NCBI GenBank assembly: GCA_003599425.1
Contig: QZKC01000035.1
Coordinates: 1 to 32,854 of the forward strand
DNA length: 32,854 bases
Source: Nitrospiraceae bacterium
GTDB lineage: Bacteria; Nitrospirota; Thermodesulfovibrionia; UBA6902
Direction of reading: 5' to 3'
Part shown: piece by piece, positions 1 to 32,854 of the stretch
Layout: every line of letters starts with the position of its first letter
Position numbering within the stretch: the stretch's first letter is position 1
Notes under the pieces: generated by a model
The model's input: only the letters and a program-made list of their open reading frames with translations
Databases searched by the model: none
Told to the model about the DNA's origin: nothing
Position numbers and translations under genes: made by a program

Positions 1-96
1 TGCACGTGAATCGCTCAAGTAATTTAATAATTCATTGCGTTCAAGATGTTGCTCGAACCATGACTTGCTCCAAAAAAGTTTATGAATAATCTGGAC
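1..96 (+). repeat. Family-1 inverted-repeat element, copy A (left part outside window)
   Basis: This is the right-hand portion of a short repeat found four times in the window. Shared signatures are a CAAGATGTT core, the outer motif CTTGCTCC (69-73 region) and a tail reading TTTATGAATAATCTGGAC ending at 96. Its reverse complement matches the left part of copy D (13364-13546) closely. It ends 13 bases before the start codon of the methyltransferase, so it lies in that gene's leader. The left end is outside the window, so full length and flanking duplication cannot be judged. Confidence 0.6.
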
Positions 97-109
97 TAAA
101 GGAGGCCAT

Positions 110-793
110 ATGACTTTACGTTTTTCTCTGAAAAAACTGATGGGGTTTGTATTCATCTTCCTGCTTCTTGTGTACGCAAGTCCTGTTCATGCTGAGCTTC
201 AGCACACTCCTGCGTCGCAGCAGAGGTTCGAGGATGTCAGCTACTGGGTGAAGGTGTTTGAAGACCCGGAACGGGATGCCTGGCAAAAACCGGGCGAGGT
301 TGTGAAGGCGCTTGATCTCAAGCGCGGAGATGTCGTTGCTGATCTTGGCGCTGGCACAGGATATTTTACCCGGCGGTTGGCAGTCGCAGTAGGGAATGAA
401 GGGAAGGCGATCGGTCTTGAGGTAGAGCCCAAAATGGTAGAGCATATGAAAAAAGATGCTGACAAGCTGAAGCTCCCGAATTACCTTTCGAAGCTCATTC
501 CCTATGATGACGCCCTGCTTGAACCGCAGTCTGTTGATATGGTTTTTATATGCGATACGTATCACCACATTGAAAACAGGGTCGAATATCTGAAGAAACT
601 CTCGAAGGGGATCAAGAAAGGTGGAAGGGTTGTGGTTGTCGATTTTCACAAAAAGCAGTTGCCAGTCGGCCCACCTCCTGAACATAAACTTTCTGAGGAG
701 ATCGTGCTGAAAGAATTTCACGATGCCGGGTATCGAGTGGTACGCACGCACTGCATATTGCCGTATCAGTATTTTATTGAATTCGGGATGTGA
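110..793 (+). CDS. Exported class I SAM-dependent methyltransferase
   Basis: The 227-residue product begins with a hydrophobic signal-like segment (residues about 8-28, ending VYASPVHA), so it is predicted to be exported or membrane-tethered. The SAM-binding motif I, VADLGAGTGYFTRRLA, lies at about residues 76-91, followed by an acidic motif near GLEVEP and the family-typical VFICDTYHHI strand, then VVVVDFHKK. This is a standard Rossmann methyltransferase of the UbiE/Methyltransf_11 type; the substrate cannot be read from sequence. The start at 110 is supported by AAAGGAGG just upstream. An odd point is a signal peptide on an enzyme that needs cytosolic SAM; homologues with signal peptides are, as I recall, common in Proteobacteria, so this is probably real. 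Preceded directly by repeat copy A. Confidence 0.85.
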   Translation: MTLRFSLKKLMGFVFIFLLLVYASPVHAELQHTPASQQRFEDVSYWVKVFEDPERDAWQKPGEVVKALDLKRGDVVADLGAGTGYFTRRLAVAVGNEGKAIGLEVEPKMVEHMKKDADKLKLPNYLSKLIPYDDALLEPQSVDMVFICDTYHHIENRVEYLKKLSKGIKKGGRVVVVDFHKKQLPVGPPPEHKLSEEIVLKEFHDAGYRVVRTHCILPYQYFIEFGM

Positions 794-856
794 GCTGATA
801 CATATTATTTATGGGGAAATGGTGGCACAAAATTACAAAGGTAAGTCCGGCTCCGG

Positions 857-962
857 ATTTCTCTAATCGACTGGATTGTTTGCATTTTGTCTTTCAGTTT
901 TCAGGCATAATTATCAGGTAAGATTCGAAGTCTTTTTTTTAAAGGTGTTGTATAGAAATCCT
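857..962. repeat. Family-2 inverted-repeat element, copy 1
   Basis: The stretch runs from ATTTCTCTAATCGAC to a T-run followed by AAAGGTGTTGTATAGAAATCC. The same architecture recurs at 2879-3001 (ATTTCTATAATCGAC ... TTTTTTTTAGAGGTGTCGTATAGAAATT). Ends are imperfect inverted repeats of each other. The rest of the 794-1050 gap shows no gene or clear terminator. The gap ends with ATGAATAATCTATACTAAAG (1028-1047), which resembles the tail of family-1 repeats. Confidence 0.5.
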
Positions 963-1050
963 TAGCCAGTCTTGCCTTTGTCCCCGTACCTTGTCCTTTT
1001 GTGCCTGGCGTTGGGACAGAGTTCAGCATGAATAATCTATACTAAAGATA

Positions 1051-1338
1051 ATGCATAAGGAAGATCACGACGACATACTTGGAATAACGCGCTGCGCCCG
1101 GTGCGGACACAGGCTTGAAGGAGAAGTTGAATGCCCGTTCTGCTCCCTGTTTCCGGATAAGCCCAGGAAAGAGAGAATACCAAAATGGATATTTATAACT
1201 GCTTGCTTTCTCACGTCACCGTTCAGCCTTTATTTCATTGTAAAGTCAGACAGGCTCAGTAACCTGGAAAAAATTGCCGCCTTTTCAGGATGCCTCGTAT
1301 GGCTGGGAGTTTTTCAGTTGTCGTTTCTAAATTTGTGA
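1051..1338 (+). CDS. Small zinc-ribbon membrane protein, function unknown
   Basis: A 95-residue protein with two CxxC knuckles near the N-terminus (CARCGH at about 17-22 and CPFC at about 29-32), spaced as in a zinc ribbon, followed by a basic stretch and two hydrophobic segments (about 46-63 and 75-92) that should span the membrane. The cytosolic zinc ribbon plus membrane hairpin layout suggests a small regulatory or assembly factor, but no named family was recognised. There is no convincing ribosome-binding site. A TATACT box at 1038-1043 places transcription start at or near the ATG, so translation could be leaderless. It stands alone between two repeat elements. Confidence 0.6.
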   Translation: MHKEDHDDILGITRCARCGHRLEGEVECPFCSLFPDKPRKERIPKWIFITACFLTSPFSLYFIVKSDRLSNLEKIAAFSGCLVWLGVFQLSFLNL

Positions 1339-1357
1339 GCTGACGGCTGACAGCTAT

Positions 1358-1543
1358 CCCGGATTATTCATGAATTCGAAGCAGGTGTGGCGAAAAAACA
1401 TATTGTGCGATACATTAGCGAAAACAGAAGAAATGCACTCTGTAATGAATGACGCTGTATATTATTTTAAAATTTTATCGCTTTCAAGATGTTTTTGAGT
1501 CATGCCTGCTCCAAAGAAAAGTTTATGAATAATCTGGACCATA
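1358..1543. repeat. Family-1 inverted-repeat element, copy B, with possible AGCTAT target duplication
   Basis: A 186-bp element whose ends carry related outer motifs: GGATTATTCATGAA on the left and TTTATGAATAATCTGG on the right, with inner GAAGCAGGTGTGGC and GCCTGCTCC. The body matches the reverse complement of copy C (12698-12868) over most of its length, including GATGTTTTTGAGTCATGCC. The hexamer AGCTAT occurs directly outside both ends (1352-1357 and 1544-1549), consistent with a target-site duplication. The right copy overlaps the stop codon of the minus-strand small Cys-rich gene. No coding capacity is visible. Confidence 0.7.
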
Positions 1544-1545
1544 AG

Positions 1546-1689
1546 CTATTTCCCTTTAAAACCCGGACATCCTTCAAAACCCCTGCACGACTTTTGTTTC
1601 CTCAATTTGCAGTCTTTATTGAAGCATATGAATGAGGTTTGCTTATCAGGCCGTGGCTTACTGACATGTTTTGAAGTTTTTTTCTTCAT
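1546..1689 (-). CDS. 47-residue Cys-rich small protein
   Basis: The start at 1689 was chosen because an AGGA box lies about 10 bases upstream; an upstream in-frame extension to 1740 exists but runs into the radical SAM gene's leader. The product has a basic N-terminal half (KKKTSKHVSKPRPDK) and a C-terminal half with four cysteines in a CX4CX7CX5C arrangement (C22, C27, C35, C41) ending in GCPGFKGK. Such a layout would suit metal binding or, less surely, a modified peptide. It is divergent from the radical SAM/SPASM gene with only about 60 bases between starts, so the two may share a control region. I do not recognise a named family. Its stop codon lies next to repeat copy B. Confidence 0.55.
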   Translation of the reverse strand: MKKKTSKHVSKPRPDKQTSFICFNKDCKLRKQKSCRGFEGCPGFKGK

Positions 1690-1750
1690 CGCTGCATTCC
1701 TATGATAAAATGGTTTTGATGATAATGACAATCTTTCCAAAGGAAAAGTG

Positions 1751-2830
1751 ATGTCTCAGAAACCGCAGGAACCTGAGCAGCCGGAAAATTTAGTGTCCCT
1801 AAATCACGATTTCTTTATCCAGTGGCATCTTACAGAGAAGTGCAATCTCCGGTGCAGCCACTGTTATCAGGAGCCTGCGGAACAGGATGAGCTTTCTTTT
1901 CAGGAGATCAAAAAAGTGATCACAGAGGTAAGGGAGACGCTTGCAGACTGGAAAAATATTTATGATATCAATTTTTCATCGAGTTACAACATAACCGGCG
2001 GCGAGCCTTTTTTACGTAGGGATCTTTTTCAGATACTTGAGGAGATCGCAAAGGAAGGCGTGAGCATCTACATTCTGTCAAACGGTACGCTGATCAACAA
2101 AGACAGGGCTGAGAGGTTGTCAGGTCTTGGGGTAAAGGGGGGCCAAGTGAGTGTCGAAGGCCCACGGGAGATACATGAACGCATACGCGGGAAGGGGAGT
2201 TTCACAAAAGCAATGAAGGGCGTAAAGAACCTTCTTGATACCGGTATGACCGTCACCCTGAATGTGACTCTTTCGAATCTCAATGAAGGGCATATCCATG
2301 AGCTTGTTTCACTTGCAAAAGCGGCCGGCGTGCATCGTCTCGGATTTTCGAGGCTTGTGCCCTGCGGAAGGGGGAAGCAGCTTTTGCATGAAATGATGGA
2401 TACTAAGAGAGTGAAGGCAATGTACGAGTCACTGCTGTCCCTGAACGTGAGCGGTCTTGAGATCGTGACAGGGGACCCCATAGCATCCCGGATGAAGCTC
2501 AATGCGAGCTCTGATATGGGATATACAGCATACGGTGGATGCGCAGCAGGAATATCAGGAGTGACTCTCAGGCCTGACGGAACGATCAATCCGTGCAGGA
2601 GGCTCAATATTCCCATTGGAAATATAAGGAAGGATTCCCTGCGTGAGGTCTGGGCAACTTCAGGAGTCCTCAACTCATTGAGGGACAAGAAAAGATATAA
2701 GGGAAAATGCGCGGCATGCGCAAGATGGGCAACATGCAGAGGATGCAGGGCGATCGCTTATGCGTATTCCCTGTCAAAGGGAGAAGCGGATTTTCTTGCC
2801 GAGGACCCGCAGTGTTTTCTTGAGGAGTAG
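1751..2830 (+). CDS. Radical SAM / SPASM domain protein
   Basis: A 359-residue enzyme. The radical SAM 4Fe-4S motif CX3CX2C is at C31, C35, C38 (TEKCNLRCSHCYQEP), followed by NITGGEPFLRRDLF, the GGE motif for SAM binding. The C-terminal third holds a SPASM-type cysteine set: a Cys before GISGVTLRPDG, a Cys in INPCRRLNIPIGN, then CAACARWATCRGC and a final Cys near the end, enough for two auxiliary clusters. SPASM enzymes modify peptides or build cofactors (PqqE, NirJ/AhbC/AhbD, anaerobic sulfatase maturase); the reaction here is not assignable from motifs alone. ATG at 1751 is preferred over GTG at 1748 because of its spacing to AAAGGAA (1739-1745). It is divergent from the small Cys-rich gene. 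Confidence 0.88.
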   Translation: MSQKPQEPEQPENLVSLNHDFFIQWHLTEKCNLRCSHCYQEPAEQDELSFQEIKKVITEVRETLADWKNIYDINFSSSYNITGGEPFLRRDLFQILEEIAKEGVSIYILSNGTLINKDRAERLSGLGVKGGQVSVEGPREIHERIRGKGSFTKAMKGVKNLLDTGMTVTLNVTLSNLNEGHIHELVSLAKAAGVHRLGFSRLVPCGRGKQLLHEMMDTKRVKAMYESLLSLNVSGLEIVTGDPIASRMKLNASSDMGYTAYGGCAAGISGVTLRPDGTINPCRRLNIPIGNIRKDSLREVWATSGVLNSLRDKKRYKGKCAACARWATCRGCRAIAYAYSLSKGEADFLAEDPQCFLEE

Positions 2831-2878
2831 ATGAATATATTATGATGATATTTATCTGCAAGCAGAAAAATCTGCCTC

Positions 2879-3001
2879 AGAATTTCTATAATCGACAAAT
2901 TATTATAATTTACTTTCAGGCTATCTGTGTTGTCTTGTTTATTTGAATCGTAACTTCAAACTCTTAAATCTTTTTTTTAGAGGTGTCGTATAGAAATTCT
3001 T
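2879..3001. repeat. Family-2 inverted-repeat element, copy 2
   Basis: The ends are AGAATTTCTATAATCGAC and, inverted, AGAATTTCTATACGACACCT, sharing 12 identical terminal bases, so this is the better-preserved of the two copies. An eight-T run sits near the right end as in copy 1. It occupies most of the gap before the transketolase gene, ending 42 bases before that start codon. Confidence 0.6.
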
Positions 3002-3043
3002 CAACAGCCTTTTCTGCTTTTAGCAATTAGAACGGAGGCCGTT

Positions 3044-4885
3044 ATGAACACAGAAGAACGATTAAGAAAAATTGCACGCCTTATCCGCTATTTTATTCTT
3101 GTCTCCACGACAGGGGCAGGGTCCGGGCATCCTACATCATCGCTCTCAGCGACTGACCTCATGACATGTCTGCTGTTTGGAGGGGTATTCAGATTTGATA
3201 TAAAGAACCCGCAGCATCCGAACAATGACCGTTTGGTCTTTTCGAAAGGGCACGCTTCACCGCTTTTTTATTCCCAGTGGACGGCAGCGGGCGTTTTGAC
3301 GGAAGAACAGTTGATGAGCATGAGAAAATTCGGCAGTCCCCTTGAGGGGCATCCGACACGCGCGTTCAATTTTGTCGAAGCTGCAACCGGTTCCCTGGGG
3401 CAGGGACTGTCGGTTGGCGCCGGTATCGCAATGAACGCAAAATATGTTGATAAGCTTCCGTACAGAACTTACGTCCTTCTTGGCGACAGTGAGATGTCTG
3501 AGGGTTCGCAATGGGAAGCAATGCAGATAGCAGTGCATTATAAACTGGATAACCTCACCGGCATTCTTGATGTGAACAGGCTGGGACAGCGCGGGGAGAC
3601 CATGTATGGGCATGATCTTCTGGCATATGAAAAGCGTATTTCGTCTTTTGGATGGGAAACGATCATGATCGACGGCCATTTGCTTAATGAAATCCTTGCC
3701 GCATTCAAAAAAGCATTAACAGTAAAGGGAAGACCTGTCATGATCATTGCCAGAACAATAAAAGGGAAGGGGGTATCATTTCTTGAAAATAAAAACGGCT
3801 GGCACGGAAAACCGGTCATAAAAGATGATCTTCCCAAAGCTCTTGAAGAGATCGGAAAGACCGACAGGTCAATACGTGGAGAAATCCAGGCGCCTGACAA
3901 CATTGAGCCTGAGAGAAGGCAGCCGGCAGAGATTGCTGCTGTTTCCTATGCTCACGAAAAACCGGTCGCAACACGAAAGGCATATGGTAATGCGCTCAAA
4001 CGGATATTCCCTGAATTTCCGGACATTGTTGTGCTGGATGCGGAAGTCAGCAATTCTACCTATTCAGAAATATTCAGGGATGCGTATCCTGACAGATTTT
4101 TTGAAATGTATATTGCAGAGCAGAATATGGCTGGCATGGCGCTCGGATTTTCTACAAGAGGCAAGATCTCATTTGTCTCAACCTTTGCGGCGTTCCTGAC
4201 CCGTGCGTATGACCAGATAAGGATGAGCCAGTATTCCGATGCGAATATAAAGTTCTGCGGCTCTCACGCGGGGGTATCCATAGGAGAGGACGGGGCTTCC
4301 CAGATGGGACTTGAAGATATTGCCATGTTCAGGGCGATCCTCGGCAGTGTTGTGCTGTATCCTTGTGATGCCGTATCAACTGAACGGCTGGTCGAAGAGA
4401 TGGCGCGGCACAGGGGGATTTCCTATATAAGGACGACCAGGAAAGAGACGCCTGTCATTTACAGCGCTGATGAAGAATTTCAGATCGGCGGGTGCAAGGT
4501 ACTGGCTGAAAGCAGGGAAGATACTGTCACCGTGGTCTCAGCAGGGATCACGCTTCATGAAGCACTGCAGGCATATGAGACATTGAAGAAGGAAAATATC
4601 TATATCCGGGTCATCGACCTTTACAGCATTAAGCCTGTTGATCAGGAAACTTTGCAGGCCGCCGCAAAAGATACAAAGGCGGTTATTACCGTTGAAGACC
4701 ATTTCGCGGAAGGCGGAATTGGCGAAGCAGTGAGGAGTGCTCTTGCGGAATTCACAACCCCCGTTTATTCACTGGCAGTCAGAAAAATGCCGAAAAGCGG
4801 GAAACCGCAGGAACTTCTTGACTATGAAGAGATATCGAGCAGGGCGATTGTGGAGAAGGTAAAGAGTCTGTTCGCAAGAAAGTAG
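3044..4885 (+). CDS. tkt: Transketolase, one-piece
   Basis: A 613-residue enzyme of the non-oxidative pentose phosphate pathway, transferring two-carbon ketol units with thiamine diphosphate. N-terminal half: GAGSGHPTSSLSATDL, the FSKGHASPLFY histidine motif, GSLGQGLSVGAGIA, and the TPP/Mg2+ motif LLGDSEMSEGSQWEA with DVNRLGQ (about residues 145-180). C-terminal half: pyrimidine-binding domain with the catalytic Glu in YIAEQNMAGMALG (about 355-368), then the transketolase C-terminal domain (TVVSAGITLHEAL, VEDHFAEGGIGEAV). In many archaea and some bacteria the halves are two genes; here they are joined, and the length is a little under the usual 650-680 residues. The start is supported by CGGAGG at 3032-3037. 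Convergent with the FmdB-type gene. Confidence 0.95.
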   Translation: MNTEERLRKIARLIRYFILVSTTGAGSGHPTSSLSATDLMTCLLFGGVFRFDIKNPQHPNNDRLVFSKGHASPLFYSQWTAAGVLTEEQLMSMRKFGSPLEGHPTRAFNFVEAATGSLGQGLSVGAGIAMNAKYVDKLPYRTYVLLGDSEMSEGSQWEAMQIAVHYKLDNLTGILDVNRLGQRGETMYGHDLLAYEKRISSFGWETIMIDGHLLNEILAAFKKALTVKGRPVMIIARTIKGKGVSFLENKNGWHGKPVIKDDLPKALEEIGKTDRSIRGEIQAPDNIEPERRQPAEIAAVSYAHEKPVATRKAYGNALKRIFPEFPDIVVLDAEVSNSTYSEIFRDAYPDRFFEMYIAEQNMAGMALGFSTRGKISFVSTFAAFLTRAYDQIRMSQYSDANIKFCGSHAGVSIGEDGASQMGLEDIAMFRAILGSVVLYPCDAVSTERLVEEMARHRGISYIRTTRKETPVIYSADEEFQIGGCKVLAESREDTVTVVSAGITLHEALQAYETLKKENIYIRVIDLYSIKPVDQETLQAAAKDTKAVITVEDHFAEGGIGEAVRSALAEFTTPVYSLAVRKMPKSGKPQELLDYEEISSRAIVEKVKSLFARK

Positions 4886-4909
4886 GGGCAGGTTTGAAAC
4901 CTGCCCCTA
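4883..4909. terminator. Near-perfect 27-bp palindrome between convergent genes
   Basis: Two 13-base arms (TAGGGGCAGGTTT and its complement) around a single G. The palindrome starts with the transketolase stop codon TAG. Placement between convergent tkt and the minus-strand zinc-ribbon gene suits a bidirectional terminator, though there is no T-run on either side. The sequence reads GAGFKPAPT in one frame, a known signature of a dispersed palindromic repeat in many bacterial genomes, so it may equally be an inserted repeat. Confidence 0.55.
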
Positions 4910-4969
4910 TGGAATATATGTGATAATTTGTGATTGTGTGTGACCGACCGGTCAGCAGTGAGAAACCCC

Positions 4970-5173
4970 TCAGCCGCCTCCACCGCCGAAAGAAGGCGCG
5001 GACGCCGATGAAGCATCGCCGCATCCTGAAGAGCAGCTAAACGTGGACAATACTTTTTTTACATCTCTTGAAGAACATTGCGGACATTCTGTATCTTTTT
5101 CTTCGGGATGAAGACTCTGCAGTAGTGAGAATCTGTTATTGCATTTCAGACAAACATATTCATAAATGGGCAT
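4970..5173 (-). CDS. FmdB-family zinc ribbon protein
   Basis: A 67-residue protein starting MPIYEYVCLKCNNRF, the hallmark of the FmdB/CxxC_CXXC_SSSS regulatory-type family. Cysteine pairs CLKC (about 8-11) and CPQC (about 34-37) form the zinc ribbon; the tail contains a further CSSGCG and a Gly-rich end. The role of this family is poorly defined; it was first linked to formamidase regulation. The ATG at 5173 has GGAGG about 7 bases upstream on the minus strand. Confidence 0.88.
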   Translation of the reverse strand: MPIYEYVCLKCNNRFSLLQSLHPEEKDTECPQCSSRDVKKVLSTFSCSSGCGDASSASAPSFGGGGG

Positions 5174-5291
5174 AGTGAAACCTCCGGAACGTTTTTGTTT
5201 ATTTTAGTTGCTGAGCAGTGATCAAGTCAACAAAGCTTTAACTTGATATTTTTAAATATTTTTAGCTTAATATAAAGACCTTGTATACTAT

Positions 5292-5423
5292 CAGGCTGCT
5301 GAAAAAGTCGAAAAATACTGCGTTTGTCATTCTGAGCGTTAGCGAAGAATCTCAAACTTACAGTTGGCTGAGACCCTTCGCTTTGCTCAGGGTGACACGT
5401 AAAAATACTTTTTCAGCAGCCTG
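5292..5423. repeat. 132-bp MITE-like element with 17-bp perfect terminal inverted repeats
   Basis: Ends are CAGGCTGCTGAAAAAGT (5292-5308) and its exact complement (5407-5423). Inside is a second, imperfect inverted pair: TCATTCTGAGCGTTAGCGAAG and CTTCGCTTTGCTCAGGGTGA. It encodes nothing. Similar elements are, as I recall, scattered in deltaproteobacterial and Nitrospirota genomes. It fills most of the gap upstream of the sulfatase-fold gene. Confidence 0.8.
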
Positions 5424-5458
5424 CTAAAACGTAATATGATTTATGAGGCCTTACGAAA

Positions 5459-7495
5459 ATGAGCACTAAACAGTCTTTAATTATTGTACTCCGCTTAGTT
5501 TTTGTTCTGTGTTCTCTTTATTTCATAAGAGATGCTTTCCATGAATGGGATGGATATTCTTATTACATGCATTTCTCGAATTTCTTGCCTGATGTTTCAT
5601 TGACATTTGTTATCTGTGCAGTCTTTTCGTTAATAGCTGGTCTTTTTCTATGGTCAGTAATGTATGGGCTTTCGAAAGTAACGTCCAGAATAATACATTC
5701 AGTTAATCTCGGTTATTTCATGTTATGGTTTTCTACGGTCGTGTTTTTCTTGTTTGCTGTTCTGATAAAAAAAACTCTCTTGGGACACATTGATACGATT
5801 GAATTGATAAATTATAAGAATCCCATCATTCTTTTTCTTGGCGGAATTCTAATAATAGCTGTTGTTTCGGTCCTGAATAAATATGGTGATAAAATAGTTC
5901 AGTCATTGAATGCCAGGCTTACACCTCTCGTGTGGATATTCGGATTCATGTTTGTCATAGCAGTACCGCTTTCATTTATGAAACAAGGCTTCTTTGAAGC
6001 ACATGCCTCTGTAGAAAGCGATACAAGTACGCATGCATTGAATCATGGAGATAAAGCAAATAAACTGGCACCGCTGAAGACGAAAGAAAGACTGCCCAAT
6101 ATTATCTTAATCGTAATGGATGCATTAACAGCACAGGATATGCATTTATTCGGGTATGAACGACAGACGACACCTTTCATAACAGAATGGGCAAAAAATG
6201 CGGTAGTATTTAACAGGGCGTATGCGTCATCCAACTGGACCACTCCCGCCACAATGAGTTTGATGACAGGCCAGCGGGTATGGACACACAGAGTATGGCA
6301 TCAAGCAATATTCCACCCCGTTAGAGATTATCAGGATAACCTGCCCAGCGTATTGAGTAAATACGGATATGATGTTTATGGTTTTGTTCAAAATAGATAT
6401 GCCCATCCTGAAACATTGGGCATAAAGAATGCCTTCTCATTAGTTGATAATCAGGAAATATTCAAGATTCAATCAAGTTGGTGGTTTGATCATATTTCAG
6501 ATCTCTTTGCCAGCAGGCCAGTTGTTCGCAGATGGATTTTCAAAGAAAACAGGTTTGCCAAGCTTATTGATTCATACGAGCCGGATCTTTTACAAACAAA
6601 ATATCCTCCCGAATTAGTTTATAATCGTTTCCTCGACGCAATATCAAAAAGATTTCAGCATCAAGATAGCACGCAGGAAAAATCTTTCTTTGCCTGGCTT
6701 CATTTGCTTCCCCCTCATCAGCCTTATTTGCCCGATAAAACACATATAGGGAGGTTTGGAAATGGGGAGGAATTCAATACTGCGCATAAACAACATGAAA
6801 TCGGTTCTTTTCACAGAACATATGACTCAGCCAAACAGGAAAAAATAGATATAATAAGAAAGCGCTATGATGAATTCATTCTGTATTCGGATGAACAGTT
6901 TAAGCTGTTTTTGGATCGTCTTTCAGAAATAATCGACATGTCAAATACAATCGTTATTTTGTCATCAGATCATGGAGAGAGCTTTACCCATAACTTTCTC
7001 GGGCACTCTGGTCCCCATCTTTTTGAACCATTAGTGCACATACCTCTCATAGTCAGACTGCCGGGAGAAAGACTAAGCGGGCCAATAGATGTGCCGGTTG
7101 AACAAATAGATGTGGCTCCCACCATACTTGAGCTTGCCGGGCTGCCGATTCCGGATTGGATGGAAGGGCGATCACTGGTTCCTTTTTTTGAACTTAATCA
7201 GGGCATCTCCCACCCGGTATATTCCATGCAATTAGACAAAAACCGCTCGATCGGGGAGCCTATCACAAAAGCAACCATAGCCGTATGGGAAGGAGATTAC
7301 AAGCTTATTTACTATACCAAGGACAGTAAAACCATGCTTTTCAATTTGCGCTCTGATTCTAAGGAAAATCATGATATATCCGATGAGAACCCCAAAATCG
7401 TACAGCGACTTTTGAATCTTATTCGTGATGATCTTTCTCTTGCAAATAAAAAAATATTGAAGTCACTCGATAGTAAATACATAAGTGCATATTAA
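5459..7495 (+). CDS. Membrane-anchored sulfatase-fold enzyme (phosphotransferase-like)
   Basis: A 678-residue protein. Five hydrophobic segments lie in about the first 175 residues, followed by a large alkaline-phosphatase-superfamily domain expected outside the membrane. Metal motifs are present: IILIVMDALTAQD (about 215-227) and SSDHGESF (about 502-509). At the nucleophile site (about 258-270) the sequence is NWTTPATMSLMTG, so Thr replaces the Cys/Ser of sulfatases and the usual following Arg is Thr. Thr nucleophiles are typical of LTA synthase, EptA and OpgB-type phosphotransferases, so a phosphoglycerol or phosphoethanolamine transfer to envelope glycans or lipids is more likely than sulfate ester cleavage. 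C-terminal substrate is unknown. The gene is AT-richer than its neighbours and alone, with a MITE-like repeat upstream. Confidence 0.85.
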   Translation: MSTKQSLIIVLRLVFVLCSLYFIRDAFHEWDGYSYYMHFSNFLPDVSLTFVICAVFSLIAGLFLWSVMYGLSKVTSRIIHSVNLGYFMLWFSTVVFFLFAVLIKKTLLGHIDTIELINYKNPIILFLGGILIIAVVSVLNKYGDKIVQSLNARLTPLVWIFGFMFVIAVPLSFMKQGFFEAHASVESDTSTHALNHGDKANKLAPLKTKERLPNIILIVMDALTAQDMHLFGYERQTTPFITEWAKNAVVFNRAYASSNWTTPATMSLMTGQRVWTHRVWHQAIFHPVRDYQDNLPSVLSKYGYDVYGFVQNRYAHPETLGIKNAFSLVDNQEIFKIQSSWWFDHISDLFASRPVVRRWIFKENRFAKLIDSYEPDLLQTKYPPELVYNRFLDAISKRFQHQDSTQEKSFFAWLHLLPPHQPYLPDKTHIGRFGNGEEFNTAHKQHEIGSFHRTYDSAKQEKIDIIRKRYDEFILYSDEQFKLFLDRLSEIIDMSNTIVILSSDHGESFTHNFLGHSGPHLFEPLVHIPLIVRLPGERLSGPIDVPVEQIDVAPTILELAGLPIPDWMEGRSLVPFFELNQGISHPVYSMQLDKNRSIGEPITKATIAVWEGDYKLIYYTKDSKTMLFNLRSDSKENHDISDENPKIVQRLLNLIRDDLSLANKKILKSLDSKYISAY

Positions 7496-7503
7496 TGTAG
7501 CAT

Positions 7504-7532
7504 TTTACATTTTCAATTCCCTTTGCTATACT
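7504..7532 (+). promoter_or_regulatory. Sigma-70-type promoter for PilZ gene 1
   Basis: TTTACA at 7504-7509 and TATACT at 7527-7532 with a 17-base spacer, about 44 bases before the start codon. It lies directly after the stop codon of the preceding gene. Confidence 0.55.
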
Positions 7533-7575
7533 CACACATCATTTTGAAATTTTACTTCTTTAGAGGGATTGGGTC

Positions 7576-7896
7576 ATGGAAAGAAGAAGGACAAAGAGAC
7601 TGACCGTTAATCTGAAGGCGGAAAGAATAACTTGCACAAAGAACTGTTCCGTTTTCATCGAAAACCTTTCTGAAAGCGGAATCTACATGATAACCGCTCC
7701 CGCAAAGAACAACGACTATGTCCCCGGCTCCGAGATCGATCTGGAGCTTGAGCTGAAAGACGGAAATATCATAAGCCTGAACTGTCTTGTAAAATGGGCG
7801 GTCAACAATTCTCCTGATGACCTGACAAACAGTGTTGGACTTGAGATTGTCGATCCTCCCAGTGAATACAGGGAATTTATAAGTACCCTTCATTAA
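7576..7896 (+). CDS. PilZ domain protein
   Basis: A 106-residue single-domain protein. The c-di-GMP-binding signature is visible: the basic RxxxR element at the N-terminus (ERRRTKRL) and NLSESG at about residues 35-40, with the beta-barrel continuing to VGLEIVDPP. Such stand-alone PilZ proteins act as c-di-GMP receptors that bind a partner, often in motility, pili or polysaccharide control. It lies next to a second PilZ gene at 8008; the two share only the family motifs, so they are old paralogues. The start has AGAGGGA about 8 bases upstream. Confidence 0.88.
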   Translation: MERRRTKRLTVNLKAERITCTKNCSVFIENLSESGIYMITAPAKNNDYVPGSEIDLELELKDGNIISLNCLVKWAVNNSPDDLTNSVGLEIVDPPSEYREFISTLH

Positions 7897-7925
7897 GCGG
7901 ATATTACATGCTTCATCTGGTTTTA

Positions 7926-7954
7926 TTGACAGCCCTGAAACAGTATGTTATAAG
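7926..7954 (+). promoter_or_regulatory. Sigma-70-type promoter for PilZ gene 2
   Basis: TTGACA at 7926-7931 and TATAAG at 7949-7954 with a 17-base spacer. This is near-consensus and lies in the 110-base gap between the two PilZ genes, so the second gene need not depend on the first for transcription. Confidence 0.65.
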
Positions 7955-8007
7955 GTTAGCAGCAGCCCGGAATATGCATAACAATCAACGGTGAAGGGGG
8001 CCCGCGC

Positions 8008-8343
8008 ATGGAAAGAAGGGCTTATGAGAGACTTTCGGCACAATTGCAGGCCAGAATGTTTTACGGAAATATCGTTTATACGGGTACCGTAACCAACCTA
8101 TCTGAAAGCGGGATGTTTGTCACCACGCGAATGAATTTCCCCGTTGATTCGATGTTTATCATTGTAGTGTTCCAGAACGGACAGACCTTCAAGATCCCGG
8201 TAAAGGTCAGCAGGATCTCAAAAGCAAATCATCATGCCGGCGCTGAAGATACTGGTATCGGCGTTACCCTGTTAAACCCTCCGAGGGATTATCTCGATTT
8301 TGTGGGTAAATGCAAAGCCAGTTCTGCATCCACGCATCGCTAA
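8008..8343 (+). CDS. PilZ domain protein
   Basis: A 111-residue PilZ protein with the RxxxR element (MERRAYERL) and NLSESGMFV at about residues 30-38, then a barrel ending GVTLLNPPRDYLDF. It should bind c-di-GMP. The start is ATG at 8008, with GAAGGGGG about 8 bases upstream. It precedes mutS with 88 bases between, and no functional link to mismatch repair is evident. Confidence 0.88.
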   Translation: MERRAYERLSAQLQARMFYGNIVYTGTVTNLSESGMFVTTRMNFPVDSMFIIVVFQNGQTFKIPVKVSRISKANHHAGAEDTGIGVTLLNPPRDYLDFVGKCKASSASTHR

Positions 8344-8431
8344 TATTTCGTCAGTCCATCTTTTCTATCATTTCGCTGTTATGTTATAGTCTTTAATTCC
8401 TTGTTCTGAATTTTTGTTTTTGGAACCCTTT

Positions 8432-11029
8432 ATGTCTGAACTTACCCCATTGATGAAACAGTATCACGAGGTCAAACGGAATTATCCCGGAACGATCGTC
8501 TTTTTCCGTCTTGGCGATTTCTATGAAATGTTCGGTCAGGACGCGATAACCGCTTCAAAGGTCCTGCAGATCACGCTCACTTCAAGGGACAGGTCAAAGG
8601 AAGACCCCATCCCCATGTGCGGGGTCCCCCATTTCACAGCCGAAACCTATATAGCGCGGCTCGTAAAAGCAGGCCACAAAGTAGCGGTCTGTGAACAGAT
8701 GGAAGACCCCAAAGAGGCAAAGGGCATAGTGAGGCGGGAAGTGGTAAAGGTGATCACGCCCGGCACGTTCCTTCCCGAAAACCCGAAGGAAAACAATTAT
8801 ATCCTCGGATTTTTCCAGAAGGACAACATATATGGGATCGCTGTGGCAGACGTAACAACAGGAGAGTTTTCACTCTATGAAACACACAGCAGCCTCGAAG
8901 ATGAGATAAACAGGTTCCAGCCGAAGGAGATACTGTATCCGTTCAGCCTTAAAAATAACACAGCAATGATGGACCGGCTTGACGACTATTACCTGACGGG
9001 ATATGACGACTGGTATTTCGATTATATAGAGGCGTACAGGAAACTGATAAAACATTTCAGGGTATCTTCTCTTGAAGGTTATGGATGTGAAGGGATGATC
9101 GTCGCCATTTCTGCCGCGGGCGCGCTCCTGAACTATCTTGAGGAGACGCAGAAGGACGCGCTTTCTTTCAAGAAGCTGAGTGTGCTGAGGCGAGAGTCCC
9201 GGATGCTCCTTGATGCCGCAACACTCAGGAACCTTGAGATAACCCGGAACATGCGGAGCGGTGAAGCAGAAGGAAGCCTGCTCTGGGTGATGGATGAGAC
9301 ACTTACCCCTATGGGGGGAAGGCTTCTAAGGACATGGCTCCTTAACCCGTTGCTTGCCCCTGGAGATATCTGTGACAGACAGGATGCTGTAAGTGTTCTG
9401 TTGGACAGTTCAGCGGAGCTTGCAAAGATACAGGAATGTCTCAGGGGAATATACGACATCGAGCGTCTGGCTTCGCGTGTCGGTGGAGGGACTGCCAATG
9501 CACGGGATCTTGTTGCATTGAAAAATTCTTTAAAGATATTGCCTGAGCTGAAAACGGTCCTCCACGCATACGAGAATGAAAAAATAGCAAGTCTTGCTGA
9601 CCGGATCGATATCCTTGAAGGAGTAACAGCGCTCATCGAAAAGGCGATCACAGATGATCCTCCATTCACACTCAAAGAAGGCGGCCTGATACGGAAAGGG
9701 TTTCATCCGGAGATAGATGAACTGCGTGAGATAAGCAGCAGCGGCAAGGATTTTATCGCCAACCTTCAGGCAAAGGAACGGGAAAGGACCGGGATATCAT
9801 CTATGAAGGTCGGTTATAACAGGGTATTCGGATATTACATAGAGATAACAAAGGCAAACCTCGGCCAGGTCCCTGATGATTATATCCGCAAGCAGACCCT
9901 CGTCAACGGCGAACGGTTCATAACGCCTGAGCTGAAGGATTATGAGGGGAAGATACTGGGGGCTGAAGAACGGCTGAAGAATCTTGAGTATGATGCCTTC
10001 ATCCGGGTGAGGACTCAGATCGCTGCTGAGACAGAAAAATTACAAACAACGGCCGCGGCAGTAGCTGAGCTGGATGCGCTTCACAGCCTCGCAGCTATTG
10101 CACAGCGATATCACTACGAACGTCCTGTTGTTGATGAAGGGGATGTGATACAGATCGTTGAGGGCAGGCATCCCGTGATCGAGAAATTGTCTCCAGCAGA
10201 CAAATTCATTCCAAATGACTCGCTGATCGATTCCGGAGCTCACAATATATCGATCATTACAGGTCCAAACATGGCGGGGAAATCAACGTACATGAGACAG
10301 ATAGCGCTTATTGTTCTTATGGCGCAGACCGGAAGTTTTGTGCCTGCCAAAGAAGTGAGGGTCGGGGTTGTTGACAGAATTTTCACCCGGATTGGCGCTT
10401 CTGATGTTATCACAAAAGGGCAGAGTACGTTCATGGTAGAGATGATAGAGACCGCCAATATTCTCAACAATGCAACACGGAAAAGTCTTATCCTGCTGGA
10501 TGAGGTCGGCAGGGGCACAAGCACTTTTGACGGTATCAGCATCGCATGGGCTGTCGTGGAATTTATCGCAAAAGAACTCAGGGCAAGGACGCTCTTTGCA
10601 ACGCATTACCATGAACTGACCGAACTCTCTCTCGTCCTTGACGGGATAAAGAACCTGAACGTTGCCGTGAAAGAGTGGGGCGATGAGATAATATTCCTGA
10701 GGAGGATAGAAGAAGGCTCTGCTGATAAAAGTTACGGTATACAGGTCGCACGGCTTGCCGGTCTTCCTCAGGAGACGATCGAGCGGGCCAAGGAGATATT
10801 GGCGAACCTTGAGAAATCTGAACTCAATGAACTCGGTTCGCCAAAGCTCGCTTATACTTCTGCCCCTGCATCTCCGGAAACTGCAAGGGCAGGGCAGCTT
10901 GACCTGTTCACAACCCAGGCTGACCCTGTGATCAGGGAACTTCTCGGCCTTGATATCCTGAGCATGACGCCCCTCGAAGCGCTCAATAAGTTATTTGAGA
11001 TGAAAAAGAAGCTCGGTGACGGGAAATAA
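8432..11029 (+). CDS. mutS: DNA mismatch repair protein MutS
   Basis: An 865-residue MutS of normal length. It recognises base mismatches and small loops and recruits MutL. The mismatch-binding F-x-E element is at F30-Y31-E32 (RLGDFYEMFG). The ATPase domain has Walker A GPNMAGKSTYMRQ (about 611-623), Walker B LILLDEVGRGTSTFDG and the ATHYHEL switch, and the helix-turn-helix dimerisation tail ends around ALNKLFEMKKK. The start was placed at ATG 8432 (MSELTPLMKQYHEVK), the family-typical beginning, with GGAA just upstream; an in-frame TTG at 8414 is less likely. mutL is not in the window. Confidence 0.97.
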   Translation: MSELTPLMKQYHEVKRNYPGTIVFFRLGDFYEMFGQDAITASKVLQITLTSRDRSKEDPIPMCGVPHFTAETYIARLVKAGHKVAVCEQMEDPKEAKGIVRREVVKVITPGTFLPENPKENNYILGFFQKDNIYGIAVADVTTGEFSLYETHSSLEDEINRFQPKEILYPFSLKNNTAMMDRLDDYYLTGYDDWYFDYIEAYRKLIKHFRVSSLEGYGCEGMIVAISAAGALLNYLEETQKDALSFKKLSVLRRESRMLLDAATLRNLEITRNMRSGEAEGSLLWVMDETLTPMGGRLLRTWLLNPLLAPGDICDRQDAVSVLLDSSAELAKIQECLRGIYDIERLASRVGGGTANARDLVALKNSLKILPELKTVLHAYENEKIASLADRIDILEGVTALIEKAITDDPPFTLKEGGLIRKGFHPEIDELREISSSGKDFIANLQAKERERTGISSMKVGYNRVFGYYIEITKANLGQVPDDYIRKQTLVNGERFITPELKDYEGKILGAEERLKNLEYDAFIRVRTQIAAETEKLQTTAAAVAELDALHSLAAIAQRYHYERPVVDEGDVIQIVEGRHPVIEKLSPADKFIPNDSLIDSGAHNISIITGPNMAGKSTYMRQIALIVLMAQTGSFVPAKEVRVGVVDRIFTRIGASDVITKGQSTFMVEMIETANILNNATRKSLILLDEVGRGTSTFDGISIAWAVVEFIAKELRARTLFATHYHELTELSLVLDGIKNLNVAVKEWGDEIIFLRRIEEGSADKSYGIQVARLAGLPQETIERAKEILANLEKSELNELGSPKLAYTSAPASPETARAGQLDLFTTQADPVIRELLGLDILSMTPLEALNKLFEMKKKLGDGK

Positions 11030-11067
11030 TCTAAGCTATTTTAACGTGCCCGAAGGGCAGTCCGAAA

Positions 11068-11144
11068 CAGCTTTCAGCAATCAGCTTTCAGCTATCAGAA
11101 AAGTATTTGAGAGTTGATCGCTGATAGCTGATCGCTTACTGCTA
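11068..11144. repeat. AGCTATCAG/CTGATAGCT hairpin repeat
   Basis: A run of AGCTTTCAG/AATCAGC-type words followed by the complementary words, with perfect 9-base arms AGCTATCAG (11090-11098) and CTGATAGCT (11121-11129). It sits in the 211-base gap after mutS. A stem of this kind could stop transcription or stabilise the mutS mRNA. Similar AGCTGATAGCTGA repeats are common dispersed elements. A smaller TGCCCGAAGGGCA stem lies just before it (about 11048-11060). Another scrap of this word family is at 1337-1356. Confidence 0.55.
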
Positions 11145-11240
11145 AATTCAGAAATTCTTTACCAGCCTCCCCTTCTTGCCTCTGTGCCTCTGTGGTTTGC
11201 AAGAACCAATTTCAGACATGAACTGATATAATTGAAGATC

Positions 11241-12626
11241 ATGGCATTCAATATTTTCAGAAAAAAAAATGACGATGATGCGTTCCCTCTGCCTGAAAGA
11301 ATGATGACAGAAAAAGAGGAGCTTTTCTGTTACAGCTTTGACGCTTCATCGATGCAGGGCGAACCATCGGCAATCGTCAAACCGGTAAATACAAGTGAGG
11401 TTGCGCAGGTGGTCGCGTTTGCCAACAGGAAACTGACGCCAGTGGTCCCGCGCGGTGCAGGAACGGGAATGACAGGAGGGGCTGTACCGGTAAAGGACGC
11501 GATCATCCTTTCCCTTGACGGCATGAACAGCATTCTCGATATCGATGAAAGGAATATGGTCGCTGTTGTTGAACCGGGGGTCATTAACGGACATCTGCAG
11601 GAAAGGCTTGAAGAAAAAGGGCTCTTTTATCCTCCGGATCCGGCAAGCATGAACTTCTGCACTCTGGGTGGGAATATAGCTGAGAACGCAGGCGGGCCTC
11701 GCGCAATAAAGTATGGAGTTACAAAGGATTACGTCCTTGGACTTGAAGTTGTTCTTCCTGACGGAAGGGTCATGATGACAGGAGGGAAAACATATAAGAA
11801 TGTTGTCGGCTATGACCTGACAAGGCTAATTGTCGGTTCTGAAGGGACCTTGTGCGTTGTAACAAAAATATTTCTGAAAATATTGCCTCTTCCTGAAGAG
11901 ACCATAACACTGTTGATTACATATTCAACCCTTAATGACGCTGCATTTAGTGTCTCTAAAATCACTTCTTCAGGTATCACCCCAAGAGTCCTTGAATTTA
12001 TGGACAAAGGATCGATCCAGGCTGTTGAAAGCTACGGACATTACGGATTGCCTCAGGATGCTGAAGCGATGCTGCTGATCGAAGTGGACGGTTCACTCAC
12101 TGCCGTGTCTGAAGATGCGGACAAGATAGCATCTATATGCACTTCGCTGAACGGAAGGGTGAGCATTGCGGAAGACATATATTCAAGGAAACGTTTGTGG
12201 GAAGCGAGGAGGGCTATATCACCGGCGCTGTACCGCATCAGGCCGAACAAGATAAATGAAGATATTGTAGTCCCGCGCGGCAGGATCCCAGAAATACTTC
12301 AGGCCCTGAGGGACATATCTGAAAGATACAGAGTACAGATAGTGAACTTTGGCCACGCCGGAGACGGCAATATACATGTGAATGTCATGACGGACAAAAA
12401 CGACTTTGAGGAATATGGAAGGGCCAAGGGTTCTGTCAAGGATATTTTCAGGGAAACACTCAGACTTGAAGGGTCCATATCAGGAGAACATGGCGTGGGA
12501 CTGACCAAGAAACAATATGTGGGAATGGAACTGTCGGATACAGGCATTGAGATCATGAAGGCCGTCAAAAAGGTCTTTGATCCGAACGGGATCATGAACC
12601 CCGGGAAAATGTTCCCTGCTGATTGA
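11241..12626 (+). CDS. FAD-linked oxidase, GlcD/D-lactate dehydrogenase family
   Basis: A 461-residue flavoprotein. The FAD-binding PCMH-type domain shows VVPRGAGTGMTGGAVPV (about 73-89) and CTLGGNIAENAGGPRAIKYG; the C-terminal FAD_oxidase domain shows NFGHAGDGNIHVNVM and GSISGEHGVGLTKKQYV near the end, containing the conserved histidines. It should oxidise a 2-hydroxy acid such as glycolate or D-lactate and pass electrons on. The usual partner GlcF (an Fe-S protein) is not adjacent, so either the partner is elsewhere or it works alone. ATG at 11241 is chosen over an in-frame TTG at 11232; neither has a strong ribosome-binding site. Confidence 0.9.
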   Translation: MAFNIFRKKNDDDAFPLPERMMTEKEELFCYSFDASSMQGEPSAIVKPVNTSEVAQVVAFANRKLTPVVPRGAGTGMTGGAVPVKDAIILSLDGMNSILDIDERNMVAVVEPGVINGHLQERLEEKGLFYPPDPASMNFCTLGGNIAENAGGPRAIKYGVTKDYVLGLEVVLPDGRVMMTGGKTYKNVVGYDLTRLIVGSEGTLCVVTKIFLKILPLPEETITLLITYSTLNDAAFSVSKITSSGITPRVLEFMDKGSIQAVESYGHYGLPQDAEAMLLIEVDGSLTAVSEDADKIASICTSLNGRVSIAEDIYSRKRLWEARRAISPALYRIRPNKINEDIVVPRGRIPEILQALRDISERYRVQIVNFGHAGDGNIHVNVMTDKNDFEEYGRAKGSVKDIFRETLRLEGSISGEHGVGLTKKQYVGMELSDTGIEIMKAVKKVFDPNGIMNPGKMFPAD

Positions 12627-12649
12627 CAATAGCGGGGAGAAAGTATAAA
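12623..12649 (+). promoter_or_regulatory. Possible promoter for rplI-dnaB
   Basis: TTGACA (12623-12628, overlapping the stop codon of the oxidase gene) and TATAAA (12644-12649) with a short 15-base spacer. If used, the transcript would carry repeat copy C in its 5' leader. Confidence 0.3.
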
Positions 12650-12697
12650 TTAAAGAGGTCTTAAAACCGGAAATTTAATTTCTGCGAACGATGTTGC

Positions 12698-12868
12698 AAT
12701 AATTATTACCTCGGAGCAGGCATGACTCAAAAACATCTTGAAAGCGACAGGATTTTTGAAAATAACATGCAGCATTATTAGTTATAAAGCACATAGTTCT
12801 ATTTTCGCTAAGGTATCGCCCAATATGTTTTTTAGCCACACCTGCTCTGAACTTAAAAACAATATGGA
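12698..12868. repeat. Family-1 inverted-repeat element, copy C (inverted relative to copy B)
   Basis: From ATAATTATTACCTCGGAGCAGG on the left to CCTGCTCTGAACTTAAAAACAATATGG on the right. Its reverse complement matches copy B through GCAGGTGTGGC, AAAAAACATATTG, GCGATAC, TTAGCGAAAA and TCGCTTTCAAGATG. The outermost ends are more decayed than in copies B and D. It fills the gap before rplI, ending about 18 bases before the ribosome-binding site. Confidence 0.68.
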
Positions 12869-12901
12869 TGGAAATCAATAAGATACAGGAGAGTGAATGT
12901 C

Positions 12902-13363
12902 ATGAAAGTTATATTAAAAGATGATGTAAAAGGCCTCGGCATAATGGGCAGTGTCGTGAATGTTGCAAACGGCTACGGGAGGAACTATCTCATTCCGAGG
13001 AACCTTGCAATTGAAGCAAACCCAAAAAATATCCGCCAGCTTGAGCATGAGAAGAATATCATTCTTGCCAGATCAAAGAAAATAATAAGATCAGCAGAAG
13101 ACCTCGCAAAGAAGATATCGGGAATAACTCTGAGCATAGAGGCCCAGAGCGGCGAAGAGGACAAACTGTTCGGGTCTGTGACCTCAATGGATATTGCAGA
13201 AGCGCTCATAGCGCAGGGTGTTGAGGTCGATAAACGGAAGATCGTGCTCGAGGAACCTATAAAGAGGCTGGGTACGTATACCGTAACTGTGAAGCTTCAC
13301 CATGATGTTTCCGCGAACGTGACCGTTGAAGTGAAAAAAGCCGCTTCTGCAGAAGAAGCATAG
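12902..13363 (+). CDS. rplI: Large ribosomal subunit protein bL9
   Basis: A 153-residue protein starting MKVILKDDVKGLGIMG, with VANGYGRNYLIPRNLA, the bL9 signature loop, at about 23-38. The N-terminal 23S rRNA-binding domain, the long connecting helix (LARSKKIIRSAEDLAKK) and the C-terminal domain (KLFGSVTSMDIAEAL) are all present. ATG 12902 is preferred over GTG 12893 because AGGAGAG lies 8 bases before it and the family begins MKVILK. In many bacteria rplI follows rpsF, ssb and rpsR; here those are absent and rplI sits between two copies of the family-1 repeat. Followed by dnaB, a frequent partner. Confidence 0.96.
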   Translation: MKVILKDDVKGLGIMGSVVNVANGYGRNYLIPRNLAIEANPKNIRQLEHEKNIILARSKKIIRSAEDLAKKISGITLSIEAQSGEEDKLFGSVTSMDIAEALIAQGVEVDKRKIVLEEPIKRLGTYTVTVKLHHDVSANVTVEVKKAASAEEA

Positions 13364-13546
13364 TCCGGATTATTTATAAGTTTAATCCGGAGCAAGCCCT
13401 GGTTCAAGAACATCTTGAACGCAATGGATTGTTAGATACTTCACAATACATATGCAAACAGACAGTTTTAGAGTTAACGATGCAGATGCAACTGTATTGC
13501 ACAATATGTTCTCTCACCATACTTGCTCCAACTTTAGTAATAATAC
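13364..13546. repeat. Family-1 inverted-repeat element, copy D, with AGCATAG target duplication
   Basis: A 183-bp element with left outer motif GATTATTTATAAGTTT and inner GGAGCAAG, and right inner CTTGCTCC followed by AACTTTAGTAATAATAC. The heptamer AGCATAG is found immediately on both sides (13357-13363 and 13547-13553), as expected for a target-site duplication. The left copy includes the rplI stop codon TAG. The element therefore separates rplI from dnaB and lies 20 bases from the dnaB start; its left third matches the reverse complement of copy A. Confidence 0.72.
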
Positions 13547-13566
13547 AGCATAGGAGTTTTTTATAA

Positions 13567-14967
13567 ATGCTTGAACGAGTCCGCAATGACAGCGGGTTTG
13601 CCGGCGGCTCAAAATCGGCTGGTACCGACCACGACCGCCTGCCGCCGCAAAATATCGAAGCGGAACAATCCGTCATCGGAGCGGTGCTTCTTGACAATGA
13701 AGCGCTCGCTGCTGCCATAGAAAATCTCTCTCCAGCCGACTTCTACAGGGATTCACACAAGAAAATATTCATTGCCATGCTCGATCTCTATGAAAAGAAC
13801 GAGCCGATCGATCTCATAACCCTCACTGAGCAGTTGAACAGAAAGGAACAGCTTGAAGATGTTGGGGGAGCTTCGTATTTGAGCTCTGTGGTGAATATGG
13901 TGCCGACATCCGCCAATATCAGGTACCATTCGAAGATCGTCAAGGAAAAAGCGATCCTGAGAAACCTTATCACGACTTCCACAGAGATTATATCATCCTG
14001 TTACGATACCGAAGAGGATGTGCATGAGCTTCTGGACAAGGCTGAAGCAAAGATATTCAACATTTCCGAAAAGATGGTGCGGAGCTCATATGTTCATATA
14101 AAAAATGTTCTGAAAGATACCATCGAAAAGGTTGACAGGCTCTTCAACAAGAAGGAGCTTATAACAGGTTTGCCTACCGGGTTCATGGACCTTGATGAGG
14201 CGACAACGGGATTTCATCCAGGAGACCTTATAGTGATCGGCGCGAGGCCGGGCATGGGCAAGACCGCTTTCTGCCTTAATATCGTCACCCATGTGGGGCT
14301 GCATGTGAAGGCGCCTATTGCGGTTTTCAGCCTTGAAATGACCAAAGACCAGATCGTGCTGAGAATGCTCTGTTCCGAGGCTGAGGTCGATTCAAAGGCA
14401 GTGCGTTCAGGATATCACACCAAGGAAGATTACAGAAAACTTGTAAATGCTGCGGGCAGACTGGCTGACGCCCCGATATATATTGACGATACATTTAATT
14501 CGATCCTCGATATCAGGGCCAAATCAAGACGCCTGAAAGCTGAACACGGGCTGGGACTCATTGTCGTTGACTACCTCCAGCTCATGAGCGGGGTGAATAC
14601 GTTTGCTGCACGCGAGCAGGTGATATCTGATATATCCCGTTCGTTAAAGGCCCTTGCAAAAGACCTTGAAGTGCCTGTCATTGTCATAAGCCAGCTCAAC
14701 AGAAGCTGTGAAATGAGAGGCGAGGACAAGCATCCCATACTTGCGGACCTGAGGGAGTCCGGTGCAATAGAACAGGATGCGGACACGATACTCTTTCTGT
14801 ACAGGGCCGGTTATTACAAAAAAAGAGACGGTGAAGAGCAGGTTGATGACGGGATGGCTGACCTTGACATAGCAAAACAGAGGAACGGGCCTACAAAGAG
14901 GATACCGGTCACCTATATCGGCAAGTATACCAAGTTCAAAAATTATACGGACGCTGTGGAGTACTGA
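13567..14967 (+). CDS. dnaB: Replicative DNA helicase DnaB
   Basis: A 466-residue hexameric helicase that unwinds DNA at the fork. The N-terminal primase-interacting domain begins RLPPQNIEAEQSVIGAVLLD. The RecA-like domain has Walker A IGARPGMGKTAF (about 223-234), FSLEMTKDQIVLRML, Walker B LIVVDYLQLM, the Arg-finger region and QNRNGPT-type QRNGPTKR near the end. The extra N-terminal 20 residues (LERVRNDSGFAGGSKS) are not conserved in the family, but the ATG has AGGAG 10 bases upstream and no better start is visible. No intein is present. The Memo-family gene follows after 17 bases, probably in the same transcript. Confidence 0.97.
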   Translation: MLERVRNDSGFAGGSKSAGTDHDRLPPQNIEAEQSVIGAVLLDNEALAAAIENLSPADFYRDSHKKIFIAMLDLYEKNEPIDLITLTEQLNRKEQLEDVGGASYLSSVVNMVPTSANIRYHSKIVKEKAILRNLITTSTEIISSCYDTEEDVHELLDKAEAKIFNISEKMVRSSYVHIKNVLKDTIEKVDRLFNKKELITGLPTGFMDLDEATTGFHPGDLIVIGARPGMGKTAFCLNIVTHVGLHVKAPIAVFSLEMTKDQIVLRMLCSEAEVDSKAVRSGYHTKEDYRKLVNAAGRLADAPIYIDDTFNSILDIRAKSRRLKAEHGLGLIVVDYLQLMSGVNTFAAREQVISDISRSLKALAKDLEVPVIVISQLNRSCEMRGEDKHPILADLRESGAIEQDADTILFLYRAGYYKKRDGEEQVDDGMADLDIAKQRNGPTKRIPVTYIGKYTKFKNYTDAVEY

Positions 14968-14984
14968 GGTCTTTATAATTAACC

Positions 14985-15788
14985 ATGAAACGCAAACCAG
15001 CAGTCGCAGGGCAGTTTTACCCGTCATCCCCCGCTAAACTTAATGAGCAGGTAAAGGGATACACGCAGGAGCATGCCGTGAAGAAGCATGCTATCGGCAT
15101 CGTTTCCCCTCACGCGGGGCTTATGTATTCAGGGGCGGTAGCAGGAGCGGTTTTTTCAAAAATAAGATTTCCTCATACATTTATCCTCATAGGTCCAAAC
15201 CATACGGGGATGGGCAGTCCGGTATCAGTATTTACGTCAGGTTCGTGGCAGATGCCTACCGGCGAACTGCAGATCAATGAAGACATCGCTTTACGAATAA
15301 CAGAGAACTGCGAAGTTGCGGAAGCGGACGCATTGGCGCATATGATGGAACATTCACTTGAAGTGCAACTGCCGTTTATTCTATACCATTCATCTGAGGT
15401 GCGTATCGTTCCGATCATCATAATGAGCGAATCACTTGAGGTCTGCAGATCGGTCGGCAGGTCGATAGCCCATGCAGCGAAGTCCTCATCGGTTTCCGTC
15501 ACCATTGCCGCAAGCTCCGACATGAGCCATTACGTAACTGATTCGATAGCTCATTCAAAGGACCAAAAAGCGATCGACAAGGTGCTTGCACTTGACCCCG
15601 AAGGCTTGTACGATACTGTCAAAAAAGAAGGGATCAGCATGTGCGGCTTCATGCCTGTGACGACCATGTTGTTCGCCGCAAAGGAACTGGGTGCAAAAAA
15701 AGCTGAACTGGTGAAATACATGACCTCAGGAGAAGTAAGCGGTGATCATGACTCTGTCGTTGGTTATGCCGGGATGGTTATATATTAA
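14985..15788 (+). CDS. amrB: Memo-family protein (AmmeMemoRadiSam system protein B)
   Basis: A 267-residue protein of the MEMO1 family, related to extradiol dioxygenases. Seen: RKPAVAGQFYPSSPAKL at the start, GIVSPHAGLMYSGAVAG, FILIGPNHTGMG, MEHSLEVQLPF, SSDMSHYV and SGDHDSVVGYAGMVIY at the end; the His residues in PHAG, PNHTG and EHSLE are the metal-site candidates of the family. In bacteria it often travels with an AMMECR1 protein and a radical SAM enzyme, forming a three-part set of unknown chemistry; neither partner is adjacent here. The start codon follows the dnaB stop by 17 bases with a weak ribosome-binding site. Confidence 0.9.
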   Translation: MKRKPAVAGQFYPSSPAKLNEQVKGYTQEHAVKKHAIGIVSPHAGLMYSGAVAGAVFSKIRFPHTFILIGPNHTGMGSPVSVFTSGSWQMPTGELQINEDIALRITENCEVAEADALAHMMEHSLEVQLPFILYHSSEVRIVPIIIMSESLEVCRSVGRSIAHAAKSSSVSVTIAASSDMSHYVTDSIAHSKDQKAIDKVLALDPEGLYDTVKKEGISMCGFMPVTTMLFAAKELGAKKAELVKYMTSGEVSGDHDSVVGYAGMVIY

Positions 15789-15850
15789 AAACCCGCCGGA
15801 CCCGTTCATATTTCATTCAGCTCCGTGTATTAAAATAAAAGACAAAAAGC

Positions 15851-15911
15851 TTGAAAAAATATCACGTTTAAAATTATAGTAATAAACTTGATTTTCAAGA
15901 TTAAACGTGAT
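15851..15911 (+). promoter_or_regulatory. Promoter with 11-bp inverted-repeat operator for the cytochrome operon
   Basis: TTGAAA (15851-15856) and TATAGT (15875-15880) with an 18-base spacer. An exact inverted pair, ATCACGTTTAA (15861-15871, in the spacer) and TTAAACGTGAT (15901-15911), straddles the expected start of transcription; the second arm ends right before the GGAGGG ribosome-binding site. Between them is a smaller palindrome CTTGATTTTCAAG (15888-15900). The arms could be two sites for a dimeric regulator bound across the -10 box, or, in RNA, only the inner hairpin would form since the left arm is upstream of the start. Confidence 0.55.
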
Positions 15912-15920
15912 GGAGGGTTA

Positions 15921-17288
15921 ATGAAACACAAAACGATCATTCTTCTTTTTATTGTCGCAGTTGCTGCTGTGCTTTTGACTGTTTTTTCTGAACGCCCCAT
16001 ATCTGCACAGCAAAAAGCCACGGAGAAACAAACTGAATCCTGCATAACTGCTCAGTGCCACGCCAAGGTGGGCAAGGAAAAATTTGTTCACGGCCCCATC
16101 GCAGCAGGAGAATGCACCATCTGTCACGGCGAGTCCCCAAAACACAGGGATGACCCGAAAAACAACAAATTCAAACCGATAAAGAACATATCCGAAAAAT
16201 GTTATAGCTGCCATGAGAAATTCAAGACAAAAAAATTCACCCATGTCCCGGTTCAGGATGGGGACTGTCTGGCCTGTCATAATGCTCACGGTTCGGAATT
16301 CAAGTTTCAGTTGAAAGCCAAGGGAGGAGAGATGTGTTTTACCTGCCATGACGATGCAATAGTCAGCGGCAAGTTTGTTCACGGCCCTGCTGCTGTCGGA
16401 GGATGCGTCGCGTGCCATGAACCTCATACAGCGGATTACGCAAAAAACCTGAAGGCCGAAGGACCGGAGCTTTGCTACACATGCCATACTGAAAAGGCGG
16501 AGATAATTCACAAATCACAGTTTGTGCATAAACCTGTTTCGGAAAAGTGCACAAGCTGCCATAACCCCCATTCTGCGTCAAAACAGTTTATGCTTGAGGC
16601 CGAATCACCGGCGCTGTGCCTGACCTGTCATAAAGACAAGAAAGACCAGTTGGCCAGTGTTACTGTCAAGCACGGAGCTATCGATAGAGACAAGTCATGT
16701 CTGAACTGTCATGATGCGCACAATTCCAACATCGCCAAAAACCTTTTGATGGAACCCATGGATATGTGCCTGAACTGTCATAACAGGGAATACAAGAGGG
16801 AAAACGGAAAACCCGTCAGCGATATGAAGAAATGGCTTGCGGAAAATACGGACTATCACGGACCGATCAAACAGAAGGACTGTTCAGGATGCCACAACCC
16901 TCACGGCTCAACCAATTTCAGGATACTGAGATATTATTATCCCCCGACCTTTTATGAGCCTTTCAGCGTTGAAAACTACAACCTCTGTTTCAGTTGCCAT
17001 GAAAAGACGCTTGTGCTGAACCCGGAAACAACAAAGCTGACCAATTTCAGGAACGGTAACATGAACCTGCATTTTTTACATGTCAACAAAGCGGTTAAGG
17101 GGAGGACCTGCCGTGCGTGTCATGAAACCCATGCGAGCAATTACCCGAAGCACATAAGAGAGGCCGTACCATTTGGTGGATGGGAACTGCCGCTTAATTT
17201 TCAGAAGACCGACTCTGGGGGGAGTTGTACCCCAGGCTGTCACAAGATCAAAAAATATGACAGAGAGAAAAAGGAAGCAAATTTATGA
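15921..17288 (+). CDS. Multihaem c-type cytochrome, 13 canonical plus 2 variant haem motifs
   Basis: A 455-residue protein with an N-terminal signal peptide (hydrophobic about 6-22, likely cut after SAQ), so it acts in the periplasm or outside. Thirteen CXXCH haem-c motifs lie between about residues 62 and 410, many in pairs separated by a short NPHGS- or EPHTA-type linker (paired CXXCH, doubled-motif family). Two further sites have odd spacing: CITAQCH at 41-47 (CX4CH) and CTPGCH at 436-441 (CX3CH). It should move electrons across the periplasm or to extracellular acceptors. The start ATG at 15921 follows GGAGGG; an upstream TTG reading is not needed. The stop overlaps the next gene's start (ATGA). 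Confidence 0.93.
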   Translation: MKHKTIILLFIVAVAAVLLTVFSERPISAQQKATEKQTESCITAQCHAKVGKEKFVHGPIAAGECTICHGESPKHRDDPKNNKFKPIKNISEKCYSCHEKFKTKKFTHVPVQDGDCLACHNAHGSEFKFQLKAKGGEMCFTCHDDAIVSGKFVHGPAAVGGCVACHEPHTADYAKNLKAEGPELCYTCHTEKAEIIHKSQFVHKPVSEKCTSCHNPHSASKQFMLEAESPALCLTCHKDKKDQLASVTVKHGAIDRDKSCLNCHDAHNSNIAKNLLMEPMDMCLNCHNREYKRENGKPVSDMKKWLAENTDYHGPIKQKDCSGCHNPHGSTNFRILRYYYPPTFYEPFSVENYNLCFSCHEKTLVLNPETTKLTNFRNGNMNLHFLHVNKAVKGRTCRACHETHASNYPKHIREAVPFGGWELPLNFQKTDSGGSCTPGCHKIKKYDREKKEANL

Positions 17289-18292
17289 TCATCTTTATAT
17301 TTCTCATAACGTTTTTTCTTGCATTCAGTCCGGTCTCCGAGGCCGTGAGCGTTTCCCCCGGACAGCCCGCGCCGTCATTTACATTGAACTCGATTGGCGG
17401 GAAATACGTGTCCCTCAGTGAATACAAAGGTGAGGTCGTGATTCTCATTTACTGGAAGACCGGACATGAGCGTTCATTGATGGCCCTGAAAGACGCGGAC
17501 CAGGAAATGAAAAAATATGACAAAAAAGGAGTCAGGGCCATAAGCGTTATTGCTGACAGCGACAGTAAGGAGGAAGCAGCCTCAGCGCTTAAAAGCAGCG
17601 GCATTGATTTCCCCGTATTGATAGACGCCGACAGGCAACTTTACAGCAATTACGGGATCCGGGTTTATCCTTCAACGATTATCATAGACAAACAGGGCAT
17701 GGTTGCTTACGATATACCAAGCCATGCACCGTCTTACAGAAATACACTTGACGGCTATATCAGACAGGTCCTTGGAGAGATCAGCGAGGAAGAGCTAAAG
17801 TCGACCCTTGCCCCGCACAGGGAAGATCAGGACAAGGCAAAGCTTGAGGCCTTGCGGCTGTATAACCTTTCGCTGAAATTTGCCCAATCCGGGATGCTTG
17901 AACAGGCAACAGACGCAGCTATAAAATCTGTTGAAGCCAAGCCTGATATGGCGCAATCGCACATCCTCCTTGGTTTTCTGCAACTTGAAAACAGAAATGC
18001 CGACAGCGCTCTGCAAGCGTTCAATAAGGCCGTAGATCTCGAGCCGCGTTCGCATGATGCGCAAACCGGGCTTGGCGGCGCGCTTCTTTTAAAAGGAGAC
18101 GTTGACAGGGCAATAGAGGTGCTGAATAATGCCGCAACGGCCAATCCGTATCCGCAGTCTACATATTATCAGCTTGGCAAGGCTTATGAACTCAAGGGCG
18201 ATAAGGACCGGGCGATAGAGATGTACAAGAAGGCTATGGAGAAAATAATAAAGAAACAGATCCTTCCCTCAGCAATATCCAGATGTCAATAA
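17285..18292 (+). CDS. TlpA/peroxiredoxin-like protein without catalytic cysteines, with TPR tail
   Basis: A 335-residue exported protein (signal peptide about 1-20). Residues about 24-165 form a TlpA/AhpC-type thioredoxin fold: GQPAPSFTLNSIGGK, a strand VVILIYWKTGHERS, FPVLIDADRQLY and the cis-Pro loop RVYPSTIIID. Where ResA/TlpA has W-C-P-P-C, this protein has G60-H61-E62-R63-S64, and the only cysteine is the penultimate residue, so it cannot do disulfide exchange. Residues about 189-327 hold about four TPR repeats (ATDAAIKSVEAKPDMAQS, ALQAFNKAVDLEPRSHD, AIEVLNNAATANP, AIEMYKKAMEKI). Being wedged by overlaps between two multihaem cytochromes, it is probably a periplasmic scaffold or assembly factor for them (inference). 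Confidence 0.88.
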   Translation: MIIFIFLITFFLAFSPVSEAVSVSPGQPAPSFTLNSIGGKYVSLSEYKGEVVILIYWKTGHERSLMALKDADQEMKKYDKKGVRAISVIADSDSKEEAASALKSSGIDFPVLIDADRQLYSNYGIRVYPSTIIIDKQGMVAYDIPSHAPSYRNTLDGYIRQVLGEISEEELKSTLAPHREDQDKAKLEALRLYNLSLKFAQSGMLEQATDAAIKSVEAKPDMAQSHILLGFLQLENRNADSALQAFNKAVDLEPRSHDAQTGLGGALLLKGDVDRAIEVLNNAATANPYPQSTYYQLGKAYELKGDKDRAIEMYKKAMEKIIKKQILPSAISRCQ

Positions 18293-19317
18293 GAGTAGTA
18301 GCACTCTTTTATTTAATAATCTCCCTACTGCCTTTTTTCTGTTCAAACGCATATGCGGCTGATCAGGGTATGATCACGGTCCATTATCCTCCTGACAGGA
18401 CGGTCCGAGAATTTGGGGTACTGAGTGTTTCACTGAGCGTACCGGAAGGGTCGGCGGATCTATTAAAAGTTATCGTTAACGACGTGTTAAGAGTGGAGAT
18501 CAAACCTGAACGCACATTTGCATGTTTTACAGTTCCGATAAAATTGGGGGTCAATACAATAAACATCAGTGCCCTCAAAGGAGTGAAACAGGTGGATTCA
18601 GCAGCCTTCAGCGTCTTTCGAAAATCTGACCTTGAGGGGAAGTTCATAAGCCCTCTCCCCATCTATCGGAAAGATAATTTTCACATAAAAGATAATGGAA
18701 AGTGCGCTCAATGCCATAAACTGGAACCAGTAGAGTCAGACCTGAAACCTTTCAACGGAGCTTCAATTAAGGGGGCAGATAAGGACAGGGAAAAGGCGCT
18801 CTCCGCCACCTCGACATGTTACTCATGCCATAAGAAGATCACTTCATATAAATATGTTCACGGCCCGGCCGCTGTCTGGAGCTGTCTGAGCTGCCACGAT
18901 AAAATAGCAGAACCGAAATATGCGGTGAAGAAACCTGATACTGAAGTTTGCTTCGCATGCCATACTGACAAAAAGAAGGAATGGAGCGCCATGAAATATA
19001 CCCATGGCCCGGTCACGATCGGCAAATGCGCCATCTGCCACAGTCCCCACGCCTCTGATTATGCGTTCAATCTTGTGAAGCCGACCTGGGACCTTTGCAC
19101 AACATGCCATTTTGAAAAAGGGACTGGTACACATGTGCTTGGAGATTCGATATTTGCGGAAGGGCATCCGACCCGCAACCGCCCTGACCCGATGCGGAAA
19201 GGCCAGGAGCTTACCTGCGCAAGCTGCCATAGTCCCCATACCTCTAACTTCCCTCACCTTTGGGCCTTTGACGTGAACAGTCTCTACGAATTCTGCCAGA
19301 AGTGCCATAACAAGTAG
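18283..19317 (+). CDS. Octahaem c-type cytochrome with N-terminal Ig-like domain
   Basis: A 344-residue protein with a signal peptide (likely cut after NAYA, about residue 25). Residues about 30-115 look like a beta-sandwich (MITVHYPPDRTV, GVLSVSLSVPEGSADLLKV, VPIKLGVNTINISALKG), and residues about 140-343 carry eight CXXCH motifs: CAQCH, CYSCH, CLSCH, CFACH, CAICH, CTTCH, CASCH and CQKCH. Pairs are separated by HSPHASD- and HSPHTSN-type linkers, as in the first gene of the operon. The start overlaps the end of the TlpA-like gene by 10 bases, so expression is probably coupled. It is likely an electron-transfer partner of the larger cytochrome; terminal acceptor unknown. Confidence 0.92.
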   Translation: MSIRVVALFYLIISLLPFFCSNAYAADQGMITVHYPPDRTVREFGVLSVSLSVPEGSADLLKVIVNDVLRVEIKPERTFACFTVPIKLGVNTINISALKGVKQVDSAAFSVFRKSDLEGKFISPLPIYRKDNFHIKDNGKCAQCHKLEPVESDLKPFNGASIKGADKDREKALSATSTCYSCHKKITSYKYVHGPAAVWSCLSCHDKIAEPKYAVKKPDTEVCFACHTDKKKEWSAMKYTHGPVTIGKCAICHSPHASDYAFNLVKPTWDLCTTCHFEKGTGTHVLGDSIFAEGHPTRNRPDPMRKGQELTCASCHSPHTSNFPHLWAFDVNSLYEFCQKCHNK

Positions 19318-19370
19318 ATGGTTCCCTCCCAATACGTCCTTATTTCGTCTTTTTTTCTGTTACGTAAAAA

Positions 19371-19406
19371 TCATTTGTAGACATCCGGGAAATTATTTGT
19401 AGACAT
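19371..19406. repeat. Short direct repeat TNATTTGTAGACAT, possible insertion-sequence end
   Basis: TCATTTGTAGACAT (19371-19384) and TTATTTGTAGACAT (19393-19406), 22 bases apart, with a third partial TTGTAGAC at about 19456-19463. Tandem terminal words of this kind occur at IS ends. No transposase matching them remains, so this may be a scar at the edge of the accessory segment. Confidence 0.3.
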
Positions 19407-19512
19407 GGCAATGATTCACTTACAGATGGACTTCCCAGATTTTCTTATTGTCCTTGTAGACCATGAACTTTACTGAGGGGATAAGACAGATCGTAACGGT
19501 AGCGCCTTGCGG

Positions 19513-19710
19513 ACATCCTATAACTGGACCGACCCAGTATTAAATCCACGATCCGGTTTAATAAAAGCAGTACACATAAATGAGTTACGCACAGCTATTG
19601 ATCAGGCAATCGGAAATCAAAGCTGGAGCGACCCGATTCAACCAGGAATAACGATAATGAAAGCCATTCATATTCAGGAATTGCGCAGCACGATACAAAA
19701 TGCATGGTAA
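19513..19710 (+). pseudogene. C-terminal fragment of a giant secreted protein like the one at 22330
   Basis: Sixty-five codons without a plausible start codon, matching the last residues of the 1320-residue protein. It has the same SYNWTDP start, two of the three HIxELR motifs (IKAVHINELRTAI and MKAIHIQELRSTI), and the same ending AW-stop. The upstream part of the gene is missing; the upstream 190 bases hold only short repeats. The similarity continues past the stop codon for 57 identical bases, so this is a genuine duplicate remnant, not a small gene with a shared domain. It might be read as a short ORF from a TTG at 19507, but nothing supports expression. Confidence 0.8.
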
Positions 19711-19767
19711 TTGAGATGATTGCTTTTCAATAGAAATGAATACGTTAATTTGAGAAGGAGGGGATAG
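19513..19767 (+). repeat. Upstream copy of a duplicated gene end plus 57 noncoding bases
   Basis: Pairs with 26096-26349. The coding part is similar but diverged; 19711-19767 is identical to 26293-26349 and includes the AAGGAGGGG ribosome-binding site that serves the fibre-protein gene in the downstream copy. Here that gene is gone: 24 bases later the left end of the transposase element begins. Confidence 0.85.
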
Positions 19768-19791
19768 AGGAAAAGAACGTGGGAAAAGAAC

Positions 19792-20878
19792 GGGGTCAGC
19801 CCTTGAAAGAATACGTGTGAAGTGCGATAGCAGAATAAAGTCTTGATTCAAGACCGCAGGGTCGTTTAATCTATTCTATCATTTGAACGTCGAGGGGACA
19901 CGATGGCAAGACCGTTACGGATAGAGTATGAAGGCGCAGTGTATCATGTCACTGCAAGGGGCAACGAGCGGACGAAAATATATTTGTCACAAAGCGATTA
20001 CGATAAGTTTTTGCAATATCTGGCCGACGCTAAGAAAAAGTACAACATAGTTATTCATTGCTACGTATTGATGGGCAATCATTATCATTTGATCGTGGAA
20101 ACTCCCGATGCAAATCTCAGCAAGGCGATGCAATATATCAACGGATCATACACAACGTATTTAAACATAAGGAGGAGAAGGAGCGGACATTTATTTCAGG
20201 GTAGATATAAAGCGATTGTGGTTGATACGGATAATTACCTGCTGGAACTGAGCAGATATATTCATCTTAATCCTGTAAGGGCAGTAATCGTAGGGAAGCC
20301 GGAGGATTATAAACACAGCAGTTATAAAACATATATTGCGAAAAGTGATAGTGCGTTGATAACAGATCATTTAGTGCTGGGCCTGATGAAGCATCACAAA
20401 AGTAATGCTAAAGACGAATACAGAGCGTTTGTAGAAGATGCAATTGGTATAGAACTCGACAATCCGGTAATAAATATTTATGGCGGGATGATTCTCGGCA
20501 GAGCAGGATTTATTAGAGAGACCTTAAAAACAATCAAAGAAGAATATTACAGGAGGGAGGAGGTATCGCATAGAAAAAAACTGAGAGCAGTTTGCGAAAT
20601 AAAAGACGTACTTGAGGCAGTTTCAAATTACTTTTCCGTGATGCAAAAAAATGCAGGTAAGATTTCATTTTTAGAGCCGAGAGATATTGCCATTTATCTT
20701 ATGAAAGAAAGTACAGGGGCAACAAACCGGGAAATAGGGGAAGCATTCGGGAGACTGAGTTATTCAGCAGTATCCAAGGTTTATCAGAAAATGAAAATTG
20801 ATATGAAAAGGAATAGGAAGATGAAACGGATCGTCACAGAAATTCATAGTAGTTTGTATAATTTCAAGGGCTGACCCC
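19792..20878 (+). mobile_element. REP-type HUH transposase element with 16-bp terminal inverted repeats
   Basis: The ends GGGGTCAGCCCTTGAA (19792-19807) and TTCAAGGGCTGACCCC (20863-20878) are exact complements, enclosing one transposase gene. The stop codon TGA of that gene (20872-20874) lies inside the right end. A 7-base-arm palindrome GTCTTGATTCAAGAC (19840-19854) lies between the left end and the gene and could be a subterminal recognition hairpin. No target-site duplication is seen, which fits the single-strand chemistry of Y1 HUH transposases. GGGGTCAG-type flanks are, as I recall, typical of this group. Confidence 0.78.
19903..20874 (+). CDS. REP-associated tyrosine transposase (Y1 HUH)
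   Basis: A 323-residue member of the IS200/TnpA_REP group. It starts MARPLRIEYEGAVYHVTARG, typical for the family. The metal-binding HUH motif is in MGNHYHLIVETP (about residues 57-68) and the nucleophile Tyr candidate is in YLLELSRYIHLNPVRA (about 107-122). The C-terminal third (about 255-315) has a helix-turn-helix part, TNREIGEAFGRLSYSAVSKV, resembling a DnaA C-terminal-type DNA-binding domain, as in longer members of this family. The start is ATG 19903 with GAGGGG about 7 bases upstream. No frameshift is visible, so it may be active. Confidence 0.92.
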   Translation: MARPLRIEYEGAVYHVTARGNERTKIYLSQSDYDKFLQYLADAKKKYNIVIHCYVLMGNHYHLIVETPDANLSKAMQYINGSYTTYLNIRRRRSGHLFQGRYKAIVVDTDNYLLELSRYIHLNPVRAVIVGKPEDYKHSSYKTYIAKSDSALITDHLVLGLMKHHKSNAKDEYRAFVEDAIGIELDNPVINIYGGMILGRAGFIRETLKTIKEEYYRREEVSHRKKLRAVCEIKDVLEAVSNYFSVMQKNAGKISFLEPRDIAIYLMKESTGATNREIGEAFGRLSYSAVSKVYQKMKIDMKRNRKMKRIVTEIHSSLYNFKG

Positions 20879-21101
20879 GATTGCACTATTGCAGGATGAG
20901 GGCAGTGCATCACTTTTTCATTGACAGGAATTTGGATGATATGCAATTATTAATTCGATTCACTCAGGCCGTTACACTATCACCAATTGATGTGCTGATT
21001 AAAAGGGAGGGGGCTACCCTGTGGCATCAAGTTGTTCAGACAGAATCAAATCAATCAGCATAAACAATATTCTATTCGTTAAATCATAAAGAGGTATGAC
21101 T

Positions 21102-22277
21102 ATGAAAAAGACAATTCTTGCAAGATCAATCATGGCAGTATTCATTATTCAGTTATTAGTGACATATGATGTATTTGCTGAGAAGTCGATTAAAACGTTA
21201 TTGAATGAAATCAAGTTAGCAGGTAGTGCCCAAGAGAAATCCAAAATATTAAGGCAATTGCAAGAAAAAAGCCCGGTAACTACGGAAGACGAAGTAGCGG
21301 TAATTGATGCTCTCGATAACAGCGATTTAGATGTGCAAGAAACAGCAGTGGAAATTGTTTCATCAGCAAAAATCAAAAATGCGTCTGGAAAATTACTTCA
21401 GAAGGTAAGAGACATACCAAAAATAAAAGTAGAAAAGGTGTCGCCTGAAAAAGAGAAAGAATACCGGATTAAGAGCCTCTCGGCTTTAGCATTGTCGGAG
21501 ATGAAAGACATGAAAGCCTTGCCTGTAATTATCACATTATTAGGTGAAGCTCCCTCGCAAGCCGCTTATGATGAAAACATACTTGCCATCAGTGCGGTTA
21601 ATTATGGCAAAGATGCCTTGAAGCCGGTTACTAAAAAGATCGAGGAATACGGCAGAAGAAATCCTTACGGTAAGATGCGATTATTGTCAGTCGTTATGAA
21701 TATGAAAGATAGAGATGCAATTTCTGATCTGAAGAATATGTTTGATGACAGCAATGACCCTGACGTTAAATCGGCAGCAGCGCGCGGATTAAGGAATTTG
21801 GGAACGCCAATTGAAATATCAAAAATAATAAATACGCTTGAGCAGGTAGAAAGTAACCCGCAAAGAGGAAAACAATGGCGTGAAACGAGACTTGATCTGA
21901 TAAAGGAATTAGGATTCTCCGGGAATCCAGAGGCAATACCTATGCTCAAATCAAATATAGATAGGGAACTGAAAAGGGATCGTTTTAATCCATCTTGTTA
22001 CAGTGAAACACTTGCATTAGCAAGAATAGGAGGTCAGGAGAGTTATCAATTTCTCATAACTATTTATAACGAACATAAGAACTTACAGGGTGACATAATT
22101 ATGGCATTTGGCAATGGAAAAATGTCAGAAGCAATACCGTTTTTGATCAAATTAATTAATGATAGAAATATTGACAAGCAATTGCGTTTGTACGGCACAG
22201 ATAGTCTCGGGCATATTACAGGCGAAAAAGAAAAATATATGAAAGTTCGCTGGGAAATAGAATCTGATAAGAGATGA
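21102..22277 (+). CDS. Secreted HEAT-repeat protein
   Basis: A 391-residue protein with a signal peptide (KKTILARSIMAVFIIQLL, likely cut after FA at about 26). The rest is alpha-helical repeats of HEAT/PBS-lyase type, for example VAVIDALDNSDLDVQETAVE, ALPVIITLLGEAPSQAAYD, AISDLKNMFDDSNDPDVKSA, AIPMLKSNIDRELK and AIPFLIKLINDRNIDKQL. Such proteins are scaffolds for protein binding; no enzymatic motif is visible. ATG 21102 is chosen because GAGG at 21091-21094 is 7 bases away; ATG at 21096 would be too close. It is followed 52 bases later by the giant secreted protein, in the same orientation. The gap 20879-21101 holds only a weak 60-codon reading frame. Confidence 0.8.
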   Translation: MKKTILARSIMAVFIIQLLVTYDVFAEKSIKTLLNEIKLAGSAQEKSKILRQLQEKSPVTTEDEVAVIDALDNSDLDVQETAVEIVSSAKIKNASGKLLQKVRDIPKIKVEKVSPEKEKEYRIKSLSALALSEMKDMKALPVIITLLGEAPSQAAYDENILAISAVNYGKDALKPVTKKIEEYGRRNPYGKMRLLSVVMNMKDRDAISDLKNMFDDSNDPDVKSAAARGLRNLGTPIEISKIINTLEQVESNPQRGKQWRETRLDLIKELGFSGNPEAIPMLKSNIDRELKRDRFNPSCYSETLALARIGGQESYQFLITIYNEHKNLQGDIIMAFGNGKMSEAIPFLIKLINDRNIDKQLRLYGTDSLGHITGEKEKYMKVRWEIESDKR

Positions 22278-22329
22278 GTAAGTGATTAACTGTTGTTCAT
22301 TAAAATTGAAAAGCATATAAGGAAACAAG

Positions 22330-25300
22330 ATGCCTATAAATATCTCGAAACGATTCTCTGCAATTCTTATTTGTTTTATCGTTATTTTGTTAAGCACAAG
22401 GTTATTTGCGTGGGATAGCATTGGTTCATACACTCACAGGCAGATAGCAGTAGATGCTGTGTCTTTATTGACGCCTGCTGAATATCCTGACATAGATATG
22501 TTTGCTGACAATTTGATTGAATATAGTGCAGATGAAAACTGTTCTCATGGCTGGGATTTTCTATGGGCCAATGGGGGAGATACTTTGGAGCTATGGCGTG
22601 ACAAAGTGTCTTCTGACTACAATGGAGGTGACTATGGCAATGCATATGAGTATATCGGCTGTATACTTCATTTAGTAGAGGATCAGGGGGTGCCTTCGCA
22701 TGCTTTTGATATTAATCATGGAGTGTATTGGGCATGGGGTTGGGAGAGAGTTGGCGACTTCGTGGAGAAATACGCCAATAAGGCAGAAAATGATCAAAGC
22801 TATTATTCTTACGGATCCATTTCTATCCAGCCGGGGAATGACCCGGTCGCTTTCTATGGAAATATGATTAGTAGAACACAAAGTGTTGTCATAACAAATA
22901 TTGTCACTCCTCCACCTGGAGAAACCTGGTCTGATTATTGGCAGCCGGGTACTTTCGGACCGCTCCAATTTCCTCCCGACAGAAGTGAAAGCTGGTATGT
23001 TATACAGCATGATAATTTAGTGCGGCAAAGGATTACAGAGTCGATCAATTATGTTGCTGGGAATATGGCTGCTGCATCAAAAAAATTGCCTCCACTTATT
23101 CAAAACATGGTGATCGTTCCTACATCCTCCATATCCCCTCAAATCGATATTACCTACGGTACCCAAATCAGCTTACAGATATTTGAAAACCGCAAGCCGA
23201 CAGTAAAGATTTTTATGACCGTTGATTCATCTACAGGGGCAGGAATAATTGATTCCTCTTATCGAACCGGCAAGTCTTTTACTCTCACCACAGGTACAAG
23301 CCTTCCATGGGAAGGCAATTATACAATTACATGGGACGGCTTTCTCGAAGACGGCACGTATCCCTCTGACGGGCAGCATACGTTATATGTCCAGGTTCAG
23401 GATGAAGATGGGAATCTATCTTCTGTTTCTACACATCTCTTCACCATTTACACCACCCCTGTCCTCACCATCAGCAAAACCGGCAACGGTACTGTGACAG
23501 CATCGGGAATATCCTGTGGCAATGATTGTTCACAAAGCTACGCACATGGCACTCCTGTAACTCTGACTGCAACCCCTGACTCAGGATGGACATTCGGGAG
23601 TTGGTCGGGATGCGACAGCACGTCAGGGACAAACTGTTATGTAACAATGAACGGAGATAAGACAGTCACAGCCCAGTTTACATGGTCAGGAAACTGGACT
23701 AAGGTAACAGTTGATTCAGCTGGGAGTATTTATGGTTATACCTCCTTGGTTATAGATTCAAACGATAAAATTCACATCAGTTATTATGATGAAACTAACC
23801 ACGTTCTTAAATATGCAACGAATGTATCCGGGTCATGGTCTTACTCTTCTCTGGGCATCAGCTGCTGGGGGGCTAATTCAATAGCAGTAGATTCATCGAA
23901 CAAAATTCATATAAGCTGCTATGACGGATTTCTTCATTATGTGACTAATAGCCCTGGATATTGGTATAACCAGACAATAGACAACAGTAGCCGTCCTGTG
24001 GGCGATTTCAACTCTATCGCAATAAATTCATTAAACAAGGTGTACATCAGTTATTCTGACGCGGCCAATGGTGATCTGAAATATGCAACGAACGCATCCG
24101 GATACTGGAACACTTATACTCTGGACAGCTACGGAATTGTAGGTTCTGACACCTCCATAGCTATAGATTCATCCAATAAGCTGCATATCAGCTACCACGA
24201 TGTGGCTAATGGTAATCTGAAATACGCAACGAATACGTCCGGTGTCTGGAATTATCAGACCCCGGATAATAATAGTGGAGATGTGGGTGAGTACACCTCG
24301 ATAGCTGTAGATTCATTAAAAAAGGTACATATCAGTTATTACGATGTGACTAACGGAAATCTTAAATATGCAACGAATGCATCCGGCTCATGGAGTTTAC
24401 AGACAATAGACAGTGGCGGCAATGTGGGACTGGATACTTCCATCGCAATAGATTCAAACAACAAAGTACACATCAGTTATTATGATGCGACTAACGGTAA
24501 CCTGAAGTATGCAACCAACGCATCCGGGTCATGGATTATCAAAACAGTGGACAGCAGCGATGATGTAGGGGAATATTCCTCTATAGCCATTGATTCTTTG
24601 GATTACGCTCATATCAGCTATTCGGATTCAACTCATAGCGATCTGAAATATGCAAACAACGCTGCAGTCACAGTTGATAAATATACTCTCGTTGTAAGCA
24701 AATCAGGTTCGGGCACAGGGGCAATAACAAGCGCTCCAGTCGGGATAAACTGTGGCGGGATTTGCAGGGAGTCATACGATCAGGATACTCTGCTTACTCT
24801 GACGGCAACGCCGGATATCAATTCAACCTTCAACGGCTGGAGCGGAGGAGGATGTAGTGGAACGGGAACATGTGAAGTAACGGTCGATAGTGATATATCG
24901 GTAACAGCTACTTTCAATTCAAAGATGTCCACTATAAGTGCTATTTACGATAGCGGTAAAGGGGTCATTTCTCCTTCATCTGCGCTTGTTACTTATGGAG
25001 ATGATCAGACATTTTCCATAACTGCAAATGCCGGATATCACATTACGAATGTATTTATAGATGGTAGCCCAGTCGGCACAGTTCCGGCATATACTTTCTC
25101 CAATGTAATTTCAGCCCATACGATAGAAGCGAGCTTTGCTATAAATACCTATCTCATAGCAGGAAGCGCAGGTACTGGGGGAGGTGTATCGCCTTCACAG
25201 TCAACAGTCAATTACGGAGGAAGCCAAACAGTCTCTATAACACCTAATTCAGGTTATCATGTAGCTGATGTTCTAATTGATGGTGTATCAATAGGGCCTG

Positions 25301-26292
25301 TATCCTCATACCAGTTCACAAACATAACAGCGGACCATCTGGTAGAAGCGATATTTGAACCTGATTGCACGCCGACATCAACTGATGAAACGATATGTAA
25401 TGGAGTTGATGATGACTGCGATAGTTCTATCGATGAGGACTATATAGCGATACCTACCACATGCGGAACCGGTGCTTGCGCCTCTTCCGGCCAAATGCAA
25501 TGTCAAAACGGGTCTGTCGTCGATACCTGCACGCCCGGCACTCCTGCTTCTAACGATTCCGTATGTAACGGTATCGATGACGACTGTAATGGGTTAATCG
25601 ATGAAGATTATGTTGTATCGGGTACTAATTGTGGCACTGGCGTATGTGCTTCAACGGGGCAGAATTTATGTCAGAACGGAGCTATAGTTAATACATGCGT
25701 TCCATTTCCTCCTAATGCTCCTACGGATACAACATGCAATGGTATTGATGATGATTGCAACGGTCAAATCGATGAGGATTATCCGGTATCACCAACTAAT
25801 TGCGGCATAGGAGCTTGTGCGTCAACAGGACAAATGCAGTGTCAGGGCGGTTCAGAGATTAATACATGTACTCCAGGAACGCCACAAATTGAAGGGCCTT
25901 ACAGCAGCCCAACGTGCTCTGACTCTGTTGATAATGACTGTGACGGTTTAACTGACATAAATGATCCTGCATGTCCTCCGCCACCAACATGGACGGACGA
26001 TTCTCTTATCCCCGGAGCAACTGAATTAAAAGCCATACATATTACCGAGCTAAGAAATGCCGTAAATCTATTACGTAACAAGAGAGGATTTGGCTCATAC
26101 AACTGGACTGACCCGACTTTAACTTCTCAAAGCAGCATAATCAGAGGGACACATATAACCGAATTGCGTAACACGATTGATCAGGCAATAGGTGCTCAAA
26201 GCTGGACAGACAACCCGATTCAGCCAGAAATAACAATAATGAAAGCCATTCATATTCAGGAACTGCGGGATGCGATTGAGAATGCATGGTAA
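22330..26292 (+). CDS. Giant secreted mosaic protein with zinc phospholipase C-like front domain
   Basis: A 1320-residue exported protein. Residues 1-27 are a signal peptide, leaving Trp28 as the mature first residue. About 28-250 resembles zinc-dependent phospholipase C (S1/P1 superfamily): W28, H36, H73 and H114-x3-D118-x5-H124 in LHLVEDQGVPSHAFD match the ligand order of Bacillus PLC; the last pair appears as E139/D143. About 300-375 is Ig/FlgD-like; 377-453 is an InlB-B-type repeat; 456-777 holds seven 47-48-residue blades (HISYYD...LKYATNASGSW), likely a beta-propeller; 784-1011 has three more InlB-B-type repeats; 1013-1216 has MopE-type CNGIDDDCNGQIDED calcium/metal motifs, four in all; 1220-1320 has three WTD...HIxELR repeats. 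Probably a surface or secreted lipase/binding protein; activity untested. AT-rich. Confidence 0.85.
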   Translation: MPINISKRFSAILICFIVILLSTRLFAWDSIGSYTHRQIAVDAVSLLTPAEYPDIDMFADNLIEYSADENCSHGWDFLWANGGDTLELWRDKVSSDYNGGDYGNAYEYIGCILHLVEDQGVPSHAFDINHGVYWAWGWERVGDFVEKYANKAENDQSYYSYGSISIQPGNDPVAFYGNMISRTQSVVITNIVTPPPGETWSDYWQPGTFGPLQFPPDRSESWYVIQHDNLVRQRITESINYVAGNMAAASKKLPPLIQNMVIVPTSSISPQIDITYGTQISLQIFENRKPTVKIFMTVDSSTGAGIIDSSYRTGKSFTLTTGTSLPWEGNYTITWDGFLEDGTYPSDGQHTLYVQVQDEDGNLSSVSTHLFTIYTTPVLTISKTGNGTVTASGISCGNDCSQSYAHGTPVTLTATPDSGWTFGSWSGCDSTSGTNCYVTMNGDKTVTAQFTWSGNWTKVTVDSAGSIYGYTSLVIDSNDKIHISYYDETNHVLKYATNVSGSWSYSSLGISCWGANSIAVDSSNKIHISCYDGFLHYVTNSPGYWYNQTIDNSSRPVGDFNSIAINSLNKVYISYSDAANGDLKYATNASGYWNTYTLDSYGIVGSDTSIAIDSSNKLHISYHDVANGNLKYATNTSGVWNYQTPDNNSGDVGEYTSIAVDSLKKVHISYYDVTNGNLKYATNASGSWSLQTIDSGGNVGLDTSIAIDSNNKVHISYYDATNGNLKYATNASGSWIIKTVDSSDDVGEYSSIAIDSLDYAHISYSDSTHSDLKYANNAAVTVDKYTLVVSKSGSGTGAITSAPVGINCGGICRESYDQDTLLTLTATPDINSTFNGWSGGGCSGTGTCEVTVDSDISVTATFNSKMSTISAIYDSGKGVISPSSALVTYGDDQTFSITANAGYHITNVFIDGSPVGTVPAYTFSNVISAHTIEASFAINTYLIAGSAGTGGGVSPSQSTVNYGGSQTVSITPNSGYHVADVLIDGVSIGPVSSYQFTNITADHLVEAIFEPDCTPTSTDETICNGVDDDCDSSIDEDYIAIPTTCGTGACASSGQMQCQNGSVVDTCTPGTPASNDSVCNGIDDDCNGLIDEDYVVSGTNCGTGVCASTGQNLCQNGAIVNTCVPFPPNAPTDTTCNGIDDDCNGQIDEDYPVSPTNCGIGACASTGQMQCQGGSEINTCTPGTPQIEGPYSSPTCSDSVDNDCDGLTDINDPACPPPPTWTDDSLIPGATELKAIHITELRNAVNLLRNKRGFGSYNWTDPTLTSQSSIIRGTHITELRNTIDQAIGAQSWTDNPIQPEITIMKAIHIQELRDAIENAW
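23700..24660 (+). repeat. Seven tandem repeats of about 140 bp encoding a beta-propeller
   Basis: Each unit encodes SIAIDSSNKLHISY...NGNLKYATNASGSW or a close variant. The middle units are very alike in DNA (repeated CTNAAATATGCAACGAA words), pointing to recent internal duplication or conversion; the first two and last units are more diverged. Confidence 0.75.
25366..25980 (+). repeat. Tandem MopE-type Cys/Asp-rich repeats
   Basis: Three units of the form CNGIDDDCNGxIDEDY followed by NCGTGACASTGQMQCQNG and NTCxPGTP, plus a fourth degenerate unit CSDSVDNDCDGLTD. Asp/Cys spacing fits the putative metal-binding (MopE/PF11617-like) family. Confidence 0.75.
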
Positions 26293-26349
26293 TTGAGATG
26301 ATTGCTTTTCAATAGAAATGAATACGTTAATTTGAGAAGGAGGGGATAG
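26096..26349 (+). repeat. Downstream copy of duplicated gene end plus 57 noncoding bases
   Basis: Pairs with 19513-19767. It covers the last two WTD...HIxELR repeats of the giant gene, its stop codon and the leader of the fibre-like gene, ending just before that gene's start codon. Confidence 0.85.
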
Positions 26350-26351
26350 TT

Positions 26352-27203
26352 ATGGAAATCAGAAAAGTAAGAGAGATGATTTTATTGTTTTTTACGATTA
26401 TTACCTTATTAAGTCTTGGATTACTTTCAGCGCATGCACAAGACATGACAATTGATACCAATGGCAATGTCGGCATCGGGACGACAGGTCCCAATACCAA
26501 ATTAGAGATTAATGCAAATGGAGTGACGAATGGCGGAGCTATTCGTATTAGTGGTCTTCCCAGCTCACAAAATACACTCATCGAAGCCGCTATAAATGGG
26601 GGCGCTGTTGGTATGAAAATCCAATCTGCCGGGAGTGTCCAGGAATATTTCATGGTCACTGATTCAAATTCACACCCTAAGTTTACAGTAGATACTTCAT
26701 ACGGTAAGGTCGGCATCGGAACAGATGCACCTGATGCAACACTTCATGTAATTGGTGATGCTCACATGACAGGTGAGTTAATAGTTGATGGCAATATTGC
26801 AGCCAAATATCAGGATCTTGCCGAATGGGTGAGGACATCCGAACCTTTGACCAAAGGCACAGTGGTAATGATAGACCTTGAGAATAATGACCAGGTGCTT
26901 CCCTCTGACATGTCCTACAATACTCTTGTCGCAGGCGTTGTATCAGAAGCACCGGGAATTGTGCTTGGAGAAAAGGCGGACAATAAAGCCATCATTGCCC
27001 ATACAGGCAGAGTGAAAGTCAAAGTTGATACTAATTTCGGAGCTATCTCAAGAGGCGATCTCCTCGTAACGAGCCCTGTTAAAGGTTACGCCATGAAAGC
27101 TGATGCGGACAAGCTGAAACCGGGTATGCTTCTCGGCAAAGCGCTTGAACCTCTTAAAGAAGGTCAGAAGAGGGAAATACTGGTATTGATAACGTTGCAG
27201 TAA
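26352..27203 (+). CDS. Secreted fibre-like protein with possible peptidase-G2-type C-terminal domain
   Basis: A 283-residue protein with a signal peptide (likely cut after SAHA, about 29). Two copies of the tail-fibre-like word NVGIGTTGPNTKLEI / KVGIGTDAPDATLHV (about 37-51 and 118-132) are separated by a beta-rich stretch, followed by a TGELIVDGNIAA bridge. The C-terminal half, from YQDLAEWVRTSEPLTKG through NTLVAGVVSEAPGIVLG and RVKVKVDTNFGAISRGDLLV, resembles domains found at the ends of phage tail fibres and secreted fibres (peptidase_G2/IMC-like); the autocleavage residue cannot be confirmed. The start has AAGGAGGGG 7 bases upstream. It is 59 bases behind the giant protein and probably co-transcribed. 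Confidence 0.75.
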   Translation: MEIRKVREMILLFFTIITLLSLGLLSAHAQDMTIDTNGNVGIGTTGPNTKLEINANGVTNGGAIRISGLPSSQNTLIEAAINGGAVGMKIQSAGSVQEYFMVTDSNSHPKFTVDTSYGKVGIGTDAPDATLHVIGDAHMTGELIVDGNIAAKYQDLAEWVRTSEPLTKGTVVMIDLENNDQVLPSDMSYNTLVAGVVSEAPGIVLGEKADNKAIIAHTGRVKVKVDTNFGAISRGDLLVTSPVKGYAMKADADKLKPGMLLGKALEPLKEGQKREILVLITLQ

Positions 27204-27360
27204 AAAGTTGAAATAGATGCCTGCAATTTTCATAGAACATTACCCTTTCGAAGTATGGATACTTTGTACCTACTGCACGGTATATCAGTTATCTCGAAAA
27301 GCCTCGCTCTGAATACACTGAGCCGGAGAATCCGTATCCCGGTAACTCCCACAAATAGCC

Positions 27361-27391
27361 TTGGATTTAAATTATTCGATATTGTTATAAT
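27361..27391 (+). promoter_or_regulatory. Possible promoter for the YkgJ-type gene
   Basis: TATAAT at 27386-27391 with a weak TTGGAT at 27361-27366 and a long 19-base spacer. The 27204-27463 gap contains no other recognisable feature. Confidence 0.35.
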
Positions 27392-27463
27392 TGTAAAATT
27401 TCCATTTCAACTGCTTTCGCTGTTAAAGCCGCATTAAAGGCAGTAAGTCTAAGGAGCAATAAC

Positions 27464-28258
27464 ATGAGCAAACTTGATGTCGTAGAACCGGTAAAACTGT
27501 CACTCGATTCAAAGTTCAAATTCAGATGTCACAAAGGGATAAAGTGTTTCACCAGATGCTGCAGCAACATTGATATCCTTCTGACTCCGTATGATGTCGT
27601 CCGTCTCAAGAAGAGGCTGGGGATGTCCTCGGAAGAATTTATCGAAAAATACACCTACATGAAAAATGACGAGAAATCATCACATCCTTATGCCATGCTC
27701 AAGATGAACGAGGATGCTGAAAGGAAATGCCCGTTTCTCACTCCTGAAGGATGCACAGTCTACACAGACCGTCCCGCAAACTGCCGTTATTATCCGATAG
27801 GGCAGGGGACTCTGAAAAAACAGGGGAAGGACGGTATTGAGGAGGACGAGTTTTACTTTTTTGTCAGGGAGCCCCACTGCTATGGTTATCATGAGAAGAA
27901 ACAATGGACCGTTGCATCGTGGAGGGAAGACCAGGGAGTGGATGAATACGACCGTGTCAACAGGGAATGGAAGACCATTCAGATAAGGAAGAATCTGCCA
28001 GGGCATCCTGAACTTAGCGAGAGCAAACAGATCCAGTTTTTTATGGCAAGTTATGACACAGACCGGTTCAGGAGGTTTATTTTTGAGAGTAATTTCCTGA
28101 ATGTGTTTGATATTGACGAAGAGACCGTTGAAAAGCTCAGGACCGATGATGTGGAGCTAATACAGTTCGGCGCAAAGTACATCAAATACATCACTATGCT
28201 CGAAGAGACCCTGAAGGTGAAAGATGAAGTGCTGAAGGCAAGAGAGAAGAAGGATTGA
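27464..28258 (+). CDS. YkgJ-family cysteine cluster protein
   Basis: A 264-residue protein of the CxxCxxCC (YkgJ/UPF0153) type, thought to bind a metal or Fe-S cluster. Cysteines seen: C22, C28, C32, C33 (FRCHKGIKCFTRCCSNID), then KCPFL, GCTVY, NCRYYPIG and PHCYGYH. The C-terminal 100 residues are helical and charged, ending in a short coiled-coil-like stretch. The biochemical role of the family is not established. AAGGAG about 8 bases before the ATG supports the start. It precedes the LsrF-like gene by 35 bases and may be co-transcribed with it. Confidence 0.88.
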   Translation: MSKLDVVEPVKLSLDSKFKFRCHKGIKCFTRCCSNIDILLTPYDVVRLKKRLGMSSEEFIEKYTYMKNDEKSSHPYAMLKMNEDAERKCPFLTPEGCTVYTDRPANCRYYPIGQGTLKKQGKDGIEEDEFYFFVREPHCYGYHEKKQWTVASWREDQGVDEYDRVNREWKTIQIRKNLPGHPELSESKQIQFFMASYDTDRFRRFIFESNFLNVFDIDEETVEKLRTDDVELIQFGAKYIKYITMLEETLKVKDEVLKAREKKD

Positions 28259-28293
28259 AAATTACAATTATTTTTTAAGAGGAGGATTTAACT

Positions 28294-29091
28294 ATGGATT
28301 GGGGAATGAAGAACCGTTTAGCTCAAATTATCAAGTCAGACGGGAAGTGTTTTTTTATGCCGATCGACCATGGATATTTTCTCGGCCCGACATCGAAGCT
28401 TGAGAAGCCGGGTGAGACCATCAAGTCGATCGTCCGTTACAGCGACGCCCTGTTTGTCACCAGAGGGGTTCTGCGTTCATGTATTGATCCTGAGAACAGC
28501 CTGCCTGTCATACTCCGTGTATCAGGAGGCTCCAGTGTTATAGGAAAAGACCTTGCAAATGAAAGCATTACCACATCTGTTGAAGAGGCAATAAGGCTGA
28601 ATGTGTCGGCTGTCGGTTTGTCTATTTTTGTCGGCAGCGCCTACGAGCATCAAACATTGATGAATCTCGCGAATCTCGTGAATGAGTGCGAGAAATACGG
28701 GATACCTGTTATGGCGGTCACCGCCGTAGGCAAAGAGCTGGAAAAGCGAGATGCGCGTTATCTTGCTTTATGCTGCCGCATTGCCGCTGAACTTGGAGCA
28801 AAGGTTGTGAAGACTTACTGGTGTGAGAATTTCGAGAAGGTCACAAACGGCTGTCCTGTTCCAATAGTTATAGCCGGCGGACCCAAATGCGATACCGAAC
28901 TGCAGGTGTTCGAATTCGTTTATGACGGAATGCAGAAAGGCGCAATAGGCGTCAATCTTGGCAGAAATGTATGGCAGCATCCACATCCGGTGGCAATGGC
29001 AAAGGCTTTGAGGGCTGTAATCCACCAAAAGGCAACACCGAAGGATGCGCTTGGGATATTTAAAGAGGAGAAGGACAAGGGCAAGAAGTAG
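28294..29091 (+). CDS. Class I aldolase, DhnA/LsrF family
   Basis: A 265-residue TIM-barrel protein closely resembling LsrF along its whole length: DWGMKNRLAQII, MPIDHGYFLGPTSKLEKP, TRGVLRSCIDPEN, GSAYEHQTLMNLANLV, MAVTAVGKELEKRDARY, KVVKTYWCE (Schiff-base Lys candidate at about 173), CPVPIVIAGGPK and GVNLGRNVWQHPHPVAM. E. coli LsrF acts in autoinducer-2 breakdown, but no other lsr gene is here, and the DhnA family also includes fructose-bisphosphate aldolases and archaeal aromatic-pathway enzymes. With a sugar-alcohol-type dehydrogenase and a PfkB kinase downstream, a small sugar-phosphate pathway is more likely. AGAGGAGG precedes the ATG. Confidence 0.88.
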   Translation: MDWGMKNRLAQIIKSDGKCFFMPIDHGYFLGPTSKLEKPGETIKSIVRYSDALFVTRGVLRSCIDPENSLPVILRVSGGSSVIGKDLANESITTSVEEAIRLNVSAVGLSIFVGSAYEHQTLMNLANLVNECEKYGIPVMAVTAVGKELEKRDARYLALCCRIAAELGAKVVKTYWCENFEKVTNGCPVPIVIAGGPKCDTELQVFEFVYDGMQKGAIGVNLGRNVWQHPHPVAMAKALRAVIHQKATPKDALGIFKEEKDKGKK

Positions 29092-29099
29092 TTTTTTGT

Positions 29100-29166
29100 G
29101 TCATTCCGGCTTGTCCGGAATCTTCTTTAGAAAGGATTCCCGACGCGCTTCGCTTGCGGGAATGAC
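29100..29166. repeat. GTCATTCC...GGAATGAC inverted-repeat element
   Basis: A 67-bp element with perfect 8-base ends (29100-29107, 29159-29166) and inner hairpins (CCGGCTTGTCCGG; CGCGCTTCGCTTGCGG). This belongs to a very widespread class of intergenic GTCATTCCCGC palindromes. It lies between the aldolase and dehydrogenase genes. Confidence 0.75.
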
Positions 29167-29200
29167 GAAATAGCGAAAGACGCTAATCAGTATAAAGACT

Positions 29201-30235
29201 ATGCGTGTTTTAATGTACTACAACAATAAGGACGTTCGCGCTGAAGAGATGCCTGTCCCGAAGATCGGCGCAGGTGAACTCCTGGTGAAAGTTATGGCGA
29301 GCGGTATATGCGGAAGCGACGTCATGGAGTGGTACAGGATCAAAAAAGCCCCACGGGTTCTGGGACATGAGATAGCCGGTCAGGTCGTCGAGGCCGGGGC
29401 CGGAGTAAAAAACTTCAGGACCGGCGACAGAGTGTTTGTCTCTCATCACGTTCCATGCAATACCTGCTATTACTGTCTGAACGGCCACCATACTGCATGC
29501 GACACATTACACAGTACGAATTATGATCCGGGCGGGTTTGCAGAATATTTACGGGTTCCCCAGATAAATGTTGACAACGGGGGAGTGTTTATTTTGCCTG
29601 ACGCCATGTCTTATGAAGAGGGTACATTTATTGAACCCCTTGCATGTGTTGTTCGGGGGCAAAGACTGGCACAGGTAAAGCCGGGGAAGACCGTATTGGT
29701 GATCGGCAGCGGGATCTCCGGGCTTATTCATATAGCTCTTGCGCGCGCACTCGGCGCAGGACGCATCATTGCCACGGACATTTCTGAATATCGATTGAAT
29801 GCAGCCAGACGTTTCGGCGCTGATTCAGTGATCAATGCAAAAGAAGATGTGCAGAAACATGTGCTTGAACTGAACGGCAACAGGCTTGCCGATATTGTTA
29901 TTGTTTGTGCAGGGGCTCTGGCAGCTTCAACTGCTGCTTTGAGATGTGCAGACAGAGGCGGGACGATTTTATTTTTCGCAGTGCCTGAACCGGAGGTCCT
30001 GGTCCCTGTCCCCATGAATGATATGTGGCGCAATCAGACTACTCTAATAACCTCTTATGGTGCAAGCCCGCTGGATATTGAAATATCTTTTTCATTGATG
30101 CGTAATCAGAGAGTTGTATTAAACGACATGATCACTCACCGTCTTCCGCTCAGTGAAGGTGCAAAGGGTTTTCAGCTTGTTGCAGACGCAAAGGATTCGA
30201 TCAAGGTTATCTTTGAACCGCACAGTAATGGATAG
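29201..30235 (+). CDS. Zinc-dependent medium-chain alcohol/polyol dehydrogenase
   Basis: A 344-residue MDR enzyme of the sorbitol/threonine/galactitol-1-phosphate dehydrogenase type. Catalytic zinc ligands C37 (SGICGSD), H56-E57 (VLGHEIAG) and E145 (GTFIEPLACV); structural zinc cysteines C86, C89, C92 and C100 (CNTCYYCLNGHHTAC); Rossmann motif VLVIGSGISGLI (about 165-176) with ATDIS downstream, suggesting NAD(H). The substrate is unknown; neighbours (aldolase, sugar kinase) favour a polyol or sugar phosphate. The ribosome-binding site is weak. Start at the first ATG, family-typical. Confidence 0.9.
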   Translation: MRVLMYYNNKDVRAEEMPVPKIGAGELLVKVMASGICGSDVMEWYRIKKAPRVLGHEIAGQVVEAGAGVKNFRTGDRVFVSHHVPCNTCYYCLNGHHTACDTLHSTNYDPGGFAEYLRVPQINVDNGGVFILPDAMSYEEGTFIEPLACVVRGQRLAQVKPGKTVLVIGSGISGLIHIALARALGAGRIIATDISEYRLNAARRFGADSVINAKEDVQKHVLELNGNRLADIVIVCAGALAASTAALRCADRGGTILFFAVPEPEVLVPVPMNDMWRNQTTLITSYGASPLDIEISFSLMRNQRVVLNDMITHRLPLSEGAKGFQLVADAKDSIKVIFEPHSNG

Positions 30236-30261
30236 ATATCGATAGATAAAATGGAGGGTAT

Positions 30262-31173
30262 ATGTCACTGCTCGTCGTAGGTTCTGTTGCATTTGATTCT
30301 GTAAAAACACCGTTCGGAGAAGTGGATGAAGTGCTGGGCGGTTCAGCCACGTACTTTTCGACTGCTGCAAGCTATTTTACCGAGGTGTCGCTTGTTGCTG
30401 TTGTCGGAACAGATTTTCCCGAAAAACATCTGACATTTCTCAAAAGCCGGAAGATCGACATTGACGGGATAGAAAGGATGGAGGGAAAGACCTTCAGATG
30501 GAAGGGTGAATACGGGTATGAACTGAACGAAGCACGCACGCTTGATACCCAGCTTAATGTTTTCCAGACATTCAAGCCGAAGCTGCCCGAAAACTACAAG
30601 AACAGAAAAGTTGTCTTTCTTGCGAATATAGACCCTGATCTGCAGAGAGATGTGCTGTCCCAGGTCAATAAGCCTGCACTTGTTGCCTGCGATACAATGA
30701 ACTTCTGGATATCAGGAAAAAAGGAAGCGCTTCTTCATACCCTGAAACTGGTCGATATACTTCTTATCAATGATGGTGAAGCGCGGGAGCTGTCCGGGGA
30801 GCCGAGTCTCGTAAAAGCTGCAAACCGTATACTGTCATTTGGCCCTAAGACACTAATAATAAAGCGCGGTGAATATGGAGCGCTTATGTTCAGCGACAGG
30901 AAGATTTTTGCTGCTCCTGCATATCCGCTGGAGTCAGTGTTTGATCCAACCGGTGCGGGAGACTGTTTCGCGGGGGGCTTTATGGGTTATCTTGCCAATA
31001 CAATGAATTTTGATGAATCAAATATCCGTAAGGCAATAATCTTTGGCAGTGTTATGGCCTCTTTCAATGTAGAGGCGTTCAGTCTTGACAGAATCAAGAG
31101 TCTCGATTATGCTGAGATTGAGAACAGGTACAGGGAGTTCAAGAAGTTAACGCATTTCGAAGACCTGGAATAG
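30262..31173 (+). CDS. PfkB-family carbohydrate kinase
   Basis: A 303-residue ribokinase-like sugar or nucleoside kinase. Seen: N-terminal LLVVGSVAFDSV, the GGSATYFSTAAS substrate motif (about 26-37), and the C-terminal PfkB signature DPTGAGDCFAGGFMG (about 229-243), containing the catalytic Asp and anion hole. An acceptor cannot be assigned. The start has TGGAGGG 8 bases upstream; it follows the dehydrogenase by 26 bases, so it is probably in the same operon. Confidence 0.9.
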   Translation: MSLLVVGSVAFDSVKTPFGEVDEVLGGSATYFSTAASYFTEVSLVAVVGTDFPEKHLTFLKSRKIDIDGIERMEGKTFRWKGEYGYELNEARTLDTQLNVFQTFKPKLPENYKNRKVVFLANIDPDLQRDVLSQVNKPALVACDTMNFWISGKKEALLHTLKLVDILLINDGEARELSGEPSLVKAANRILSFGPKTLIIKRGEYGALMFSDRKIFAAPAYPLESVFDPTGAGDCFAGGFMGYLANTMNFDESNIRKAIIFGSVMASFNVEAFSLDRIKSLDYAEIENRYREFKKLTHFEDLE

Positions 31174-31222
31174 CCCGGTCAGCTGATTATGAAATAAGAT
31201 TTCAGTGCCAGCAGGAAATAAC

Positions 31223-32047
31223 ATGACAGAATCATTGAAACAATACGTGCAGAAAATCACGCAGCTCCCCACTATACCTGTTGTTGCGCAGGAAGTGCTG
31301 AAGTTTGTGCATGATGAGAAGACCTCGGTTGTAAAACTGGAAAATATCATTGAGAACGACCCTGCGTTGTCTGCAAAGATTCTCAGTGTATCCAATTCGG
31401 CTTTTTTTGGCTATAAAACACCCACGCAGACCGTCCACAGCGCAATTCTGAGAATAGGTTTCAATACAGTGCGGGATATTGCATTCGGTGTTTCCCTTAT
31501 GACTGTTTTCGAGGATAAGGACCGGCCTGGCGCATTAGACTACCAGCGTGTTTTTAATCATTCGGTGACCGTGGGGCTGATCGCACAAATGATATCCAGA
31601 GACCTCAAAATGGGTTTTTCCGAAGAGATCTTCGTCAATGGCATTCTGCATGATCTTGGTTATCTGGTCCTGAATAAATATTTCTCCGAGACCTATATGA
31701 AAGTGCTTGAGATCTTTCATAAGCAGGTCTCTCTTCTTGAAGCTGAAAAAACCGTAATGGATTTTACTCACGCTGAGATCGGTTCCTGGCTTGCGGAGAA
31801 ATGGAATCTTCCGGATGATGTTATTTATACGGTCCGTTACCATCATACCCCGTTGCTTGCCACGAAAAAAACAAAGAGGGTAGCGATTATCCACATCGCT
31901 GATCACATGGTCAGTAAGGGGGTCTTTTCCGCAATACAGAGTGATCCTCATTATCCCCTGGAGCGGGCTTCCCTCGATCTTTTAGGGATCAATGAAGATT
32001 ATCTCAGGGGGCTGCAGGACAAGGTAAATCAGGGTCAAATTATATAA
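31223..32047 (+). CDS. HDOD domain signalling protein
   Basis: A 274-residue single-domain protein of the HDOD type. Seen: KITQLPTIPVVAQEVLKFV, NIIENDPALSAKILSVSNSA, AILRIGFNTVRDIAFGVSL, and NGILHDLGYLVLNKYF followed by HAEIGSWLAEKWNLP and RYHHTP. HDOD proteins are regulatory relatives of HD-domain phosphohydrolases, usually without hydrolase activity, linked to c-di-GMP and stress or motility control. ATG 31223 is used, with AGGA 6 bases upstream; an in-frame GTG at 31205 is less likely. It converges with coaE across 5 bases. Confidence 0.88.
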   Translation: MTESLKQYVQKITQLPTIPVVAQEVLKFVHDEKTSVVKLENIIENDPALSAKILSVSNSAFFGYKTPTQTVHSAILRIGFNTVRDIAFGVSLMTVFEDKDRPGALDYQRVFNHSVTVGLIAQMISRDLKMGFSEEIFVNGILHDLGYLVLNKYFSETYMKVLEIFHKQVSLLEAEKTVMDFTHAEIGSWLAEKWNLPDDVIYTVRYHHTPLLATKKTKRVAIIHIADHMVSKGVFSAIQSDPHYPLERASLDLLGINEDYLRGLQDKVNQGQII

Positions 32048-32052
32048 TTATA

Positions 32053-32652
32053 TTATTGCTTCAGATTTGAGAGAATACATTTAATCTGTTTCCACGTGTA
32101 GTCGATATCACGGCTGTTATTTATCACAAAATTCGCAAGTCTTTTCTTCCTTGTAATCGGCATTTGAGCACGGAGCCTGCTGTGTGCATCAGCTTTTGAA
32201 AAACCTTTTCTCTTGAGCCGGCTAAGAGCCTTATCTTTACTGCAGTACACAACAATGGTCTTGTCAAAGATATGCTCATATCCTGCCTCGAACAAAAGGG
32301 GAACTTCAAAAACAATTAACGCGGAGCGGTCTTTCTTCAATATTGTTGCACTGGTTGATTTTATGGCGCGTAAGACTTGTGGATGAACTATCTTTTCGAT
32401 AGCCTTCCGTTTTGAACTGTCATAAAAAATGATGTTAGCTATGCGTGATTTATTTACAGATATCTTATTTGATCTTTTTACCAATACATCGTCGCCGAGT
32501 TCACGTGCAATTTTCTTTATCGTTTCAGGCTGCTTCAGGATTTCGTGAACAAACCTGTCGACGTTGAAAGTATACGCACCTGATCTCTTGAAAAGGGATA
32601 AGACGGTTGTTTTACCCATCCCGAAATTTCCGGTAAGGCCAATTATCGGCAT
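32053..32652 (-). CDS. coaE: Dephospho-CoA kinase
   Basis: A 199-residue P-loop kinase that completes CoA synthesis by phosphorylating the 3'-OH of dephospho-CoA. The P-loop is LTGNFGMGKTT (about 6-16), slightly different from the usual GGIGSGKST. Also present: NVDRFVHEIL, KRKAIEKIVHPQV, FEVPLLFEAGYE (the CoA-domain motif) and the R-rich LID QMPITRKKRLANFVINN. There is no ribosome-binding site before the ATG, but a TATAAT box ends 6 bases upstream, so the mRNA may be leaderless. Converges with the HDOD gene. Confidence 0.92.
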   Translation of the reverse strand: MPIIGLTGNFGMGKTTVLSLFKRSGAYTFNVDRFVHEILKQPETIKKIARELGDDVLVKRSNKISVNKSRIANIIFYDSSKRKAIEKIVHPQVLRAIKSTSATILKKDRSALIVFEVPLLFEAGYEHIFDKTIVVYCSKDKALSRLKRKGFSKADAHSRLRAQMPITRKKRLANFVINNSRDIDYTWKQIKCILSNLKQ

Positions 32653-32658
32653 ACGTGA

Positions 32659-32664
32659 ATTATA
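32659..32664 (-). promoter_or_regulatory. Minus-strand -10 box of coaE
   Basis: TATAAT read on the minus strand, 6 bases before the coaE ATG; no clear -35 box. Transcription would start at about the A of the ATG. Confidence 0.45.
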
Positions 32665-32719
32665 CTAAATAAGAAATACGAAATTCGAATGCCAGGATCG
32701 AATTCATGCTTTTTGACGG

Positions 32720-32815
32720 ATGGGTGAGCTGTTTCATTTTTTAAGTTGTTTTCAGCTAATTAGAGTCTGTCCATAAACTCGCAATTTTCTGATTTGTGGG
32801 AACAAACTCACCCAT
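32720..32815. repeat. Inverted repeat ATGGGTGAG/CTCACCCAT near the window edge
   Basis: Nine-base perfect arms at 32720-32728 and 32807-32815, with AT-rich sequence between. The segment from 32764 on (GAGTCTGTCCATAAACTCGC) reads like the end of a mobile element, but no transposase lies inside the window. Nothing else is recognised in 32653-32854. Confidence 0.35.
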
Positions 32816-32854
32816 AGGGGTCCAGACTTTTTTCAGATTTCGTCTTTTATCTCT

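What the first reader, a model, noticed from the sequence alone, without database searches (positions are those of the whole stretch)
21102..27203. Candidate undescribed secreted system: HEAT protein, phospholipase C-like mosaic, fibre-like protein
Three exported proteins in a row (gaps 52 and 59 bases), AT-rich, next to a transposase element and a duplicated remnant. The central one joins a zinc phospholipase C-like domain to a seven-bladed propeller, InlB-B-type repeats, MopE-type metal motifs and a triple C-terminal repeat; the last one looks like a phage-fibre end. Together they suggest a membrane-damaging or prey/host-attaching machine whose parts are secreted separately. No dedicated secretion apparatus or immunity gene was recognised; the HEAT protein is the only candidate for a partner or immunity role.
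Basis: partly seen in the sequence, partly recalled or inferred. Interest (0 to 1): 0.72.

Follow-up and report, generated by a model that had tools for sequence, protein, structure and literature searches.

The report
Secreted phospholipase-like protein with two partners
A large exported protein with a phospholipase-like front end lies between two genes whose relatives also neighbour its separate halves in other bacteria, which suggests an undescribed surface-displayed enzyme with an export helper and a fibre, though no activity has been shown.

Summary
In detail: three exported genes in a row in an uncultured Nitrospirota genome. They look like two recurring gene pairs fused through the middle gene. 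Pair 1: an exported HEAT protein directly upstream of a zinc-PLC-like domain. Of 35 family members (window included; Nitrospirota and Elusimicrobiota) 12 have HEAT upstream: 11 of 12 long ORFs, 1 of 23 short ones. HEAT and PLC distances correlate (r 0.76, 0 of 20000 permutations). Five core metal residues are kept in 35 of 35. Pair 2: a triple "ELR" repeat (no Pfam, NCBIfam or PDB match), at the C-terminus in 11 of 12 copies, is followed by a fibre gene in 8 of the 11 copies with DNA downstream. L063, in another class, has HEAT, PLC mosaic and a small fibre-like gene in the same order. Best reading: a Sec-exported, surface-displayed PLC-like enzyme, HEAT as periplasmic helper, ELR plus fibre as display cassette. 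The neighbourhoods are shown; display, binding and enzyme activity are inferred. HEAT as immunity remains possible but is less likely, because 22 short PLC proteins with the same core residues show no HEAT upstream.

The parts
21096..22277 (+). Gene 1: exported HEAT-repeat protein (393 aa), partner of the PLC-like protein
   Evidence: PF13646 57 bits; HEAT proteins directly upstream of PLC-like genes in 11 other loci
22330..26292 (+). Gene 2: 1320-aa exported mosaic protein
22330..23097 (+). Signal peptide and zinc-PLC-like domain of gene 2; candidate metal residues W28 H36 D54 H73 H114 D118 H124 H130 E146
23098..23451 (+). Ig-like domain (FlgD_ig-like) conserved with the PLC domain (approximate limits)
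   Evidence: weak PF13860 hit below cut-off; aligned with L057 and in A6
23464..23682 (+). InlB-B (Flg_new_2) repeat, best-scoring stretch; further ones lie after the propeller
23692..24654 (+). Seven-repeat beta-propeller region (approximate limits)
   Evidence: repeats counted by eye in the translation
25375..25974 (+). MopE-type metal-motif / cysteine-rich region (approximate limits)
   Evidence: PF11617 in 4 stretches; similar stretches elsewhere in the genome
25987..26289 (+). ELR triple repeat, C-terminal (three units of about 33 aa around T-x-I-K-A-x-H-I-x-E-L-R)
   Evidence: no Pfam, NCBIfam or PDB match
26293..26351 (.). 59-base intergenic stretch with a GGAGG-type site; nearly all of it also follows the remnant
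   Evidence: 66 of 66 identical bases across the gene-2 end and the intergenic stretch
26352..27203 (+). Gene 3: exported fibre-like protein (283 aa)
   Evidence: PDB 8ojn/8ond matches; PHROG tail fibre; fibre genes next to ELR genes elsewhere
26757..27200 (+). C-terminal tip domain of gene 3
   Evidence: alignment A5; matches in 11 Pseudomonas phage records
19513..19767 (+). Remnant: second copy of an ELR gene end and intergenic stretch, without fibre gene

Best explanation
Gene 2 is a Sec-exported, probably surface-displayed hydrolase of the zinc phospholipase C / P1 nuclease superfamily. Its propeller, InlB-B and MopE-type parts act as spacer or binding region. The upstream HEAT protein is a dedicated periplasmic partner, more likely a helper for folding or export of the long mosaic than an immunity protein. 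The ELR triple repeat and the neighbouring fibre form a second, payload-independent cassette that most likely displays or holds the protein at the surface, in the place that a type IX sorting tail and a PorV-like gene take in some Elusimicrobiota relatives. Shown: the gene pairs and their recurrence, the conserved residues, the tails. Inferred: enzyme activity, HEAT role, ELR-fibre binding, surface location.
For: HEAT directly upstream in 12 of 35 PLC-Ig members: 11 of 12 ORFs of at least 500 aa against 1 of 23 shorter ones (Fisher 3.3e-7, not corrected for kinship). HEAT and PLC identity distances correlate over 12 pairs (r 0.757, 0 of 20000 permutations), with shared sister pairs that cross phyla (L063-L207, L057-L180). 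0 of 41 PLC-core ORFs of other subfamilies have HEAT upstream. H114 D118 H124 H130 E146 in 35 of 35; profile match to zinc PLC structures. ELR followed by a fibre gene in 8 of 11 copies with DNA downstream, behind differing N-terminal domains. ELR-linked tips (7) separate from 5 unlinked ones with support 0.995. Elusimicrobiota PLC mosaics: TIGR04183 above its cut-off of 23 in the ORF that continues L180 (30.9) and L200 (24.0), below it in L188 (22.4), L098 (21.0) and L100 (17.2); PorV-family gene next in L098, L100, L188.
Against: No structure, activity or localisation. H142 of the classical H-x3-E pair is not at its usual place. L056, a long PLC protein in the window's own genus, has no HEAT upstream. 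Three ELR copies have no fibre downstream: the window remnant; L050, whose genome has no gene-3 match at all; and L197 in Elusimicrobiota, where ELR is N-terminal and only a weakly fibre-like gene lies directly upstream. ELR-tip distance correlation is weak (r 0.46, 161 of 5040 permutations). The short PLC proteins are mostly one clade (20 of 22 without HEAT), so the length pattern rests on few independent events. Gene 1 is 52 bases from gene 2; in 6 of the 11 other pairs the genes overlap by exactly 4 bases. The anchorless-fibre argument is weak: the Y-Q-G start domain was found in only 2 of 5 unlinked fibres.
Confidence: 0.43

Rival explanations
1. Toxin and immunity: the PLC-like mosaic attacks competitor membranes and the HEAT protein is a periplasmic immunity protein, the fibre an attachment part.
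For: HEAT proteins are listed among immunity proteins of polymorphic toxin systems (PMC3482391, passages only). HEAT and PLC seem to travel together across phyla. In another PLC-core group an unrelated exported protein sits in the same upstream slot (18 of 41 ORFs), and such pairs form tandem arrays in L131 and L134, as toxin-immunity pairs can (recalled).
Against: The 22 short PLC-Ig proteins without HEAT keep the same core metal residues. The enzyme is N-terminal, not a swapped C-terminal tip, and the partner is upstream. The Patescibacteria-type PLC loci show neither partner model.
Confidence: 0.27
2. Nutrient exoenzyme: a secreted phospholipase or P1-like nuclease that scavenges phosphate or fatty acids; HEAT is a chaperone and the fibre is a separate surface gene.
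For: A stand-alone relative (L097) lies next to a GDPD glycerophosphodiesterase gene (PF03009 145.9 bits). The superfamily holds both phospholipases and nucleases (PMC3482391 passage).
Against: Does not explain the ELR-fibre linkage; a GDPD neighbour was noted in one locus only and not searched for in the others.
Confidence: 0.2
3. The three genes are chance neighbours near a transposase.
For: None of the 46 other genomes searched in the order has the trio, and the region bears a mobile element and a duplicated remnant.
Against: Both pairs recur elsewhere, and L063 has HEAT, PLC mosaic and a small fibre-like gene in order.
Confidence: 0.05

Closest known systems
Zinc-dependent phospholipase C (B. 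cereus PLC and related) / S1-P1 nuclease superfamily
   Same: Profile match to several PDB entries; Trp right after the signal peptide, His and Asp/Glu ligand pattern
   Different: No PF00882 hit; H142 equivalent shifted (H130, D-x2-E); embedded in a 1320-aa mosaic; HEAT gene upstream
Mosaic adhesive trimer (MAT) fibres of Bdellovibrio (PMC10769870; sections 10, 12, 16 and passages read)
   Same: Sequence matches to Bd3182 and Bd2133 structures; repeated VGIGT...P...L stretches; varying tips
   Different: Gene 3 has no room for the roughly 130-aa MAT N-terminal domain; a different tip; an ELR gene as neighbour
Type IX secretion sorting tail with PorV
   Same: In some Elusimicrobiota relatives the HEAT-PLC payload ends in such a tail, with a PorV-family gene next in three loci
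   Different: Gene 2 has no such tail; ELR repeat and fibre stand in that position
Polymorphic toxin systems with Imm-HEAT (PMC3482391, passages)
   Same: HEAT protein next to a hydrolase whose fold is related to a described toxin domain (Het-C)
   Different: Exported HEAT upstream, N-terminal enzyme, no swapped C-terminal tips

Membership tests
Zinc-dependent phospholipase C | Conserved metal-ligand set | tested here: met
   H114 D118 H124 H130 E146 35 of 35; W28 33, H36 32, D54 32, H73 31 of 35, the rest mostly gaps; by sequence only, and the H142 position differs
Zinc-dependent phospholipase C | Match to the curated family model PF00882 | tested here: not met
   No PF00882 match listed up to E 1; only the family profile matches PDB members
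Zinc-dependent phospholipase C | Phospholipase activity with zinc | not testable with these tools
   needs an assay
MAT fibre | About 130-aa conserved N-terminal beta-rich domain after the signal peptide | tested here: not met
   First VGIGT stretch starts about 10 residues after the signal peptide in gene 3; definition from PMC10769870 section 10
MAT fibre | Trimeric beta-helix with capping loops | tested here: inconclusive
   Sequence matches to 8ojn, 8ond; no structure predicted
Type IX secreted protein | C-terminal sorting domain | tested here: not met
   No sorting-domain match in gene 2 in Pfam or NCBIfam up to E 1
Type IX secreted protein | SprA translocon in the genome | tested here: inconclusive
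   PF14349 0 of 47 genomes, but the 14 control genomes were silent too
Polymorphic toxin system | Variable C-terminal toxin domain with immunity gene downstream | tested here: not met
   Enzyme is N-terminal; the C-terminal ELR is the constant part of the ELR proteins; HEAT lies upstream
Polymorphic toxin system | Partner neutralises the enzyme | not testable with these tools
   needs an assay

The most novel reading that the evidence does not exclude
The ELR triple repeat and its neighbouring fibre are an undescribed, payload-independent surface-display cassette: an exported protein that bears ELR is caught by its own phage-like fibre, much as type IX tails depend on their own outer-membrane machinery; the HEAT-PLC pair is one payload that changes between these sorting routes.
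Probability: 0.27. Interest if true: 0.75.

Novelty: new variant of a known kind. Interest (0 to 1): 0.57.

Why it matters
If right, it gives uncultured Nitrospirota and Elusimicrobiota a surface enzyme system with a testable helper, and a new repeat that predicts which proteins are displayed on fibres. The same payload behind a type IX-like tail in one lineage and ELR plus fibre in another would show how bacteria change secretion routes. Print: in the held open-licence library, searches listed 5, 0, 0 and 0 papers and one search listed 6 of 13; none of the 11 titles seen is about a HEAT-PLC gene pair (of one, PMC3482391, I saw passages). One search for the repeat listed one unrelated title.

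Tried and rejected
The three genes as one operon conserved in the order were rejected: among the 46 other genomes gene 1 had weak HEAT matches in 3, the PLC domain matches in 2 and gene 3 matches in 10, never on one contig together. Plasmid origin: no plasmid match at E 1e-3 for the ELR repeat or the PLC domain. Defence system: only two weak PADLOC hits (E 0.0026 and 0.0084). Type IX secretion in the order: inconclusive. That the long HEAT proteins of L100 and L183 carry the regulatory-like partner domain found no sequence support. ELR in the 8 genomes: none, without positive control.

Limits: of the 65 places listed I examined 31 (rows 1-3 already held as L097, L100, L098; rows 4-31 fetched); the 34 weaker ones were not examined for HEAT. 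Dropped as duplicates before counts: L099 (=L063), L101 (=L056), L113 (=L131). 'No HEAT' means no hit of my five-sequence HEAT profile at E 1e-3 and may miss others. ORFs come from a simple script; in GC-rich loci overlapping frames can mislead. Domain limits inside gene 2 are approximate.
Full report
What is there. The window is a whole contig (G000:C25). Three ORFs lie on the + strand at 21096-22277, 22330-26292 and 26352-27203 with gaps of 52 and 59 bases, each with a signal-peptide-like start (by eye). Gene 1 is a HEAT protein; gene 2 carries InlB-B and MopE-type repeats; gene 3 has no Pfam match above cut-off but matches Bdellovibrio MAT fibre structures (entries identified in a passage of PMC10769870) and PHROG tail fibres.

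The N-terminal domain of gene 2. Single-sequence searches give no PLC hit. An alignment of 15 relatives finds zinc phospholipases C in the PDB with E 3.3e-8 (1olp), 7.7e-8 (8cqm) and 1.8e-5 (1ah7). Over 35 members H114, D118, H124, H130 and E146 are present in 35; W28 in 33, H36 and D54 in 32, H73 in 31, the rest being mostly gaps. W28 directly follows the apparent cleavage site, as the N-terminal Trp ligand does in known enzymes (recalled). The classical H142 is not at its usual spacing; H130 or D143 (33 of 35, 2 gaps) may replace it. By sequence the metal site looks intact; its geometry is untested.

Pair 1, HEAT and PLC. In the order (47 genomes, own included) the PLC domain matches in 3 and gene 1 in 4, the others weakly. 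In the phylum (295 genomes) a 4-row profile rings in 40, but only G000, G061 and G150 score above 250 bits; the rest are core-motif matches of at most 39 bits. G150 (L057) and G061 (L063) have an exported HEAT protein directly upstream of the PLC gene. A named scan gave 25 loci: three Elusimicrobia with a full domain, two of them with HEAT overlapping by 4 bases and one, L097, with a GDPD gene instead; two records already held (L099, L101); and 20 others that match a smaller part of the domain. A profile search of 255 genomes in the phylum of L097 matched 41; I examined the 31 best of the 65 places listed. Of the resulting 35 PLC-Ig members (31 there, 4 Nitrospirota), 12 have HEAT directly upstream: 11 of 12 with an ORF of 500 aa or more, 1 of 23 shorter (L207, broken near a contig end). 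The long exception is L056, in the window's genus. All 12 upstream proteins exceed the PF13646 cut-off. Three of them (L100, L183, L184) show a lipoprotein-type Cys by eye. HEAT and PLC distances correlate with r 0.757, none of 20000 permutations reaching it, and both trees share sister pairs that join Nitrospirota and Elusimicrobiota members: the pair seems to move between phyla as a unit, though neighbours inherit together by linkage alone. In the midpoint-rooted PLC tree 20 of the 22 short members without HEAT form one clade, with L097 and L181 elsewhere.

Controls for pair 1. Among 41 PLC-core ORFs in 37 further loci none has HEAT upstream (one search counted 44 in 38 before the duplicate L113 was dropped). 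Unexpectedly, 18 of these 41, in 14 loci, have another exported or lipoprotein-like protein in the same slot, weakly like the carboxypeptidase regulatory domain (below cut-off), overlapping by exactly 4 bases in 5; none of the 35 PLC-Ig members has it. So two unrelated partner families occupy the same upstream position before the same enzyme class. This fits a need for a partner in export, but also fits immunity; tandem arrays in L131 and L134 lean to the latter for that group.

Pair 2, ELR and fibre. The last 101 aa of gene 2 are three units of about 33 aa. They match 5 of 47 genomes of the order, 4 of 295 of the phylum (two of them already counted), 1 of 395 in the phylum of L112, and 0 of 8 others without positive control. 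No Pfam, NCBIfam or PDB match exists for the region. With L197, found when I rechecked the Elusimicrobiota loci, twelve copies are known. A fibre gene follows directly on the same strand in 8: window, two in L047 (one fibre split into two ORFs), L048, L049, L122, L123 and L145 (ELR fragment, broken fibre). It does not follow the window remnant, nor L050, which has 889 bases downstream without one, nor L197. L144 has only 206 bases left and is not counted, which gives 8 of 11. In L197 the repeat is N-terminal, right after the signal peptide, and a small exported gene lies directly upstream instead; it has a VGIG...P...LDV stretch but is only weakly fibre-like (best blastp E 2e-4 against five fibres, no MAT structure hit). 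The ELR proteins differ otherwise: cohesin-like, SBBP propeller, RCC1 and fn3, InlB-B, a weak TSP3 hit, or no match. Seven ELR-linked tip domains separate from five unlinked ones with support 0.995; ELR and tip distances correlate weakly, 161 of 5040 permutations reaching r 0.46. Gene 3 has no room for the roughly 130-aa MAT N-terminal domain of PMC10769870 (section 10). A Y-Q-G start motif, which I take for that kind of domain from memory, was found in 2 of 5 unlinked fibres (L051, L055; two of the other three are cut or lack a clear start) and in none of the seven linked ones apart from a chance ring inside a VGIGT stretch of L123. A fibre without an evident anchor beside an ELR protein is why I propose that the two bind; this is a lead, not proof.

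The sorting comparison. In Elusimicrobiota the HEAT-PLC payload can end in type IX sorting-domain-like tails: TIGR04183 30.9 bits in the ORF that continues L180 and 24.0 in the one that continues L200 (cut-off 23), 22.4 in L188, 21.0 in L098, 17.2 in L100; a PorV-family gene above its cut-off follows in L098, L100 and L188; the other HEAT-linked loci were not tested for it. In L063 a 140-aa fibre-like gene follows the PLC mosaic: my fibre profile missed it at E 1e-3, but it matches MAT structures weakly (8on4, E 8e-4) and other fibres (blastp E 1e-12 with L047, 1e-7 with gene 3). That gives HEAT, PLC mosaic, fibre-like in one order as in the window, without ELR. Hence payload and tail cassette seem separable, and of the 35 PLC-Ig loci only the window's protein bears ELR.

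The remnant. 66 of 66 bases over the end of gene 2 and the intergenic stretch, up to about the fibre start, equal those after the remnant, against 137 of 186 before. This suggests recent recombination at an ELR-fibre boundary, beside a REP-associated transposase flanked by 24-base inverted repeats.

Mechanism and likelihood. Most likely gene 2 is exported by Sec, aided in the periplasm by the HEAT protein, crosses the outer membrane by an unknown route, and is held at the surface through ELR and the fibre, where the PLC-like domain hydrolyses lipids or other phosphodiesters of other cells or debris. My odds: the two recurring pairs 0.85, HEAT as helper 0.45 against 0.3 for immunity, ELR-fibre binding 0.37, hydrolase activity 0.7. 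The Imm-HEAT precedent comes from passages of PMC3482391.

Noticed in passing
L112, L127-L134, L137-L141 (upstream of PLC-core ORFs): A second exported partner family (178-270 aa, weakly CarboxypepD_reg-like) sits directly upstream of 18 of 41 PLC-core ORFs, with tandem arrays of pairs in L131 and L134.
   Followed up: partly
L197:15418-16872 and 16826-17239, - strand: An Elusimicrobiota protein carries the ELR triple repeat at its N-terminus, overlapping a small, weakly fibre-like exported gene directly upstream.
   Followed up: partly
19791-20879: REP-associated Y1 transposase with a DnaA C-terminal domain (19903-20874), flanked by 24-base inverted repeats, 92% complementary.
   Followed up: partly
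19513-19767: Copy of a gene-2 end whose last 66 bases, including the intergenic stretch, are identical to those before gene 3.
   Followed up: yes
26757-27200 and Pseudomonas phages of 285-288 kb: The fibre tip domain has no Pfam or NCBIfam match above cut-off yet matches 11 Pseudomonas phage records (PA5oct and others) at about 33% over 80%.
   Followed up: partly
L049:10050-16559 and L123:12328-17955: RHS proteins lie upstream (within about 1.5 kb) of ELR-fibre pairs in two loci; the L123 one ends in an HNH domain. Other loci were not checked for RHS.
   Followed up: no
L097:8928-9806: A GDPD glycerophosphodiesterase gene directly precedes a stand-alone PLC-Ig gene.
   Followed up: no
L100:7521-8420 and L183:2492-3391: Two HEAT partners are lipoprotein-like (by eye) with a shared extra N-terminal region, 50% identical, without Pfam match.
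   Followed up: no
G000 contigs C2, C13, C27, C45, C69, C94: Stretches like the MopE-type cysteine-rich part of gene 2 recur in long open frames (up to 4428 aa) of the same genome.
   Followed up: no
15888-17288 and 18283-19317: Multihaem cytochromes with doubled CXXCH motifs just upstream of the region.
   Followed up: no
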